Under the pieces are notes generated by a model, which saw only the letters and a list, made by a program, of their open reading frames with translations, searched no databases and was not told where the DNA came from. From contig NZ_JACYXE010000001.1 in assembly GCF_014857905.1 (NCBI RefSeq), positions 372,001-436,000 of the forward strand: 64,000 nucleotides of DNA. The letters run 5' to 3'. Position 1 is the stretch's first letter, and the number at the start of each line of letters is the position of its first letter. This document shows positions 1 through 64,000 of the stretch, in pieces. The translations under genes and the position numbers were made by a program. This DNA is from Agilicoccus flavus. GTDB lineage: Bacteria > Actinomycetota > Actinomycetes > Actinomycetales > Dermatophilaceae.

Positions 1-1453
1 GCCGCGAGCTCGACGAACTCGTGGTCGAGGAACGGCACCCGCCCCTCGAGGCCCCACGCCATCGTCATCGTGTCGACCCGTTTGACCGGATCGTCGACGA
101 GCATCACCTCGGTGTCGATGCGCAGCGCCGCGTCGAGGGCCTGCCGCGCGCCCGGGGCGCCCTGGTGGGCCCGGACGAACGCGGCGCTCGGGTCCTCCGC
201 CAGCGCGTAGGCCGGGTTCAGCAGGCCGGCGATGTCGGCGTGGTCGCGGTCGACGAACACCCGGCGGTAGTGCTCGCTCACGTCCCCCCGCGGCACGCCG
301 GTGAGCGGCGGGTACCAGTCGTAGCCGCCGAGCACCTCGTCGGCCCCCTGCCCCGACTGGACGACCTTGACGTGCCGGCTCACCTCCTGCGAGAGCAGGT
401 AGAAGGCGATGCAGTCGTGGCTGACCATGGGCTCGCTCATGGCCGCGATCGTCCCGGGCACCGCGGGCAGGAGCCGGTCGGTGGGTACGTGGATGCGGTG
501 GTGATCGGTGCCGAACGCCTGAGCGACGAGGTCGGAGTACGCGTACTCGTCGCCCGACTCGCCCCCGGCCGGGTCGAACCCGACGCTGAAGGTGCCCAGG
601 CCGCGCTGCCCCTGCTCGGCGAGGAGCGCGACGATGAGGCTGGAGTCGAAGCCGCCCGACAGCAGGACCCCGACGGGCACGTCCGCCACCATCCGCCGGC
701 TCACGGCCCGCCGCAGCGCCCCGAGCAGCGCCTCCTGCCAGTCGCCGACGCTCCAGTCGGCCCGGTCGGGGTCGCGCGTGAACGCCGCGCGCCAGTAGAG
801 GTGGTCCTCGCTGCGCCCGTCGGGGCCGATCGTGCGCACCGTGGCGGGCGGCAGCTTGCGGATCCCCCGCAGGATCGTGCGCGGCGCGGGCACGACGGAG
901 TGGAAGCTGAAGTAGTGGTGCAGGGCCACGAGATCGAGGTCGGTGTCCACGTCGCCGGCCGCCAGCAGGGCCTGCACGGTCGAGGCGAACCGCAGCCGGC
1001 CGGCGCGTTCCGCGAGGTAGAGCGGCTTGATGCCGAGCCGGTCGCGGGCGAGGGTCGTCACGCCCGAGTCGAGGTCGAGCAGCGCGAAGGCGAACATCCC
1101 CTGGAGCCGCTCCACCGCGTCGCGCCCCCACGCGTGGAACGCCTTGATGATGACCTCGCCGTCGGCGTGGGAGAAGAACCGGTAGCCGAGACCCTCGAGC
1201 TGTCTGCTCAGGTCGACGTGGTTGTAGATGCACCCGTTGAAGCGAGCACGAGGCCGAGATCGGCGTCGACCATCGGCTGCCCGCCCCGGGTGGAGAGGTC
1301 GATGATCGACAGGTGCCCGAGCGCGACCCGCCCCCGGGCGAAGGACCCGCACGAGTCCGGCTCGCGCGGGGTCATCGCCTCCGTCATCGCGGCGACGGCG
1401 CCGACGTCCGCGGTGCCCCCGTCGAACCGGATCTCGCCGCACAGACCGCACAT
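1..1453 (-). CDS. N-acetylglutaminylglutamine-amide type amidotransferase (AsnB family), 3' end outside window
   Basis: Class II glutamine amidotransferase/asparagine-synthase-like enzyme that would amidate a short acyl-peptide using glutamine and ATP. It starts MCGLCGEIRFDG, so the nucleophilic Cys2 follows the initiator. The PP-loop SGGFDSS is encoded near 641-665. Family-typical stretches are EPMVSHDC, VVQSGQGADE and DDPVKRVDTMTMAWGLEGR. These fit the NAGGN-amidotransferase branch better than ordinary AsnB. The start ATG at 1453-1451 shares one base with the stop of the upstream ligase (TGATG), so the two are co-transcribed. A single missing base near 1241-1243 shifts the frame right after LGLVLA; both halves are otherwise intact, so this may be a sequencing indel. 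The C-terminus lies beyond position 1. Confidence 0.82.
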
Positions 1454-4157
1454 CAGGCGGCGCCGGAGGGGCCGGCGGTCTTGTCGGGGGTCGGGCCAGG
1501 GGTCGGGCCGAGGGTCGGGCCGAGGATCCACGTGTCCTTGCTGCCGCCGCCGGCGGAGGAGTTGACGATCTTGCTGCCCGCCGCGCCGACGCGGGTCAGG
1601 GCGGCCGGCACGACGAGGCCGGACGCGTCGCCGCGGCCGTCGGGCCGCAGGTGGGTGAAGACGCGCAGGTCGATGTGGTGGGGGCGGAAGAGCTCGCCGT
1701 CGAAGGTGGGGTGCGTCGAGAGCGACACGACCTCCTGCGCGAGGAACTTCTCGGGCATCGTCCGCAGCTCCTCGCGGCGGGCGGCGAGCTGCGCCTCGCT
1801 CGCGTCGGGCCCGATGAGCACGCCCGATCCGCCGTACCCGTCAATCGGCTTGGTGACGAGGGGGAGTCGAGGTGCGCCAGCACGTGGTCGCGGTGCTCGC
1901 GGTCGCCGCACACCCACGTGGGCACGGTGTGCAGCATCGGCGTCTCGCCGAGGTAGTACTCGATCATTGCGGGCACGTAGGCGTAGACGGCCTTGTCGTC
2001 ACCGACGCCGTTGCCGGAGGCGTTGGCCATGGCCATGGCCATGGTGCCGCGGTGCAGGGCGTCGATGATGCCGTTGCGCAGCGGCGCCCCGTCGTGGCCG
2101 ATCGACGAGAGGAACACGTCCTCGTCGAGCCGCGCGTAGACCACGCCCACCGGCCGCCGGCCCGTGCCGACCGGGCGGTACAGCTGGGCGTTCTCGACGT
2201 AGAGGTCCTGGGGCCGCACGATCGGCACCTTCATCGACGTCGCGAGGTGCCAGTGCTCGGAGTACGCCGAATCGTCGGGCCCGGCCGTGAGGAGCACGAT
2301 CTCGGCGTCGTCGGCGGCCCGGTGCGGGAGCGAGGCCCGCAGCGTCTCGGCGAGCGTCTCGGGGACGGTGTCCACCCCGAGCAGTCCGGCCGGCGTGGGC
2401 AGCTCGGGCAGGAACCGCGAGGTGAAGCCGCGGTTCCACATCGCGTAGGCGACGCCGGAGGGGATACGCAGGTTGTCCTCGATGACGCACCAGCGTCCCC
2501 GGTCGTCGCGCACGAGGTCGAGCCCGTTGACGTGGGCGCGCACCCCGCGCCCGCCGAGGAGCCCCGAGGAGCGGTAGCCCGGCGACCGGTCGACGATCTC
2601 CTCCGGCACGATCCCGTCGGCGACGATCTCCTGGTCGGAGTACACGTCGCGCAGGAACCGGTCGAGGGCGCGGGTGCGCTGCACCGCGCCGGCCTGGATG
2701 TGGGCCCAGTCGTCCGGGCCGACGATGCGGGGCACGACGTCGAGCGGGAACACGCGGGACCCCTCGTGCCCGCTGACCTTGAACGTCACGCCGTCGGCGC
2801 GCTGCAGGTCCTCGATCCGGGACTCGCGGTGGCGCAGCGAGGCCAGGCCGAGGGCGTCGAGGCGCTCGACGATGTCCGCGTACGCCTCCCGCGGCCGACC
2901 GTGGGGGTCCATGGCCTCGTCGTTGCGGTCGACGGGGAGGTTGTCCTCGGGGGTGGTGCCCTCGGCCGGCCGGTAGCCGAGGAAGAGCGTGTCGGCGCTC
3001 GTCGCCTCGACCTCGGTGCGGGCGTGCGCGGTCTCGGCGAGGAGGAGGTCGACGACGTCGGTGAGGAGGCCACGGCGGCGGCGGGCCCGGCGCTGCCGCG
3101 CGGCGGAGCTGCCGGCGAGGAGCACGCTCGTCGTCAGCCGCTCGACGAGGGCGCGGTCGCCGCCGGCCTCGAGGTCGTCGGCGAGGGAGGCCACGAGGGA
3201 GCGGACGACGTCCGCGGCGGGCCGGCTCTCGCCGGTGACCACGTCGACGAGGTCCTCCTCGAGACCGGAGCGGGCCGCGCGCCAGACCGCCGCCCGGCCG
3301 AGGACCGGGGACATGGTCAGCGGCGGGCGCCCTTCCCGGTGCGCGCGGGCCTCCCGGGCCACGAGCGCCCGGAACAGCCCCGCCACGAGGAGGATCGTGT
3401 CGACCGACGGGCAGCTGTCGCAGATCCGCAGCTCGATCGTCCCGGCCTGCCGGGCGGGGCGGACGTCGAAGTAGATCATCCCGGGGTCGGTGATGACCCC
3501 CGAGCGGACGAGGTCCTCGACGAGCGCGTCGTACTCGGCCGCGGTCGCGACCGGGGCCGCGAGCCCCGTCATGGGCCAGCGCTGCCAGATGAGGGTCCGC
3601 GCGCTCGCGTACCCCGTGTCCTCTCCGTCGGCCCAGAACGGCGAGGAGGCGGTCAGCGCGAGCAGCGTCGGCAGGTAGGGAGCGACCCGGGCCGCGACGG
3701 CCACCGCCTCGTCCCGGTCGGCGACGTCGACGTGGATCTGGGTGCCGCAGATGAGTTGCTCGCGGGCGAGGAGCTGGTAGTCGGCGAGCATCCGCCGGAA
3801 CCGCGGCGTCTCGGTGACCTGCAGGTCGGCGGGCACCGAGAGCGGCACGGCGCCGGCGGCGACGATGCCGAGCCCGAGCTCGGCGGTCACCTCGACGAGG
3901 ACGGCGCGGCGCCGGACGAGCTCGTCGCGCAGCTCGGCGAGGCCGTCGCACACGTCGGAGTTGGCCTCGACGACGCACCGCTGCATCTCCGCGACGTAGG
4001 CGCTCTCGCCGTGCCGGGCCAACCGGTCGAGCAGCTCCGGGGCCCGCGGAGCGAGCCGTCGCGTGGACAGGTCGACGAGGTGGAATTCTTCCTCGACGCC
4101 GAGCCGGCGCAGCGAACGGGTCGGGCTCGGGGTGGGCAGGGTCCCGGAGACGGTCAT
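1453..4157 (-). CDS. GCS2-type carboxylate-amine ligase fused to circularly permuted type 2 ATP-grasp
   Basis: About 900 residues with two ATP-dependent ligase modules. Residues ~20-370 match the YbdK/GshA-like GCS2 family (GVEEEFHLVD, CGTQIHVDV, YFDVRPA, ELRICDSCPS). Residues ~410-880 match circularly permuted ATP-grasp (VIEDNLRIPSGVAYAM, ASGNGVGDDKAVYAYVP, TKPIDGYGGSGVLIG). Such fusions are known in actinobacteria and probably join amino acids into a small peptide. The overlapping amidotransferase would then cap the product (inference). The frame changes near 1862 in a run of five C bases after AHLDS; the downstream frame continues the conserved domain to a TGA at 1455-1453. The start is taken as ATG 4157; an in-frame GTG at 4190 is possible. 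Confidence 0.8.
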
Positions 4158-4323
4158 GGCGGGGACGCTAGGGCCGCAGTGTGTCCGCACGGTTTCGGCC
4201 GCGCTTCATCCGTGTCACGGGGACCGGCCCGCCCGGGCATGCGGTCCACCCGTCGTGGTGCCGTTCCGCGAGCGCCGACGATCCCGTGTCGCACCTCTCG
4301 ACCGTCCCGTTCGTGAAGCCGAC

Positions 4324-6226
4324 CTACCGCTGCGTCGTGAACCGCGCGAAGAACTCGCCGAGCTCGTCGGTCGCGTCGAGCGGGAGGACGTGCGCGACGT
4401 ACTGGTCGGGCCGCACGACGACGACGGCCCCCTCCTCGCGGGAGACGCCCCGCAGGTCGTAGACGTCGTCGCCCGTCGGGGTCACGCTCGAGAAGACCTT
4501 CTCGTAGTCGGTCAGCCCGAGCCGGCCCGTCGTCGGCCGCAGCAGCGGCGGCACGTCGCCCACCTCGAGGTCCTGCCAGGACGCCTGCGTGACGGCCCGG
4601 ACGTCGACGACCGCGTCGAGGTCGCCCCCGGCCGGCGCGGAGCGCGCGACGATCGGGGCGACCGCGTCGCACCACGCCGCCGCGCGCGAACCCGGACCGA
4701 GCCCGTCGGCGGGGGCGAAGAGGTAGATCCGCCACCGGCCGTCGGCGGTGTGCACGTGACCGAGGTGCATCGGCTTGGCGTCGGCGACCCGCAGCACCGG
4801 CGCGGAGTGCAGGCGCATCCCGATGGAGAATCCGGCGGCGAGCCCCTGGTGGGTGCCGGGACCGACGAGCGGCCCGGCCGGATAGTGCGTCGCGACCCCG
4901 GCGGTGAACCGCCCGGCCTCCTGGAAGCGCCGCGCGACCTCAGCGCTGTCGAGCCCACCCTCACCCTCGCCCGAGTGCTTGCCCCCGATCGTGCGGGCGA
5001 AGTCCTTGTCGAAGTCGATGAGGTCCTGGGCGATCCGCTGCCGCTCGGCCGAATAGGTGTGCAGCAGCGCCGCCGGGCTGCGGCCCTGGAGCACCGCCGC
5101 GAGCTTCCAGCCCAGGTTGTAGGCGTCCTGCATCGACACGTTCATGCCCTGGCCGGGCCTTCGCGCTGTGGGTGTGGCAGGCGTCGCCGGCGATGAAGAC
5201 CCGCGGCAGCGGCGCGTCGGTGGCGAGCCCGTCGTCGGGCAGCGGGTCGGCGAGCTCGACGTCGTCGAACTTGTCGGTGAGCCGCTGGCCCACCTCGTAG
5301 ACCGACCACCAGACGAGCTCGCGCACGTCGAGCGTGTGCGGCGCGAGGATGCGACGCGCCCGCTCGATGACGTCGTCGGAGGTCGTGCGCTCGCGGATCC
5401 CGCGGTCGCCGGCCTCGACGTCGCCGAGGTCGACGTAGAGGCGCACCAGGTGGCCGCCCTCGCGCGGGATGATGAGCATGTTGCCGTGCTCGCTCGACTG
5501 GACGACGACCTTGCGCCGGATGTCGGGGAAGTCGGTGACCGCGAGGACGTCGAGCACCCCCCACGCCTTGTCCTGCCGGTCGCCGCGCAGCTCACGGCCG
5601 ATCGAGGCGCGCACCGCCGAGCGCCCGCCGTCGCAGCCCACGACATACCTCGCCCGCATCGTGCCCGTCGACCCGTCGGCGCGGGTCACGTGCACGGTCA
5701 CCGGCTCGTCGGCGGCGCCGACCTCGACCGACGTGACCGTGACGCCGTAGTCGGGCACGAGCCGGCGCGGTGACCGCTCCATCTTCTGCAGCAGCAACGC
5801 CTGCAGCCGCGCCTGGTTGACGATGAGGTGCGGGAACTCCGAGAGCCCGTCCTCGACGTCCTGCACCCGTCCGGTGCGCACGATCCGCTCGGGGGCGGCG
5901 GGGTCGGGGCCCCAGAACGTCGCCTCGTTGACCCAGTACGCCTCGCGGACGAGGCGGGCGCTCAGCCCGAACGCGTCGAACGTCTCGACGGTGCGGCAGG
6001 CGACGCCGTCGGCCTGCCCCATGACGAGCGGCCCCTCGCGCCGCTCGAGCACCCGGGTCGTGATGTCCTCGAAGGCCGACAGCTGGGCCGCGAGCAGGAG
6101 CCCGGCCGGCCCCGACCCGACGACGATCACGTCGGCGACGTCGGCCTGCTCACCCGCCGCGACGTCGGGCGCCGGGGCGTGGATGTCCGGGTCGCCACCG
6201 TAGAAGCCGTCCGCGTAGAACTGCAT
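4324..6226 (-). CDS. FAD-dependent aromatic hydroxylase, phenol 2-monooxygenase / 3-hydroxybenzoate 4-monooxygenase family
   Basis: Class A flavoprotein hydroxylase of about 634 residues, the usual size for phenol hydroxylase and MobA-type enzymes. The N-terminus MQFYADGFYGGDPDI resembles 3-hydroxybenzoate 4-monooxygenases. The FAD dinucleotide motif is VIVVGSGPAGLLLAAQLS, followed by YVVGCDGGRS (the DG motif) and RVFIAGDACHTHS (the GD motif). The C-terminal ~170 residues form the thioredoxin-like dimerisation domain of this family. One extra C in a CCC run near 5156 shifts the frame right after HTHSAKA. The other frame continues with GQGMNVSMQDAYNLGWKLA, so a sequencing indel is plausible. 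No ring-cleavage or transport gene is adjacent, so the substrate is unknown. Confidence 0.8.
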
Positions 6227-6286
6227 CGCCTGCTCCCGCCGATGCGCGTGGGCGGAGGTCTCCCACGACGAACCGCCCCCACCCTG

Positions 6287-6520
6287 TCACGGACGCTCGA
6301 CGGCCGTCTTCGTCGGCAGCGACGAATCGCCGCGGGGCACCGGAGCGGTGGGCGTACGCGCGTCGGCGACCCGCGCGCCTGAGCGCGCGACGAGTTGCTC
6401 CATCCGGTGGACCAGGGTCGCGGAGGGGCTCACCCGGCCGTTCCGGTAGGTCGAAGCCCCACTCGTGCCACCGCGGATCGAGCTTCTTGTACGCGGCGAG
6501 CTGACTTGTGGTCCGGTCGC
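6287..6520 (-). other. Possible small frameshifted gene in the 345-bp gap
   Basis: The gap between the hydroxylase and the SRPBCC gene contains a minus-strand stretch that reads like protein. One frame gives QLAAYKKLDPRWHEWGFDLP. After removing one G near 6440, the adjacent frame gives NGRVSPSATLVHRMEQLVA and ends at a TGA at 6287. Joined, they make roughly 75 residues, but I find no convincing start codon or ribosome site. I recognise no family. It could be a broken small gene or chance coding bias in GC-rich DNA. Confidence 0.25.
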
Positions 6521-6570
6521 GGAGACGGGACGGTACTCCTCCGACGCGCGCCGGCCGTAGGGTCGCAGAC

Positions 6571-7038
6571 ATGGAGACGAACGCCGTCCACCCCGTCGAG
6601 GCAGGCCCCCGCAAGGTCGCCCGGCGGGCCCGCGTCGCCGCACCGGCGCACGAGTTGTTCGCCCTCGTGGCGAACCCGCACCGCCACCACGAGGTCGACG
6701 GGAGCGGCACGGTCCGCCCCGAGGTGATCGGGCCGCGCGAGCTGCGGCTCGGCGACCGGTTCCAGGTCGCGATGCGGATGGGGCCGCTGCCGTACCGGAT
6801 GACGAGCACCGTGACCGCCCTCGAACCCGACCGGGTCGTCGAGTGGCAGCACCCGGGCGGGCACCGCTGGCGCTGGGAGTTCGAGCCGCAGGCCGACGAG
6901 ACCACCCTCGTCACCGAGGTGTTCGACTACTCGACCTCCCGCGTGCCGGCGCTGCTCGAGCGCCTCAAGGCCCCGCAGCGCAACGCCCGGTCCATCGAGG
7001 CCGGGCTCGTCGCGCTGCAGCGCGCGCACGGCTCCTGA
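6571..7038 (+). CDS. SRPBCC (polyketide cyclase/START-like) family protein
   Basis: 155 residues with the helix-grip pattern of small SRPBCC proteins: an N-terminal RRARVAAPAHELFALVANPH strand-helix, a central DRFQVAMRMGPLPYRMTSTV, the strand VVEWQHPGGHRWRWEFEP, and a C-terminal helix around LLERLKAPQRNARSIEAGL. Such proteins bind hydrophobic ligands or act as cyclases or dehydratases; the ligand cannot be inferred. The ATG at 6571 is used because homology begins within 15 residues of it. It is monocistronic, and its 3' end faces coxG across a strong hairpin. Confidence 0.75.
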   Translation: METNAVHPVEAGPRKVARRARVAAPAHELFALVANPHRHHEVDGSGTVRPEVIGPRELRLGDRFQVAMRMGPLPYRMTSTVTALEPDRVVEWQHPGGHRWRWEFEPQADETTLVTEVFDYSTSRVPALLERLKAPQRNARSIEAGLVALQRAHGS

Positions 7039-7075
7039 CCGGTCGGTCCATCCCTGGCCGGGGCCGAGAACGCCG

Positions 7076-7110
7076 CACGGCGGACGGCGCCGCAGGCACC
7101 GTCCGCCGTG
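7076..7110. terminator. Bidirectional hairpin terminator
   Basis: Perfect 12-bp stem (CACGGCGGACGG at 7076-7087 with its complement at 7099-7110) and an 11-nt loop. It lies between the convergent SRPBCC gene (ends 7038) and coxG (ends 7132). There is no clear U-tract. Confidence 0.65.
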
Positions 7111-7131
7111 AGATCCGACCGTGGTGGAACG

Positions 7132-8034
7132 TCAGCCCGGCAGGAACCGACCGAGCTTCCACCCGAGGACGAACCCCAGGACGCCGATGCCGATCTCCTT
7201 GCCGTAGGACTTCAGCATGATCGGCAGCACCGTCGACCCGAGGTCGAGCGCGTCGTCGGACCCGGCCCTGCCCTGCGGCGCGATCGGTGCGGCCTTGGCG
7301 GTCGGCGAACCCGACGCAGCGGCGCTCACCGAGGAGCGCTGCGCCGCCGGGGCCCCGGCGGAACCACCCGAGCCGGCCGATGCTCCGCCCGAGGAGCCGT
7401 TCGACCCACCGCGGCGGGCCTCCCAGCTGTCCGACCCGGCGGTGGCGCCGAACATCGCGGCGGTACCGACCTCGCGCGGGGCGGCGGGTCGGCCGGTCGA
7501 CACCCCGGACTCGACGTCCGCACCCGAGCCCGCCGACGACGGCGCCGCCGCGGGGGCGGGCGCGCCGGAGGACGACGAGGCGGGACGATCCCCGCTCACC
7601 TTGCCCTCGATGCACGCCACGAACTGGGCGAGCAGCTTGTCGGAGACGTCCTGCATGACGCCGCGGCCGAACTGGGCGGGCTTGCCGGTGATCTGCAGGT
7701 CGGTGGTCACGTCGACCTTCGTGCTCCCGGACCCGGCGTCGGAGAGCGCGATCGTCGCGGTCGCGCCGGCGGTGCCGTTGCCGCGTTTGTCCTTGCCGCG
7801 GCCCTCGATGACGGCGCGGTGGGCGGCGTCGTCGCGCTCGAGGAACGTGCCGGTGCCGGCGTAGACCATGGCGATCGGGCCGAGCTTGACCTTGACCTGG
7901 CCGGTGAACGAGTCGGCCGACACGTCGGTGACGGTCGCGCCGGGGAAGCACTCCCCCACCTCGCGCAGGTCCATGAACGTCGCCCACGTCGTGTCGATCG
8001 AGGCGGGGACGGTGAACGAATGGGTCAGTTCCAC
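7132..8034 (-). CDS. coxG: CoxG-type carbon monoxide dehydrogenase subunit G (SRPBCC, membrane anchor)
   Basis: 300 residues. The first ~150 form a CoxG-type SRPBCC domain (MELTHSFTVPASIDTTWATF, GKVSGDR at its end). A low-complexity Ser/Ala/Gly/Pro linker follows (~155-265), then a hydrophobic C-terminal helix (IGIGVLGFVLGWKLGRFLPG). CoxG proteins help attach the molybdenum hydroxylase to the cytoplasmic membrane in the Oligotropha system; that role is assumed here. It starts with GTG at 8034, 7 bp after the coxM stop, so it is the last gene of the coxS-L-M-G operon. Confidence 0.82.
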   Translation of the reverse strand: MELTHSFTVPASIDTTWATFMDLREVGECFPGATVTDVSADSFTGQVKVKLGPIAMVYAGTGTFLERDDAAHRAVIEGRGKDKRGNGTAGATATIALSDAGSGSTKVDVTTDLQITGKPAQFGRGVMQDVSDKLLAQFVACIEGKVSGDRPASSSSGAPAPAAAPSSAGSGADVESGVSTGRPAAPREVGTAAMFGATAGSDSWEARRGGSNGSSGGASAGSGGSAGAPAAQRSSVSAAASGSPTAKAAPIAPQGRAGSDDALDLGSTVLPIMLKSYGKEIGIGVLGFVLGWKLGRFLPG

Positions 8035-8041
8035 GGGCTCA

Positions 8042-8896
8042 TCACGCTCCAGCGGCCGCGAGCACGGCGCGGCGGGTCAGCACCTGCGCGAGGTGGCGGC
8101 GGTAGTCGGCGTCTCCTTGGAGATCGGACGGTGGGTTCGTGCCCTCCGCGACGGAGGCGACCGCCGCGGCGACGGCGCCCTCCTCGATGGGCACGCCGGC
8201 GAGGGCCTGCTCGGCGGACCGGGCCCGCACCGGGGTGGAGCCCATGTTCGTCAGCCCGATCTTCGCCTCGGCGATCGTGTCGCCCTCGACGCGCACGGCG
8301 GCCGCGACCCCGACGATCGACCACTGGTGCACGACGCGCACGAACTTCTCGTACCGCGTGCCCCAGCCGGTGTGTTTCGGGATGCGGATCGCCGCGAGGA
8401 TCTCGTCGTCGCCGACGGCGGTCGTGAAGTGGTCGACGAAGAAGTCGGCCCCGTCGACGACCCGTTGCCCGCGGGGCCCGACGACGACGAACTGGGCGTC
8501 GAGCGCGAGTGCCGGGGCGCCGACGTCGCCGGCGGGGTCGGCGTGGGCGAGCGCCCCGCCCACGGTGCCGCGGTGCCGGATCTGCGGGTCGGCGACGGTG
8601 GCGACCGCGTCGACGAGCAGCTTCGCGTGCGCCCCCGCCAGCGGGTCGGACAGCAGCTCGTCGTAGCGGGTCATGGCCCCGATGACGAGGCCGGGGCCGT
8701 CGTCGAAGACCCCGCGCAGCTCGCTCACCTTGCCGAGGTCGACGAGGATCTCGGGGGCGTTGAGCCGCATCCGCAGGATCGGCAGCAGGCTCTGCCCGCC
8801 GGCGATGATCTTCGCGCCGTCGCCGTGCCGCTGCAGGGCGGCGAGGGCCTCGTCCAGGGTGGCCGGTGCGACGTAGTCGAACGATGCCGGGATCAT
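8042..8896 (-). CDS. coxM: Molybdenum hydroxylase medium (FAD) subunit
   Basis: 284 residues, the usual length for CoxM/CutM. FAD-binding motifs are AGGQSLLPILRMRL near residues 34-47 and RGTVGGALAHADPAGD near 110-125. The C-terminal CO_deh_flav_C domain follows (GLTNMGSTPVRARSAEQAL). It passes electrons from the two [2Fe-2S] clusters of the small subunit to the electron acceptor. Its ATG at 8896 overlaps the coxL stop by 4 bp (ATGA). Confidence 0.9.
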   Translation of the reverse strand: MIPASFDYVAPATLDEALAALQRHGDGAKIIAGGQSLLPILRMRLNAPEILVDLGKVSELRGVFDDGPGLVIGAMTRYDELLSDPLAGAHAKLLVDAVATVADPQIRHRGTVGGALAHADPAGDVGAPALALDAQFVVVGPRGQRVVDGADFFVDHFTTAVGDDEILAAIRIPKHTGWGTRYEKFVRVVHQWSIVGVAAAVRVEGDTIAEAKIGLTNMGSTPVRARSAEQALAGVPIEEGAVAAAVASVAEGTNPPSDLQGDADYRRHLAQVLTRRAVLAAAGA

Positions 8897-11402
8897 GCGC
8901 CCGTTCCCTTCTGGTCGTCGACGCCGGTGTGGTCGCCGGGACCCGGCGGGTCCTGGTTGGGCTGGTCGGGGTCGAAGTGCGACGTCGACTCCGGCGTGGT
9001 CGGGTCGGCCGTCGTCCGGCCCGCGGTCCGGATGGCCGTCCACACCCGCTGCGGCGTGCACGGCATCTGGATGTCGTTCACCCCGAGGTGCCGGACGGCG
9101 TCGATGACCGAGTTGACGACTGCGGGGGTCGAGGCGATGCAGCCGGCCTCGCCGACGCCCTTGGCGCCGATGTCGTTCGTCGTCGCCGGGGTGACCGTGT
9201 TGTCGGTGACGAAGCTGATCGTGTCGGCCGCCGTGGGCAGGGTGTAGTCGACGAACGAGCCGGACACGAGCGTGCCCTGGTCGTCGAAGACCGCCTCTTC
9301 CCACAGCGCCTGGGCGATCCCCTGGGCGAGCCCGCCGTGGATCTGCCCCTCGACGATGAGCGGGTTGACGATGGTGCCCACGTCGTCGACGCAGACGTAG
9401 CGCCGCATGCTCACCTGACCGGTCTCGGTGTCGACCTCGACGGCGCACAGGTGGGTGCCGTGCGGGAACGAGAAGTTGACCGGGTCGAACGTCGCCGCGG
9501 AGTCGAGCGACGGCTCGATCCCCTCGGGCAGGTCGTGGGCGGCGAACGTGGCCAGGGCGACCTCGCCCATCGACACGCTCTTCCCACCCTCGCCCGCGCC
9601 CCGGACTGCGAATCGGCCGTCGGTGAACTCGAGGTCGTCGGCGGCCGCCTCGAGCAGGTGCGCCGCGATCGGCTTCGCCTTCTCGATGACCTTGTCGGCG
9701 GCGCGGACGACGGCCTGTCCGCCGACGACGAGCGAGCGGGACCCGTAGGTGTCGAGGCCCTTCGGCGCGATCTGGGTGTCTCCGTGGAGCACCTCGACGT
9801 CCTCGAACGCGACGCCGAGCTTGTCGGCGACGAGCTGGCTCCACGCCGTCTCGTGGCCCTGGCCGTGGGCGCTCGAGCCGGTGACGACCTCGACCTTGCC
9901 GGTGGCCAGCATCCGCACGTCGGCGTGCTCCCAGCCACCCGCTCCGTAGTTGAGCTCGCCGAGCATCCGCGACGGCGCGATGCCGCACATCTCGGTGAAC
10001 GTCGAGATGCCGATGCCGAGCTGGACGCTGTCGCCCCGCTCGCGCCGCTCCGTCTGTTCGCGCCGGAGCCCGTCGTAGTCGAAGAGCTCCATGGCGCGCG
10101 CGGTGGCGGCCTCGTAGTTGCCCGAGTCGTACTCGAGCCCGCACACCGACGTGAACGGGAACTGCTCGTGGCGGATCCAGTTCTGCTGCCGCAACTCCAT
10201 CGGCTCGCGGCCGAGCTCGACGGCGAGCTCGTCCATCATCCGCTCGATCGCGAACGTCGCCTCCGGCCGCCCGGCGCCGCGGTAGGCGTCGGTCCACGTC
10301 TTGTTCGTGAAGACGTTCGTGCACGTGAACTGGTAGGCGTCGAACGTGTAGATCGAGTTGTACATGAAGGCGCCGAGGATGGGCGTGCCCGCGGTGACGA
10401 GGCCGAGGTAGGCGCCCATGTCGGCGGTGATGTCGACCTTGAGCGCCCGGACGGTGCCGTCCTTGTCGGCGGCGAGCGTGAGCTTCTGCCACTGGTCGCG
10501 GCCGTGGTGGGCCGCGAGCAGGGACTCGCTGCGCGTCTCGGTGTACTTGCACGGGCGGCCGGTGCGGCGCGCGGCGAGGAAGGTGATGACCTCCTCGGGC
10601 GTGACCTGCAGCTTGCCGCCGAAGCCGCCGCCCACGTCGGGCGCGATGACGCGCACCTTGGACTCGCTCACCCCGAGGGTCGTCGCGAGCATGAGCCGCA
10701 GGATGTGCGGGACCTGCGTGGAGGACCACATGACGAACTGCTCGCCCGTGGGGTCGACGACCGTCGAGCGCGGCTCCATGAAGGAGGGGATGAGCCGCTG
10801 ATTGCGGAACTCCCGCTCGACGACGACGCCGTCGACGCGGGCCGCGGCGATGAGCTCGTCGACGTCGCCGCCCGTGCCGGCCTGCGCCGAGTCGAACTGC
10901 CAGACGGCGCTCGTGTTCGTGCCGAGGTCGGGGTGCGCGAGGGCCTCGTCGGCGCGCGCCTTCTTGAGGTCGAGGGCCGCGGGGAGCTGCTCGTAGTCGA
11001 CGTCGACGAGCTCGGCGGCGTCCCGGGCCTGAGCGGCGCTCGCCGCGACGACGACGGCGACGACCTCGCCGGAGAAGGCGACCCGGTCGACCGCGATCGC
11101 CGGGTGGTCGGGGGCCTTCTGGTCGGCCGTGATCGGCCACGCGCACGGCAGGGCGCCCTGGACGTCGGCGACGTCGGCGCCGGTGATGACCTGGACGACC
11201 CCGGGCGCGGCCTTCGCCTGCTCGACGTCGACGGAGAGGATCTTCGCGTGCGCGAACGGGCTGCGGACCATCGCGAGGTGCAGCATCCCGGGCAGGACGA
11301 GGTTGTCGGTCCAGCGGGTGCGGCCCGTGATGAGCCGGCGGTCCTCCTTGCGCTTGCGCGCGTTGCCGATCTCGCGGCTCGCCCGGGGTTCGGTCTGGAC
11401 GC

Positions 11403-11406
<4 letters not shown>
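8893..11406 (-). CDS. coxL: Form II CO dehydrogenase-like large subunit (molybdopterin-binding, xanthine oxidase family)
   Basis: 837 residues covering the aldehyde-oxidase/xanthine-dehydrogenase a/b hammerhead (~20-130) and the Moco-binding domain. The active-site loop reads [11 protein letters not shown], the AYRGAGR form II signature, not the AYxCSFR loop of proven form I CO dehydrogenases. Other expected motifs are [24 protein letters not shown] and [10 protein letters not shown], which carries the catalytic Glu. The real substrate may therefore be CO or another small heterocycle or aldehyde. It is in the coxS-L-M-G order with 4-bp overlaps at both ends. The C-terminal ~40 residues are Pro/Asp/Thr-rich and probably disordered. 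Confidence 0.88.
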
Positions 11407-11885
<479 letters not shown>

Positions 11886-12005
11886 GCCTCACTCCTTCGT
11901 GTCCGGTCACAGCGCTGTGCCTGTCGTCATCCTCACCCCTGGCACCGGGATGGACAACCGGTCACACTCGGCGATCCACGCATGTCGGGCGGGGAGTAGC
12001 CTCGA

Positions 12006-12021
12006 GCGAGGTAGACCTCGC
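12006..12021. promoter_or_regulatory. Palindrome in the coxS/ANTAR divergent intergenic region
   Basis: GCGAGGTAGACCTCGC is a 7-bp inverted repeat with a 2-bp centre. It lies 45 bp upstream of the ANTAR protein start and 120 bp upstream of coxS. The size fits a dimeric repressor operator; no regulator is identified. Confidence 0.35.
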
Positions 12022-12066
12022 CCGCCCTGGCGCGAGCGAGGCAACGGGACTCACTGCGAGGTAACG

Positions 12067-12857
12067 ATGGACGAGGCAGGACAGCGGTGGAGCCAGGCCG
12101 ACGAGGCCAACCTCCGGGGCAGCATCACCGACCTGGCGAGCCTCGTCACGGGACACTGGGGCCTCGAGGGGCTCATGGAGCAGATCGCTCAGTACGCGGT
12201 ACGCGCCATCCCGGCGCCGAGGGCGTGGGCGTGACCCTGCTGCGACACGAGGCGTCGACGAGCCGCGTCGAGGCGCTCGCGGCGAGCGACCCCTTCGTCG
12301 TCGAGATCGACGCCCTCCAGTACGAGACGTTGAGCGAGGGGCCCTGCATCACCGCGGTGCGCGAGCTACGGACCGTGCGCACCGGCTCCCTGGGCGGCGA
12401 GAAGATGTGGCCGCGGTTCGGCCCGCGGGTCGGCCGCCTCGGCGTGCACAGCGCGCTGTCCCTGCCGCTGAAGCTGCCGGGCAAGGTCGTCGGCGCCATC
12501 AACGCCTACGCCCGGGAGAAGGACGCGTTCCACGAGACGGCCGCCGAGTTCGGCGAGGCCTTCGCGCAACCCGCCGCCGTCGCCCTGCACAACGCCCACG
12601 TCCTCGCCGAGGCGCTCCGGCTGACCGAGACGCTGCAGACCGCCCTGGCGCGTCGGCCCGTCATCGACCAGGCGATCGGGGTCCTGCGTGCCCGCAGCGG
12701 CCTCACCGCCGACGAGGCCTTCGACCGCCTGCGCGAGATCAGCCACCGCGAGCACATCAAGGTGGTCGACGTCGCCCGCCAGGTGGTGGACTCGGCGGTG
12801 GGTCGGGCCCGGGACCAGCACCTCCCCTCGACGGGATCGGACGACGCGGCGGAGTAG
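12067..12857 (+). CDS. GAF-ANTAR domain transcription antitermination regulator (frameshifted)
   Basis: About 263 residues once one base is restored. The N-terminus MDEAGQRWSQADEANLRGSI leads into a GAF sensor domain (~20-170; GVTLLRHEASTSRVEALAAS, EGPCITAVRE, SALSLPLKLPGKVVGAINAY). A C-terminal ANTAR RNA-binding helix bundle follows (~190-245; RRPVIDQAIGVLRARSG, LTADEAFDRLREISHREHIK). ANTAR proteins stop premature termination by binding paired hairpins in nascent mRNA. A missing G near 12212 changes CCGGGCGCC-type sequence and creates an early TGA; both halves are otherwise perfect. It lies divergent from coxS, so it may control the cox operons (inference only). Confidence 0.78.
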
Positions 12858-12984
12858 CGTGAGAGGCCTGGAGGATCGTGACGGGCGGGGTCCTGACGCC
12901 GTCCGCCCCTCCGCGAGGGCTGCAGACCGGCGGCCCGGTGCCAGGTGACGGACCGCGTTCGGGAGCGCTCGAAGGAGCACGCCC

Positions 12985-13596
12985 ATGGCGGTCGGCCGTG
13001 ACCTCGACGCTCTGCTCGCCCTGCTCACGCAGGCGCTCGACGAGCCGGACGGCGACCTGCGCCACGCCTTCGACGGTGTGCTCGAGGCCCTCGGGCACGC
13101 CGTGCCGTCCTTCTGCGGACTGACCCTCGTCCTCGCGGCGTCGCGCGGTCCGGTGCGGCTCTCCTCCCACGACGACGCCCACGCCGACGCCCCCCGATCG
13201 TCGCTCTGGGTGCGCCTCGGCTCCCTGGCCGACGAGGCGACAGAGATGATCGTGCACGCGAGCGTGCCGGGGGCGTTCGTCGACCTGGCGGCCGACCTGG
13301 CGTGGATGCTCGGTCGCCCTCTGGGGGAGATCGTCCTCGACGGGCACCTCGAACCCGGGCGGGTCGTGTCGAGCTCGCTCGCCGACGCCTCGAGCATCGA
13401 CCAGGCCGTCGGGGTGCTGCTCGCGACGGGGTGGGCGCCGGACGCGGCGGAGCGCCGGTTGGACGAGCTCGCCGCGGAACTCGGCGGCGACCGGGCGGTG
13501 GCCGCCCGGGCGGTGGCCGCCCGGGCGGTGGCCGCCCGGGCGGTTCTCGCCGGTCTCGATGACCCGCAGCAGGGGCCTCCGGCGGCCTCATCGTGA
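12985..13596 (+). CDS. ANTAR-like regulatory protein
   Basis: 203 residues starting at ATG 12985 behind a GAAGGAG ribosome site. The first ~120 residues look like a small GAF-like or histidine-kinase-like sensor fold (HAVPSFCGLTLVLAASRG). Residues ~130-165 (ASSIDQAVGVLLATGWAP, DAAERRLDELAAELG) resemble the ANTAR helix pair, but the domain is shorter than usual. It ends in an AVAAR repeat encoded by three 15-bp copies. It sits 127 bp after the first ANTAR gene and is probably a paralogous partner. I cannot tell whether it still binds RNA. Confidence 0.6.
   Translation: MAVGRDLDALLALLTQALDEPDGDLRHAFDGVLEALGHAVPSFCGLTLVLAASRGPVRLSSHDDAHADAPRSSLWVRLGSLADEATEMIVHASVPGAFVDLAADLAWMLGRPLGEIVLDGHLEPGRVVSSSLADASSIDQAVGVLLATGWAPDAAERRLDELAAELGGDRAVAARAVAARAVAARAVLAGLDDPQQGPPAASS
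13495..13539 (+). repeat. 15-bp tandem repeat, three copies, in coding sequence
   Basis: GCGGTGGCCGCCCGG is repeated three times without mismatch, encoding Ala-Val-Ala-Ala-Arg three times near the C-terminus of the ANTAR-like protein. Copy number could vary between strains without breaking the frame. Confidence 0.85.
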
Positions 13597-13876
13597 ACAT
13601 TTTGTCTGGCGCAGTAACCCTTTCGTCGGTCGGCCTTGCGGTGTTAGGGTCCAGGCGCTGAGAGATTCAGCCGGTCCGGGAGGGGCCCGCCGTCCGCTGC
13701 GGAACCCCACGAGCATTCCGCTCTCCTGCCGGACATTCCTGGTGATCGACCCCGATGGGGGTTTCACCTCAGGAACGCGATCCACGTCACGTCCATCGTC
13801 CGACCCGCACCCGTCTCCCGACCACGTCACCGGCCTGCGCACCGGATGCCCCGACCCGCGAGGCGGGCCGGTGGCG

Positions 13877-14127
13877 ATGAGCACCGACAGCATGACCCGG
13901 ACCTCGACGGAGGAGACGCACCCCGACGTCCTGCAGGCCTGGCGGGCCCGGTCGCCGTCGGCCCGCCCGACGAGCCGGAGCCTCATCCTCGAACTCGCCT
14001 GCATCGACGAGGCGCTCCGGGAGCCGGACGTCGACGCGCGGCCGCATCCTGGGCCGCCCCCGACGTCGTCCTGAATCGCCGCGCCGCCGAGATCAGCCGG
14101 CTGTTGCGCGAGGAGGTCATCGACTGA
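13877..14127 (+). CDS. Small hypothetical protein, probable frameshift
   Basis: It begins ATG AGC ACC GAC (MSTDSMTRTSTEETHPDVLQ) and shows a helix SLILELACIDEALREPDV. After one indel near 14040 the neighbouring frame continues ASWAAPDVVLNRRAAEISRL and ends REEVID at a TGA at 14127. That gives about 83 mainly helical residues. No family recognised. It follows the ANTAR-like gene after a 280-bp gap that holds an AT-richer stretch (13597-13620) and a short ACCCC-GAT-GGGGGTTTC hairpin near 13750. I see no gene in that gap. Confidence 0.45.
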
Positions 14128-14159
14128 CCGGCAGGTCCACACGACGACTGACCGAACGG

Positions 14160-15371
14160 TCAGGGGGGCGTCGTCCCGGTTCCCTCCGGCACGCCGTGCT
14201 CGTGATGGTGGATGGGGCCGGCGCGGTCCGCGAGGCGGTCGCCGTGGCCGCCCCAGTGCTGGGCGATGATCTCCGCGGCGATGCTCACCGCCGTCTCCTC
14301 CGGGGTGCGGGCGCCGAGGTCGAGTCCGATGGGGCTCGCGAGTCGCGCGAGTTCTGCCGAGTTCAGCCCCGCCTCCCGGAGACGGGCCAGGCGGTCGTCG
14401 TGGGTGCGCCGGGAGCCCATCGCCCCGACGTAGGCGACCTCCGGGAGCCGCAGCGCGACCTCGAGGACCGGCACGTCGAACTTCGGGTCGTGGGTGAGCA
14501 CGCACACGACGGTCCGAGAGTCGAGCCGTCCCGCGTCGCGTTCGGCCGACAGGTAGCGGTGCGGCCAGTCGACGACGACCTCGTCGGCGGAGGGGAACCG
14601 GCTCGCCGTGGCGAACACGGGCCGGGCGTCGCACACGGTGACGCGGTAGCCGAGGAACGTGCCGAGGTGGGCGACCGACGCCGCGAAGTCGATGGCGCCG
14701 AAGACGATCATGCGGGGGCGCGGCGCGAACGAGGAGACGAAGACGCGCATGCCGTCGCCGCGGCGCTCGCCGTCCGGCCCGTAGGTGAGGGTGTCCGTGC
14801 GCCCGGCCGCGAGCAGGCCGCGGGCGTCGTCGGTCACGGCCGCGTCGGCCCGGGGACTGCCGAGGCCGCCTGAGGTCATCGACCCGCCGCTGCTGCCGTC
14901 ACCCCGGCCGTCGTCGTCACCCCGGCCGTCGTCGTCGGGCCGGACGACGAGTCGCCGCCCGATCCACTCCGGCGACGGATGCGCGATGACGGTGGCGATC
15001 GCGACGGGCCGGCCGGCCTCGACGTCGGCGGCCACCTCCGCCAGCTCCGGGAAGGTGTCCGCGTCGATCTTCTCGACGAAGACGTCGAGGATGCCGCCGC
15101 AGGTGAGCCCGACCGCGAAGGCGTCGTCGTCGCTCACGCCGTACCGCTCCAGGCGGGGGCGGCCGTCGGCGAGCACCTCCTCACCGAGGGTGTAGACGGC
15201 CCCCTCGACGCACCCGCCCGAGACCGAGCCGACCGCTTCTCCGTCGGGCCCGACGAGCATGGTCGCGCCGGCGGGGCGCGGTGCCGACCGCCACGTCGCG
15301 ACGACGGTTCCGGCGGCCACGGGCTCGCCCGCGCGCCACCAGCGCACCAGTTCGGGGAGGACCTCACGCAC
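14160..15371 (-). CDS. coxF: XdhC/CoxF family molybdenum cofactor insertion and maturation protein
   Basis: 403 residues. The N-terminal XdhC_CoxI domain contains VATWRSAPRPAGATMLVG and GSVSGGCVEGAVY. The C-terminal Rossmann domain contains MIVFGAIDFAASVAHLGT and YVGAMGSRRTHDDRLARLRE. Family members bind and sulfurate Moco and load it into xanthine-oxidase-type enzymes. A Gly/Asp/Ser-rich insert (~165-190) separates the domains. The start is taken as GTG 15371 because homology begins at VREVLPELVRWW; this overlaps the VWA gene by 8 bp, making it the third gene of the maturation operon. The His-rich tail (HHHEHG) may bind metal. Confidence 0.85.
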   Translation of the reverse strand: MREVLPELVRWWRAGEPVAAGTVVATWRSAPRPAGATMLVGPDGEAVGSVSGGCVEGAVYTLGEEVLADGRPRLERYGVSDDDAFAVGLTCGGILDVFVEKIDADTFPELAEVAADVEAGRPVAIATVIAHPSPEWIGRRLVVRPDDDGRGDDDGRGDGSSGGSMTSGGLGSPRADAAVTDDARGLLAAGRTDTLTYGPDGERRGDGMRVFVSSFAPRPRMIVFGAIDFAASVAHLGTFLGYRVTVCDARPVFATASRFPSADEVVVDWPHRYLSAERDAGRLDSRTVVCVLTHDPKFDVPVLEVALRLPEVAYVGAMGSRRTHDDRLARLREAGLNSAELARLASPIGLDLGARTPEETAVSIAAEIIAQHWGGHGDRLADRAGPIHHHEHGVPEGTGTTPP

Positions 15372-16536
15372 GGGCGACCACCTCACAGACCTGTTCGAAC
15401 GCGGCGAGGGAGTGCCCCGCCACGAAGTCGTCGATGTGCGGCAGCGCCGCGACGATTCCGCCCTGGACCGGTTCGTACCCCGGCCGGCCACGATGCGGGT
15501 TGGACCACACGACCCGGTGGGCGAGGGCCCGCAGCCGGCGCATCTGCTCGCCGAGCGCCTCGGGGGTGTCGCGCTCCCAGCCGTCGCTGAACACGACGAC
15601 GACCGCGCCGCGCGCGAGCCCGCGACGGCCCCAGCGGCGCAGGAACTCGGCGAGGCCGTCGGCGAGGCGGGTGCCGCCCGACCAGTCGGGGACGGCGTCC
15701 CCGCAGGCCGCGAGGGCCCGCTCGGGGTCGCGCCGGCCCAGCGCGGCCGTCACGCGGGTCAGCCGGGTGCCGAGGGTGAACACCTCGGTCGGCACGCCGG
15801 CGCGCACGTAGGCGTGGGCGAGGCGCAGCAGCGAGTCGGCGTAGGGGCTCATCGACCCGGACACGTCGACGAGCAGCACGACGCGCCGCGGCCGGGTCCC
15901 CCGCCGGCGCCACGAGATCGGGCCGGGCTCCCCCATCCGGCGCAGCTGTTCACGCAGGGTGGCGCGGGCGTCGAGCCGGCCCCGGGGGGCCGGGGTGCCG
16001 CGATGCGCCCGCCGGCGCGGCGCGCGGGGGGTCAACCCGGCGAAGAGCGCCGCGAGCCGCTCACGTTCGCGCGCGCTCATCGTCGCGACGTCGCGGTGAC
16101 GCAGGACCTCGACGTCACTCGCCCGCGCCCGCAGCACGTCCTCCTCCTCCCCCGCCCCGGAGGCCTCGGCGGCGCCGGACTCGAGCGCGGCCTGGGTGAG
16201 CGTCACCGCCGGCGGCGGGGTGTGCCTCTCGCCGAGCCGCTCTAGGCCGAACCAGGCGGCGAAGGTGGCGTCGTGCCGTTCGAGGTCGGCCGGGGAGCCG
16301 CACAGGGTGGCGCGGCCGGCGTGGAAGACGCCCGCGCGGTGCTCGAGGCCCACCTCGGCGGCGGCGGCGAGGTACGCGCGCTCGCGGTCGGCGCTCACCC
16401 CGACGCCGGCGGCGCGCAGGGCGCGCGCGAACCCGAGCAGCGCGGTGGCGCCGAAGGGCCCGTCGGGCAGCGGGTCCGTGGCGGGCGATGCGCCGCGCCC
16501 GCTGACGCGGAAGCCGACCGCGACGGGGCTGCTCAT
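15364..16536 (-). CDS. coxE: CoxE-like VWA domain protein
   Basis: 390 residues. The C-terminal half is a von Willebrand A domain with an intact MIDAS (LLVDVSGSMSPYADSL; later a GGTRL threonine and VVVFSDGWERD). The N-terminal half is a helical region typical of VWA_CoxE. In the CO dehydrogenase system CoxE works with the MoxR-type ATPase CoxD to assemble the [CuSMoO2] active site. It begins at ATG 16536, overlapping the ATPase stop by 4 bp. Confidence 0.85.
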   Translation of the reverse strand: MSSPVAVGFRVSGRGASPATDPLPDGPFGATALLGFARALRAAGVGVSADRERAYLAAAAEVGLEHRAGVFHAGRATLCGSPADLERHDATFAAWFGLERLGERHTPPPAVTLTQAALESGAAEASGAGEEEDVLRARASDVEVLRHRDVATMSARERERLAALFAGLTPRAPRRRAHRGTPAPRGRLDARATLREQLRRMGEPGPISWRRRGTRPRRVVLLVDVSGSMSPYADSLLRLAHAYVRAGVPTEVFTLGTRLTRVTAALGRRDPERALAACGDAVPDWSGGTRLADGLAEFLRRWGRRGLARGAVVVVFSDGWERDTPEALGEQMRRLRALAHRVVWSNPHRGRPGYEPVQGGIVAALPHIDDFVAGHSLAAFEQVCEVVARA

Positions 16537-17429
16537 CGGGCGAGCAACCGGTCGAGGGCGGCCCGCACCCGCTCGGCGTCCTCGCGGTGCTTGACGGCGG
16601 CGCCGAGGGTGGCGGCGGCCGTCTCGACGTCGAGGTCGTCGGCGCCGAGCTCGGCGAGGGCCCGCACCCAGTCGAGGGTCTCGGCGACGCCGGGGGCCTT
16701 GAGCAGCGCGGGGTCGGCGCGCAGGTTCTGCACGAGGGTGACGACGCTGCGGGCGAGGCGGTCGGAGACCTGCGGGGCGCGTGCGGCGACGATGGCGAGC
16801 TCCCGCTCGAGCCCCGGGTGGTCGATCCAGTGGTAGAGGCAGCGGCGCTTGAGGGCGTCGTGCAGCTCGCGGGTGCGGTTGGACGTGAGGACGACGACGG
16901 GCGGGACCCGCGCCCCGATCGTGCCGATCTCGGGGATCGTCACCTGCCAGGTCGAGAGCACCTCGAGCAGGAACGCCTCGAACTCGTCGTCGGCGCGGTC
17001 GATCTCGTCGACGAGGAGCACGCACGGCGCCTCGCGCAGCGCGCGCAGCACGGGCCGCGCCAAGAGGAAGCGCTCGTCGAAGAGGTCGGCCTCGACGGCC
17101 TCCAGGTCGGTTGCCGCGTCCCGGGCGCCCGCCACCGCCTCGACCGCGCGCAGGTGGAGGATCTGGCGCGGGAAGTCCCAGTCGTAGAGCGCCTGCGACG
17201 CGTCGATGCCCTCGTAGCACTGCAGCCGGAGCAGGGGCACGTCGAGCACGGCCGCGAGACCCTCGGCCAGCGCGGTCTTCCCCGTACCCGGCTCGCCCTC
17301 GAGCAACAGGGGTCGGTGCAGCCGCAGCGCCAGCCACGCGATCGTCGCGAGCGCCTCGTCGCACAGGTAGCCCGTCTGCGCGAGTCGGCCCGCGAGGTCG
17401 GGCGCGGCGGGGAAGGCGTCCTGATCCAT
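16533..17429 (-). CDS. coxD: CoxD-like MoxR family AAA+ ATPase
   Basis: 298 residues with Walker A GEPGTGKT (~45-52), Walker B CVLLVDEIDRAD, sensor 1 VVVLTSNRTRELHDALKRRC and the MoxR lid domain. The CYEGIDASQALYDWDFPRQ segment is characteristic of CoxD/MoxR partners of VWA proteins. ATP-driven remodelling probably activates the cox hydroxylase. ATG 17429 is preferred; in-frame starts at 17441 and 17444 exist. It is the first gene of the D-E-F operon, so structural and maturation genes are separated by the ANTAR block. Confidence 0.87.
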   Translation of the reverse strand: MDQDAFPAAPDLAGRLAQTGYLCDEALATIAWLALRLHRPLLLEGEPGTGKTALAEGLAAVLDVPLLRLQCYEGIDASQALYDWDFPRQILHLRAVEAVAGARDAATDLEAVEADLFDERFLLARPVLRALREAPCVLLVDEIDRADDEFEAFLLEVLSTWQVTIPEIGTIGARVPPVVVLTSNRTRELHDALKRRCLYHWIDHPGLERELAIVAARAPQVSDRLARSVVTLVQNLRADPALLKAPGVAETLDWVRALAELGADDLDVETAAATLGAAVKHREDAERVRAALDRLLAR

Positions 17430-17504
17430 GCCTGCCAGCATCACCCACGACCGCGGCGGGCGACACCGGTGGGTCGCGCGAGTCCGTGCCGCGAGGGTGT
17501 CCCG

Positions 17505-18590
17505 TCAGCGCAGGCGGTGCCGCGACACGACGTTCCAGATCGTGCTCGAGGCGTCGATCTCCTGGCTCGTCCCGGGGCCGCCGAGCGACGGGGGCGCGCC
17601 GGGCCACGTGTGACCGCCGTCGGAGATGTCGTAGCGCTCGACGAGCGCCCCCCGGTCGCAGCCGCCGTAGCGGAAGCGGGTCACGTGGGGGGTCAGCGCC
17701 GTCGCGACGGGCACGGGCCGGCACCCGTCGAGCTGCGCCCAGCGTTCCGTCGCGAGGGCCACCGAGTAGCCCCAGCGCCGGTCGCCGTTGCCGGCGAACG
17801 GGTTCACCTGGTCGACGTACCCGTGGAACGTCACGACCGGGACCGGCCGCGCCGGGCGGCAGTCGGCCTCCTCCGGGCGCGAGGTGGCCTCCGGCTCCGG
17901 GCGCCCGGCGCGCACGCCGGCCACGGGGGCGACGGCCGCGACGACGTCCGAGGCGTGACAGGCGAGCGCGGAGGACATCCGGGCCCCGCCCGAGAATCCG
18001 GTGGAGTAGACGCGCCGCGCGTCGAGGCAGCCGCGGGACACGAGGTCCGCCACGACCTTGCGCAGGAACGCGACGTCGTCGCGCGACCCCGGCGGCGGCA
18101 GCTGCCCCGCGGTGGTCGGGACGTTCGGCACGTTCCACGCCCAGTTCCCCTCGGGGTCGGGCGCGCCCTGCGGGGGCAGCGGGAGGACCCCCTGCGGGTA
18201 GGCGACGACGAAGCCGTGCCGATCGGCCACCGCATCCATCCGGGTCAGCTCCGCCTGCCGACGGGCGTTGCCCGAGCTCGGGTGCAGGTTGAGCATGAGC
18301 GGTGCTCGCCGCTGAGCCCTCTTCTGCGGCGGCACGTGGACGCGCACCCGGTAGGTCGTGCCGGCGTAGCGGACCGGCACCGAGGTCGTGCCGGGGCGCA
18401 GGGCCGAACGGCACCGGCGCGGGGCGGCGTCCACGCCGCCCGTCGCGGGGCCGGCCGACCAGGCCGTCGGGGCCGCGGGGCTCGCCGCGGTCGGGCCCGC
18501 GGGCGCCGCGGCGGCGGACCCCGCCGGGGTCACGATCCCCCCGGCCAACAACGCGAGCGAGGCGAACGACGTCACCACAGGACCGGCCAT
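17505..18590 (-). CDS. Secreted PHB-depolymerase-like esterase (LpqC family)
   Basis: 361 residues. An Ala/Gly-rich signal peptide (~1-30) precedes an alpha/beta hydrolase with the nucleophile elbow GFSGGARMSS, an oxyanion strand LMLNLHPSSGN and the catalytic histidine region ISDGGHTWPG. A likely Asp is in TFHGYVDQVNPF. Poly(3-hydroxybutyrate) depolymerase-like and feruloyl-esterase-like enzymes share this pattern; the exact ester is unknown. Start ATG 18590 has an AAGGGGA ribosome site. It is divergent from the siderophore importer. Confidence 0.78.
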   Translation of the reverse strand: MAGPVVTSFASLALLAGGIVTPAGSAAAAPAGPTAASPAAPTAWSAGPATGGVDAAPRRCRSALRPGTTSVPVRYAGTTYRVRVHVPPQKRAQRRAPLMLNLHPSSGNARRQAELTRMDAVADRHGFVVAYPQGVLPLPPQGAPDPEGNWAWNVPNVPTTAGQLPPPGSRDDVAFLRKVVADLVSRGCLDARRVYSTGFSGGARMSSALACHASDVVAAVAPVAGVRAGRPEPEATSRPEEADCRPARPVPVVTFHGYVDQVNPFAGNGDRRWGYSVALATERWAQLDGCRPVPVATALTPHVTRFRYGGCDRGALVERYDISDGGHTWPGAPPSLGGPGTSQEIDASSTIWNVVSRHRLR

Positions 18591-18695
18591 GGCACTCCCC
18601 TTCGAGATCGGCTGCGCCACAACCTAGCCGTGCCCGAGCCCCCGCGGTGGCCCCGAGACCGACGACCTGAACTTCCCATCCGGGACGTCAGCAAC

Positions 18696-18714
18696 TTAGG
18701 GTAGCCACACCATA
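18696..18714 (+). promoter_or_regulatory. IdeR/DtxR-like iron box
   Basis: TTAGGGTAGCCACACCATA matches the 19-bp iron-box consensus TTAGGTTAGGCTAACCTAA at 13 positions, including the left TTAGG half. It lies 25 bp before the siderophore-binding protein start, where an iron-loaded repressor would block transcription. Confidence 0.6.
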
Positions 18715-18738
18715 TCGTCCCTCTCGAAGGATCACCTC

Positions 18739-19785
18739 GTGTCGCCTCGCTCCCTCGTCGTCGCCGCCACCCTGACGACCCTGCTCGGCCTGACCGCCTG
18801 CGGGTCGAACTCCACCACCCCCGCCGCGCAGTCGACGACCGCCGCCTCGGCGTCCACCGGGGGCGGCCAGTCGTTCCCCGTCACGATCAAGCACGCCTTC
18901 GGCGAGACGACGATCGAGAAGAAGCCCGAGCGCGTCGCGAGCCTCGGGTGGGGCAACCACGAGGTGCCGCTGGCCCTGGGCGTCGTCCCGGTCGGGATGA
19001 GCAAGGCGACGTGGGGGGACGACGACAAGGACGGCGTGCTGCCGTGGGTCGAGGAGAAGCTCACCGAGCTCGGGGCGCAGACGCCGGTGCTCTTCGACGA
19101 CACCGACAGCATCGATTTCGAGGCCGTGGCCAACACGAAGCCCGACGTCATCCTCGCGGCGTACTCGGGGCTGACGAAGGAGCAGTACGACACGCTGAGC
19201 AAGATCGCGCCGGTCGTCGCCTACCCCAAGACCGCCTGGGCCACCTCGCTCGAGGACATGATCGAGATGGACGCCGCGGGCATCGGCATGGCCGCGGAGG
19301 GCGAGAAGCTCGCCGACGACGTCGAGAAGCAGATCACGGACATCGGCGCCAAGCACCCGACCCTCAAGGGCAAGAGCGCGCTCTTCTCCTTCATCGACAC
19401 CGCGGACCTGAGCAAGGTCGGCTTCTACACGACGATCGACCCGCGCGCCGAGCTGCTCGAGGACGTCGGCATGACGACGCCGAAGCTCGCCGAGACCGCC
19501 GGCGAGAAGGGCGAGTTCTACGGCACGGTGAGCGCCGAGAACAGCGACCAGTTCTCCGACGTCGACGTCATCGTCACCTACAGCAAGGACCCGGCCGCCG
19601 GACTCAAGGCCGTGCAGGCCGACCCGCTGTGGTCGAAGATGACACCCGTGAAGAACGGCGCGATCGACTTCCTGGCGGACGACACCCCGCTCGCCGCCGT
19701 CGGCAACCCCTCGCCGCTCAACATCGCGTGGGGCCTCGACAGGTACCTGGCGACGATCGACACCGCTGTCGCCAAGGTGAAGTGA
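18739..19785 (+). CDS. Iron-siderophore ABC transporter substrate-binding lipoprotein
   Basis: 348 residues. The lipoprotein signal ends LGLTACGSN (lipobox LTAC). The body is a FepB/FecB-type class III binding protein: RVASLGWGNHEVPLALGVVP, KPDVILAAYSGLTKEQYDTL, NIAWGLDRYLATID. It captures ferric siderophore outside the membrane for the two permeases that follow. It starts with GTG behind an iron-box-like operator and overlaps the first permease by 4 bp (GTGA). Confidence 0.88.
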   Translation: MSPRSLVVAATLTTLLGLTACGSNSTTPAAQSTTAASASTGGGQSFPVTIKHAFGETTIEKKPERVASLGWGNHEVPLALGVVPVGMSKATWGDDDKDGVLPWVEEKLTELGAQTPVLFDDTDSIDFEAVANTKPDVILAAYSGLTKEQYDTLSKIAPVVAYPKTAWATSLEDMIEMDAAGIGMAAEGEKLADDVEKQITDIGAKHPTLKGKSALFSFIDTADLSKVGFYTTIDPRAELLEDVGMTTPKLAETAGEKGEFYGTVSAENSDQFSDVDVIVTYSKDPAAGLKAVQADPLWSKMTPVKNGAIDFLADDTPLAAVGNPSPLNIAWGLDRYLATIDTAVAKVK

Positions 19786-20840
19786 GCGCCACCCTCGCGC
19801 CGCCGAGCGACACGTCGCCGTCGGGGACCTCCGCCCACCGGCGTACCTCGGCGGCCCGCCGGTCTGCCTGGCTCGCCGTCTCCCTCGTCGTGCTCGGGCT
19901 CATCGGGGTCGCCTCGATCACCTTCGGCGCCCGCGAGATCGCCTGGAGCGACGTCGTGTCGGCGCTGTCGGGGAACGACGAGACGCTCGCCGAGGCGGCC
20001 GTCGCCAAGCGGATCCCGCGCACGTTCCTCGCGATGCTCGTCGGCGCCGCGCTCGGGGTCGTCGGTGCCGTCATGCAGGGTCTGACCCGCAACCCGCTCG
20101 CCGACCCCGGCCTCCTCGGCATCACGCCCGGCGCCTCGCTCGCCGTCGTCGTCGGGATGGCGTTCTTCGGCCTCGGTTCGCCCATGGGCTTCACGTGGGT
20201 CGCCATCGGCGGCGCCGCGGTCGCGGCGGTCTTCGTCTACGTCGTCGGCTCGATCGGCCGCGGCGGCGCGACCCCGCTCAAGCTCACCCTCGCGGGGGCC
20301 GCGGTGTCGGCCGCGTTCACCTCGCTCATCAGCGCGGTGCTCCTGCCGCGGATCGACGTCATGGACTCCTTCCGCTTCTGGCAGATCGGCGGCGTCGGCG
20401 GCGCGACCGCCGAGCGCACCCTGCAGGTCCTGCCCTTCCTCGTCGTCGGGGCCCTGCTCAGCGCCGCCTCGACGACCGGCCTCAACGCTCTCGCGCTCGG
20501 CGACGACCTCGCCGCCGGGCTCGGCGAACGCGTCGTGCGCACCCGTGTCGTCGCGGCCCTCGGGTCGGTGACGCTGTGCGGGGCCGCGACCGCCCTCGCC
20601 GGGCCCATCGCCTTCGTCGGGCTCGTCGTCCCGCACGCCTGCCGGCTCCTCGCGGGCCTCGATCACCGCTGGCTGCTCCCCTCCTGCGCCGTCGTCGGCG
20701 CCGGGCTGCTCACCCTCGCCGACGTGCTCGGCCGCGTCGTCGCCCGGCCCGACGAGATCGACGTCGGCATCCTCACCGCCCTCATCGGAGCCCCCGTGTT
20801 CATCGCGATCGTCCGCCGGCAGAAGGCGAGGGCCCTGTGA
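19782..20840 (+). CDS. FecCD-family siderophore ABC transporter permease 1
   Basis: 352 residues with about 9-10 membrane helices and FecCD hallmarks: RIPRTFLAMLVGAALGVVGA, MQGLTRNPLADPGLLGITPG, and near the C-terminus GPIAFVGLVVPHACRLLAG. It forms half of the import channel. It starts at GTG 19782 overlapping the upstream stop, and the next permease starts inside its own stop (GTGA at 20837). Confidence 0.9.
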   Translation: MSATLAPPSDTSPSGTSAHRRTSAARRSAWLAVSLVVLGLIGVASITFGAREIAWSDVVSALSGNDETLAEAAVAKRIPRTFLAMLVGAALGVVGAVMQGLTRNPLADPGLLGITPGASLAVVVGMAFFGLGSPMGFTWVAIGGAAVAAVFVYVVGSIGRGGATPLKLTLAGAAVSAAFTSLISAVLLPRIDVMDSFRFWQIGGVGGATAERTLQVLPFLVVGALLSAASTTGLNALALGDDLAAGLGERVVRTRVVAALGSVTLCGAATALAGPIAFVGLVVPHACRLLAGLDHRWLLPSCAVVGAGLLTLADVLGRVVARPDEIDVGILTALIGAPVFIAIVRRQKARAL

Positions 20841-21865
20841 GCACCCTCGACGTCGTCACGACGGGCCGCGTCCGCCGCTCCCGCGCCCGGCTCCTGGCCG
20901 CCCTCGGGATCGCCGTGGGCGTCGTCGCCGCCTTCGCGATCAGCCTCATGGTGGGCCACACCTTCTACGGCCCGGGCGAGGTGTTGCGCGTCGTCCTCGG
21001 CGAGACCGTGCCCGGCGCGAGCTTCACCGTCGGCGAGCTGCGCCTGCCGCGGGCGGTGCTCGCGCTCCTCGTCGGCGGCGCGCTCGGCATGGCCGGCGTC
21101 ACCTTCCAGACGATGCTGCACAACGCCCTCGCCTCGCCCGACATCATCGGCGTCAGTGCCGGCGCGAGCGCGGCCGCTGTCTTCGCGATCGTCGTGCTCC
21201 ACCTCGACCAGGGACTCGTCTCCCTGTTCGCCGTCGTCGCCGCGCTCGCGACGGCGCTGGCGATCTACGTGCTGTCGTACCAGGACGGCGTGGCCGGGAC
21301 GCGGCTCATCCTCATCGGCATCGGCATCGCCGCGATGCTGCACTCGGTCGTCTCCTACCTGCTCGCGGGCGCCGCGGCGTGGGACCTGCCCGCCGCGATG
21401 CGCTGGATGATCGGCAGCGTCAACGACGCCGAGTGGTCGACCCTGGCGCCGCTCGCGATCGCCGTGCTCGTCCTCGGGCCGGTCCTCGTCTCCCAGGCCG
21501 GCAACCTGCGGCTGCTGCAGTTCGGCGACGACGCGGCCGCGGCGCTCGGGGTGCGGGTCGAGCGCACGCGCGTCATCAGCATCCTCGCCGCCGTCGGGCT
21601 CATCGCCTTCGCGACCGCGGCCGCCGGGCCGGTCGCCTTCGTCGCCTTCCTCGCCGGGCCGATCGCCGCGCGGATCGTGCCCGCGGGCGGGTCGCTCATC
21701 GTCCCCGCCGGGCTCGTCGGGGCGTTGCTCGTGCTCGGCGCCGACCTCGTCGGGCAGTGGGCCTTCGACGCCCGGTACCCGGTCGGCGTCATCACCGGCG
21801 CCTGCGGCGCGCCGTACCTCGTCTACCTGCTCGTGCGCACCAACCGCTCCGGAGGCTCGCTGTGA
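20837..21865 (+). CDS. FecCD-family siderophore ABC transporter permease 2
   Basis: 342 residues, a second BtuC-like permease: ELRLPRAVLALLVGGALGMA, FQTMLHNALASPDIIGVSAG, AAAGPVAFVAFLAGPIAARI. It differs enough from permease 1 to form a heterodimer, as in FepD/FepG. It is translationally coupled at both ends (GTGA at 20837 and 21862). Confidence 0.9.
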   Translation: MSTLDVVTTGRVRRSRARLLAALGIAVGVVAAFAISLMVGHTFYGPGEVLRVVLGETVPGASFTVGELRLPRAVLALLVGGALGMAGVTFQTMLHNALASPDIIGVSAGASAAAVFAIVVLHLDQGLVSLFAVVAALATALAIYVLSYQDGVAGTRLILIGIGIAAMLHSVVSYLLAGAAAWDLPAAMRWMIGSVNDAEWSTLAPLAIAVLVLGPVLVSQAGNLRLLQFGDDAAAALGVRVERTRVISILAAVGLIAFATAAAGPVAFVAFLAGPIAARIVPAGGSLIVPAGLVGALLVLGADLVGQWAFDARYPVGVITGACGAPYLVYLLVRTNRSGGSL

Positions 21866-22695
21866 CCCTTGACGATTCGAGCCGCGCCCACTCGCTCTCG
21901 GCGCACGGCGTGACGCTCGGCTACGGCGACCGGACCGTCGTCGAGGGCCTCGACCTGGCCGTGCCGGCCGGCGAGATCACCGTCATCGTCGGGGCCAACG
22001 CGTGCGGCAAGTCGACGCTGCTGCGCTCGCTCGCGCGCCTGCTCACGCCCTCGGAGGGGCGGATCGTCCTCGACGGCAAGGAGCTCCACGAGCGCCCGAC
22101 GAAGGAGGTCGCGCGCGTCCTCGGCCTGCTGCCGCAGTCGCCGATCGCGCCGGAGGGCATCGTCGTCGGCGACCTTGTCGCCCGCGGCCGCAGCCCGCAC
22201 CAGCGGATGCTCACCCGGTGGTCGCGCGAGGACGACGCGGCGGTCGCCGAGGCGCTCGACCTCACGGACACGGCCTCCCTCGCCGACCGCTCGGTCGACG
22301 AGCTGTCCGGCGGTCAGCGGCAGCGGGTGTGGATCGCGATGGCGCTGGCCCAGCGCACCGACATCCTCCTGCTCGACGAGCCGACGACGTTCCTCGACAT
22401 CGCCCACCAGGTCGAGGTGCTCGACCTGCTCACCGACCTCAACCGCACCCGCGCCACGACGATCGTCATGGTGCTGCACGACCTCAACCTCGCCGCCCGC
22501 TACGCCGACCGCCTCGTCGCGATGTGCCGCGGCCGGATGCTCGCCGACGGCGCCCCGCAGGACGTCCTCACCGCCGAGCTCGTCGAGGAGGTCTTCGGCA
22601 TGCGCAGTCAGGTCACCCCCGACCCCGTCTCCGGGAAACCCATGGTCCTGCCCATCGGCCGCCACCACGCCCGCGTCCCCGCCGCCACCGCCTGA
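21862..22695 (+). CDS. Siderophore ABC transporter ATP-binding protein (FepC-like)
   Basis: 277 residues. Walker A is GANACGKST (usually GPNGCGKST), the Q-loop is LLPQSPIAPEG, the signature is ELSGGQRQRVWIAMALAQ, Walker B is ILLLDEPTTFLDIAHQ and the H-loop is VLHDLNLAARY. The DIAHQ sequence after Walker B is typical of iron and vitamin B12 importers. It is the last gene of the operon. A GCCCGTGCACGGGC palindrome near 22739 may terminate transcription. Confidence 0.9.
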   Translation: MTLDDSSRAHSLSAHGVTLGYGDRTVVEGLDLAVPAGEITVIVGANACGKSTLLRSLARLLTPSEGRIVLDGKELHERPTKEVARVLGLLPQSPIAPEGIVVGDLVARGRSPHQRMLTRWSREDDAAVAEALDLTDTASLADRSVDELSGGQRQRVWIAMALAQRTDILLLDEPTTFLDIAHQVEVLDLLTDLNRTRATTIVMVLHDLNLAARYADRLVAMCRGRMLADGAPQDVLTAELVEEVFGMRSQVTPDPVSGKPMVLPIGRHHARVPAATA

Positions 22696-22868
22696 GAGAG
22701 GCCTCCCGTTCCGCCGCGGGGTCCGCGCTCGCGGCGGGCGCCCGTGCACGGGCCTGCAACCCGGACCGAGCTCCGACGGGACGACAGTCGCTTCTGGATC
22801 GGGGGCCGAAGACGCTTTGCGGGGCGCCGGCACGGCCGCGCGCCCCGCGATGATGGTATTTTTCTACC

Positions 22869-23117
22869 ATGCAGACAACCATCGATGCCGCGGGCCGGAT
22901 CGTGGTCCCGAAGTCCATGCGCGAGGACATGGGCCTCGGCCCAGGGCAGCTCGTCGATATCGCGCTGACCGATGGACGCCTCGAGATCGAGGTCCCGCCG
23001 ATGGCGGCGTCGGTGGAGACGCGCGGCGGGCTCCCGATCATTCGGCCCGTCGACGCGCCTGGAGCCGCGCTCGACGACGACACCGTGCGCGCCACGATCG
23101 AGGCCACCCGCCGGTGA
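22869..23117 (+). CDS. vapB: AbrB/MazE-type antitoxin
   Basis: 82 residues beginning MQTTIDAAGRIVVPKSMRED, the swapped-hairpin AbrB DNA-binding fold (PKSMREDMGLGPGQLVDI). The C-terminal half, Pro/Asp/Glu-rich, would wrap the toxin. The upstream bases at 22851-22864 (GATGGTATTTTTCT) are unusually AT-rich for this window and may carry an autoregulated -10 region. It overlaps the PIN toxin by 4 bp. Confidence 0.82.
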   Translation: MQTTIDAAGRIVVPKSMREDMGLGPGQLVDIALTDGRLEIEVPPMAASVETRGGLPIIRPVDAPGAALDDDTVRATIEATRR

Positions 23118-23512
23118 CCGGGCTGGCATGCGACACGAGCATGCTCGTGGCGGCGCTCCTTCCGTGGCATGAGGCCCACGACGCCAGCCGCGCCACCCTC
23201 GCCCGGGTCACCCATCTCCCGGCGCACGTCCTCCTCGAGACGTACAGCGTGCTCACCCGCCTTCCCGCGCCGCATCGACAGGCTCCTGCGGCTGCCGCGG
23301 AGGCGTTGGCCCGGTTGCAGGTCCAGGTCGTCGGCCTGCCCGCCGAGGCGATGATCCGCCTGCCGACGCAACTGGCGGGCGCGGGTGTCTCGGGAGGCGC
23401 GACGTACGACGGGCTCATCGCGACGACCGTGCTCCACCATGGACTCCCGCTCCACAGCCGGGACGCGCAGGCCCGGCGCACCTACACCCGTCTCGGCGTC
23501 GATCTCGGGTGA
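23114..23512 (+). CDS. vapC: PIN-domain ribonuclease toxin
   Basis: 132 residues, GTG start inside the antitoxin stop. Acidic PIN residues are visible: Asp in LACDTSMLVAAL, Glu in HVLLETYSVLTR, Asp in SGGATYDGLIATTVL and Asp in HSRDAQARRTY. These build the metal site of VapC-type RNases, which cleave tRNA or rRNA and are blocked by the cognate AbrB-type antitoxin. Length and coupling are typical of an intact type II module. Confidence 0.82.
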   Translation: MTGLACDTSMLVAALLPWHEAHDASRATLARVTHLPAHVLLETYSVLTRLPAPHRQAPAAAAEALARLQVQVVGLPAEAMIRLPTQLAGAGVSGGATYDGLIATTVLHHGLPLHSRDAQARRTYTRLGVDLG

Positions 23513-23633
23513 GCGCCCGCGTCACCCGGGGCCGCGTAGCCCGGCGTGTCGTCGGAAACCGCCGTGCGCAAGTGCTGCCGGACCCGACGGACGGCGGCAT
23601 CATGGAGGCCGACTCCGACCCGATGGGAATCTC

Positions 23634-24575
23634 GTGGACTACTCGACCTGGAGCGTGCCCGTGGCCGGCGGCCACCTCGGCGGCCTCGACAACGGGGGCG
23701 ACGGCGGCGACGTGCTCTTCGTCTACACGGCGGGGCTGTCCGCCCTGACCTGGGACCCCGTCATGTCCCGGCTGACGGACCTGCACTGCGTGGCGCTCGA
23801 CCTGCGCGGCCACGCCCTCAGCGCGCAGGCGCCGCTGCTCGACGCGGGGTCCAACTGGCGCGACGTCCTCCGGGTCATCGCGGACCGCGGGCTGCGCTGC
23901 CCCGTCGTCGTGGGCACCAACACCGGCGCGATGATGGCGCTCGCCGCCGCGGCCGACAGCCCGCACCTCATCCGTTCGGTCGTCGCCCTCGAGTGCGGGC
24001 TGCACGACTCGCCCCGGGCGCAGGTGCACGCCGAGCTGCAGCTGGCCCAGTCCGACGACTTCCTCGACGACGTGTGCCGGCGGTTCGGGCTGGGCGAGGT
24101 CGTCGGGTCACGCCAGGACATCGAGGGAGCCGCGACCGAGCAGGCGGCGCGCAGTCGCACGGACTGGCTGCTGCGCGACGTCGGCGAGGGGATCGCCGAC
24201 GAGACCCGGTACTCGTTCGTCCCCCGCCCCGACGGCACCTGGCTGCACACCCCTGACCGCGAGGCGGTCCGGGCCGCCTACACGATCGACGTCGACGCGG
24301 CGTACTTCCCGACGGCCGACCTCTACGACCTCATCGAGGTCCCCCTGCACGTCGTGCAGGCCGAGGACGGCCTCAACCTGCTCAGCCCGGAGGAGGCGAC
24401 CGCGCTCTCGCGGCGCCCGGGCGTGACCGTGCACGCCATCGGCGGATCGCACCTCGCCCACCGCTCCCACCCCGACGAGTTCGCCGAGGTCGTCCGGCGC
24501 GCCGCCGCCGAACCGAACGGCCCGCGCCCCGCCACGCGCCGGCGGCCGTCCGACCTGCACACCGGGCGGCGCTGA
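23634..24575 (+). CDS. Alpha/beta hydrolase-like protein with a non-serine nucleophile elbow
   Basis: 313 residues. The core order is clear: VLFVYTAGLSALTWDPVMSR (strand and oxyanion), LHCVALDLRGHALS, then a nucleophile elbow reading VVGTNTGAMMALAAAA, late LHVVQAEDG (acid region) and IGGSHLAHRSHPDEFAEVV (histidine). The elbow has Asn where Ser, Asp or Cys is expected in G-x-S-x-G. It may therefore be non-catalytic or use another mechanism. Start GTG 23634 (VDYSTWSVPVAGG) is chosen by homology; an out-of-frame ATG at 23602 would need a frameshift. The last ~25 residues are Arg/Pro-rich. Confidence 0.6.
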   Translation: MDYSTWSVPVAGGHLGGLDNGGDGGDVLFVYTAGLSALTWDPVMSRLTDLHCVALDLRGHALSAQAPLLDAGSNWRDVLRVIADRGLRCPVVVGTNTGAMMALAAAADSPHLIRSVVALECGLHDSPRAQVHAELQLAQSDDFLDDVCRRFGLGEVVGSRQDIEGAATEQAARSRTDWLLRDVGEGIADETRYSFVPRPDGTWLHTPDREAVRAAYTIDVDAAYFPTADLYDLIEVPLHVVQAEDGLNLLSPEEATALSRRPGVTVHAIGGSHLAHRSHPDEFAEVVRRAAAEPNGPRPATRRRPSDLHTGRR

Positions 24576-24615
24576 CCGCAGTCGGACGGCCCGCGACATT
24601 CGACGGACGCCAGGC

Positions 24616-25269
24616 TCACGAGGGCGCCTCGCGGTGATCGGGGCGGAGGAGGCCGCACTCGTGGGCGGCGATGGCGAGGGCGGTGCGGTCGCGGGCGCCG
24701 CTCTTGGCGAGCAGCGAGCCGACGTGGGTCTTGACGGTCTCGGCGCCGACGAAGAGCGTGGCGCCGATCTCGGCGTTGGTCCGGCCGCGGGCGACGAGGT
24801 CGAGGACGTCGTGCTCCCGACCCGTGAGGCGGCCGACCCACGCGGGCACCGGCGCGTCCGCGCGGGCCACGAGATCGCGGATCGAGGCGGGGAAGAGGAC
24901 GGCGTCGGTCGTCGCGGCGACGCGCACGGCCGTGACGAGCTGGTCGACCGGGGCGCGCTTGAGGACGAAACCGCGGGCACCGGCCCGCAGCGCGTCGGCG
25001 ACGTGGGAGTCGTGCTCGAACGTCGTGATGACGACGACCGCCGGTGCGGCCGGCCGAGCCGCGAGCGCCCTGGTCGCCTCGATGCCGTCGACGCCGGGCA
25101 TCCGCACGTCCATGAGGACGACGTCGGGTCGACACCGCGCGACGAGGGCCTGGACGTCGGCGCCGTCCCCGGCCTCGCCGACGACGTCGAGGTCGGGCTC
25201 CGCACCGAGGATGACCGTCAGGCCGGCCCGCACGAGGGGGTCGTCGTCGACGAGCGCGACGCGGATCAC
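24616..25269 (-). CDS. NarL/LuxR-family response regulator
   Basis: 217 residues. The receiver domain has acidic DDD near the start (VALVDDDPLVRAGL), phospho-acceptor Asp in DVVLMDVRMPGVDG, Thr in VVITTFEHD and Lys in GFVLKRAP. A C-terminal LuxR HTH reads LTGREHDVLDLVARGRTNAE and GAETVKTHVGSLLAKSGARD. GTG 25269 overlaps the kinase stop, so sensor and regulator are translationally coupled. Likely target: the divergent membrane protein or DUF2867-like genes (inference from position). Confidence 0.88.
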   Translation of the reverse strand: MIRVALVDDDPLVRAGLTVILGAEPDLDVVGEAGDGADVQALVARCRPDVVLMDVRMPGVDGIEATRALAARPAAPAVVVITTFEHDSHVADALRAGARGFVLKRAPVDQLVTAVRVAATTDAVLFPASIRDLVARADAPVPAWVGRLTGREHDVLDLVARGRTNAEIGATLFVGAETVKTHVGSLLAKSGARDRTALAIAAHECGLLRPDHREAPS

Positions 25270-26549
25270 GGCGCCCCGCCCGGGACGTCGACGGTCACCA
25301 GCCACTCGCCGCCGTGAGTCCCGGCGTGCGCCGTACCGCCGAGGAGGAGGGCGCGTTCGCGGATCCCGACGAGGCCGCGGCCCCCGGACCGCATCGGCGC
25401 CGCCCGGGTCGACGCGACGGGGAGCGCGTTGGCGACGTCGAGATGCACGCCCCCGTCCTCGCGGTGGGCGAGATGCAGCCGGGCCGGGGCGCAGCCGTGC
25501 CGCGCGACGTTCGCCAACGCCTCGCTCGTGATCCGGGCGAGTTCCGCACGGATCCTCGGATCGAGACCGTCGAGGTCGAGGTCGACGCGGGCCTGGAGCC
25601 CGACGTCGCGGCGGGCGGCGGCGAGGAGGTCGGGCAGGCGCGGCTCCACCTCGTCGGCCGACGCCACCGGGGCGTCCTCGCCACCCGGACGATCCTCGCC
25701 CGTGGGGTCGGTGAGGACGGGCAGACCGTCGGCGCCGCGCCGCAACACCCCGAGCATCGCGTCGAGCTCGCCGACGGCGGCCCGCCCGGTGTCCTCGATC
25801 GCGGTGATCGCGCGCAGTGCGGCCTCGGGGTCGCGGGCGAGGGCGACGCGGGCGGCGGTGGCCTGGATCGTCATAGCCGTGAGGGCGTGCCCGACGCTGT
25901 CGTGCAGATCGCGCGCCAGGGCGTTCGCGTGCGCGACCTCTCGCTCGCGGCGCAGGGCGACGGCGGCGCGATCCGCGTCGGTCGGCCCGAGGAAGCGCGG
26001 CGCCAGCCGGCGCACGGCTCGGCCACCCCCGACGAGGCACCCCCATGCGGCGGCCAGCGACAGCGCTCCCGGCACGACGAGCCAGGCCGCGGCCCACCCG
26101 GTTCCCACGTCGAACGGCCGGGCGCGCAACGGGAGCAGGAGGGGACGCTCACCGGTGAGCGGGAAGGCGAGCAGCCCGAACCCCAGGGGGACGAAGAGGA
26201 GCAGCGCGAAAAGGACCGCTCCGCCGATGAGCGCGACGAGCGCGCACCACGCGGCGCCGAGCAGGCGCGGCGTGAGGTCGCCGGGCGCGACGGGATCCGG
26301 CAGATCGAGACCGAGCAGGCTGCGGGCGGCGGCGATCTCGACCGATCGGACCGGCGGAGCGCAGGCGACCGCGACGATGCCGACGATCGCGACGAGGCCG
26401 AGCGCGACGACGAGGAACACGTTGACCACCGACGGCACCATCTGGGTCGCGGTCAGGGTGAACGCCCAGGCCAACAGCGTCGGCGGCAGCGCGAGCGCCG
26501 CCCCGAGGAAGACGTGGGCGGTCTCTCCCCATCCGATGAGGCGACGCAC
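25266..26549 (-). CDS. Two-component sensor histidine kinase, HisKA_3 family
   Basis: 427 residues starting at GTG 26549. The N-terminal ~200 residues hold about six hydrophobic helices with no recognisable extracellular domain, so the stimulus may be sensed in the membrane. The phospho-acceptor helix is ALARDLHDSVGHALTAMTIQ (His in DLHDSVGH). The HATPase domain has ARITSEALANVARHG (N box) and GGRGLVGIRERALLLGG (G box). It partners the coupled NarL-type regulator and lies 132 bp divergent from the membrane gene at 26682. Confidence 0.85.
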   Translation of the reverse strand: MRRLIGWGETAHVFLGAALALPPTLLAWAFTLTATQMVPSVVNVFLVVALGLVAIVGIVAVACAPPVRSVEIAAARSLLGLDLPDPVAPGDLTPRLLGAAWCALVALIGGAVLFALLLFVPLGFGLLAFPLTGERPLLLPLRARPFDVGTGWAAAWLVVPGALSLAAAWGCLVGGGRAVRRLAPRFLGPTDADRAAVALRREREVAHANALARDLHDSVGHALTAMTIQATAARVALARDPEAALRAITAIEDTGRAAVGELDAMLGVLRRGADGLPVLTDPTGEDRPGGEDAPVASADEVEPRLPDLLAAARRDVGLQARVDLDLDGLDPRIRAELARITSEALANVARHGCAPARLHLAHREDGGVHLDVANALPVASTRAAPMRSGGRGLVGIRERALLLGGTAHAGTHGGEWLVTVDVPGGAP

Positions 26550-26681
26550 GCCCCCAGTCTCGCAGCGGTGGGGGCGCGCGGCACTCCCCTTCGCGGGGGA
26601 GCGCGCAGCACCCGAGCGGGGGAGGCGGTCGACCGCCGCGGGTGACGCGCCGCGCCGGCCCCGCCCAGCAGGCTCGGGGGC

Positions 26682-27656
26682 ATGACGACCTCGCTGGGGA
26701 TCCGACCGCCTCTCGCCGTGACGGGACTGCGCCGCGCCCTGTGCGTGGGCGCCGTGGCCGCGTGCCTGCCGTATCTCGCCCTCAAGGTGCACTGGCTGCT
26801 CGGGGGCCGGATCGGGCTCCTCGATCCGGCGTTCGGCCGCAGCACGACCATGGCGGTCGCCAACGCGCTGACGTTCGCCATGGAGGTCGTCGCTCTCGTG
26901 CTCGCGGTGGCCTTCGTCGCGCCGTGGGGCCGGCGGCTGCCCGGGCCGGTCGTGCTGCTGCCGATGTGGGTCGGGACCGGGTTGCTCGGGGGGATCCTCG
27001 TGAGCGTCCCGCTGCAGCTCCTCGCCACCCTGGTCGTCGCGGCGCGGCCGTCGTCGCCGGCCGCGCCCGGCGGGCCGTCCGGAACCCCGCCGATCGCCGA
27101 CTGGGTCTACGCGGTCGTGTACGCGGGGTTCGGGGTCCTCGGACTGTGCCTCATCGGCGGGTTCGCGCTCTACGCGCATCAGCGGTGGCTGCGGCCCGGC
27201 GGCTGGGCGCGGCCCCTGCGCGCCTGGGTGCGGCCGGCGCCGGCCGCCGCGGCGATCCGGGCGGTGGGCGGCCTCGCCGTCGCCTTCGGCGTCGCCGTCG
27301 CGGCACTCGGGTTCGTCGGCGATCCGCGCGGGGTCGGGGGCGCGCTCGGCGACGGCGCCGTCGCGGTCGCCGGCGGCCTCGGCCTGCTCGCGCTGTGGGC
27401 CGCCCGGCCGGCGAACCTCGCGGGGGTCGTGCCCGCGGCGGCCGCGTGGCTCGGTTCCGGCGCCCTCGCGGCCTGGGGCCTGTACCGGTTCGTCCTGCTC
27501 GCCGTACCCAACGACCTCGCCGGCGACGCGCCGGCGGACCCCGCCCGCCTGCTCCTGGAGGCCGCGCGCTGCGCGCTGGGCTGCGCCCTCGCCGCCGGAC
27601 TCTGGGCCGCCCGCCCGACCCCCCGCACGACACCCCCGATGGAAGGACCGTCATGA
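26682..27656 (+). CDS. Polytopic membrane protein, unknown function
   Basis: 324 residues with about eight predicted membrane helices (for example VVALVLAVAFVAP, ILVSVPLQLLATLVV, WVYAVVYAGFGVLGLCLIGG). The short loops carry no recognisable enzyme motif. It overlaps the following DUF2867-like gene by 4 bp, so the two probably act together. It is divergent from the two-component pair and a natural candidate target. No family name offered. Confidence 0.7.
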   Translation: MTTSLGIRPPLAVTGLRRALCVGAVAACLPYLALKVHWLLGGRIGLLDPAFGRSTTMAVANALTFAMEVVALVLAVAFVAPWGRRLPGPVVLLPMWVGTGLLGGILVSVPLQLLATLVVAARPSSPAAPGGPSGTPPIADWVYAVVYAGFGVLGLCLIGGFALYAHQRWLRPGGWARPLRAWVRPAPAAAAIRAVGGLAVAFGVAVAALGFVGDPRGVGGALGDGAVAVAGGLGLLALWAARPANLAGVVPAAAAWLGSGALAAWGLYRFVLLAVPNDLAGDAPADPARLLLEAARCALGCALAAGLWAARPTPRTTPPMEGPS

Positions 27657-28183
27657 CCGCCGAGACAACCCCCACGACCACCCCCGAGAGCACCGAGATC
27701 GCCGAGATCACCGAGACGTTCGCCTGGGACACCGGGACGCTCGGCGCGTACCGCGACACGGTCACGCTGGCGGCCGGCACGACGCGGACCGCGACGTGGT
27801 GGGCGCGCACGATGTTCGAGGAGCTCATCGGCCCCGTGCCCCGCGAGATCGTCTTCCTCGGCACGCTCGCGCTCGTCCCGCACCGCGGGCCGACGTCGAT
27901 CGCGGGCTGGCGCGTCGCGGACGCGACCGACACGCGCGTGGCCCTGACCCGCGGCGGCCCCCTCATGAGCGGGCGCCTCGTCGTCGCCGCGGGCCGCGAC
28001 GCCGTGAGCCTGGGCCTCACCATGACCCCGCGCAACCGCGCCGGAGCCGCCGTGTGGCGCCGCATCGCGCCGAAGCATCGCGTTGCCGCCCGCACCCTGC
28101 TCCTGGGCGCGTCGCGGCGCGAGCGGCGGCAGCCCGACGAGGCTCCCGCCGCGCCGCGAGCCGACCGCGGGCCCCGGGTCTAG
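27653..28183 (+). CDS. DUF2867-like protein
   Basis: 176 residues. After a Thr/Glu-rich N-terminus (~1-25) the pattern TWWARTMFEELIGPVPREIV, SIAGWRVADATDTRVAL and SLGLTMTPRNRAGAAVWRRI resembles DUF2867, a START-like fold often linked to oxidoreductases. Its biochemical role is unknown. ATG 27653 lies within the upstream stop (ATGA). The end is 10 bp before the SARP-type activator. Confidence 0.5.
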   Translation: MTAETTPTTTPESTEIAEITETFAWDTGTLGAYRDTVTLAAGTTRTATWWARTMFEELIGPVPREIVFLGTLALVPHRGPTSIAGWRVADATDTRVALTRGGPLMSGRLVVAAGRDAVSLGLTMTPRNRAGAAVWRRIAPKHRVAARTLLLGASRRERRQPDEAPAAPRADRGPRV

Positions 28184-28192
28184 ATTGAGGCG

Positions 28193-29914
28193 GTGCTGCG
28201 GATTCGGCTGATCGGCCGACCGGGACTCGGCCACGACGGTGAGCCCCTGCCCGGCCCGCGCGGGCGCAAGTCCTGGGCCCTGCTCGGCCGCCTCGCGCGA
28301 TCCGCCGAACCGGTCTCCGTCAGGTCCTCGTCGGCGAGCTGTTCGGCGAGACCGCGGACCCCCTCGCGTCCCTGCGCTGGTCGTTGGCCGAGCTGCGGCG
28401 ACGGATCGGGCCCGCCCTCGATCTCGGCGGCAACCCCGTCTCGATCCGGATCGGGGCGGACACGGGCGTCGACGTCGACCTCGTCGGGCGAGGCCTGTTG
28501 CCGTGGCAGGAGATCCCCGAGGGCGAGTTCCTCGAGGGGATCACGGTCGACGCCTCCCCTGCCTTCGACTCCTGGCTCCTCGTCGAGCGCATCCGCGTCG
28601 ACGCCGAGGTGCTGGCGGTCCTGCGGCAGGAGACGCTGCGCGCCCTCGGCGGACGCGACGTCGGTCGCGCGATCGTCGTGGCCGGTGCGATGGTGCGCCG
28701 GGCGCCGCTGGAGGAGGGGCCGCACGTCATGCTCAGCAAGGCGCTGACCGCCTCGGGCAACTCCGCCGCGGCGATGCGCCAGGTGCAGCTGATCGAGGCG
28801 ACGTTCCTGGCCGAACTGGGCGTCACCGCGACCCCGGCGCTGCGGGCGGCGGCGCGGCCCGGAGCGCGGCCCTCCTCCCCGGGGGTATCGGCGCACGCCG
28901 CGGCGAGGTCCCACGTCGACGCGGGACTCGCGGCCCTGTCCGCGGGCGCGGTGGACGTCGGCATCAACACGCTGCGGCGCGCGGCGGACGAAGCACCGGG
29001 GGCCCGTGATCCCGAACTGCTGGGGCGGTGCCTCATCGAGCTCGGCACCGCTCTGGTGCATGCGATCCGGGGGTACGACGACGAGGGCGCGACGGTGCTC
29101 GGGGCCGCGGTGGAGGTCGCGACCTCGGCGGGCGCCGAGGCGTTGGCCGCGAAGGCCCTCTCGGAGCTGGCCTACGTCGACGTGCTCGCGGGCCGACGGG
29201 TGAGCGCGCAGGCCTCCTTGGAGAGGGCGGAGGCGCTGGCCGGGACCGATCTGACGCTGCGCGCCGCCCTGGCCGGGTTTCGAGGCGATGAACCTCAGCG
29301 ACTGGGGCCGCCTCGACGCGGCCGCGGACCGCTTCGTCGACGCCGTGGAACTCGGCCGCGCGGCATCGGCTCCGAGGAGGCAGGTGTGGAACCTCGGGAT
29401 CGGCGCACGCACGATGTTCCTCCTGGGCCGATTCAGGGACGCCGTGGACTGGGCGCAGCGCTCCTGCGACCTCGCCGATCAGGAGCGGTGGACCGCCTTC
29501 CGCCCCTGGCCGCAGGCGTGGGGGGCCCACGCCCGGCTCGCCCTCGGAGTCCACCCCGACGTGGTCCGCGAGGACGCGGAAAGGGCGTTCGCGCTGGCGC
29601 GGCATCTTCAGGACCCCTGCTGGGAGGGCGTGTCGGCCAAGGCGATCGGTCTCACCTACGTCGCGCAGCACCGGGACGCGACCGGTCTGCGCTGGTTCTC
29701 GGAGGCGAGTACCGCCACCCGGCGGGTGACCGACGCGTACGCCTGGGTCGACGTCGACATCCTCCTGGCCGACGCCGACGCGGCGCTGCGTCTCGGCGAC
29801 TCCGCGCGCGCGGAGGCCGTCATCCAGCGGGCCGTGGGGCAGGCGGCCCGAGGCAGCATGGACGACCTGCTCGACCGTGCCCTCCGCCTCGTGGTGACGA
29901 CCGGCCGGGGATGA
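28193..29914 (+). CDS. SARP/BTAD-type transcriptional activator with TPR-like C-terminus (two frameshifts)
   Basis: About 573 residues after repairing two indels. Residues 1-85 form the winged-helix DNA-binding domain (LRIRLIGRPGLG, PRGRKSWALLGRLARSAEPV, LASLRWSLAELRRRIG). Residues ~90-240 are a bacterial transcriptional activation domain (VDASPAFDSWLLVERIRVDA). The remainder has tetratricopeptide-like helices. A missing C near 28319 and an extra T in TTT near 29279 break the frame; each neighbouring frame continues seamlessly. SARP proteins often activate clustered secondary-metabolism genes, but none is obvious here. GTG start at 28193. Confidence 0.72.
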
Positions 29915-29921
29915 CGGGCCG

Positions 29922-29954
29922 CCGGACGCCGCCACGCGTCTCGGCGGCGTCCGG
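29922..29954. terminator. Bidirectional hairpin terminator
   Basis: Perfect 12-bp stem (CCGGACGCCGCC at 29922-29933 with its complement at 29943-29954) and a 9-nt loop, between the convergent SARP-type gene and the VOC gene. Confidence 0.65.
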
Positions 29955-29961
29955 GGGTCGG

Positions 29962-30357
29962 TCAGCTCGGGGGCGCGAAGAACTCCAGGGCGATCCCGTC
30001 GGGGTCCCGGAAGGAGAGTCCGGACCCGTAGTGGGCGTCGACGATGCCGCTGTGCTCGACGCCCAGCGCATCGAGCCGGTCCACCCAGCCGAGCAGCCCG
30101 TCGCGATCCTCGACCGCGAACGCGACGTGGTCGAGGCCGGTGCGGTGCTCGTCGAACCGGTCGTCCGCGGCTCGGGGGTGGGTGTGCAGACCGAAGAGTC
30201 CGCCCGAGACGGCGTACACGGTGTGATGGGATCCGCCGGTCGTCTCGTCCTCGTCGAGGACGGGATCGGCGCCGAAGAGCGCCGAGTACCACCTGGTGCT
30301 GCGGTCGAGATCGGTCACGGTCACGGCGACGTGAGCGATGGCGGGAAAGGCTGACAT
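29962..30357 (-). CDS. VOC superfamily (glyoxalase/dioxygenase-like) protein
   Basis: 131 residues with two beta-alpha-beta-beta-beta modules. The first begins IAHVAVTVTDLDRSTRWYSA; the second is GLDHVAFAVEDRDGLLGWVD with the terminal YGSGLSFRDPDGIALEFF. His in the first strand, His in GLDHVAF and Glu in ALEFF match VOC metal ligands. The substrate cannot be read from sequence. Start ATG 30357 is preferred over an upstream in-frame ATG because homology begins right after it. Confidence 0.8.
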   Translation of the reverse strand: MSAFPAIAHVAVTVTDLDRSTRWYSALFGADPVLDEDETTGGSHHTVYAVSGGLFGLHTHPRAADDRFDEHRTGLDHVAFAVEDRDGLLGWVDRLDALGVEHSGIVDAHYGSGLSFRDPDGIALEFFAPPS

Positions 30358-30517
30358 GTCGGGCCTCCTGGCCTCGAAGGGTTCCGGGCGTCTTCGCACC
30401 GGAGAATGAGCCCAGTCCAGCGGGCGACCGGATGACGCACCGGGTGACGGCCGCCCCGGCGGGGGCCCGCGACGCGCCGGTGAGCGCGGCCGCGGACCGC
30501 CCGGGGGGCGCGGTGGG

Positions 30518-31885
30518 TCACCGACGCAGGCCCATGGCCTTCGCCATCGCGTCGTGGACGTGGGTGTTCTCGTAGACGCCGGAGAGCAACTCGGCCCCGG
30601 GGCCCATCGCCGTCACGGGCACGTCCTCGGCCGTGTGGTTCGACGTCGTCCAGTCGACCATGAACCTCCGGTCGGTGCCGGGGGCGCTGAACGGGCCGTC
30701 CTCGGCGGTGCGGCCCTCGCCGCGCTCGTTGGGGTACTTGGGGTCGTCCTGCAGCTCGGGGACGTCCTCGATGGCGAGGCTGCCGGTCTCGTGGTCGGCG
30801 ACGACGACGACGAGCGTGTCGGCGTGCGCCTTCGCGTAGCGCTTCGCGACCCCCACGGCCGCGTCGAGGTTCTTGCCCGCCTTGGCGACCATCGCCGCGT
30901 TGGACTTGTGGGCCATCTCGTCGATGCCCTCCTCCTCGACCATGAGGAAGAACCCGTCGTCGTCCTCGCTCAGCGTCGAGATGGCCTTGGAGGTCATGTC
31001 AGGCAGCGACACCGTGGGGGCGTAGACGTCGCCCTTGCCCTCGGGGTTCTGCTGGAACATCTCCTCGTTGGCGAACAGGCCGAGGATCTGGCCGGACGTC
31101 GCGGCCTTGAGGCCGGCCGTGTCGGTGACGTACTCGTAGCCGAGCTTCTTCGCCTGCTCGATGAGGTTGCCCTCGGTCCCCTTGCTCTTCTCCGTCGGGT
31201 CCTCCGCGGGAGCGTCGGGGAAGGCGCCCGGGGTGCCCGGCGGCAGCCAGCGGTCCTCGCCACCCCCGAGGATGACCTGCGGCCTGCTGTCCTCGAGGAA
31301 CTGCTTTGCGATGACGCTCTGCTCGTCGCGGTCCTTGACGTGGGCGCCGAACGCGGCGGGGGTCGCGTCGGTGACCTGCGACGTCGTGACGAGGCCGGTG
31401 GCCTTGCCGTGCTTCGCCGCGAGCTCGAGCACGCTGGGCACCCGGTTGCCGTCCTCGTCGACGCCGATGGCCCCGTTGTACGTCTTGACGCCCGTGGCGA
31501 TGGCCGTGCCGCCCGCGGCCGAGTCGGACACGAACTCCTTCGGGTCGTGCGGGAACGTCTGCGAACGCCCCGCGACCGGCATCGAGTCCATCTCGAGCTT
31601 CCCCTCGGGCCCGACGTTCACGTACCGGATGAGGTCGCGGTGGGAGGTGCCCATGCCGTCGCCGACGAAGACGATGACGTTCTTGGCCCGGGCGTGGCGC
31701 CTCGCCTCGGTGGCAGATTGTGCGGCGGCGGGCGCGGCCGCGGCGGGCTGGGCGGGCGCGGCCGACGGCCGGGCCGTGGCCCCGCCGGACACCGCGACGG
31801 CGCCGACGACGAGGGTCGTGGACGCCACGGCGGCGGCGAGGCTCAGGCTGCCGGCGCGGGTGGTGAGGGGGTTGCGAGAGCTCAT
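30518..31885 (-). CDS. phoA: Secreted alkaline phosphatase
   Basis: 455 residues. A signal peptide (~1-40) and Ala/Pro-rich spacer precede a PhoA-type domain. Metal and catalytic elements are intact: VIVFVGDGMGTSH, the phosphoserine motif FVSDSAAGGTA, VTTSQVTDATPAAFGAH, MVEEEGIDEMAHKSN, VVADHETGSL and TSNHTAEDVPV. It releases phosphate from monoesters outside the cell. It is monocistronic. The 262-bp upstream gap holds no further gene; I see no convincing Pho box. Confidence 0.9.
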   Translation of the reverse strand: MSSRNPLTTRAGSLSLAAAVASTTLVVGAVAVSGGATARPSAAPAQPAAAAPAAAQSATEARRHARAKNVIVFVGDGMGTSHRDLIRYVNVGPEGKLEMDSMPVAGRSQTFPHDPKEFVSDSAAGGTAIATGVKTYNGAIGVDEDGNRVPSVLELAAKHGKATGLVTTSQVTDATPAAFGAHVKDRDEQSVIAKQFLEDSRPQVILGGGEDRWLPPGTPGAFPDAPAEDPTEKSKGTEGNLIEQAKKLGYEYVTDTAGLKAATSGQILGLFANEEMFQQNPEGKGDVYAPTVSLPDMTSKAISTLSEDDDGFFLMVEEEGIDEMAHKSNAAMVAKAGKNLDAAVGVAKRYAKAHADTLVVVVADHETGSLAIEDVPELQDDPKYPNERGEGRTAEDGPFSAPGTDRRFMVDWTTSNHTAEDVPVTAMGPGAELLSGVYENTHVHDAMAKAMGLRR

Positions 31886-32099
31886 CGTCGTGCTCCGATC
31901 TGTCGGACCGAGGCGGCCGCCGGCGTGCCCTCGTGGCCCGGCCGGTCGTGGCGCGTCGTTCGGGAGGGGTGTCCCTAGGGCGGCACGGTACGCACCTGCG
32001 CCTGGCCCCGCCAGAGCTCACGGACCCGACGTCGGTGACGGGTCCGGTTGGGAGGCAGGGCGCTCCGTGCGGTCGTGCCCTTTTCGACCGGGGACGACG

Positions 32100-32130
32100 A
32101 AGGGGACCGACCCCGTGGGCCGGTCCCCTT
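32100..32130. terminator. Hairpin terminator after the GlsB-type gene
   Basis: Perfect 10-bp stem AAGGGGACCG / CGGTCCCCTT with an 11-nt loop, 18 bp past the stop of the minus-strand GlsB-type gene. Confidence 0.65.
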
Positions 32131-32147
32131 CTGCGTGCGTGATCCGC

Positions 32148-32414
32148 TCAGCGGCGGCGCGTGACCAGGCCGACGATCCAGAGCAGGACGACGGCGCCGA
32201 GGATGGCGGTCAGCATGCTGAAAATCAGCCCGCCACCCGCGACGTCGACGCCGAGCAGCCCGAGGAGGAAGCCGCCGAGGAGGCCGCCGACGATGCCGAC
32301 GACGATGTTCGCGCCGATACCCATCTGGGCGTCGGTCTTCATGATCTTGCTCGCGATCCACCCGGCGATGCCGCCGAGAACGATCCAACCGATGATGCCC
32401 CAGCTGATGACCAC
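32148..32414 (-). CDS. GlsB/YeaQ/YmgE family stress-response membrane protein
   Basis: 88 residues starting GTG GTC ATC AGC (VVISWGIIGWIVLGGIAGWI). Three hydrophobic glycine-rich helices (GIGANIVVGIVGGLLGGFLL, FSMLTAILGAVVLLWIVGLV) and a short basic tail VTRRR match the transglycosylase-associated protein family. Its role in stress is poorly defined. It is flanked by a hairpin on its 3' side. The 352-bp gap upstream contains its promoter and the next operon's terminator, with no gene seen. Confidence 0.85.
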   Translation of the reverse strand: MVISWGIIGWIVLGGIAGWIASKIMKTDAQMGIGANIVVGIVGGLLGGFLLGLLGVDVAGGGLIFSMLTAILGAVVLLWIVGLVTRRR

Positions 32415-32724
32415 GGGGGAGGGTCCCTTCTGTCGATGACGGACGAACGGGCTCGGAGGGGTCGCACCCCCCGCGCGCACGCGAACGCCACGGCGGCCGC
32501 GTACGAGAGCGGGACCACTCCGACAGCCGCTCCCCCTACCCTATGCCGACTCCCGCGTCGCCGAGGATCGGCCTGCCGGGCGCGCATCCGCCGGACCCGC
32601 TCTCGCGCGACGTGACGCAGTTTCGACGATGCGCGGGCGACCACGGACACGTGGTCGGCCCCGTGACCGGCAACGATGCGAAATGAGGGGTCGCGCCGCG
32701 TCGTCGTGACTGCGTGACGCTCGA

Positions 32725-32747
32725 CCGGGCCGGACCGGCCGGCCCGG
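32725..32747. terminator. Hairpin terminator of the ABC/two-component operon
   Basis: Perfect 9-bp stem CCGGGCCGG / CCGGCCCGG with a 5-nt loop, 19 bp downstream of the response-regulator stop on the minus strand. Confidence 0.65.
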
Positions 32748-32765
32748 AACCGCCCCTCCCCACGC

Positions 32766-33416
32766 TCACAACACACCGCGTTCGTAGGCGACGCGCACGG
32801 CGGCGGCGCGGTCGCCCACGCCGAGCTTGGCGTACGCGTGCACGAGGTGCGTCTTGACGGTGGCCTCGCTGACGAGGAGGCGGCTCGCGGCCGTGCGGTT
32901 CGTGCCGCCGGCGGCGATGACGCGCAGCACCTCGACCTCCCGCTCGGTCAGCTCGACCTCCCGGGTGCGGGCCAGCAGGACGTCGAGGGCGCCGGGGGCG
33001 AGGGCGGGCCGGCCGGCGCACAGGTCGACGACGGCGCGCACGAGCTCGGCGCGGCGGGTGTCCTTGAGCAGGTAGCCGTCGGCGCCCGCCTCCATCGCGG
33101 AGCGGATGTCGCGGTCGGTGTCGTACGTCGTCAGCACGAGGATCCGGGGCCGGGCGCGGTCGAGCTCGCGGAGGGCGCGGATCGCGGCGATGCCGTCGCC
33201 GCCGGGCATCCGCAGGTCCATGAGCACCGCGTCGGGGGCGGCCCCGCCGGCGGTGAGCGCGGCCACGACGGCGAGCGCCTCGGGCCCGCTCGCGGCCTCC
33301 CCGACGACCTCGAGGCCCGGCTCGAGGTCGAACATCCCGCGCAGTCCGTCGCGCACGACGGGGTGGTCGTCGACGAGGACGACCCGCAACGGCACGCCGC
33401 CCGGCCCGCCGCTCAC
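32766..33416 (-). CDS. NarL/LuxR-family response regulator
   Basis: 216 residues. Receiver motifs: VVLVDDHPVVRDGLRGMF, phospho-Asp in AVLMDLRMPGGDG, Thr in ILVLTTYDTD, Lys in GYLLKDTRR. The LuxR HTH reads LTEREVEVLRVIAAGGTNRT and SEATVKTHLVHAYAKLGVGD. GTG 33416 overlaps the kinase stop by 4 bp. As last gene of the ABC-permease-kinase-regulator operon it probably controls that operon. Confidence 0.88.
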   Translation of the reverse strand: MSGGPGGVPLRVVLVDDHPVVRDGLRGMFDLEPGLEVVGEAASGPEALAVVAALTAGGAAPDAVLMDLRMPGGDGIAAIRALRELDRARPRILVLTTYDTDRDIRSAMEAGADGYLLKDTRRAELVRAVVDLCAGRPALAPGALDVLLARTREVELTEREVEVLRVIAAGGTNRTAASRLLVSEATVKTHLVHAYAKLGVGDRAAAVRVAYERGVL

Positions 33417-34693
33417 GTCGGCACCGCGGCGCTGACGACGCACCCCTCGCCCGGCCGGCTCTCGACGACGAGGGCGCCCCCCGCGGCGCGCAGGCGCTCG
33501 CGCATGCCGGGCAACCCCCGGCCCGCGGCCGGCGCGTCCGGGTCGAACCCGTGGCCGTCGTCGCGGACGTCGAGGCGGACCTCGTCGGCGACGTACGTCA
33601 GGGTGACCGTCGTGCGCCGGGCCCCGCTGTGCCGGGCGACGTTGGCGAGGGCCTCCTGCGCGATGCGCAGCAGGTCGGCGTCGTGGGCGCTCTCGCGGGG
33701 CGGCCCGTCGAGCACGAGGCGACCCTCGATGCCGGCGGCCTCGCCCCACCGGCGCACGAGCCGGCTCAGCGCGGTGGGCAGGTCGGCGTCGTCGAGGTGC
33801 GGTGAGGCGAGTGCTGCGACGGCGCGGCGCGCCTCGGCGAGGCTGTCGCGGGCGGCGCGACCGGCCCGCTCGATGCGGACCCGGTCGGCGGCCCCGGCGC
33901 TCTCGATCGCGCCGAGCTGGGTGATGACGCCGACGAGGCCCTGCGCGACGGTGTCGTGGATCTCGCGGGAGAGGCGGGCGCGCTCCTCGAGGACACCGGA
34001 CTCCCTGGCCTGACCGACGAGTTGCGCCTGCAGCGCGGCGTTCTCGGCGAGCGCGGCCTCGAGCCGGCGCACGGCCTCCTCCCGCCGCGTGACCGCCTCC
34101 TCGCGCCGCTTCTCGACCATGATCATCGTGCCGGAGAGGGCGACGTTGACCACGACGATGAGCACGAACATCGGCGGCGAGGCCCACGCGCCGGTCGTCC
34201 CGCCCGACTGCGACAGGCCCGTGGCCGAGGCGACCGCGGCGATCGCGAGCCACAGGGCCGGGCCCGTGAAGATCCGCACCGCGTCGAAGTAGCCGACGAA
34301 CGCGTAGAACCCGTAGAGCGGGTTGAGCATGACGAGCCCGACGCACGCGAGCGAGTGCCCGACGAACCCGAGCACCGCGCCGGCGCCGCTGTGGACCCCG
34401 CGCACCTCCCACCACCAGCGGTAGAGCAGACCGGCGCCCGCGATTGCGAGGTAGGCGCCCAACGGCAGCTCAGGAGTGAACAGGTCTGCGGTGCCGGCGC
34501 ACAGGCACGTGGCGGCGACGAGCATGGCCGCGGGCAGCAGCCGGGGCAACGGCCCACCCGGGCCCGGGTCGGCGCGCCAGGTCGATCGGGGGCGGTCGGG
34601 CGAGGCATCCATGGCGGTGGCGCCGGACGACTCCATCGGGGCGGCCGCACGGGCGCCGGGCACCCGTGACGCGGCCGCCGGGAGACTCGACAT
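33413..34693 (-). CDS. Two-component sensor histidine kinase, HisKA_3 family
   Basis: 426 residues. After a disordered N-terminus come about five to six membrane helices (AAMLVAATCLCAGTADLF, FVGHSLACVGLVMLNPLYGF, FVLIVVVNVALSGTMIMVE). A coiled-coil linker of Arg/Glu repeats follows (~210-240), then DHp with the acceptor His in LSREIHDTVAQGLVGVITQL and an ATPase domain (IAQEALANVARHSGA; GRGLPGMRERLRAAGG). ATG 34693 follows GGAGGG very closely (spacing ~2 nt), so GTG 34762 or an internal start is possible. It lies 74 bp after the ABC permease. Confidence 0.83.
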   Translation of the reverse strand: MSSLPAAASRVPGARAAAPMESSGATAMDASPDRPRSTWRADPGPGGPLPRLLPAAMLVAATCLCAGTADLFTPELPLGAYLAIAGAGLLYRWWWEVRGVHSGAGAVLGFVGHSLACVGLVMLNPLYGFYAFVGYFDAVRIFTGPALWLAIAAVASATGLSQSGGTTGAWASPPMFVLIVVVNVALSGTMIMVEKRREEAVTRREEAVRRLEAALAENAALQAQLVGQARESGVLEERARLSREIHDTVAQGLVGVITQLGAIESAGAADRVRIERAGRAARDSLAEARRAVAALASPHLDDADLPTALSRLVRRWGEAAGIEGRLVLDGPPRESAHDADLLRIAQEALANVARHSGARRTTVTLTYVADEVRLDVRDDGHGFDPDAPAAGRGLPGMRERLRAAGGALVVESRPGEGCVVSAAVPT

Positions 34694-34766
34694 ACCCTCC
34701 AGTGTCGCGCTCCCGACTCCCGGGCGCGCCGTCTCGGTGGACCCCGCACCCCGCGCGCTCACGACC

Positions 34767-35561
34767 TCACCCCCACCGGAACGTCCGGGCCGCGACGATC
34801 GCGGGCAGCGCCGTCCAGGCGAGGAGCACCCCGACCTGCGCCCACGACGGCCACCCACCGTGCATCGCCTCGAGCAGCGCGGCGGAGGCGGCGCCGCTCG
34901 GCGTGAGGTCGGCGACGCGGCCGAGCACCTCCGGGAAGACCGTGCGCGGGATCCACATGCCCGCGAAGAACCACAGCACGAACGTCAGAAGGGTGCCGAC
35001 GCCCGTCGCGACCCGCGCGTCGGGAGCGAGTGCGCTGACGAGCGCCCCGATCGAGAGCAGCGCCGCGAGGGCGAGGACCGTGACGAGACCGAACGCGAGC
35101 ACGTTGCCCGGCGGCGGATTGCCGAGCACGGCGGGGATCGCGACGAGCACGGCCGCGACGGCGAGGGAGGCGAGCCCGAGCACGACCATGACGGCGGCGA
35201 GCAGTTGGGCGGGCGCCGCGGGGGTCGTCCGCAGCCGCTTGAGCACGCCGTCGGCGCGGTACTGCGCGAGCACCGTCGGCATCCCCTGCACGGCGAGCAG
35301 GCTCGTCGTGAACAGCACGAGCACGGGCAGGTAGACCTGACTGAAGCTCCAGCCGCCCAGGCCCTCCTGGGGGCTGCGGGTCGCGGGCACGAGGGCGAGC
35401 ACGATCGTCGCGACGACCGGGATGACGACGGCCCAGGCGACGACGCCGGGCTCGCGGCGCAGCAGGCGGGCCTCGCTCGCGAGGAGGGCGGCGAACGCGG
35501 ATCGGGGGCGGGGCGGTGGGGTCGGCGCGCCGGACCCGCGTCGGGTCGCCGGGGCGGTCAT
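34767..35561 (-). CDS. ABC-2 type transporter permease
   Basis: 264 residues with six predicted membrane helices and the ABC-2 pattern VVIPVVATIVLALVPA, QYRADGVLKRLRTTPAAPAQ, LWFFAGMWIPRTVFPEVLGR. It resembles the DrrB-type drug and lipid exporters of actinobacteria. It forms the channel with the upstream ATPase, whose stop overlaps its ATG by 4 bp. The following kinase and regulator suggest stress-induced export, for instance of an antibiotic (inference). Confidence 0.85.
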   Translation of the reverse strand: MTAPATRRGSGAPTPPPRPRSAFAALLASEARLLRREPGVVAWAVVIPVVATIVLALVPATRSPQEGLGGWSFSQVYLPVLVLFTTSLLAVQGMPTVLAQYRADGVLKRLRTTPAAPAQLLAAVMVVLGLASLAVAAVLVAIPAVLGNPPPGNVLAFGLVTVLALAALLSIGALVSALAPDARVATGVGTLLTFVLWFFAGMWIPRTVFPEVLGRVADLTPSGAASAALLEAMHGGWPSWAQVGVLLAWTALPAIVAARTFRWG

Positions 35562-36484
35562 CGGAGGTCCTGGCGTCGGGTGGGGCCGGTGAGCGAGAGG
35601 TAGGCGTCGTCGAGGCTCGGGGTGTCGACCCGCAGGCCACCGGCGGTGACGCCGAGCGAGGCGAGGTGGACGACGACGGCGCCCACGACGTCCGCGCCGC
35701 CCTCGACCACGAGGCGAGCGCCCTCGACACGGACGTCGGCGACGCCGGGCAGCGCGCGGACGGAGTCGAGCTCCTCGGGCCGCAGCGGCCGGGAGGGGGT
35801 GCAGCTCAGGCGCTGCGTCGCGCCGCTGCGGGAGGCGAGGGCGTCGGGGGTGTCGAAGGCGGTGACGAGCCCGTCGTCGATGATCGCGACACGGTCGCAG
35901 AGGTACTGCGCCTCCTCCATGAAGTGCGTGACGAGCAGGATCGTCACGCCGTCGGCGCGCAGCTCGGCGAGGAAGTCCCAGATCTCGCGGCGCGCCGCCG
36001 GGTCGAGCCCGGTCGTCAGCTCGTCCAGGATGGCGATGCGGGGGTGCCCGACGAGCGCGAGCGCGACGGACAGGCGCTGCTGCTGCCCGCCCGAGAGCGC
36101 CTCGAACCGGGTGTCCCGCTGGGCGCCGAGGCCGAAGCGGTCGAGCAGCTCGTCGGTCGCGCGCGGCGCCGGGTAGAAGGCGCGGTAGAGGTCGAGGGCC
36201 TCGCCGGCGGTCATCTTCTTGGGCAGGCGGCACTCCTGCAGCTGCATGCCGAGGATGGCGCGCAGGGCGGCGGGGTCGCCGGCGGGGTCGAGCCCGTCGA
36301 CGGTGATCGTGCCGGCGTCGCGGGTGCGCAGGCCGCCGATGCACTCGACGGTCGTCGTCTTGCCCGCGCCGTTGGGTCCGAGGACGCCGACGATCTCGCC
36401 GGCCGCGACGTCGAGGTCGACGCCGCGCACGACCGGGTGCCCGCCGTAGGCCTTGGTCAGACCGCTCACGTGGATCAGGCTCAT
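35558..36484 (-). CDS. ABC-2 exporter ATP-binding protein
   Basis: 308 residues: Walker A GVLGPNGAGKTTT, Q-loop LQECRLPKKMTAGE, signature ALSGGQQQRLSVALALVG, Walker B IAILDELTTGLDPAARREI, H-loop LLVTHFMEEAQYL. The usual DEPTTGLD reads DELTTGLD here; the catalytic Glu is kept. The ~90-residue C-terminal domain is typical of DrrA-like subunits. First gene of the ATPase-permease-kinase-regulator operon, preceded by a 28-bp near-palindrome. Confidence 0.88.
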   Translation of the reverse strand: MSLIHVSGLTKAYGGHPVVRGVDLDVAAGEIVGVLGPNGAGKTTTVECIGGLRTRDAGTITVDGLDPAGDPAALRAILGMQLQECRLPKKMTAGEALDLYRAFYPAPRATDELLDRFGLGAQRDTRFEALSGGQQQRLSVALALVGHPRIAILDELTTGLDPAARREIWDFLAELRADGVTILLVTHFMEEAQYLCDRVAIIDDGLVTAFDTPDALASRSGATQRLSCTPSRPLRPEELDSVRALPGVADVRVEGARLVVEGGADVVGAVVVHLASLGVTAGGLRVDTPSLDDAYLSLTGPTRRQDLR

Positions 36485-36535
36485 GGATCCACGCTCCCGC
36501 GCGGGGAACGCGGCGGCATCGCCCGCCCGGCCCCA

Positions 36536-36563
36536 CCCACCTCCACCGATCGGTTGAGGTGGG
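36536..36563. promoter_or_regulatory. 28-bp near-perfect palindrome upstream of the ABC/two-component operon
   Basis: CCCACCTC at 36536-36543 pairs with GAGGTGGG at 36556-36563. Between them ACCGATCGGT is itself palindromic; only one pair flanking the centre fails. It lies 52 bp before the ATPase start and 95 bp after the hipA stop. It could be an operator for the operon's regulator or a hipA terminator. Confidence 0.5.
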
Positions 36564-36657
36564 CCTCTGGCGGCCGCTCCCTGGGCGGGCCCATCCACCT
36601 GCTGAGACGTCACGTCCGACCGGCCCGGATCACCCGGCCCCGGTCACGACCGTCATC

Positions 36658-37899
36658 TCAGGACGTGGCTGTGCGGGGCGTGAAGGTGTCGCCCAACGGC
36701 TCGCCGGCGAGGAGCCGGGCCACCGCGGCGGCGATCATCGGCCGCAGGCGGTCGGCCGGGGCAAGGGGCTTCTCACGATCGACCCCGTCGCCGATCCGTT
36801 CGAGCGCCGAGCGCACGACGGCCGGGTCGACGCCCCACGCATCCACCTCCCTCTCGAGGTGGCCGATGCTCAGCGCGGCGAGGGCGTACTCCCCGTCGAC
36901 GGCCATCGCCATCCGGCCGTCGATCCCCGGGAGATGAGCCAGCGGCAGCATGTCGTAGGCGGGCGCCAGCGCGCTGGACCCGTCCGGTGGGTGCAGCAGT
37001 CCGAGGTTCTTGGCGTGCAGGTCGAGGTTGCCGATGGCCACGGCGAGCGTGAGGTGGGCGGCCAGGCGCCCGAGGTCGTCGGGGGCGTGCTGCGCGACGA
37101 CCTCCGCCACCCGGCCCAAGCGCGCGGACCCGCCGATCTCCTGGTACTTCTCGTCGCCGGCCAGGCCGAGCGCCTGGTTGAAGTCCTCCTGATGCAGCCG
37201 TTGCCGCTCCGGGCCGACGCGGTCGTACCGCTCGATGGCGAGACAGTCCCGGCCCCCGAGGCGCTCCACCTCGACGGAGGTCGCGCTCAGACCGCAGGAG
37301 ACGGCCAGCCGATGGCCGTACTCCTCCTCGGCAAGAGCCTGCGGCCGGCCAGGAAGCGCCGGTTTGACGATGTGCGTCGACGTCGCCCCGCCGAGCGGTT
37401 GGTGCCACTGCCCGCCCTCGCGGGTGAGGACGATCTTCGGCTGCACGCCGGCCAGCGAGGTCTTGCCACGGCGCGGGTCGTTGCCGAGGGCGACCTCGTC
37501 GAGGAGGCGGGCGATGGCGGCGTCGTCGATGGGGCGGAGCTGCGGGACGGGCGGTCCCCAGGATGCTTCGGGGTCGTAGACCTGGACGGCCCCCGCGACA
37601 TCGCGGCCGAAGCGGGCCAGGAGGCCGGCCACGTCGTGGGTGGCGAGGCCGCCCATCCGCGCCAGGCGCTCCCGCATGACCCCCTCCGGCAGGAGCTCCC
37701 CGAGGACGTTGCGGCGCCGCGGCGCCCGGCGTCGGTGCGGGCGCAGCTCCAGAGGTGCGCCGACCGAGAGCACCGGTGAGTTGACCCCCCATCGCGTGAG
37801 GGCCTCGGGGGTGAAGGAGATGTCGGTCGAGCGCCAATCCGGGCCGGCGGCGACGCCGACGACCGTGTCGTACAGCTCGACCGTCAACTCGACGCTCAT
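36658..37899 (-). CDS. hipA: HipA-family serine/threonine kinase toxin
   Basis: 413 residues. The N-terminal couple_hipA domain (~1-110) precedes a HipA_C kinase domain: SLAGVQPKIVL (P-loop region), HIVKPALPG with the ATP-binding Lys, LAIERYDRVG, the catalytic loop AIGNLDLHAKNLGLLH, and the metal site APAYDML. Such kinases phosphorylate a translation factor, classically glutamyl-tRNA synthetase, causing dormancy. All catalytic residues I can check are present. Coupled to hipB by a 4-bp overlap. Confidence 0.85.
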   Translation of the reverse strand: MSVELTVELYDTVVGVAAGPDWRSTDISFTPEALTRWGVNSPVLSVGAPLELRPHRRRAPRRRNVLGELLPEGVMRERLARMGGLATHDVAGLLARFGRDVAGAVQVYDPEASWGPPVPQLRPIDDAAIARLLDEVALGNDPRRGKTSLAGVQPKIVLTREGGQWHQPLGGATSTHIVKPALPGRPQALAEEEYGHRLAVSCGLSATSVEVERLGGRDCLAIERYDRVGPERQRLHQEDFNQALGLAGDEKYQEIGGSARLGRVAEVVAQHAPDDLGRLAAHLTLAVAIGNLDLHAKNLGLLHPPDGSSALAPAYDMLPLAHLPGIDGRMAMAVDGEYALAALSIGHLEREVDAWGVDPAVVRSALERIGDGVDREKPLAPADRLRPMIAAAVARLLAGEPLGDTFTPRTATS

Positions 37900-38186
37900 G
37901 CAGTGTCCTGGGCGCCGTCCGACCGCGGCCGGTCCGGCGACGGGCGCAGGTCGTGGGTCGGGTCCTCGAACTCGGCGAGCAACGAGACGTCGACGAGGCG
38001 GAGGGCGGCGAACAGTCGTTCCATGAGCAGGCCCGGTTTGCCCTGCTCCAGCTCCCACAGCCACTTCTGGGTCACCCCCAGACGCGCCGCGAGCTCGCGC
38101 TGCGACCAGCCGTGGATCTCCCGGCCCTGTCGGATGGCGTCGCCGAGCTCTTGCCCGGACCTGACGCGGCCGGTAAAGGTGGCCAT
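37896..38186 (-). CDS. hipB: HipB-like XRE-family antitoxin
   Basis: 96 residues with a Cro/C1 helix-turn-helix: ELGDAIRQGREIHGWSQREL and LGVTQKWLWELEQGKPGL. A charged C-terminal tail follows. It would bind HipA and repress the hipBA promoter. Gene order hipB-hipA matches classical modules. Direct repeats that could be its operators lie 36-73 bp upstream. Confidence 0.85.
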   Translation of the reverse strand: MATFTGRVRSGQELGDAIRQGREIHGWSQRELAARLGVTQKWLWELEQGKPGLLMERLFAALRLVDVSLLAEFEDPTHDLRPSPDRPRSDGAQDTA

Positions 38187-38221
38187 GTCCCTCCTGACGC
38201 GGGAGCGGCGTCGACGTTGCT

Positions 38222-38259
38222 GACGTCGATATCCACATCACCGTACGGCGACGTCGATA
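38222..38259. promoter_or_regulatory. Paired GACGTCGATA direct repeats upstream of hipB
   Basis: GACGTCGATA occurs at 38222-38231 and again at 38250-38259, a 28-bp spacing (close to 2.7 helical turns). Each contains the palindromic core CGACGTCG or TGACGTCG. The position before hipB suggests antitoxin operators. Classical E. coli HipB boxes are TATCC-N8-GGATA, so this would be a different site. Confidence 0.5.
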
Positions 38260-38326
38260 AGAACGTCAAGATCGCCGAAACCCGAGGGGTGGCGTCTGCG
38301 AACACCTCCGGGGGTACTCGACCGCG

Positions 38327-39274
38327 TCAGAACGTGAGCACGAGCCGCCCTCGCGTGCCGCCCTGCGCGAGGCGGCGGTGGGCGTCGGCGGCCTGCTCGG
38401 CCGGCAGGGTGTCGGCGACGGCCAGGGTGAGCACGCCGTCCTCGACGGCGCGGCGCAGGTCGTCGAGCCGGTCGCCGCGGTGGTAGTCGTCGAACACCCA
38501 GACGCTGTGGACGGTGACGTCGCTGCCCTCGACGCCCGGCCAGCGGCGCACGGTGGCGAAGCCGCCGCCGGAACGCACGGCGGGCAGGGCGAGCTCGTTC
38601 TGCACGGCGGCGTCGACGAGCCCGTCGACGCCGTCCGGGTAGATCTCCCGGATGCGCGCCGCGACGTCGTCGCCGCGGGGCACGACGTGGTCGGCCCCGA
38701 ACCCGAGGACGCGGTCGCGGTCCTTGTCGGCCGCGTCGGCGATCACCGTCAGCCCGCGGTCCTTCGCGAGCTCGACGACGTACCCGCCGAGCGTCCCGGC
38801 GGCGCCGGTGACGGCGAGCACCTGCCCCGGCTCGAGTCCCAGCTTGTCGAGGGCCTGCAGCGCGGTGAGACCGTTCATCGGCAGGGTGGACGCCTCGACG
38901 AGGGAGCGGCCGGCGGGGATCGTCGCGAGCGAGTCGGCGTCGGCCACGAGGTACTGCACGTAGGCGCCCCCGTGCCCGCGCTGCGGAAGCGCGATGGCCA
39001 TGACCTCGTCGCCGACGTGCCGGCGCGACGTGTCGAGCTCCGCGGTCGGCTCGCCCACCTCGTCGACGACGCCGGCCGCGTCCATGCCCGGCACGTGCGG
39101 CGGCGGCAGCTCGCTCTCGCCGTAGGCGCCCTCGCGGGCGTTGGTGTCCGTCGGGTTGACCGCGGCCGCCGCGACGGCGATGCGGACCTGCCCCGGGCCG
39201 GCGTGCGGCTCCGGCACCTCGTGGGCGGCGAGGGCCTCCGGCCCTCCGTACTCCTGGACTCCGATGACGCGCAT
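38327..39274 (-). CDS. Zinc-independent NADPH:quinone oxidoreductase (MDR family)
   Basis: 315 residues. The GroES-like domain reads RVIGVQEYGGPEALAAHEVP and AAVNPTDTNAREGAYG. The cofactor domain has VTGAAGTLGGYVVELAKDRG. The usual zinc-binding cysteines of alcohol dehydrogenases are absent, which matches quinone oxidoreductases. ATG 39274 begins the conserved N-terminus. It is divergent from the flavin monooxygenase across a 200-bp gap with no other gene. Confidence 0.83.
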   Translation of the reverse strand: MRVIGVQEYGGPEALAAHEVPEPHAGPGQVRIAVAAAAVNPTDTNAREGAYGESELPPPHVPGMDAAGVVDEVGEPTAELDTSRRHVGDEVMAIALPQRGHGGAYVQYLVADADSLATIPAGRSLVEASTLPMNGLTALQALDKLGLEPGQVLAVTGAAGTLGGYVVELAKDRGLTVIADAADKDRDRVLGFGADHVVPRGDDVAARIREIYPDGVDGLVDAAVQNELALPAVRSGGGFATVRRWPGVEGSDVTVHSVWVFDDYHRGDRLDDLRRAVEDGVLTLAVADTLPAEQAADAHRRLAQGGTRGRLVLTF

Positions 39275-39474
39275 GTCCAGGCCAACCGGGCGAGGCGGGA
39301 TCGTTATTCCGATCACGGCGCAGGACACCCGCGGTCAGGGACCGTCGGGTCGGTCCGGAGCAGGCGAGACTCGCCCTCGTCCTCGCGCGTCCGTCGCGGC
39401 AACGCTGTCACCCCGCTCGTCCCTCGCTGCGCCCTATGGTGGCCATCACTCGTTCACGACGAAGGAGACGTGCC

Positions 39475-41271
39475 ATGGGTGAGCAGGACGACGCCGTCCG
39501 GACGGCGCAGCGGTGGGTCGAGGACTACGAGAGGGCCGCCGCCGGTGGCGACGCGGACGCGGTGGTCGCGCTGTTCGAGCCCGACGGGTTCTGGCGGGAT
39601 CTGGTGGCGATGACGTGGAACCTGCACACCGCCGAGGGCGCCGAGGCGATCGGCGCGATGCTCCGCGACGTGGGCCCCGAGGCGTGGCCGCGCGCCCTGC
39701 AGGTCACGTCGGCCGACGGGGACGCCGACGCCACCCAGGTCATGGCGACCTTCGAGAACGCGACGTTCACCGGGAAGATCGTGCTCTCCCTCCGCGGCGG
39801 CCGGGCGTGGACGCTGCTCACGAGCGCCCAGGAGCTGAGGGACCATCCCGAGCCGAAGGGCCGGCGGCGGGTGCTCGGCGCCCGGCACGGCGCGGACATG
39901 GAGAAGGAGAACTGGCTCGACCGGCGCCGCCGGCACGCGGAGACGTTCGGCATCGACGAGCAGCCCTACGTCCTCGTCGTCGGCGGCGGCCAGGGTGGCA
40001 TCGGCCTCGCGGCACGGCTACGCCGGCTGTCGGTGCCGACCCTCGTCATCGACAAGAACCCCCGCCCCGGCGACCAGTGGCGCAGCCGCTACCACTCGCT
40101 GTGCCTGCACGACCCGGTCTGGTACGACCACATGCCGTACCTGCCGTTCCCCGACGACTGGCCGGTCTTCACGCCCAAGGACAAGATGGGCGACTGGCTC
40201 GAGCACTACACCCACCTCATGGAACTCGACTACTGGACGAGCACCGAGGCGAAGTCGGCCCAGTGGAATGAGGACAAGGGCCGCTGGAGCGTGCGGGTCA
40301 CGCGGGAGGGGAACGACCTCGTCCTCGAACCGACGCACCTCGTGCTCGCCACGGGCATGTCGGGCCTGCCGAACCTGCCCGACATCCCGGGCGCCGACAC
40401 GTTCACCGGCGACATCCACCACTCGAGCGCCCACCCGGGCGGCGCGAAGTACGCCGGCAAGAAGGCCGTCGTCATCGGGTCGAACAACTCCGCGCACGAC
40501 ATCTGCGCCGACCTGTGGGAGAACGGAGCCGACGTGACGATGCTCCAGCGCAGCTCGACGCACATCGTGCGGTCCGAGTCGCTCATGCACCACGCCCTCG
40601 GGCCGCTGTACTCCGAGGAGGCGGTCGAGGCCGGCATCGACCACGAGACCGCCGACCTGCTCTTCGCCTCGCTCCCCTACCGGATCCTGCCGGAGGCGCA
40701 GAAGGTGGCGTTCGACGCGATCCGGGAGCAGGACGCGGACTTCTACGCCGCGCTCGAGAAGGCGGGCTTCCTGCTCGACTTCGGCGACGACGACTCCGGC
40801 CTCTTCCTCAAGTACCTGCGCCGCGGCTCCGGCTACTACATCGACATCGGCGCCTCCCAGCTCGTCGCCGACGGCCGGATCACGCTCGTGTCGCCGGCGC
40901 GGGTGGCCCGGATCACCGAGCGCGCCGTCGTCCTCGAGGACGGCACGGAGCTGGAGGCCGACCTCGTCGTGTACGCGACGGGCTACGGGTCGATGAACGG
41001 CTGGGCCGCCCAGCTCATCAGCCAGGAGGTCGCCGATCGGGTCGGGAAGTGCTGGGGCATGGGCTCCGGCACGACCAAGGACCCCGGGCCGTGGGAGGGG
41101 GAGCTGCGGAACATGTGGAAGCCGACCCAGGTCGACAACCTGTGGTTCCACGGCGGCAACCTGCACCAGTCCCGGCACTACTCGCGCTACCTCGCGCTGC
41201 AGCTCAAGGCGAGGCTCGAGGGGATCGACACGCCCGTGTACGCCCTCGCCGAGAGCCACCACACGTCGTGA
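39475..41271 (+). CDS. SnoaL-like domain fused to flavin-containing monooxygenase
   Basis: 598 residues with a GAAGGAG ribosome site. Residues ~1-130 resemble a SnoaL/NTF2-like fold (ERAAAGGDADAVVALFEPDG, FWRDLVAMTWNLHTAEG). Residues ~150-598 form an FAD/NADPH monooxygenase: FAD motif VLVVGGGQGGIGLA, HDPVWYDHMPYLPFPDDWP, NADPH motif AVVIGSNNSAHDICADL, and the ATG-type VVYATGYGSM. The second motif has Ser-Asn-Asn where GxGxS/G is usual. Plant YUCCA-like and Baeyer-Villiger-like enzymes share this core. Substrate unknown. Confidence 0.8.
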   Translation: MGEQDDAVRTAQRWVEDYERAAAGGDADAVVALFEPDGFWRDLVAMTWNLHTAEGAEAIGAMLRDVGPEAWPRALQVTSADGDADATQVMATFENATFTGKIVLSLRGGRAWTLLTSAQELRDHPEPKGRRRVLGARHGADMEKENWLDRRRRHAETFGIDEQPYVLVVGGGQGGIGLAARLRRLSVPTLVIDKNPRPGDQWRSRYHSLCLHDPVWYDHMPYLPFPDDWPVFTPKDKMGDWLEHYTHLMELDYWTSTEAKSAQWNEDKGRWSVRVTREGNDLVLEPTHLVLATGMSGLPNLPDIPGADTFTGDIHHSSAHPGGAKYAGKKAVVIGSNNSAHDICADLWENGADVTMLQRSSTHIVRSESLMHHALGPLYSEEAVEAGIDHETADLLFASLPYRILPEAQKVAFDAIREQDADFYAALEKAGFLLDFGDDDSGLFLKYLRRGSGYYIDIGASQLVADGRITLVSPARVARITERAVVLEDGTELEADLVVYATGYGSMNGWAAQLISQEVADRVGKCWGMGSGTTKDPGPWEGELRNMWKPTQVDNLWFHGGNLHQSRHYSRYLALQLKARLEGIDTPVYALAESHHTS

Positions 41272-41289
41272 GGCCGCCGCCGGGCGCGG

Positions 41290-42117
41290 TCAGCTCGTGA
41301 TGTCCTTGCCGGCGAACCGCGCCCAGGCGGCGGAGAGGAAGACGGCGGTGTAGGCGAGGGCCACGAGCGAGCCGGTGGCCATCGTGTCCCAGAAGATCGG
41401 GTCGCGCATGACGTCGCCGAACGCGCTCCACCGGTCGACGAGCAGCCACGGGTGCAGCCCGTCGAGCTGCGGGATGCCGTCGAGGATCCACATCGTCATG
41501 ACGAGGAGGGTCACGGTGATCGTGGCGCCGATGGGTTGCTCGGTGAGGGTCGAGACGAACAGCCCGATCGCGGCGAGCGCGGCGAGCTGGAGCGTGAGGT
41601 AGGCGCAGGCCACCGCGAGCCGCCCGAGCGCGTCCCCGAGGCCGACCTGCGTGCCCGAGAGCAGCGTGACCGGGCCGAGGCCGAACAGCAGGCCGCCCGC
41701 CGCGAGCGCGGCGAGGACGACGACGGCCACCCCGATCGCGGCCCCGACGACGAGGGAGAGGTACTTGACCGCGAGCAGGCGGGTGCGCCGGACCGGCACG
41801 GTGAGCAGGTAGCGCAGCGTGCCCCCGTGGGCCTCGCCCGCGATCGCGTCCCCGGACAGGGTCGCCACCGCGAGCGGGAGGAAGAGGGTGATCTCGGCCG
41901 CGAGCGCCGCGAGGGCGACGAAGAACCCGTTGCCCGCGATGGAGGAGAAGAAGTCGGGGCCGCGGCCCGGGCGCGGGGCCGTCGAGGCGCGGATGGCCAC
42001 GGCCATGACGATCGGCACGAGCGCGAGCACGGCGACGCCGGCCTGGTTGCGGCGGCGGCCCGCGATGAGGCGCACCTCGGAGGCGAGCAGCCGCAGGAAC
42101 GAACTAACCGCTGACAT
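41290..42117 (-). CDS. ABC-2 type transporter permease
   Basis: 275 residues with six membrane helices (QAGVAVLALVPIVMAVAIRA, FVALAALAAEITLFLPLAVA, AAIGVAVVVLAALAAGGLLF). The motif DAIAGEAHGGTLRYLLTVPV is the usual cytoplasmic loop of ABC-2 permeases. It overlaps the ATPase gene by 14 bp and is the last gene of the LolA-like/ATPase/permease operon. Confidence 0.85.
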   Translation of the reverse strand: MSAVSSFLRLLASEVRLIAGRRRNQAGVAVLALVPIVMAVAIRASTAPRPGRGPDFFSSIAGNGFFVALAALAAEITLFLPLAVATLSGDAIAGEAHGGTLRYLLTVPVRRTRLLAVKYLSLVVGAAIGVAVVVLAALAAGGLLFGLGPVTLLSGTQVGLGDALGRLAVACAYLTLQLAALAAIGLFVSTLTEQPIGATITVTLLVMTMWILDGIPQLDGLHPWLLVDRWSAFGDVMRDPIFWDTMATGSLVALAYTAVFLSAAWARFAGKDITS

Positions 42118-43057
42118 CGAACCCCTCCCCCGTCAGAGCGATGAACCGTTCCTCCAGGCCAGGGGCGGTGACGGCGAAGCCGCGCACCCGGACCCCCGCC
42201 GCGACGAGCTCGGCGACGACCCGCTCCGGCGGCACCCCCGCCACGACGGTCTCGAGGGCCTCGACGCCGGGGGCGGCGTCGCGCAGGTCGCGCACGTCGC
42301 GCGCACCGAGCCGCACGAGGACGTCTCGGGCCGGCACGAAGTCCGGGGTGTCGACCCGGGTCACGGCGTCCGCGCCGCCGAGCACCTCCGCGACGGAGCC
42401 CTGCGCGACGAGGCGGCCCGCGTGCATGACGCCGAGGTGGGTGCACACCTGCTCGATCTCGCTGAGGAGGTGGCTCGAGACGAGCACGGTCGTCCCCTCC
42501 CGGGCCAGCGCGCCGATGAGGGCCCGCACCTCGCGCGTGCCCTGCGGGTCGAGGCCGTTCGTCGGCTCGTCGAGGACGAGCAGGTCGCGGGGCGCGAGCA
42601 GCGCGGCGGCGATGGCCAGGCGCTGCTTCATGCCGAGGGAGTAGGCGCGGAAGCGCTTGTCGGCGGCCGGGGTCAGCCCGACCCGCTCGATCGCGGCATC
42701 GATGCGGGTGCGGGAGGTGCGAGGGTCGGCGCGGGCGTCGGCTGCGTCGAGGCGGCGCAGGTTGGCCCGGCCCGAGAGGTACGGATGGAACGCCGGGCCC
42801 TCGACGAGCGCGCCGACCCGGTGCAGGACGTCGACGATCGCCCCCGGCGTGCCGGCCCCGAGCACCTCGATCTCGCCCGCGCTCGGCCGGACGAGGCCGA
42901 GGAGCATGCGGATCGTCGTCGTCTTGCCGGAGCCGTTCGGGCCGAGGAAGCCGTAGACACCGCCGGCGGGGACGCGCAGATCGATCCCGTCGACGGCGCG
43001 CTGGGCGCCGAAGGTCTTGGCCAGCGAGGACGTGCGGACCGCGAGGGCCGCGCTCAC
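42104..43057 (-). CDS. ABC transporter ATP-binding protein
   Basis: 317 residues starting at GTG 43057. Walker A GFLGPNGSGKTTT, signature YSLGMKQRLAIAAALLA, Walker B LLVLDEPTNGLDPQGTREV, H-loop VLVSSHLLSEIEQV. The C-terminal domain (~225-317) is usual for NosF/BcrA-like exporter ATPases. Its GTG overlaps the LolA-like stop by 4 bp, so the exported protein and the transporter are made together. Confidence 0.88.
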   Translation of the reverse strand: MSAALAVRTSSLAKTFGAQRAVDGIDLRVPAGGVYGFLGPNGSGKTTTIRMLLGLVRPSAGEIEVLGAGTPGAIVDVLHRVGALVEGPAFHPYLSGRANLRRLDAADARADPRTSRTRIDAAIERVGLTPAADKRFRAYSLGMKQRLAIAAALLAPRDLLVLDEPTNGLDPQGTREVRALIGALAREGTTVLVSSHLLSEIEQVCTHLGVMHAGRLVAQGSVAEVLGGADAVTRVDTPDFVPARDVLVRLGARDVRDLRDAAPGVEALETVVAGVPPERVVAELVAAGVRVRGFAVTAPGLEERFIALTGEGFDVSG

Positions 43058-44250
43058 CTCGCGGCGCTGGTCTTCGCCGTGGTCGTCAGCGCGGCCTGGA
43101 GCCGGTCGGCCGGCACGGCGCCGACGGCGAGGCGGCCGTCGGTGGTGAGGATCGCGGAGAACAGGGTGCCCTCGACGACGCGCCCGCTGCCCCAGTCGCC
43201 GGAGGTGACGGGGAGGTTCTCGAGGAACGACATCGCGTCGTTCGCCCGGGCGTCGTCTCCGGCGGCCCCGCCGGGGGCGCCCGGCGCCAGGGCGCGCGCG
43301 GCGTCGGCGGGCAGGCGCTGGACCGCGACCGCGGACCACCCGGTGCCGACGACCTGGGGTTTCGCCGCCGTGTCCTTCGCGGCCGCCGCCTTCGGCGTCG
43401 CCGACGACGTCTCGGCGCCGGCCTCGCGCTCCGCCGTCTCGACGGTGGCGCCGAGCGGCGGGGTGAACGCGAAGATCGAGGCGGCGGGGGCGTCGAGGTC
43501 GAGCGAGGTGAACCCGACGTCGATCGCGGAGGAGCCCGTGGCCGCACTCGTCACACGCACCCGCAGCGGCATCGAGGTCTGCGCGTCGACGTCGATCGCG
43601 ACCTGGCGCACGAGGCTGTCGCCCGCGCGGGGCGTGAGGACGAGCTCGTGGGCGGCCCGGCCCGCGACGGTGGCGGACCCGTTCGTGGTCACCCGCGTGC
43701 TCGGGTCGATCCGGTCGAGCACGTAGCGCGCCGCCTCCTGCGGGGTCGACGGCAGCTGCCCCGCGCTCGCCGAGGCGCGGGCCTTCTTCGCGTGCGCGGC
43801 GGCGCGGGCGCGGGCCTGCGCGGGGGTCGCCTCCGTCGGCAGCGCGGCGCGGGTGGCCGTCTGTTCCTGCGCGTTCCACAGCCACATCGTCCGGCCGTCG
43901 CGGACCATCGCGGCCTCGCCGCCGTCGCCGAGGAGAGTGACCCTCTGCCGCTGCGCGCCGTCGGCCCACACGCGCAGGGTGTGCGCGCCGGACGCGAGGC
44001 CCTCGAAGCTCGTGGTGCCGCCGCCCTGATCGGGCAGGGCCGGCAGCCCGAGGTCGACCTTCGTGGCCACGGTCCCCGAGAACGAGTCCTCGGTCGAGCC
44101 CTGGAGGTCGACGAGGAGCTGTTCCGCCGTCTTGGCCGCCAAGCCCTGGTCGGCCTGGGCCGACGTCAGCGTGGCGCCCCCGGCCACGAGCGCGAGCACG
44201 GCCGCGGGGGCGACCCAGCGGACGTGGGGGTGTTCCTCGATGAACGACAT
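43054..44250 (-). CDS. Exported LolA/MucB-like protein of an ABC operon
   Basis: 398 residues. An N-terminal signal or anchor helix is present (WVAPAAVLALVAGGATLTSA). The body is a beta-rich half-barrel pattern as in LolA/RseB-type proteins (DSFSGTVATKVDLGLPAL, DGRTMWLWNAQEQTAT, YVLDRIDPSTRVTTNGSATV, MPLRVRVTS). In actinobacteria such proteins precede ABC-2 exporters and may bind a lipid cargo or sense envelope stress (inference). An Ala/Lys/Thr-rich linker (~270-300) separates a C-terminal ~100-residue domain. Start ATG 44250. Confidence 0.7.
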   Translation of the reverse strand: MSFIEEHPHVRWVAPAAVLALVAGGATLTSAQADQGLAAKTAEQLLVDLQGSTEDSFSGTVATKVDLGLPALPDQGGGTTSFEGLASGAHTLRVWADGAQRQRVTLLGDGGEAAMVRDGRTMWLWNAQEQTATRAALPTEATPAQARARAAAHAKKARASASAGQLPSTPQEAARYVLDRIDPSTRVTTNGSATVAGRAAHELVLTPRAGDSLVRQVAIDVDAQTSMPLRVRVTSAATGSSAIDVGFTSLDLDAPAASIFAFTPPLGATVETAEREAGAETSSATPKAAAAKDTAAKPQVVGTGWSAVAVQRLPADAARALAPGAPGGAAGDDARANDAMSFLENLPVTSGDWGSGRVVEGTLFSAILTTDGRLAVGAVPADRLQAALTTTAKTSAAR

Positions 44251-44427
44251 GCCTCCATGCTCGCGCACGAACCTGGGAATCGCGAGGGTGTGCGCCGCAA
44301 TCTTTCGTCTTTCGAAGGATGCCCCGGGTCGCGGTTCCACGTCGGCGGGAGCACAGTGGGGACCCGACCGTCCGGTCGAGCGGATCCCGGTGGCGCGCAG
44401 CGTCGCCCGGCACAGGAGGAGACCACG

Positions 44428-44595
44428 ATGAGCGACGACGCGCCCCGCCCCGAGCAGGAGACGACGCAACCGGAGGACCTCAACCCCGACGGCGCCGGCG
44501 GCACCTTCGGGAGCCGCGACACCTTCGAGCCCGAGGAGAGCGAGCAGTCCGAGAGCTCAGAGAGCTCAGAGGGCGCCGAGGGCACCGAGGGCTGA
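44428..44595 (+). CDS. Small acidic, probably disordered protein
   Basis: 55 residues beginning MSDDAPRPEQETTQPEDLNP, with a strong AGGAGGAG ribosome site. It is about one third Glu/Asp and Ser and ends in Glu-Ser and Glu-Gly repeats, with no hydrophobic core. No function recognised. Confidence 0.6.
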   Translation: MSDDAPRPEQETTQPEDLNPDGAGGTFGSRDTFEPEESEQSESSESSEGAEGTEG

Positions 44596-44741
44596 ACGAA
44601 CCGCCCCCCGCTGCCGCGCCGCGGCGCGCCCGTGTCACCCTCGCCGCCCGCGGGTAGGGACGACGTAGACGAGACGCGTTGCGCTCACGGCCGGCCGGGC
44701 CGCCGACCCCGCGACGCTCACCCACCCGAAGGAGCGGCACC

Positions 44742-45233
44742 ATGACCGATCACGACACCGACCGGTTCGTCCGGACCTACGTGCAGCATCACTGGGTGGC
44801 GTCCAAGGGGGGACTCGACGCGTTCCGCCGCTGCGCCCGCACCCTGTCCGTCCCGCAGGGTCGGCCGGTCCTCGCCCGCCTGGCGGCCGAGGTCGCCCAG
44901 GACCGCGCGAGCCTGCGCTCGATGATGCGGCGCCTGGGGGTCGGCACCGCCCCCGCGTGGCAGGCCGCCGCCTCCGTCGGGGAGACCCTCGGCCGCCTCA
45001 AGCCCAACGGGACCCTGATCCGCCGCTCGCCGTTGACCGACGTGATCGAGATCGAGATGCTCGCCACCGCCGTGGAGGCGAAGAAGTCGGGCTGGCTCAC
45101 CCTGCGCCGCCTGGCCGAGACCGACACCCGGCTCGACGCCGCCGAGCTCGACCGCCTCGTCGAGCGCGCCGACGCCCAGCGCGCCGAGCTCGAGGCCCTG
45201 CGCCCCGCCGCCGTCGACTGCCTCGCCGGCTGA
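44742..45233 (+). CDS. Helical hypothetical protein
   Basis: 163 residues from ATG 44742 with an AAGGAG ribosome site. It is nearly all amphipathic helix (RFVRTYVQHHWVASKGGLDA, LARLAAEVAQDRASLRSMMR, ALRPAAVDCLAG at the end). The four-helix periodicity recalls small ferritin-like or DUF892-type bundles, but I cannot point to metal ligands. It lies 146 bp after the acidic protein. Followed by a 430-bp gap that holds the palindrome and inverted repeat listed next. Confidence 0.65.
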   Translation: MTDHDTDRFVRTYVQHHWVASKGGLDAFRRCARTLSVPQGRPVLARLAAEVAQDRASLRSMMRRLGVGTAPAWQAAASVGETLGRLKPNGTLIRRSPLTDVIEIEMLATAVEAKKSGWLTLRRLAETDTRLDAAELDRLVERADAQRAELEALRPAAVDCLAG

Positions 45234-45383
45234 GCCGCGGCGCCGGCCCCCCACCGCGCACCCTGCACCGCGCGACCCCGCAGTACCCCGGGCCGGCCCC
45301 CCCCCCCCCGGTCGACCGCGGGGTTGTCCCCCGGCGCGCCCGCCCGCCCCGGTCCGGGCGCGCCCGGGTGCCCGTGTTCCGGG

Positions 45384-45413
45384 GCGTCACCCTCGCCGCG
45401 GCGAGGGTGACGC
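45384..45413. repeat. 30-bp perfect palindrome
   Basis: A loopless perfect palindrome centred on CCGCGG, with arms GCGTCACCCTCGCCG and its complement. A related but degenerate copy of its left arm (GTGTCACCCTCGCCG) occurs near 44633. It could terminate the upstream gene or be a binding or recombination site. It touches the left arm of the next inverted repeat. Confidence 0.8.
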
Positions 45414-45530
45414 GGATCGAAGAACCGTTCGGACGACATGGCTGGGGGTGCTCGGGGAGCAGACGTCGTCTGACCTGGTCGTTCGTGGCGAGCAGTCGCA
45501 ACGATGTCGTCCGAACGGTTCTTCGATCCG
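45413..45530. repeat. 27-bp perfect inverted repeat with 64-bp spacer
   Basis: Arms 45413-45439 and 45504-45530 are exact complements. Read outward, each arm starts with ATG and encodes Met-Ser-Ser-Glu-Arg-Phe-Phe-Asp-Pro, so both strands have an identical potential translation start. The size suggests a small mobile or invertible element, or a duplicated regulatory site. Confidence 0.85.
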
Positions 45531-45662
45531 GGACGCGCCCGTCGGGCGGTGGCCGAGAGCCGGGGCGCGACGCCGTCGGGCCCGGGCCAGGTAATGCGAG
45601 CATCGACCTCAGGAACCGGCGATTATGTCCGAAGGGACCGTCGAGCGAAAGAGGGTGGGAGC

Positions 45663-46226
45663 GTGGGGCATCCGCGAACCGTCGGGCGGTCGCCCGACGC
45701 GTCGATGTCCCCCGTTCGCGTCACGCGCCCGGCCGCCCTCTCCTCCCCCACGCCGGCGAGCGCCGACTGCACGTTCGGGCCGTGGGACGGGCCGCCGGTG
45801 ACCGCCGCTCCCCTGCTCCGGCTGGCCGAGGCCGGTACCCGGGTCGTCGCCTTCTGCGCCGGTCCCCACCGGCGACTCCTCCTCTGGACCGGGGTCGCGT
45901 GGGGGATCCTGACCTACGTTGCCTTCGCGGTCGACTCCGACGGCCTCGGCGGCCTGCTGTTCCTCGTCACCTCGGTCGTCCTCATCACGATCATGTCGCT
46001 CGGGCCGGTCCTCCTCGGTGCGCGGCCGCGGCGGATCTGGCTCGTCGAGACGCTGGCCGGGACCCTGCTCCTGCTGTCCCTGCTCGGCCAGGTCGTGCCG
46101 TGGAGCATCGGGCCGCTGCGGTTCGTCGACGTCACCTTCTTCGCCGCCTACGTCGCCCTCGTGCTGTGGCTCACGCTGCTTTCCCGGCACGTGGGCGGCG
46201 GCGAGCGTCTCCGGCGTCGCCGGTAG
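45663..46226 (+). CDS. Hypothetical membrane protein
   Basis: 187 residues from GTG 45663 (ribosome site GAGGGTGGGA); ATG 45705 is an alternative. The N-terminal ~60 residues are disordered. Four hydrophobic helices follow (LLLWTGVAWGILTYVAFAVD, LLFLVTSVVLITIMSLGPVL, TLAGTLLLLSLLGQVVPW, FVDVTFFAAYVALVLWLTLL) and a basic tail RLRRRR. No family recognised. Its 3' end runs antisense to the end of the integrase fragment, so it sits at an insertion boundary. Confidence 0.55.
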   Translation: MGHPRTVGRSPDASMSPVRVTRPAALSSPTPASADCTFGPWDGPPVTAAPLLRLAEAGTRVVAFCAGPHRRLLLWTGVAWGILTYVAFAVDSDGLGGLLFLVTSVVLITIMSLGPVLLGARPRRIWLVETLAGTLLLLSLLGQVVPWSIGPLRFVDVTFFAAYVALVLWLTLLSRHVGGGERLRRRR

Positions 46227-46403
46227 GGGGCTGCGGCCGGTGAGGTCGCACCATCGGGTGAATCCGGCCCAGTCGTTGGCGCGTGCCCGGCGGGTGTTGA
46301 CCGGGACGGCCGCGTCGACGGCCTCGGCGAGGCGGCGCACTTCGTCGTCGAGCCACGCCGATTCCACCGTGCCCGCCTTGCGGGGGACTGGATGGGAGCT
46401 CAC
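46198..46403 (-). pseudogene. Tyrosine recombinase (integrase) N-terminal fragment
   Basis: GTG 46403 has a GGGAGGGA ribosome site and starts VSSHPVPRKAGTVESAWLDD. The next ~45 residues, with NTRRARANDWAGFTRWCDLT and PLPATPETLAAAH, match the SAM-like core-binding domain of phage-type tyrosine recombinases. Homology then stops near 46200, where the opposite-strand membrane gene ends. The catalytic domain (R-H-R-Y residues) is missing, so the fragment cannot recombine. It is a relic of an integrative element. Confidence 0.6.
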
Positions 46404-46820
46404 AGTGTCGATCCCTCCCGCAAAGCTGCACCGGCGGCCGAGGGAGCCGGTGCGGCGTGTCAACCGCTGTCCGCCGGCGCACCTCGCCTTGGCGGGCGCC
46501 TCCTGACCGGCAGGCACGTCGTGGGGGACGGGGGCTTGAGACCGTGTCGACTCCGGTGCGGGGCTGCTGCCCCGCAGGAGAGCGTTCATGCGGGGGCGCC
46601 CGGTGGCCCACCCGACGACGGCCGCCGCGATCGCGCACAGCGCCGCAGCCCACAGCGGGACTGCTCCGGCCGCTGCACACGCTGCGCACGCTGCGATCCA
46701 GGCGGCGGCCGCGGCGCGGTAGGTACGGGCACGGGCGGGTGTCCGCCGGTACAAGGGGGCAGTGGAGGTGGTGCGCAGGACGCGCCGCCGCTCGGTGCCG
46801 GTGGGGTGGCAGCTCGTCAT
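46404..46820 (-). CDS. Hypothetical small membrane protein next to the integrase fragment
   Basis: ATG 46820 opens a frame starting MTSCHPTGTERRRVLRTTST. It has Ala-rich hydrophobic segments (YRAAAAAWIAACAACAAAGA, LWAAALCAIAAAVVGWATG) that could be two membrane helices. No stop separates it from the integrase frame, so its true C-terminus is uncertain; a frameshift may hide the stop. I recognise no family. Confidence 0.3.
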
Positions 46821-46936
46821 CGCCTTCGCCTTCCTGGTCGCAGGACTGCACACGGTAAGCGCCGCGCGGGTCACCCCGCCGGAGGAGGTGGAAGAGGCGG
46901 GTGTCGGCGAGGCCGGGAGGTTCCTACGTTGGAGTC

Positions 46937-47272
46937 ATGCCCGAGACCATGTTCGCCGCCCCAGACGCCCGCGAGCTCCTGCTTCCCGACGGCGGCTTGG
47001 CGTGCCCATTCCACCCGAGGCTGTGGGTCGCCGGGGTCGCCGTCACCCCAGCCGGGCAGCACCACCTCATCGTCCGCGCAGGGTCGGTGCGGGCCTACTT
47101 CGGACCGACCCAGCAGGACGTCCAGCGACGCGCGGAACTGACCGCCAGGGCACTGTCGGGGCTATTCGACCAGGCAGACCGGGAGTTCGGGCAGCAGCTC
47201 CTCGCCTGGTGGATCGAGCAGGCCTGGGAGACGCTGATCGACGAGGTCACCGAGCAGATCCTTCATCGCTGA
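46937..47272 (+). CDS. Hypothetical protein in accessory region
   Basis: 111 residues, ATG 46937 preceded by GGAG. The N-terminal half is beta-rich (LWVAGVAVTPAGQHHLIVRA, GSVRAYFGPTQQ). The C-terminal half is one long helix (ARALSGLFDQADREFGQQLL, AWWIEQAWETLIDEVTEQIL). No family recognised. Convergent with the minus-strand gene that ends at 47362. Confidence 0.5.
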   Translation: MPETMFAAPDARELLLPDGGLACPFHPRLWVAGVAVTPAGQHHLIVRAGSVRAYFGPTQQDVQRRAELTARALSGLFDQADREFGQQLLAWWIEQAWETLIDEVTEQILHR

Positions 47273-47361
47273 CCGCAGCGCATAACGCCCGTCCAACGGC
47301 CCCAGGCGGCATATCACCGCACCGGCTCTACGGTGGTCGACTCCCTCTGGTGTACTGCGGG

Positions 47362-48237
47362 TCAGCCCCCGCGTCGGCCCCACAGACGGCGCCGCAGCCC
47401 ACCCCGTTGGGGTCCTTCCAAGCTCTGACGCCTCACGGACTGGCCGCCTCCGGTCGGCCCGGCAGGGGGCTTCTGGCCCCGGGTGCGGTCGGCGAACATG
47501 GCCTGCAGCTGAGCCATGCGGGCCTCGCTGGCGGCCTTGTCCACGCGCCCCGTCCAGACCCGCACCTGCCACGGGTCGTAACTCTCGAAGGCCTCCTTGC
47601 CGGGAAAGGGGCGGGTGCCCCACAGCCACGCCGCGCTCGAGGCGTTCGTGACGTGTACCCGAACGACCAGGACACCATCGCGCGAACGCCACGTATACCG
47701 CGCCGTTGGGCGCCGTCGGGCCGTGCCGAACGGGGACAGCACGGCGTCGACCGCCCGCTGGGGAAGGTGCCCGAGGAACCCCGTCAGATCTTCATCGAAA
47801 CTGCCGTCCCAGTGCTCACCGACAGGCGGGCGAACGCTGACGGTCGGCTCATAATCCATGCGAGCGTGCACGGTGGCAGGCGGTGAAGGCAACTGGGCTT
47901 GCAGCGTGCAGGTCAGTGACTCCAGCACGTAGAGCCGCCACGAGGACGCTCGATCCGTGCCGAACCGGGCGAATGCCAGTTGCCCGTTGAAAAGTGAGCC
48001 GGCCTCGAAATGGTTGGCGTAGTAGTCGTGGAACGCGCCGTTGCTCTGTCCGGGTGGGTTCAGGGCGGCCCGGATCTGCCAGTGCAGGGCTTCCCAGTCT
48101 TCGGCGACGGTTTGGTCCCGGCTGATGCTGCGCTGCGGCTGCGCGGCGAAGCCCCCGCTCCAGTCATGTCCTGGCGCGGGTGCTGCGTACCGTTCGACGC
48201 CGCGCCGACCAGATGAGAGCTCGCGACCTCGGTCCAT
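47362..48237 (-). CDS. Hypothetical protein in accessory region
   Basis: 291 residues from ATG 48237 (an upstream in-frame start at 48312 exists). Soluble, mixed alpha/beta, with conserved-looking segments WEALHWQIRAALNPPGQSNG, FHDYYANHFEAGSLFNGQLA, SWRLYVLESLTCTLQAQL and WDGSFDEDLTGFLGHLPQ. The C-terminal ~40 residues are Arg/Gly-rich. No signal peptide, membrane segment or catalytic motif is evident. Function unknown. Confidence 0.5.
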   Translation of the reverse strand: MDRGRELSSGRRGVERYAAPAPGHDWSGGFAAQPQRSISRDQTVAEDWEALHWQIRAALNPPGQSNGAFHDYYANHFEAGSLFNGQLAFARFGTDRASSWRLYVLESLTCTLQAQLPSPPATVHARMDYEPTVSVRPPVGEHWDGSFDEDLTGFLGHLPQRAVDAVLSPFGTARRRPTARYTWRSRDGVLVVRVHVTNASSAAWLWGTRPFPGKEAFESYDPWQVRVWTGRVDKAASEARMAQLQAMFADRTRGQKPPAGPTGGGQSVRRQSLEGPQRGGLRRRLWGRRGG

Positions 48238-48390
48238 CTGCGTCCCCCTCGACGCTGGCTGCCCCTGCGTTGGATGCCAGCGAGCTTGACACGCAGCAGC
48301 ATTCGCGCGCAAGAGAGCACGGAGGCTACGCGCCTACTGCTTCTCCGGCGGGGCATCCTCCGGGTCGCGCCTTCTCGGCCCGCGAGGAAA

Positions 48391-48436
48391 CAGCTGTGCC
48401 CCTTCGAGGAGACGTCTCCTTGAGGGGGCACAACTG
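48391..48436. terminator. Long imperfect hairpin
   Basis: The centre AGGAGACGTCTCCT is a perfect 14-bp palindrome. The outer arms CAGCTGTGCCCC and GGGGCACAACTG pair at 11 of 12 positions around a 4-nt mismatch bubble. It lies 10 bp past the stop of the 48446-49192 gene (minus strand), so termination is likely. Confidence 0.65.
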
Positions 48437-48445
48437 TTGACGGGT

Positions 48446-49192
48446 CTACGCGGCTCCCGGCTCCTGGCCTGGCTCTACCGGGTCGAGCCAGTCCGCGCCG
48501 CGTCGACCGGTCACGTACTCACCGCCACCGGGGTCGGCGAACGCCTCGACGAGGACGGCGCGGGCTGCGGGGGTCGCGGCGGCGAGGGTGGCGTCTCGGT
48601 ACTCGGCCCAGTCGGTCCACGTCCACCCGGCACCGGCGTCGACCGAGTGCTCGGTGGAGGGGACCTCGGTGCCGTCGACGAAGACGTTCAGGTGTGCCCA
48701 GCCGCCGTCGTCGGTGGCCTTGACGACCTCGACAACCGGCGCGGCAGGCGGGACGTCGGATGCCGTCGGGGGGGACTGGACGAGGCGGGCGACGAACTCG
48801 AGGGCGGCGCGGGCCTGCGCGGGATCGAGGCCGTCCACGGTGAGGACCGCGCCGTAGTTGGCACGCGAGTGCAGCGCGACCGACAGGGGCACCTCCCCCT
48901 GCCTCGTCCACCGAGCGTGCAGGTCGGGGCGGAGCCGATGACTGCCCGCGTTCCGGTCAGAGACGTACGTGCCGGGCAGGAGTGCCTCCATGTCGTCGAC
49001 GACGCCCCGCGCAACGTCGTCCCTAGCGTCGGCGATGGCAGCGGCCTCGAGGGCCTGGGCGAGGTCAGGCAGGTAAATGTCGATGAGTCGCCGTCGCAGA
49101 TCGCCTGCGAGCTTGACCGCCGGGCGAGTCATTGTCTGGGTGATCGACGGGACGCCGTAGGGGCCGGTCTTCGGCGGGTACTCCGCGGACAT
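48446..49192 (-). CDS. Hypothetical protein in accessory region
   Basis: 248 residues from ATG 49192 (MSAEYPPKTGPYGVPSITQT); ATG 49132 is the alternative. Helical N-terminus (KLAGDLRRRLIDIYLPDLAQ), then beta segments (LHARWTRQGEVPLSVALHSR, ANYGAVLTVDGLDPAQARAA, WAHLNVFVDGTEVPSTEHSV). The tail is Pro/Gly-rich. No recognised domain, signal or membrane segment. The reading frame is open further upstream across the PAPS-reductase-like fragment, so an older longer gene may have been rearranged. Confidence 0.5.
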   Translation of the reverse strand: MSAEYPPKTGPYGVPSITQTMTRPAVKLAGDLRRRLIDIYLPDLAQALEAAAIADARDDVARGVVDDMEALLPGTYVSDRNAGSHRLRPDLHARWTRQGEVPLSVALHSRANYGAVLTVDGLDPAQARAALEFVARLVQSPPTASDVPPAAPVVEVVKATDDGGWAHLNVFVDGTEVPSTEHSVDAGAGWTWTDWAEYRDATLAAATPAARAVLVEAFADPGGGEYVTGRRGADWLDPVEPGQEPGAA

Positions 49193-49303
49193 CCGCCACC
49201 GTTCGCAATCCAGCCGCCTCACCCGCACCGCCGCCTGGCCGGGACCGCTCAACGTCGCGCCCCACCATTGGGAGAAGTGCGTGCTGCGGTCGGAGATCGA
49301 CAC

Positions 49304-49544
49304 GGACCACTGGCTCGCGGTACGAGGTGGGTGCGGTCTCCTCGATGAGCGGCAGCCCCCACCCGCGGCAGGTGTCTCGCACGAACTGGCGGGTCGCCTC
49401 GATGCCGATGGTCGTGTTCGCGTGGGCGGCGTGCGTGAAGCTCGACCTGAGGGCCTCATCGACAGGCCCCAACGGCTCCTGAGTGCCTGTCCAGCAGTGC
49501 GCCCCGGGGGCACTGTCGGCAGTCCAGCAGCAGGCGGCGCGCAA
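49304..49544 (-). pseudogene. PAPS-reductase-like fragment
   Basis: A short stretch reads SSFTHAAHANTTIGIEATRQ followed by FVRDTCRGWGLPLIEE and SYRE. It matches the region after the PP-loop of phosphoadenosine-phosphosulfate reductase-family proteins (strand, then H-x-N-T-G-I-G-I-E-x-T). The upstream PP-loop and the downstream C-terminal half are missing. Family members occur in sulfate assimilation, DNA phosphorothioation and phages. The fragment is too short to be functional. Confidence 0.5.
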
Positions 49545-49549
49545 CAGCC

Positions 49550-50149
49550 CTACGACGGCTCATCGCCGACCGACGGCGCCGCGTCCAGATGCCTCCACCG
49601 TTCCCGCGCGGACTGGCGGGTGATCCCGACGTCGGAACCGATAGCCGTCCACGACCAGCCGGCCAGCCGCGCCGAACGGACCGCCTCACCCAGGGCCTCC
49701 GAGGCCGCGCGAGACGCGGCCGCCGCAGCGCGGACCCGAGCCCTCGAGGCCGTCTTCTCGATGTGGACATCGACGATCGCCTCTATGACAGCCGCGACGT
49801 CGGGCAGCTCGTCGACGAACACGGCGTCGTCGTCGACGGCGTAGACCCACCCGCCGCCCGGGTCGTGCGCGGCAGGGGAGGGGGCGCGACGCCACCGGCC
49901 GAGCTCGACCGTCTGCGCCGGCTCGAGGGCGAGCTGTCCGTCGGCGCCGGCCCGCTCGTCGCATCGCAGCACCCACCCGACGATCTCCCCACGGTCCCGG
50001 CGCTGCCAGTCGCTGTAGGGGATTGCGGCGCCGTGGGCGTCGACCGTCGCCCACACCCCGCCGCTCGAGCTCGTGCCGCCCAGGCACCCATCGAGGAACT
50101 CCGGCAGCAGGTAACTCTCGTGCCGGCCGTCGTCACTAACCCACGCCAT
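49550..50149 (-). CDS. Hypothetical protein with C-terminal helix-turn-helix
   Basis: 199 residues. The N-terminal ~110 residues are beta-rich (SYLLPEFLDGCLGGTSSSGG, EIVGWVLRCDERAG, GGWVYAVDDDAVFVDELP). A helical segment VAAVIEAIVDVHIEKTASRA and an Ala/Arg-rich linker lead to SARLAGWSWTAIGSDVGITR QSARERW, a typical helix-turn-helix. Such proteins are common in actinobacterial phages and plasmids. It may regulate its own promoter, where a 7-bp inverted repeat occurs. Confidence 0.6.
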   Translation of the reverse strand: MAWVSDDGRHESYLLPEFLDGCLGGTSSSGGVWATVDAHGAAIPYSDWQRRDRGEIVGWVLRCDERAGADGQLALEPAQTVELGRWRRAPSPAAHDPGGGWVYAVDDDAVFVDELPDVAAVIEAIVDVHIEKTASRARVRAAAAASRAASEALGEAVRSARLAGWSWTAIGSDVGITRQSARERWRHLDAAPSVGDEPS

Positions 50150-50219
50150 CAGCGACCACCGCGCCTGCGGGCGGGGCAGCTGCGTTGCAGACGCTCACGA
50201 ATGGGCGAGTGGCAGTTTT

Positions 50220-50242
50220 TCATGTCACGAGCGTAGACATGA
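50220..50242. promoter_or_regulatory. TCATGTC-N9-GACATGA inverted repeat
   Basis: Perfect 7-bp arms at 50220-50226 and 50236-50242, just after a TTTTT run. It lies 71 bp upstream of the minus-strand HTH gene and 154 bp before the plus-strand amidase, a good place for a shared operator. Confidence 0.5.
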
Positions 50243-50395
50243 CAGGCGTCCCTGTCGCGCATGACTGACGCAGGCTACATCCAAAGATCCCCGCGACAGT
50301 CCTTCCGCCGAGTCCTGTTGCCGCGCAGCGCCTTCCGCTACGGTTCCTTCACCTGCTCGCTTCACCTGCTCGACCGACCGATGGGGAGTAACGGC

Positions 50396-51799
50396 ATGAA
50401 ACCGAGACGCTGGATGACTGGGGTTTCAGCCATCGCAGTCCTGCTGACGACCCTGACAGGCACCCATGTGCCCACTGAGCAGGCCGCGGCGGAGCGCAGC
50501 TCACCTGCCGCTGACGGCCGCCAGGCTTCCACCCGCACCTTTCAGGTGGATCGCTACACACCCAAGAACGACAAGCAGGCTCGCACACTGGAGACATTAG
50601 ACGACGATGGCCTACTCTTATACAGAGAAGATAGGCCATTGTGGGGCGCCAGCACTCATCAATTCGTCACGATAGACGCTCCAATAGAGGCAGGGACAGA
50701 GTCTCTTACCTCACTGATTAACCCACTTACTGAGGACATAGTCGGCGATGTGACCAGTTTTGAACGTATCGAACATGCCGATCCAGGCAAGAGTTACGTC
50801 ATCGCATGGGAGCTGGGCGAAGGTGCAAGTAGTCGCGACGCCTGGGGCACTCAGCGCAATATTCCTCAAAGCTCGATCGTCCCTGCATCGAAGTGCACAG
50901 TCGAGCCCACTGTTGAACAGTACCCCGTCCCGCTCCGCGCTAAGATAGTGGCCGAACAGGTCGCCGTATACAATAGCCCCATGCCCGAGCGATGCGAAAA
51001 TATGCTGGGCATCATCCCTGTGGAAGATTTTCCATACAAAGCAATCAAGCGAACAGAGGGATACGTACTGATTTCTAATGTGGGCTGGGTGCAGAGTCAG
51101 GTCGTCAGTGTACTTCCCTTACCTTTGGTCGCCATCGACCCCGGTCACGGCGCGATCCAGCGCGAGGACGGGCAGTTCTATGACCAGCATCAACTGACCC
51201 TGACGGGCATATCGGAGGACAAGATGGTTCTCGATATCGCCCGCGCGCTCCTGAGGCATGCCGACGATCAACGTGAACCCGTCGCAAATTTTTTCCTCAC
51301 GCGCGCAGACGACTACGCGCCTTTCGCTCCTAAGAACTGCGGCGACCCCTGTGGGGAGGATTTGCGAGGTCGAAGGCAGTTGGCTCACGACCGGGGCGCC
51401 GACTTCCTGATTTCGATTCACACCCAAGGTAAGTCAAGGGGTCTCCCCGGTGACTATTCCTTCATCGGCCCATTCTCCGATGGCTCCATAGCACTGTATC
51501 GCTATGAGGACGACGACTCGAAGGCGATAGGCATCTCCATCCAGGACGCCCTTGCTAGGCTTGGCGTGAAGCCCAGGGGTGCGCACTTGCGTGGACTGGC
51601 TATTCTAAGTCGGGACGAGCCTTATGACCCGGACAGAACTTCGGTTCTGATTGAGGTGGCTCATCACACGAATGACTACCTGGGCTGCACGGATTGTGAT
51701 GCCGATAAATTGAGGTCTCCCGAGTTTCGGGAAAGCGCCGGCGTCGCTATTTACGACGGATTGTCTCCGTTCCTTGTGGGATTTCGAGCAGTCGACTGA
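50396..51799 (+). CDS. Secreted N-acetylmuramoyl-L-alanine amidase (Amidase_3), low-GC island gene
   Basis: 467 residues. A signal peptide (MKPRRWMTGVSAIAVLLTTL) and a ~210-residue domain of unknown type precede an Amidase_3 domain (~235-460). Zinc ligands and catalysis are visible: VAIDPGHG (His), LTGISEDKMVLDIARALL (Glu), ADFLISIHTQG (His) and VLIEVAHHTND (catalytic Glu). It would cleave the amide between MurNAc and the stem peptide. From about 50580 the GC content and codon use are clearly lower than in neighbours, a sign of recent transfer. Ribosome site GGGGAG before ATG 50396. It could be a defence or competition lysin or a cell-wall remodelling enzyme. Confidence 0.8.
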   Translation: MKPRRWMTGVSAIAVLLTTLTGTHVPTEQAAAERSSPAADGRQASTRTFQVDRYTPKNDKQARTLETLDDDGLLLYREDRPLWGASTHQFVTIDAPIEAGTESLTSLINPLTEDIVGDVTSFERIEHADPGKSYVIAWELGEGASSRDAWGTQRNIPQSSIVPASKCTVEPTVEQYPVPLRAKIVAEQVAVYNSPMPERCENMLGIIPVEDFPYKAIKRTEGYVLISNVGWVQSQVVSVLPLPLVAIDPGHGAIQREDGQFYDQHQLTLTGISEDKMVLDIARALLRHADDQREPVANFFLTRADDYAPFAPKNCGDPCGEDLRGRRQLAHDRGADFLISIHTQGKSRGLPGDYSFIGPFSDGSIALYRYEDDDSKAIGISIQDALARLGVKPRGAHLRGLAILSRDEPYDPDRTSVLIEVAHHTNDYLGCTDCDADKLRSPEFRESAGVAIYDGLSPFLVGFRAVD

Positions 51800-51812
51800 C
51801 CCCGCGGGGTCA
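51797..51812. terminator. 16-bp palindrome at the amidase stop
   Basis: TGACCCCGCGGGGTCA is perfectly palindromic and includes the amidase TGA stop; a likely terminator stem. Confidence 0.5.
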
Positions 51813-51879
51813 TCAGCCCGCAATGGTGCGAATACGCTTCAAGCGAGCACCTCTCTCTCTCGCTGATCGGAGCGCCATC

Positions 51880-53322
51880 ATGGCCTGCGTCCCTGCCGCA
51901 GCAACGCAGCGATCGCGGCGCTGGTGGGGCGCGGCGGCGGTCGCGGCGGTCGCGCTCACCGCGCCGTTGAGTGCGGCCGCTGTCGGCGCGCCGGCGGCTG
52001 ACCCGGCCGGGCTGACCCGCGTCTACGACCCGGTCGCCGGCTGGGTCGGGCTGTGGCGGTGGACCGGTACGGCCTGGGAGCCGGCCGGGTGGGAACGTGC
52101 CGCGGCCGCGGTGAGCTCGCCGGCGTCTCCGGCCGCGCCGGCGGCTGTCGGTGCCGCTGTCCGCACCAACGGCCGGCAGCTGTTGACGGCCGGGGGAGTG
52201 GCGGCGCCGTGGGTTGCTGACACGGCGTGGTGGCTGGCGCAGCGCCTCACGAAGGAGGAGGCGCGCGAGTACCTCGATGCCCGGGCGCGGCAGGGATTCA
52301 CGGTGATCCAGATGCCGGCGGTCATGGGCGGCGGGAACGGCGAGATGGGGCCGGTGGAGGCCCGCGACGGGTCGAGCCCGTACCGATCAGGCTTCGGTGA
52401 GCTCGAAGCCGCCGACGGCCCGTACTGGTCGCATGTGCGGTGGCTCGTCGACGAGGCCGCGGCCCGCGGACTGACGGTCGCTGTCCTGCCCGCGTGGTCC
52501 CGCAACCACGCCGGGTCGACGCTGACGGCAGGGAACGGCGCCGGCTACGGCCGGTTCCTCGCGCAGCTGCTCACCGGCAGGCAGGTCGTGTGGATGCTCG
52601 GCGGCGACGACCCCGACGGGCACAGGGAGATCTGGGCGGAGGTCGAGAAGGGGATCCGGGAGGTCGACCCGACGTCGCTGCTCATGTACCACCCGGGCGG
52701 GTATCGGACGTCGCTGCAGGACTATCCGAGCTCGCAGGTCGCCACCGTGCAGACCGGGCATTGCGACCCGACGGTGAATGGGTACGCGACCTTGCAGGCG
52801 CAGACGTTGGCGCAGACCGACAAGCCTGTCCTGGACCTCGAGCCGCTGTACGAGGAGCACCCGATCTGCTGGGACGCGGCACGCGGCTACTCGACGACCG
52901 AGCAAGTCCGCTCTCACCTCTACTGGGCGGCGATCGAGTCCGGGGCCGGCGTCACCTACGGGCACCACAGCGTGTGGCAGTTCGCCGGGGCCGGTGGCGC
53001 TGCGGGCACGAACGCGCCGCGCGGGACGTGGCGCGAGGCCCTGGAGTCACCCGTCGCCGGGCAGATCCGCCACCTGCGCGCCGCGTTGACCGCCAGGCCG
53101 ATGCTCGGCCGGGTCGCCGACGACCAGCTCGTCACCGCCGGGCAGGGGACTGGATGGCAGCGGGTCGCCGCGGCCCGCGACCCCGCCGGCGGCTACCTCA
53201 TGGCCTACCTGCCGGCCGGCTCGACGATCTCCCTCGACGGCAGCAAACTCGCCCGGACCGGCGCGGCACGGCTCACGACAGGCCCGTCAGCGCGCCGGTG
53301 TTCTTGGTGCCGCCGTCGGTGA
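51880..53322 (+). pseudogene. DUF4038 glycoside-hydrolase-like secreted protein, 3'-truncated
   Basis: 480 residues. An export signal (WGAAAVAAVALTAPLSAAAV) and an Ala/Pro linker precede a TIM-barrel-like DUF4038 domain: DTAWWLAQRLTKEEAREYLD, GFTVIQMPAVMGGGNGE, GRQVVWMLGGDDPDG (acidic), LDLEPLYEEHPICWD (acidic) and GAGVTYGHHSVWQFAG. Family members hydrolyse plant-type glycosides. The C-terminal beta-sandwich starts (AYLPAGSTISLDGSKL) but breaks at about 53285. The frame then ends in Arg/Cys nonsense within 40 bases of the EAL fragment. The catalytic part could still fold. Confidence 0.7.
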
Positions 53323-53340
53323 CCGTGCCGGTGGCGGCGT

Positions 53341-53655
53341 CGATCCCTCGACGACTTCGGCACCGGCTACGCCTCCCTCGCCACCCTCCTGCGCCTCCCC
53401 ATCGACTGCGTCAAGCTCGACCGCTCCCTCATCGCCCGGCTCGGCCTCGACGCCGAGGCGCCGCAGCAGGTCCGCGCGATCATCGACCTCGTCCACAGCC
53501 TCGGCATCACCGAGGTCATCGCGGAGGGCGTCGAGACGACGGAGCAGGAGGCGGCCCTCCAGGACCTGCGCTGCCCGATGGTGCAGGGCTGGCTCTACGG
53601 ACGGCCGGCGACGGCGGCCGCCACGCTGGCCGCTGACGCGCCCGCCTTCTCCTGA
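53341..53655 (+). pseudogene. EAL-domain (cyclic-di-GMP phosphodiesterase) C-terminal fragment
   Basis: The last ~104 residues of an EAL protein without start codon: LDDFGTGYASLATLLRLPID, CVKLDRSLIARLG, IAEGVETTEQEAALQDL and QGWLYGRPATAA, ending at TGA 53655. The DDFGTGYAS loop and EGVET motif are intact, but the EAL signature itself and the first half of the barrel are absent. It begins directly after the broken DUF4038 gene, so two unrelated genes have been joined by deletion or misassembly. Confidence 0.75.
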
Positions 53656-53664
53656 CCGACCGGA

Positions 53665-53853
53665 TCAGTGCCACGGGCGCCGCGGCTCGGTCGCCGGGCC
53701 GGCTCGGCGACGGGGAAGAAGAGCCAGAAGCCGCCTCGCGGGTCGAGCAGCGCACCCCAGGCCCCGAGGCCCAGGAGGGCGGCCGGGAGCATGGGCGGCG
53801 GCGAACCCAGCTCGCGCTCGGCATGCCGGGTGACCGACCTCGGTGATCCTCAT
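53665..53853 (-). CDS. Small hypothetical membrane protein, frameshifted
   Basis: It starts ATG AGG ATC ACC (MRITEVGHPACRA), overlapping the DUF2867 stop by 4 bp. After an indel near 53815 it continues PMLPAALLGLGAWGALLDPR, GGFWLFFPVAEPA. A second shift near 53690 would end it at PRRPWH. About 60 residues with one hydrophobic helix. The coupling supports a real gene; the two shifts lower confidence. Confidence 0.35.
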   Translation of the reverse strand: MRITEVGHPACRARAGFAAAHAPGRPPGPRGLGCAARPARRLLALLPRRRAGPATEPRRPWH

Positions 53854-54344
53854 CGGGTCGCTCCGTCTCGGTCGGTCGATGGCGGGTCGAGGACGGCGGC
53901 CGCCCGCCGGAGCATCCGACGCACGAGCACGCCGTGCACGAGCCGGACCGGGACGAGGTAGAGCCGCCCGAGGAGGTGGTGGCTCTCGACGACCGTGACG
54001 ACGTCGACGGAATCGGTGTTGCGGCGGACGGCGGCTCGGAAGTCCAGATGCCGGTCGTCGCTGCCGAGGAGGACCTCGCGATCGGTCCGGGCGTGCACCG
54101 CGAAGGACTCGGGTGAGGCCTCGCGCAACCCGAGCGGCGAGACCAGGCGGTCGCGCGCGGCCAGGAGCCGGGCGGCGGCAGGGGAGAGATCGGGGAAGAG
54201 CCGGTCGGCCCACTCCATGGGGTCGGTGCTCGCGCGGGCCGACACCGGCAGGCGTTGGCGGTCGCTCCAGTCCGAGCGCAGGCCGGAGGCGGCCAACAGC
54301 TCCGACGTGTGGGCGGCGCGGGGGTCGTGGGTGCCGATGCGCAT
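53850..54344 (-). CDS. DUF2867 family protein
   Basis: 164 residues from ATG 54344. It matches DUF2867 well: DPMEWADRLFPDLSPAAARL, FAVHARTDREVLLGSDDRHL, DFRAAVRRN, VVTVVESHHLLGRLYLVPVR and terminal MLRRAAAVL. This START-like fold often sits at the C-terminus of NAD-dependent epimerases or stands alone; activity unknown. It begins 2 bp from the end of the upstream membrane gene, so both are probably under TetR control. Confidence 0.72.
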   Translation of the reverse strand: MRIGTHDPRAAHTSELLAASGLRSDWSDRQRLPVSARASTDPMEWADRLFPDLSPAAARLLAARDRLVSPLGLREASPESFAVHARTDREVLLGSDDRHLDFRAAVRRNTDSVDVVTVVESHHLLGRLYLVPVRLVHGVLVRRMLRRAAAVLDPPSTDRDGATR

Positions 54345-54345
54345 G

Positions 54346-54795
54346 TCAGCGCTCCGCGCGGGCGCCTTGGCGCGCCGCCGCCACGAGCAGCGCCCCGGCC
54401 ACGATGATGATGAGGTCCTGATCGATCTTCGGGCCGCCTGTGATCATGCCGAGCGCCGCCCACGCAAGGAAGCCCCAGCCGATGAACGCGGGCGGCGTGA
54501 TGCCGCGGCGGTTCAGCCACAGGACGGTCAGGCCGACGACGAAGGTCGGCGGGCCGAAGCTGTTGACGCTGAACCAGTAGGCACTCATCGCGGGAGTCAT
54601 GTCCGAGAACTCGACCCCCTGCAGCTGCCCTCCGAACCAGGCACCGGCGTGCTGGGCCGCGCCCTCCACGGTGAGCGCGCCGATCGTGTGGGCGGCTATG
54701 TAGAACGTGGTGAGCCCGCCGGCCCAGGCGAGCGTGCTCATCCCCTTCCGGGGTGGCCGCGCACGGGTGGCCCGTTCGGCGAGTGAGGCTCTCAT
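54346..54795 (-). CDS. Four-helix membrane protein (DUF6463-like)
   Basis: 149 residues from ATG 54795 with a GGAG ribosome site. Four membrane helices: MSTLAWAGGLTTFYIAAHTI, SAYWFSVNSFGPPTFVVGL, GWGFLAWAALGMITGG and LIIIVAGALLVAAA. The order of helices and the loops resemble DUF6463-type proteins. First gene of the operon divergent from the TetR regulator, its most likely target. Confidence 0.65.
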   Translation of the reverse strand: MRASLAERATRARPPRKGMSTLAWAGGLTTFYIAAHTIGALTVEGAAQHAGAWFGGQLQGVEFSDMTPAMSAYWFSVNSFGPPTFVVGLTVLWLNRRGITPPAFIGWGFLAWAALGMITGGPKIDQDLIIIVAGALLVAAARQGARAER

Positions 54796-54855
54796 GACAA
54801 CTCCGTCATCGGTCGAGGATCGTGCGGGTCGCGGCTCCCCCTCCGTCATACGGTG

Positions 54856-54899
54856 GCGTACATTGGAGGCTACGACTGTTGTACGCAACCGCACAACAG
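54856..54899. promoter_or_regulatory. Overlapping inverted repeats between TetR gene and its divergent operon
   Basis: CTGTTGT (54876-54882) pairs with ACAACAG (54893-54899). GCGTAC (54856-54861) pairs with GTACGC (54881-54886). Both lie in the 131-bp divergent promoter, the expected site for TetR autorepression. Confidence 0.55.
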
Positions 54900-54926
54900 G
54901 GTCTGAGAAGACGGGTGGATCTGGCG

Positions 54927-55493
54927 ATGGGAGCTCTGCGGACACCACGGCGCCGATGGGTCGACGAGGGGTTGCAGGCCCTGGCCCGGGGAGGTGTCGA
55001 CGCCGTGCGCGTCGAGGCCCTGGCCAAGGCGATCGGGGTGACCAAGGGCGGCTTCTACGGCCACTTCGCCGATCGCGACGCGCTGCTGACCGAGATGCTG
55101 GACACCTGGGAGCGCGAGAGCGTGGAGGGCGTGGTCGACCGCGTCGAGGCGGCGGGCGGCGACGCGGTGGAGCGGATGCGCCTCGCCGGCCGGCTCACCT
55201 TCTCCGACGACCGCCTGCTGCACGTCGACCTGGCGGTGCGGGACTGGGCCCGCCGCGACGCGGGCGTCGCCGAACGCCTCCGCCGCGTCGACAACCGGCG
55301 CCTCCAGCTCGCGCGCGAGGCCATCCGCAGCTTCTGCACCGACCCCGACGAGGTCGAGGCCCGTGCCCTACTCGCCTTCTGCCTGGCCATCGGCCGCCAC
55401 GTCCTGGCCGCCGACCATCCGGGCGGCGAGCGCGACGAGGTCGTCGCGCGGGCGGCGGACATCGTCCTCGATCACCCCGGCCGGCGTCCCTGA
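54927..55493 (+). CDS. TetR/AcrR family transcriptional regulator
   Basis: 188 residues from ATG 54927 (GTG 54915 possible). N-terminal helix-turn-helix: RRRWVDEGLQALARGGVDAV, VEALAKAIGVTKGGFYGHFA, DRDALLTEML. The all-helical ligand-binding domain ends in an Arg/Asp-rich tail. It is divergent from the membrane/DUF2867 operon and probably represses it together with itself. Confidence 0.85.
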   Translation: MGALRTPRRRWVDEGLQALARGGVDAVRVEALAKAIGVTKGGFYGHFADRDALLTEMLDTWERESVEGVVDRVEAAGGDAVERMRLAGRLTFSDDRLLHVDLAVRDWARRDAGVAERLRRVDNRRLQLAREAIRSFCTDPDEVEARALLAFCLAIGRHVLAADHPGGERDEVVARAADIVLDHPGRRP

Positions 55494-55586
55494 TCCGTCG
55501 CCGCCGGCCACGCGGTCGACGGGCCACCGCCAGGGCGTGACCCGCCCGGGGCCTGCGATGGGCAGCACGGAGCCTTCTGTCACGCT

Positions 55587-55800
55587 CCAGCCAACTGTCG
55601 CGCTCACGACGGCTCGCACGCTCACCTCCGTTCGCCGCTCAGAGCCTTCTGTCGCGCTCACTCCGGCTCGCCAGCTCACCTCCGTTCGCCGCTCCAGCCA
55701 ACTGTCGCGCTCACGACGGCTCGCACGCTCACCTCCGTTCGCCGCTCAGAGCCTTCTGTCGCGCTCACTCCGGCTCGCCAGCTCACCTCCGTTCGCCGCT
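55587..55800. repeat. Two 107-bp tandem repeats, each built of two related ~53-bp halves
   Basis: Unit 1 (55587-55693) and unit 2 (55694-55800) are virtually identical. Inside each unit CTCACCTCCGTTCGCCGCTC ends both halves, giving four degenerate copies. A partial start of another copy is visible at 55571-55586. They fill the 312-bp gap between the TetR gene and the small basic gene; no gene is supported there. Confidence 0.85.
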
Positions 55801-55804
55801 CCGA

Positions 55805-55939
55805 TCAGCCCCGCTTGGGGTGCAGCGCCCCCTCGACCTGGGTTCCGCCGGAGGCCGCGTCCTTCTTCTCGCGCCGCTTCTCCTTCAGGGACTTGGTGCT
55901 CTTCTTCGACATCGCGTGTCGGGGCGACTTGTCGGACAT
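55805..55939 (-). CDS. Small basic conserved protein
   Basis: 44 residues starting MSDKSPRHAMSKKSTKSLKE, very rich in Lys, Arg and Ser and ending ALHPKRG. Good GAGGGAGA ribosome site before ATG 55939. Similar tiny lysine-rich proteins are widespread in actinobacteria but of unknown role; nucleic acid binding is a guess. Its 3' end abuts the tandem repeats. Confidence 0.65.
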   Translation of the reverse strand: MSDKSPRHAMSKKSTKSLKEKRREKKDAASGGTQVEGALHPKRG

Positions 55940-56051
55940 GAATCCATCTCCCTCGTCAGAGCCGAACGGCTCCATCCAGCGACCGTACGCCTGTTCGGGT
56001 CGGACGTCACCCGGTCGTCCCCCGACGGTGACGCCGATGAAAGGGTGAGGT

Positions 56052-57290
56052 GTGAACAGCATCGACGGCGGCGCGCCCGCTCCCGCTCCCCTGCGTGTCC
56101 TCGTGACCGGCGCGAGCATCGCCGGCCCGCCCTCGCGTTCTGGCTGGATCGGGCCGGCCACGAGGTCACGGTCGTCGAGCAGGCGGAGGCGCTGCGGGAG
56201 GGCGGCCAGAACGTCGACGTCCGCGGGGCCGCCCGCGAGGTGGTGGCCCGCATGGGCCTGCTCGAGGCGGTGCGCGGGCGTTCGACGGGTGAGGTCGGCA
56301 CGCGGTTCGTCGACGAGGCGGGGCGGACCGTGTCCGAGTTCCCCGCCACCCCCGGCGCGGGCGACGGTCCCACCGCCGAGCTGGAGATCCTGCGCGGCGC
56401 CCTGTCGAGGCTGCTCGTCGACGCGTGCGGCGAGCGGGTGACGTGGCGGTTCGGCGATTCCGTCGCCTCGTAGACCCAGGACGCCGGCGGGGTCGACGTG
56501 CGGTTCGACTCGGGAGCGAGCGGACGCTTGGACGTCGTCGTCGCGGCCGAGGGAGTCGGGTCGCCGACGCGGGACCGCCTCGGCCTCGACGCAGGGGTGA
56601 CCCCGCTCGACATGTACTGCGCCTACGGGCGGATCCCGCGCACGGCCGCCGACGAGACTGGTGGCGGGTCCTGGTGCTGCCGGGGTCGCGTCAGGTGCAC
56701 CTGCGCCCCGACGACGTCGGCACGGTGCGCGCGATGCTGACGTTCCGCGAGCCGTCGGGGCGCCACCGGGACCTCGACCGGGACGCCTGGGTGGCGCTGC
56801 TGCGCAACCGCTTCGAACGAGTGGGCCGGCAGACGCCGCGGATCCTCGACGGGCCCGCATCCGACCCCGACCTCTACGTCGAGGACCTGCGTCAGATCCG
56901 CGCCGCGACGTGGCACCGGGGGCGCGTGGGCCTGCTCGGTGACGCCGCCTGGTGCGTCACCCCCGTCGGCGGCGGCGGCACCGGCCTCGCGCTCATCGGC
57001 GCCTACGTGCTCGCGGCCGAGCTGACCCGCACTCCCGGCCACCCCGACGCGGCGTTCGCGGCCTACGAGCGGTTCATGCGGCCGGTCGTCGCCGGCGTCC
57101 AGGACCTGCCCCCGGGCGTCCCGGGGATCGCGAACCCGAGCTCCCGCGCCGGAGTGAGCGCACTGCGCCTCGCGACGAAGCTGGCCGCGCTCCCCCTCGC
57201 GCAACGCACCGTGAGGGCGGTGACGGGCGGCCCGGGCCGGGGTCTCGTCCTCCCCGACATGCCTGTCGGCCCCCCCTCGATAGACCGATG
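56052..57290 (+). pseudogene. FAD-dependent monooxygenase, broken
   Basis: Class A flavin hydroxylase recognisable in pieces: RVLVTGASIAGP (FAD motif), FWLDRAGHEVTVVEQAEALR, VVVAAEGVGSPTRDRLGL (DG motif), GRVGLLGDAAWCVTPVGGGG TGLAL (GD motif). It is disrupted by a missing base near 56127, an in-frame TAG at 56471-56473 after DSVAS, and a shift near 56660. A seven-C run near 57275 probably hides the true stop. Three to four lesions are more than in any neighbour, so real decay is likelier here than sequencing error. GTG start 56052. Confidence 0.7.
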
Positions 57291-57385
57291 GCGGCCGGCG
57301 GCCGGCCCGAGGAGGGCGGGTGCCGCCCAGGTGTGCGCCGGCACCCCCCTCCGGGCCCCGGCGGCACGACCCCGGCTCCGAGAGG

Positions 57386-57413
57386 GGGCCGCCCACCGAT
57401 CGGTGGGCGGCCC
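57386..57413. terminator. 28-bp perfect palindrome, bidirectional terminator
   Basis: A perfect self-complementary sequence centred on ACCGATCGGT with GGGCCGCCC outer arms. It lies between the convergent flavoprotein pseudogene and the first ricin-type gene. Confidence 0.7.
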
Positions 57414-57440
57414 GCTCGGTTCCGCTGGACCGCCCCGGCG

Positions 57441-58208
57441 TCAGCCGATGCGGGGTCCGGGAGCGTCGAGGTCGAAGAAGTCCCACCCCTGGTTGCCGAT
57501 GTTCCACGCGTCGTCGCGCGTCACGCAGTCCCACTGCTGGAGGACGGCGCGGGCGGGCGGACGGCCGCCGGCGGCGTTCGCGACGTCGAGACAGCGGCCG
57601 GTCCGGCGGTTGACGAGCACGTGCTTGACGGAACGGAACCCGCAGAAGTACGGCGCGCCCTGTGTGCAGGGCGCCTGGGGGACGGCGCGCACCATCCATT
57701 CCGCGGGCGCGTAGCCGGTGCTGCAGTCGGGGTGCTGGACGATGCGCGTGCCGTTGACGTACCGACCACCGCGCCAGTCGAGCATGAGGCACTGACCGGA
57801 GTGGACGGCCTGCAGCCGGACGTAGCCGCCCGGGCTGCCGAGGAGGCGGAACTCCTGCGAACGGCTCGTGTTGTCCGGCCACAGGAACACCCCGGTCGTG
57901 GGGGCGGTCGAGGCCCACATGACGTCGGCGCGCAGGCGGCTCGCCGTGTTGACGAGCTCGTAGCGGTGCAGGGCTTGCAGGGCGGTCACGATCCGCACGG
58001 CGTCACGCGGCACGATCGGCCGGACGGGACCCGCGGGGACGCCGAGGTGGGCGGGGGCAGCCGTACGGAGAGCGGTCGGGCTCGCGGCGGGCGCCGGCGT
58101 CGCGAGCGCCGAGCCGGCCGGGCCCGACAGCGCGGCGGTCAGACCGAGAGCCGTCGTGGCGAGGAGGGTGCGGCGAGCGGCGATCGGTGCCGCCTGGGTG
58201 AGGTTCAT
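57441..58208 (-). CDS. Secreted ricin-type beta-trefoil lectin
   Basis: 255 residues. A signal peptide (~1-36, ending ATP) is followed by a beta-trefoil: ELVNTASRLRADVMWASTAP, GQCLMLDWRGGRYVNGT and IVQHPDCSTGYAPAEW. Later come VNRRTGRCLDVANAAGGR and the QxW block VLQQWDC. Cysteine pairs and QxW motifs fit sugar binding. No enzyme domain is attached. Ribosome site AAGGGAAG before ATG 58208. It lies just downstream of a paralogue, implying duplication. Confidence 0.75.
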   Translation of the reverse strand: MNLTQAAPIAARRTLLATTALGLTAALSGPAGSALATPAPAASPTALRTAAPAHLGVPAGPVRPIVPRDAVRIVTALQALHRYELVNTASRLRADVMWASTAPTTGVFLWPDNTSRSQEFRLLGSPGGYVRLQAVHSGQCLMLDWRGGRYVNGTRIVQHPDCSTGYAPAEWMVRAVPQAPCTQGAPYFCGFRSVKHVLVNRRTGRCLDVANAAGGRPPARAVLQQWDCVTRDDAWNIGNQGWDFFDLDAPGPRIG

Positions 58209-58384
58209 CGGTCTTCCCTTTCGGTGAGGGGTGGGGCGGCCGCCCGGAGCAGCGGTGGCGCGGACGAGCGGGTCGAGGGCCGGCGAGGTGCGCGGCGTGG
58301 TTCGCAGCGCGCACCCCGCGGCCGTGGGTGGGGGAACGCGCGGGTGGCCCGCCCCCGGTGGGCCCGGCCGGGTGTCCGGTCGGG

Positions 58385-59179
58385 TCAGCTCGCGCGGTTC
58401 TGGCCGTGGCGCAGGATGTCCCACGACTGGTTGCCACCGAAGGGGCCGGTGGTGGGCAGGCAGCGCCACTGCTGCAGCGCCGCGCGGACCGGCGGGGTGT
58501 AGCCCCGGGGGTTGTCGGCGTCGAGGCAGAGACCGGTGCGCCGGTTGACCAGGCGTGTGTAGCTCGGCCCGGCCACGGTCGCCCCGTTGACGGTGTAGCT
58601 CGTCCGGACGTTCTGCAGCCGCCACTGCGAGGGGAAGTAGCCCGTGTTGCAGTAGGGGTGCTGGACGATCTTCGTCCCGTCCTTGTAGGCGCCGGTGCGC
58701 CAGTCGAGCATGAGGCACTGGCCCGAGTGGCGGACCCGGATCCGGTAGTACCCGTCGCCGGTGGGCAGGAAGTCGAGGAGTTGGGCGGCGGAGCCCGTCC
58801 TCGGCCAGAGCCACGTACCGGTGCCGACGGCGGTGGATCCGCCCATGACGTCGGCCGCGAGGTTGCTGTAGGTGTTGACGACCTGGACCGGCACGGTGGC
58901 CAGGCGGAGCCGCTGGATGGTGCGCGGGACGGGCGGCGGCGGGGCCGGGGCGGCCGCCCGCAGGAGGCCCGCCGGGGCGGTGGTCATGTCGACGGCCGTT
59001 CCGCTCGTGCGGGTCTGCGACGAGGCGGCCGAGGCGGCGGCCGCTGCGGTGCCGGCGGCGTCGGGGACGGCGGCCTGCGCCGCGGCGGGGCCCAGGGCGC
59101 CGCCGGCCAGCAGCGCGGTGAGCGCCACCGAGGTGATCGTCCCGGCCCGCGTGAGGCGCGGTCGTGTGATGGTGTTCAT
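58385..59179 (-). CDS. Secreted ricin-type beta-trefoil lectin, paralogue
   Basis: 264 residues with a signal peptide (ITSVALTALLAGGALGPAAA) and Ala/Pro linker. The trefoil shows VNTYSNLAADVMGGSTAVGT, GQCLMLDWRTGAYKDGT, IVQHPYCNTGYFPSQW, VNRRTGLCLDADNPRGY and the QxW block ALQQWRC. It is clearly homologous to the neighbour across the whole trefoil but diverged in the linker. Ribosome site GGGAGG before ATG 59179. The 176-bp spacing may hold a separate promoter for the second copy. Confidence 0.75.
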   Translation of the reverse strand: MNTITRPRLTRAGTITSVALTALLAGGALGPAAAQAAVPDAAGTAAAAASAASSQTRTSGTAVDMTTAPAGLLRAAAPAPPPPVPRTIQRLRLATVPVQVVNTYSNLAADVMGGSTAVGTGTWLWPRTGSAAQLLDFLPTGDGYYRIRVRHSGQCLMLDWRTGAYKDGTKIVQHPYCNTGYFPSQWRLQNVRTSYTVNGATVAGPSYTRLVNRRTGLCLDADNPRGYTPPVRAALQQWRCLPTTGPFGGNQSWDILRHGQNRAS

Positions 59180-59385
59180 GAGTGTTGCCTCCCGTGAGGT
59201 GCACGCCCGGTGCGTCCGGGTGTGTCCCCACCGTGCGGCCGCCCCCCGCCCGGGCGGCATCGCCGCGGAACCGCCCCCGGTGTCGGCGGGCCGACAGACA
59301 CCGGGCGCGTGGTGTGCGTCGGCCCCGCTCCGCTCGGACGGATCGAACGGACCGGCGCGACCCCCGGCCGATCGCGAAGCGCGTG

Positions 59386-60048
59386 CTACCGCGCGCGGCG
59401 GGCGAGCCCCGCGGGATCCTCGATGCGGATCCGCCCCCGCGACACCGTCAGGAGACCCTCGCGTTCCGCCGCGCGCAGCACCTGGTTGGCGGTGGGCCGC
59501 GTGGTGCCGGCCATGCTCGCGAAGACGTCCTGCGTCAACGGGACGACGGTGCCGGCGCCGCCGTCGCCGTAGAGCCGGGCCATGGCGAGGACCCGGCGCA
59601 GCACGCGCTTGTCGACGGCGACGTACAACGCCTCGACGAGGCGGGCGTCCTGGCGGCGGACGTACCGGGCGAGCTGGTCGACGAGGTAGCGGTCCATCGC
59701 CGGGGTGGTCGCCCGCAACCGGCGGAAGTCAGCCTTGGACAGCACGAACGTCTCGACCAGGTCCAGCGCCGAGACGGTCGCCGAGCGCTGGGCCTCCTCC
59801 CGCAGGAGCGCGATCTCGCCGAAGCTCCCCCCGGGGCCGAGCACGGTGAGGATGGCCAGGTCCCCGGACCGGGTGGTGATCTGCACGGAGACGTGACCGC
59901 TGAGCACGAGGTGCATGGAGTTGGCGGCGTCCCCGGCGTGGAAGATCACCTCGCCCCGCCGGAAGTGCCGGCGGGCGCCGATGTCCCGCAAGCGGGTGCG
60001 GGCCGCCTCGTCGAGGGCAGCCAGCAGGGGAACGTCCACCTTGACCAT
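59386..60048 (-). CDS. Crp/Fnr family transcriptional regulator
   Basis: 220 residues. The cyclic-nucleotide fold (~10-125) shows FRRGEVIFHAGDAANSMHLV, SGHVSVQ and the phosphate-binding cassette GGSFGEIALLREEAQRSATV with the phosphate-contacting Arg-Ser. A dimer helix precedes the winged HTH (PLTQDVFASMAGTTRPTANQ, VLRAAEREGLL). No Fnr-type cysteines, so cAMP is the probable ligand. It starts 43 bp after the adenylate cyclase-like gene on the same strand; the pair may be a local cAMP circuit. Confidence 0.87.
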   Translation of the reverse strand: MVKVDVPLLAALDEAARTRLRDIGARRHFRRGEVIFHAGDAANSMHLVLSGHVSVQITTRSGDLAILTVLGPGGSFGEIALLREEAQRSATVSALDLVETFVLSKADFRRLRATTPAMDRYLVDQLARYVRRQDARLVEALYVAVDKRVLRRVLAMARLYGDGGAGTVVPLTQDVFASMAGTTRPTANQVLRAAEREGLLTVSRGRIRIEDPAGLARRAR

Positions 60049-60091
60049 TGTCCGCCCGTCGGGGCGTTCCCACCAGGGCGTTCGGGCGCGT

Positions 60092-63000
60092 TCAGGCCCC
60101 GACACGATCGCGGGCGGCCGCGAGCCGGGCCGCGGCGCGCACGAGGGCCTGGATCTGCGCGGGGGTGGGCGGCCCGGCGAGGTCGAGGGGCCTCGGCAGC
60201 CGCACCCCGGAACGGGAGGGCCCCGGTTCCGGCCCCGTCGACACCGACATCGACACCGTGGCCGACTCGGATGTCACGGGTGCCTCGGATGTCGGGGATG
60301 TCACGGGTGTCGGGGGCGTCGCGGACGCCGCGGCCCGCGCCTCCTGCCCGCAGGCCGGTTGGCCGAGGTCCACGGCCACCTGAGCGGCCTGCGTCGCGAG
60401 GTCGCGCGCCGTGGCGTCCCCGGCGTCGAGGCGGGCGAGGGCGAGGTTGACGACGCAGCGGGCGACGGTCGGGCAGTCCTGCAGGTCGAGGGCCGCGCGG
60501 AGGGCCGCGGCGACGAGGGCCGTCGCCGTGTCGGGATCGCCGCAGAGTCGGTGCAGCTCACCCAGATTGCCGCCGAGCGCCACCTCGGCCCCGAGGTAGC
60601 CGATCGAGCGGGCCGTGGCCAGCGCCTCCTCGAGCCGGGCCGCCGCCTCCACGGGCTCGCCGCGCTCGAGCAGACGGCCGGCGAGGTCGTTGCCGGTGTG
60701 CACGAGGAGGCGCCGGTCCCGGCTGCGCAGGGCGCGCCGGTGAGCCTCCCGGCTCAGGTCGAGGGCGCGCTGCGCGGAACCACGCGCCCGGGCCGTGAGG
60801 GCGAGGTTGGACGACGCCGCGGCGACGAGGGCGTCGCTGCCGACGCGCCGCGCCAGCTCGATCTGCTGCCGGGCGACCGCCTCCGCCCGCGCGAGATCAC
60901 CGCGGTCGAGGTGCCCGAAGGCGAGCCGGTCGAGGGCGGCCGCCGCCCCCTCCAGGTCCCCGCCGGCCTCGAGCTCCCGTGCCGCCGTGGCCAGCAGCCC
61001 GAGCGCGTCCTCGGATCGCGTCGTCGAGAGGAGCAGGGCACCGAGGTCGCGCCGCGCCCGAGCGGCGGTCGCGCCTGCCTCGGGACGCGTGTCGGGCGCG
61101 CCGGCCGGGGGTGTCGGGGGCGTCGCGGGCGTCGGGGGTGCCGGGGCGTCGACCATCTCCAGGGCGCGCTCGAGCAGCGCCTGGGCCCGGGAGCGGCTGC
61201 CCAGCAGGGCGAGGACCGCGGCCTGCCGGGTCCACAGGTCGGCCCGCGCGACCACGTCGTCGCGCTCGATCGCGCCGAGGCGACGCAGGTGCGCCAGGGC
61301 GGTGGCGGTGGCGTAGTCCCGCTCGGCGATCCGGGCCGCGGCACCGATCCAGCGGCGCTGCTTGCCGACGTTGCCCGAGCGGCCGTAGTGGTGGGCGAGC
61401 AGCTCGACGCGGGCGGTCCGATCCGGCGCCGCGGGGTCCGGCCCCGCGCCCTCGAGGGTGTCGCCGGCCGCCTCGTGCAGGCGGGAGCGTACGGCCAGGC
61501 TCATCGTCGCGTAGGCGACGTCGTGGACGAGCGGGTCGGTGAAGGCGAAGGTCGCGCCGTCGCCGCCGCGCACGAGAAGACCGCCCAGCGACCGCGGCCA
61601 GTCGGCGTCGGGGAGCGGAGCCTCCTTGTCTCGCAGCGGAACTCCGGCGGCGCGGGCGCAGGCCCCCAGGACGTCGAGCGTGCCCGTGCGGCCGGCGACC
61701 GCCGCGGCGTGGACGAGGGACTGCTCGCCCGGGCCGAGCGCGTCGAGGCGGGCGAGGACCACCCGACGGACGTCGGTGGGCAGCGGCTCGTCGTCCTCGG
61801 CCCGCTCGCCGCCCGCATCGACGCGCTCGTCGTCGTCGGCCCCGCGCCCCGCCCCGGCCCGTTCGGCCGCGTCCCGCTCGCGGGTCCAGTGGGCGAGGTG
61901 GCGCAGGAAGAGGGGATTGCCCCCGCTGCGGGCGGCCACCGCCTCGAGCCGGGGATGGCCGGGTCCGAGCAGGTCGGCCGCCAGCAGGCGGGCGGCGGCG
62001 CCGTCCAGGGGGCCGACGACGAGCCGATCGAGCACGACACCGGCCCCCGCGAGGGAGTCGAGCGGGCCGCGGGCCGCGACGACGAGCGCGAGCGGGTCGG
62101 TCTGCGTCAGCCGCGCGACCTCCGTGAGGAGCCGCCCGGAGAGCTCGTCGAGATCGTCGGCGTCGTCCAGCAGGATCGTCACCCGGCCGTGCCGGGCGCA
62201 GGCGCGTCTCAGCAGGTCCGACAGCAGCCGCCGGGTCGCCCCGGCCCGGTCCTCCGGCGACAGCCGCCGGGTGGCCTCGGTGTCCGGGGTCGGCGTCCCC
62301 AGCGCGGTCGCGAGGAGCGGGTGCAGCTCGCGGTCGGCGCCGGGCAGGCCCGCGAGGGAGGCGTCGTCGCCCAGCTCGGCCCAGATCGTCCGCCAGGGCA
62401 GGTAGGGCGTGCCGTCGGCCGCGCAGCCGGATCCGGCGGCCACGAGCCCGGACAGCCGACCGCGCACGAGACGCAGGAGGTGCGAGGTGCCGATGCCCGC
62501 CTCCCCGGTGACGAGCACGACCCGCCCCCGCCCGTCCGGTCCCTCGCGGTCCACGGCGGCCAGGTCGCGCAGGCGGGCCACCTCGACGCTGCGCCCGACC
62601 GACCGGCGGGGCGGCTCGGACCCCGACGTGTGCCGGGGTCGCCCGCCGTCGCGCCGGACGGCGTAGGCGATCTGGGCCTCTCTCCCCTTGAGCCGCAACC
62701 GCCCGAGCGACCGCGTCGAGAATCGCCCCTTCTCCCGCGCGCCTCGCGCGGTGACGCCGTCGATGCGCACCTCGCCCGGCCGGGCGCTCTGGGCGAGGCG
62801 AGCTGCCTGGTTGACCGAGTCGCCGACGACGACGTACTCGCGATGCCCCGGCCCCCCGAGCTCGGCGCAGAAGGTCTCGCCCGTGGCGAGGCCGGCGCGG
62901 GCCCGCAGGCCGTGCTCGCGTCCGAGCGCGAGCAGGTCGCGGGCGCAGGCGACGGCGTGGACGACGTCGTCGGGGTCGCTGCGCGGCGCGCCGAAGCCGA

Positions 63001-63799
63001 GCACGAGGACGATCTCCGCGCCGCGCCCCTCGATCTGGCGCAGATCGCCGCCGTGCCGGGCGACGATCCCGGCCGCCTCCCCGAGCAGGGTTCTCCCGCC
63101 CGGCCCGCCCGCCGGGCGCGGGCGGGCGATCATCGCGCGGTCCACGTGCACGAAGGCGGTCGTGACCACCCGGTGATGGGCACCCATCGACGGGTCGGCG
63201 GCCGGCACCGTCAGGGGCCGGTCGGAGGGGTGGACGGCCCGGGCCGACCACGAGGCGAGGCCGCATCCCGGGGCGGCGCGGCGCACCGCCGACCCCGCGG
63301 CGTCCACCGCGGAGCCGGTGACGACGAGGTCGCGGCGCCCCGGGGCGAGGGGGCCGGCCGTCGGCGGCGCGTCGAGGGATCCGAGGCGAAGGTCCGTGAG
63401 GAGGACCCGCCCGCTGCCCAGCCCGACGCGGAAGCTCGGGCTGCTGCGGGGGGAGGACCACGTCGGATCCTGCACGGCGAGCAGGTCTCGCGCCGCCGCG
63501 AGGCCCTGGCTCCGGCTCGTGGCCAGGGGTTCACCGGTGAAGACCGCGGTGAGCGCGTCGCCCGCGAAGGCGACGACCCGGCCGCCTCGGTCCTCCACCG
63601 CCCCCGTCATCGCGGCGAACGTCCCGTCGAGGAGGGCGTGCAGGCGCTCGATCCCCCGGGGCCCGTCCCGGCTCATCGCGGCCGCGAGCGGGGTGAAGCC
63701 GACGAGGTCGGCCTGGAGGACGACCCCCGCGTCGGCCTGCGGGGCCACCCCCGGCCCGGGGGGCGGATCCCGTTCGCGGCGGTCCTGCGTGCTCGACAC
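60092..63799 (-). CDS. Tandem class III adenylate cyclase-AAA ATPase-TPR protein (soluble adenylyl cyclase-like architecture)
   Basis: 1235 residues from GTG 63799. Cyclase domain 1 (~25-190) keeps both metal Asp positions (VLQADLVGFTPLAAAM, VVAFAGDALTAVF). Domain 2 (~205-385) has EYVVVGDSVNQAARLAQSA but GAEIVLVLGFGAP where the second metal Asp should be, so it looks degenerate. The ATPase (~395-700) has a Walker A reading GEAGIGTSHLL, with Thr replacing the essential Lys, and a Walker B-like VTILLDDADDLDEL. The rest (~750-1235) is TPR-like helices with a proline-rich insert. This order equals mammalian sAC and bacterial relatives. Followed by a CRP-type gene. Confidence 0.8.
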   Translation of the reverse strand: MSSTQDRRERDPPPGPGVAPQADAGVVLQADLVGFTPLAAAMSRDGPRGIERLHALLDGTFAAMTGAVEDRGGRVVAFAGDALTAVFTGEPLATSRSQGLAAARDLLAVQDPTWSSPRSSPSFRVGLGSGRVLLTDLRLGSLDAPPTAGPLAPGRRDLVVTGSAVDAAGSAVRRAAPGCGLASWSARAVHPSDRPLTVPAADPSMGAHHRVVTTAFVHVDRAMIARPRPAGGPGGRTLLGEAAGIVARHGGDLRQIEGRGAEIVLVLGFGAPRSDPDDVVHAVACARDLLALGREHGLRARAGLATGETFCAELGGPGHREYVVVGDSVNQAARLAQSARPGEVRIDGVTARGAREKGRFSTRSLGRLRLKGREAQIAYAVRRDGGRPRHTSGSEPPRRSVGRSVEVARLRDLAAVDREGPDGRGRVVLVTGEAGIGTSHLLRLVRGRLSGLVAAGSGCAADGTPYLPWRTIWAELGDDASLAGLPGADRELHPLLATALGTPTPDTEATRRLSPEDRAGATRRLLSDLLRRACARHGRVTILLDDADDLDELSGRLLTEVARLTQTDPLALVVAARGPLDSLAGAGVVLDRLVVGPLDGAAARLLAADLLGPGHPRLEAVAARSGGNPLFLRHLAHWTRERDAAERAGAGRGADDDERVDAGGERAEDDEPLPTDVRRVVLARLDALGPGEQSLVHAAAVAGRTGTLDVLGACARAAGVPLRDKEAPLPDADWPRSLGGLLVRGGDGATFAFTDPLVHDVAYATMSLAVRSRLHEAAGDTLEGAGPDPAAPDRTARVELLAHHYGRSGNVGKQRRWIGAAARIAERDYATATALAHLRRLGAIERDDVVARADLWTRQAAVLALLGSRSRAQALLERALEMVDAPAPPTPATPPTPPAGAPDTRPEAGATAARARRDLGALLLSTTRSEDALGLLATAARELEAGGDLEGAAAALDRLAFGHLDRGDLARAEAVARQQIELARRVGSDALVAAASSNLALTARARGSAQRALDLSREAHRRALRSRDRRLLVHTGNDLAGRLLERGEPVEAAARLEEALATARSIGYLGAEVALGGNLGELHRLCGDPDTATALVAAALRAALDLQDCPTVARCVVNLALARLDAGDATARDLATQAAQVAVDLGQPACGQEARAAASATPPTPVTSPTSEAPVTSESATVSMSVSTGPEPGPSRSGVRLPRPLDLAGPPTPAQIQALVRAAARLAAARDRVGA

Positions 63800-63947
63800 G
63801 CTTCAGTGTGTGCGCGAGCCGACACCCCGGGTGTTCCCCGACCGACACAACCGTTGCCGCCGCGCCGGAGCCGGGGCGACGCTGAGCCCAGTCGAACCCG
63901 CGACGTCATCGGGCGGCCGGACCGGCCGCCGCCGAGGAGTGCCCGCC

Positions 63948-64000
63948 ATGAGCCCGACCCCCGCCCCCCACGTCCGCCCCCCGACCGGGCGCGGCGCGAC
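63948..64000 (+). CDS. 5' end of an unidentified gene
   Basis: ATG 63948 follows a good GAGGAG ribosome site (63934-63939) and opens a frame reading MSPTPAPHVRPPTGRGA to the window end. It is divergent from the cyclase gene. Too little sequence to assign a family. Confidence 0.45.
   Translation, partial: MSPTPAPHVRPPTGRGA

Follow-up and report, generated by a model that had tools for sequence, protein, structure and literature searches.

A dispersed inverted-repeat element in Agilicoccus flavus and two relatives, with species-dependent arms around a constant, helically phased core

The window, i.e., the whole stretch of DNA analyzed, comprises 64,000 nucleotides of the Agilicoccus flavus genome (G000:C11:372001-436000; the assembly, G000, holds 4.23 Mb in 34 contigs). 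At 45413-45439 and 45504-45530 it carries two exact reverse complements with 64 bp between them, each of which would translate outward as Met-Ser-Ser-Glu-Arg-Phe-Phe-Asp-Pro, and an exact, loopless 30-bp palindrome (45384-45413) has base 45413 in common with the left arm. All three features had been described correctly in an earlier sequence-only reading, which also judged so exact a 27-bp match unlikely by chance; the arm pattern (≤3 mismatches) occurs twice in the window, and its mean in 100 shuffles was 0.00. An integrase fragment reported 0.7 kb away was not confirmed, as the open reading frame concerned (45609-46874) gave no Pfam match over the cutoff and no PHROGs match at an E value of ≤1, and its part 46171-46851 gave no PHROGs match at an E value of ≤0.1.

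With its limits set by a 27-half-site matrix, in which conservation runs from -8 to about +28 relative to GATC, the inward-reading arm B lies at 45407..45443 on the plus strand (model match G000:C11:417406-417444; E value, 2.7e-10) and the inverted arm A at 45500..45536 on the minus strand (model match G000:C11:417500-417536; E value, 5.2e-10). Between them is a core, CCAGGTCAG, at 45470..45478 on the minus strand, which in its extended form covers about 45463-45485. Gaps of 25 and 30 bp separate the core from arms A and B, respectively. This core was found again without any position preference, and in an arm control at the core 16 of 16 arm bases matched at gaps of 25 and 30. A tentative second element with another arm type was located from its core, with arm B (CGCAGTTTCGACGATGCG) at 32616..32633 on the plus strand and arm A (CGCAGTCACGACGACGCG) at 32697..32714 and the core (GCCGGTCAC) at 32663..32671 on the minus strand. 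Its gaps of 25 and 29 agree with the spacing class and 15 of 18 arm bases match, a score reached by 7 of 336 random positions, so that with 48 A. flavus cores tried about one chance match is expected.

The palindrome (45384..45413, no strand assigned) is a separate intergenic feature abutting the element; it had been taken as part of the repeat, and its absence from 13 other aligned loci places it outside the repeat family. Palindromes in 20 first-order Markov copies of the window did not exceed 24 bp. Another loopless palindrome, of 28 bp (GGGCCGCCCACCGATCGGTGGGCGGCCC), lies at 57386-57413 and likewise exceeds the Markov maximum of 24 in 20 copies. The building unit of the 30-bp palindrome, GTCACCCTCGCCGC, is found at 44634-44647, 45386-45399, and 45398-45411, on both sides of the gene at 44742-45233, and has 19 matches in the window (≤2 mismatches) versus 4.8 expected.

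A search for further copies of the arms revealed 15 inverted pairs of this arm type (type 1) in the A. flavus genome, so the repeat is not local. The sequence-only reading had missed these other copies, as well as the oriented core in the middle and the phased distances. The 176-bp window region gave 28 matches in the genome, and the arm pattern (≤3 mismatches) occurred seven times forward and seven times in reverse, versus 0 for a reversed control. A structure-free model recovered 33 half-sites at an E value of ≤0.0036, corresponding to the 15 pairs and three lone half-sites (C5:11061, C32:253602, and C1:105933, the last by model match alone); the weakest of the 33 is near background, and the next match had an E value of 0.007. 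Each element has two copies of the arm in inverted orientation, separated by a spacer of about 64 or 74 bp. The conserved region of the arm extends from about -8 to +28 of GATC (GTSNCnnnGATCGAAGAACCGTACSGACGACATSGA), its outer edge being the least conserved part of the 27-half-site matrix, from which one arm with a 3-base deletion, belonging to the element at C11:287 kb, was excluded. When 247 kb was scanned with this matrix, only family members scored above 11 bits, including two damaged ones near 14. Two arms from a single element agree no better at variable positions than arms from different elements do (n = 13, the C11:287-kb element being excluded). At L031 (G000:C32:253393-253628), three type-1 arms follow one another, the third unpaired.

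The spacers of the A. flavus elements have a mean identity of 0.48 with the core included (31 comparisons), and the only clearly alike copies are those in the window and at C22:12.4 kb (81% over 143 bp). All 15 loci were intergenic according to a home-made gene caller (nine tandem, one of them a lone arm; four convergent; and two divergent; L143 was excluded from this table). In tandem gaps, the element was closer to the 3' end of the upstream gene in six of nine cases, and the core had the orientation of transcription in four and the opposite orientation in four. A search that started from cores also revealed elements of other arm types in this genome, one at L078:12224-12309 (16 of 17 arm bases alike) and one beside the C11:287-kb element (21 of 23).

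The general layout is an arm of ~37 bp, a gap of ~25-26 or ~36 bp, an oriented CATCRNYGCAGGTCAGNGG-like core, a gap of ~31 or ~21 bp, and the inverted arm. In A. flavus the gap between the core (CATCRNYSCAGGTCAS) and one arm is 25-27 or 35-36 bp, and that to the other arm is 29-32 bp, the additional ten base pairs all being on one side of the core. Core and phased distances are common to A. flavus and two relatives, G129 and G130, and the core consensus was built on 60 elements from the three genomes. Cores were first placed with a preference for the expected gaps and then placed again without any preference. The second placement was best or tied at the expected place in 14 of the 15 A. flavus elements (exception, L026), coincided with the phased place in 33 of 37 G129 elements (two of the other four tie there, and a third tie also includes it), and agreed or tied in eight of nine G130 pairs tested. 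A clear core at the expected place was lacking in one G130 pair (L216) and one A. flavus element (L026). Exact GCAGGTCAG is present in 22 of 37 G129 elements but in 0 of 740 shuffled spacers. Furthermore, the distances between arm starts in G129 fall into three groups 10-11 bp apart in 37 of 37 elements (93 bp in 21, 92 in two, 94 in two, 104 in five, 103 and 102 in one each, and 83 in five).

The A. flavus arm was absent from 57 sampled relatives, and the pair pattern had 0 matches in contigs of 84,980 species (the A. flavus genome possibly excluded), where the exact arm had six lone matches, about the chance expectation. Among 396 genomes of the order, a list that holds neither G129 nor G130, a relaxed pair pattern matched A. 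flavus alone. The A. flavus model, run against 186 genomes of the family, gave 22 matches in G129, one weak match each in five genomes (G016, G113, G173, G200, and G202), and none in 179. G129, the second carrier, belongs to another genus of the same family, and its arm, GATCGAAGAACAACACSGACRACATCGAC, is related to but different from that of A. flavus. A model of the G129 arm detected 76 half-sites at an E value of <1e-4, every one in an inverted pair (37 pairs on the chromosome and one on a small contig with the same scores), with the next match at 0.008 among 150 candidates scored; elsewhere in the family it gave weak single matches in G091, G192, G196, and G205. The best pair of 21 G129 spacers reached 0.633, compared with a 95% null value of 0.63 from column shuffles, and by sequence comparison the spacers show no sign of a shared origin apart from the core.

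With the home-made gene caller, 37 of 37 G129 elements were intergenic (19 tandem, 13 convergent, and 5 divergent). None of the elements was spanned by a gene call, and three calls overlap an outer edge by 14-35 bp. Core orientation in tandem gaps was again indifferent to transcription (9 same and 10 opposite). The dnaA-proximal half of the chromosome holds 27 of the 37 elements (one-sided P = 0.004), and the stretch of G129:C1 from 431 to 2130 kb has only two. A polarity of the core along the replichores, suggestive at 20 elements, was abandoned, about 23 of 37 (hand count) pointing with the fork, which is not significant with dnaA placed. A clpB gene (87% over 478 amino acids) is near elements in both A. 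flavus, where it is about 0.8-0.9 kb away, and G129. Other shared neighbors, judged by translated similarity, may be a deacetylase-like gene (54% over 152 amino acids; L073/L164) and another gene (48% over 288 amino acids; L070/L130). About one shared neighbor was estimated by chance, and element positions are mostly unshared.

G130, from the genus of G129, had 0 matches with either model. When 400 kb of this genome was scanned de novo for inverted repeats, one pair was found that flanks the same core with an unrelated arm, CTCGCGCAACAAAGACCGGTCA. This arm (≤1 mismatch) occurs 39 times forward and 39 times in reverse in G130 and is found in 3 of 186 family genomes, the others being G013 and G012 with one copy each. 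Eleven G130 pairs were read, two of which are one duplicated sequence identical including its flanks, and 10 of the 11 have the core at gaps of 35 and 29-30 (some G130 counts exclude the L198 duplicate, L216 without a core, and variants in L210). In the lone G130-type copy in G013, one arm is perfect over 22 bp and the other is degraded. Nothing above control emerged when 300 kb of G013 and 100 kb of G032 were scanned de novo, and the flanks of 10 G130 loci (of about 39) had no DNA in common with the 37 G129 loci at an E value of 1e-8. Arms are near-identical within a genome and different between species, even congeners. Two families of dispersed hairpin repeats, unlike the arms and core in sequence, were also seen in G130 (L177-L196): GCCGAGACAGCCGCCG..., with apparent compensatory changes, at concatenated positions 42443, 153638, and 193455, and GGAAGATGGGATGGCA... 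at 21299 and 115911.

The core also exists without arms. Its pattern occurs in at least 120 stretches of IMG/VR viral contigs versus 11 for the reversed pattern, an excess to which codon usage may contribute. Of 116 viral cores, 63 are between gene calls, 17 are within one, and 36 are too close to a contig edge or the outermost gene to be assigned; no inverted arms above a random null were found around 127 phage cores. A 31-base phage-core query matched 295 of 50,697 phage records at an E value of ≤10 (179 Mycobacterium and 59 Streptomyces by name), many of the 40 listed matches lying 50-260 bp from the right end. Among 72,556 plasmid records the same query matched 53 (27 Streptomyces), several of them close to an end of a linear plasmid. 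Most of these alignments cover 17-25 bp and are weak when taken singly, and related phages are counted repeatedly. In 247 kb of A. flavus sequence, a phage-core matrix gave 11 matches, five of them within type-1 elements (0 in shuffled sequence), and in the scanned 400 kb of G130 it missed the element. The idea that the core is part of a tRNA was discarded after 0 tRNAs were found at 15 viral loci. A literature search, covering best-ranked matches with subscription papers mostly outside, returned no description of the element and no function for the core.

The phasing of three sites, the strict pairing, the divergent spacers, and the independence from transcription suggest that proteins bind the element as double-stranded DNA. 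Arms that are private to a species, at positions mostly not shared, suggest a resident population with turnover, like that of REPINs. We favor, with a probability of roughly 0.5, a long-resident, REPIN-like dispersed population whose arms and core are each read by a putative protein. The arm reader would be a lineage-specific protein, perhaps a transposase or a domesticated one, bridging two arms on one helical face, and the core reader would be a factor conserved across actinobacteria and their phages. Non-autonomous elements would be copied rarely into harmless intergenic places, and arms, core, and phasing would be kept while spacers drift. Where the arm-reading protein is lost, copies would decay, and the broken lone copy of G130 type in G013 hints at this. 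Nevertheless, the lack of recognizably recent distant sisters in G129 is unexpected if elements with near-invariant arms are copied, the phasing kept in all G129 copies looks like function in place, 27 of the 37 G129 elements lie on the dnaA side of the chromosome, and the core, being present also without arms, may be unrelated to mobility. Sites selected in place account for the phasing equally well.

No cognate protein was found for the element. A DUF559/MTES_1575-like gene lies between two G129 elements (L166, about 16825-18150; G129:C1:4059-4060 kb); it was considered as the cognate protein and rejected, having no homologue at the other loci compared. The Y1 transposase of RAYT type (PF01797) is encoded in 4 of 186 genomes (G071, G203, G204, and G205) and not in G000, G129, or G130. 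Target-site duplications were not consistent among 14 A. flavus, 37 G129, and 10 G130 elements, where small matches were scattered and the strongest G129 and G130 signals fall on the arm edge itself. Among the four suggestions of the sequence-only reading, a small palindromic mobile element comes closest, given 15 pairs at positions mostly unshared among relatives; with neither a target-site duplication nor a transposase found, we infer its movement only. The repeat may also be a recombination site or an invertible segment, as had been proposed.

A REP end has a GTAG/GGAG-type tetranucleotide and a palindrome of its own. The arm consensuses of A. flavus, G129, and G130 contain no such tetranucleotide, and the G130 arm contains an 8-bp palindrome, GACCGGTC, whereas the other arms lack a conserved one. 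REPINs have inverted conserved ends, a highly diverse spacer, many extragenic copies, singlets that are decaying remnants, and several end types per genome (PMC3116915, PMC8049555). The present elements resemble them in these points, including the two inverted conserved ends and the diverse spacer, but the carriers here have no Y1 transposase gene, an oriented conserved core lies at helically phased distances, and the arms hardly covary. As for pairing of the ends in single-stranded DNA, the window copy folds strongly, and the two arms of an element differ with no covariation except at one weak column. Because the RAYT enzyme is absent, the element is not filed under REPINs.

It is possible, with distinctly less confidence, that the elements are sites acting in place, where a chromosome-organizing or DNA-bridging complex sits on arm-core-arm, purifying selection maintains the sites, and the arms coevolve with a fast-changing protein. 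This would accommodate the quantized arm spacing of 37 of 37 G129 elements, the absence of lone G129 half-sites above the E 0.008 level, the bias of 27 of 37 toward dnaA in G129, and core orientation independent of transcription. It fits less well with positions unshared between G129 (37 loci) and G130 (10 of about 39) and with their unrelated arms, each arm type being present in one genome with at most weak or single matches elsewhere in the family, and concerted point mutation of three dozen dispersed sites is hard to picture. In enterobacteria, some BIMEs have an IHF site between inverted REP sequences. Like the present elements, BIMEs are inverted repeats located close to the 3' ends of genes, and some classes enclose a protein site; arm sequence, length, spacing, and taxa differ, and here the core is constant and the arms are species dependent.

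Somewhat more doubtful is a dual recognition, in which a core for a common factor and a private, species-specific pair of arms at fixed helical turns act as two keys in dozens of copies, the arms being rewritten or replaced genome-wide as a species mark. The core factor would be one that actinobacteria share with their phages and with linear plasmids, and the private arms might tell the cell's own core sites from incoming phage ones; alternatively, a new arm-reading enzyme might have taken over the population. We know of no repeat family whose arms are rewritten genome-wide. In three genomes of one family, with about 15, 37, and 39 copies, a phased three-part site keeps its center constant while its arms depend on the species, and the core connects actinobacterial chromosomes, phages, and linear plasmids. 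Arms that change around a constant center allow direct tests of a protein-DNA system and its coevolution, and perhaps of a new way in which repeats spread.

We regard it as unlikely that arms are installed at fixed helical distances around existing cores, with spacers of native DNA that are hence never shared. Such writing of arms would be consistent with G129 spacers without common ancestry, with G130 arms that are almost noise-free in the pairs read (pairs chosen by arm match), with cores alone in chromosomes and phages, and with other arm types around the same core in A. flavus. However, the elements read are intergenic although a bacterial genome is mostly coding, two A. flavus copies are alike in both spacer and flank, and no empty site could be aligned when two G129 elements were sought in three congeners, the intergenic DNA being unalignable. 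To our knowledge, no enzyme writes arms in this way.

It is similarly improbable that the elements are ordinary MITEs belonging to an unseen insertion sequence of the DDE or another type. MITEs are short, non-autonomous, dispersed elements with inverted ends, and the inverted ends, length of about 130-150 bp, intergenic location, and unshared positions found here would suit them, as would the two A. flavus copies alike over 143 bp. Nevertheless, target-site duplications are not consistent, conservation of the arm is lowest at its outer edge, and the G129 spacers are unrelated; an interior shared beyond the core, as expected of MITEs, is seen only in the window and C22 copies.

An RNA structure, terminator, or leader peptide is very improbable. 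As a single strand, the window copy forms a strong fold (z = -10.9), and base +24 is T in 22 and C in 5 of 27 half-sites, so that ATG or GTG can be read outward. The start is lost at +23 in one A. flavus half-site, both starts are lost in one G129 element (L136), and third codon positions (TCG, CGG, and GNA) are conserved as much as the others in the 27 half-sites. These equal codon phases led us to reject a coding or leader function. The suggested duplicated leader accordingly gives way to conservation at the nucleotide level, with some copies lacking a start; arms that were unique and conserved as ordinary 5' coding sequence would have spoken against a repeat, and instead the arms recur and have no codon-phase signal. 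Agreement between the arms of an element was significant at one variable column in G129 (24 of 37; P = 0.047), about the expectation for 23 tests, and the A. flavus comparison gave P = 0.21; no other variable arm column covaried in 13 A. flavus and 37 G129 elements. No terminator-like site was found, Rfam had no match at gathering scores in the window or at 11 loci, and neither Rfam nor ARAGORN had a match over the element or core at 15 viral and 24 element loci. Orientation indifferent to transcription also argues against a transcribed function. tRNAs at L032, L126, L161, and L187 adjoin elements and are never on them; elements lie ~80-150 bp downstream of a tRNA gene at L032 1847-1923 (A. 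flavus C34), L161 1439-1512 (G129, 3208 kb), and L187 17962-18035 (G130 C5:318 kb).

A chance inverted repeat is refuted by the 15 A. flavus pairs, the shuffle mean of 0.00, and the 0 pair matches in contigs of 84,980 species (A. flavus possibly excluded).

In four viral contigs (L248, L273, L274, and L340), two inverted cores lie about 394 bp apart, and in L273 they flank a small open reading frame that we label HNH-like. MPME1 and MPME2 are ultra-small mobile DNAs of actinophages and, like the present elements, have inverted repeats; MPME1 differs in being 439 bp long (PMC3029335). The viral pairs of cores are at most candidate MPMEs. Microbacterium phages of clusters EC, EG, and EI likewise carry repeated short conserved intergenic motifs (PMC7302621); the string AGGTCAG is absent from the main text of that report. 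In another viral contig (L286, 12370-13300), ten core-like motifs occur within about 1 kb, several of them joined to GTGGAACC and partly arranged in 97-bp tandem units.
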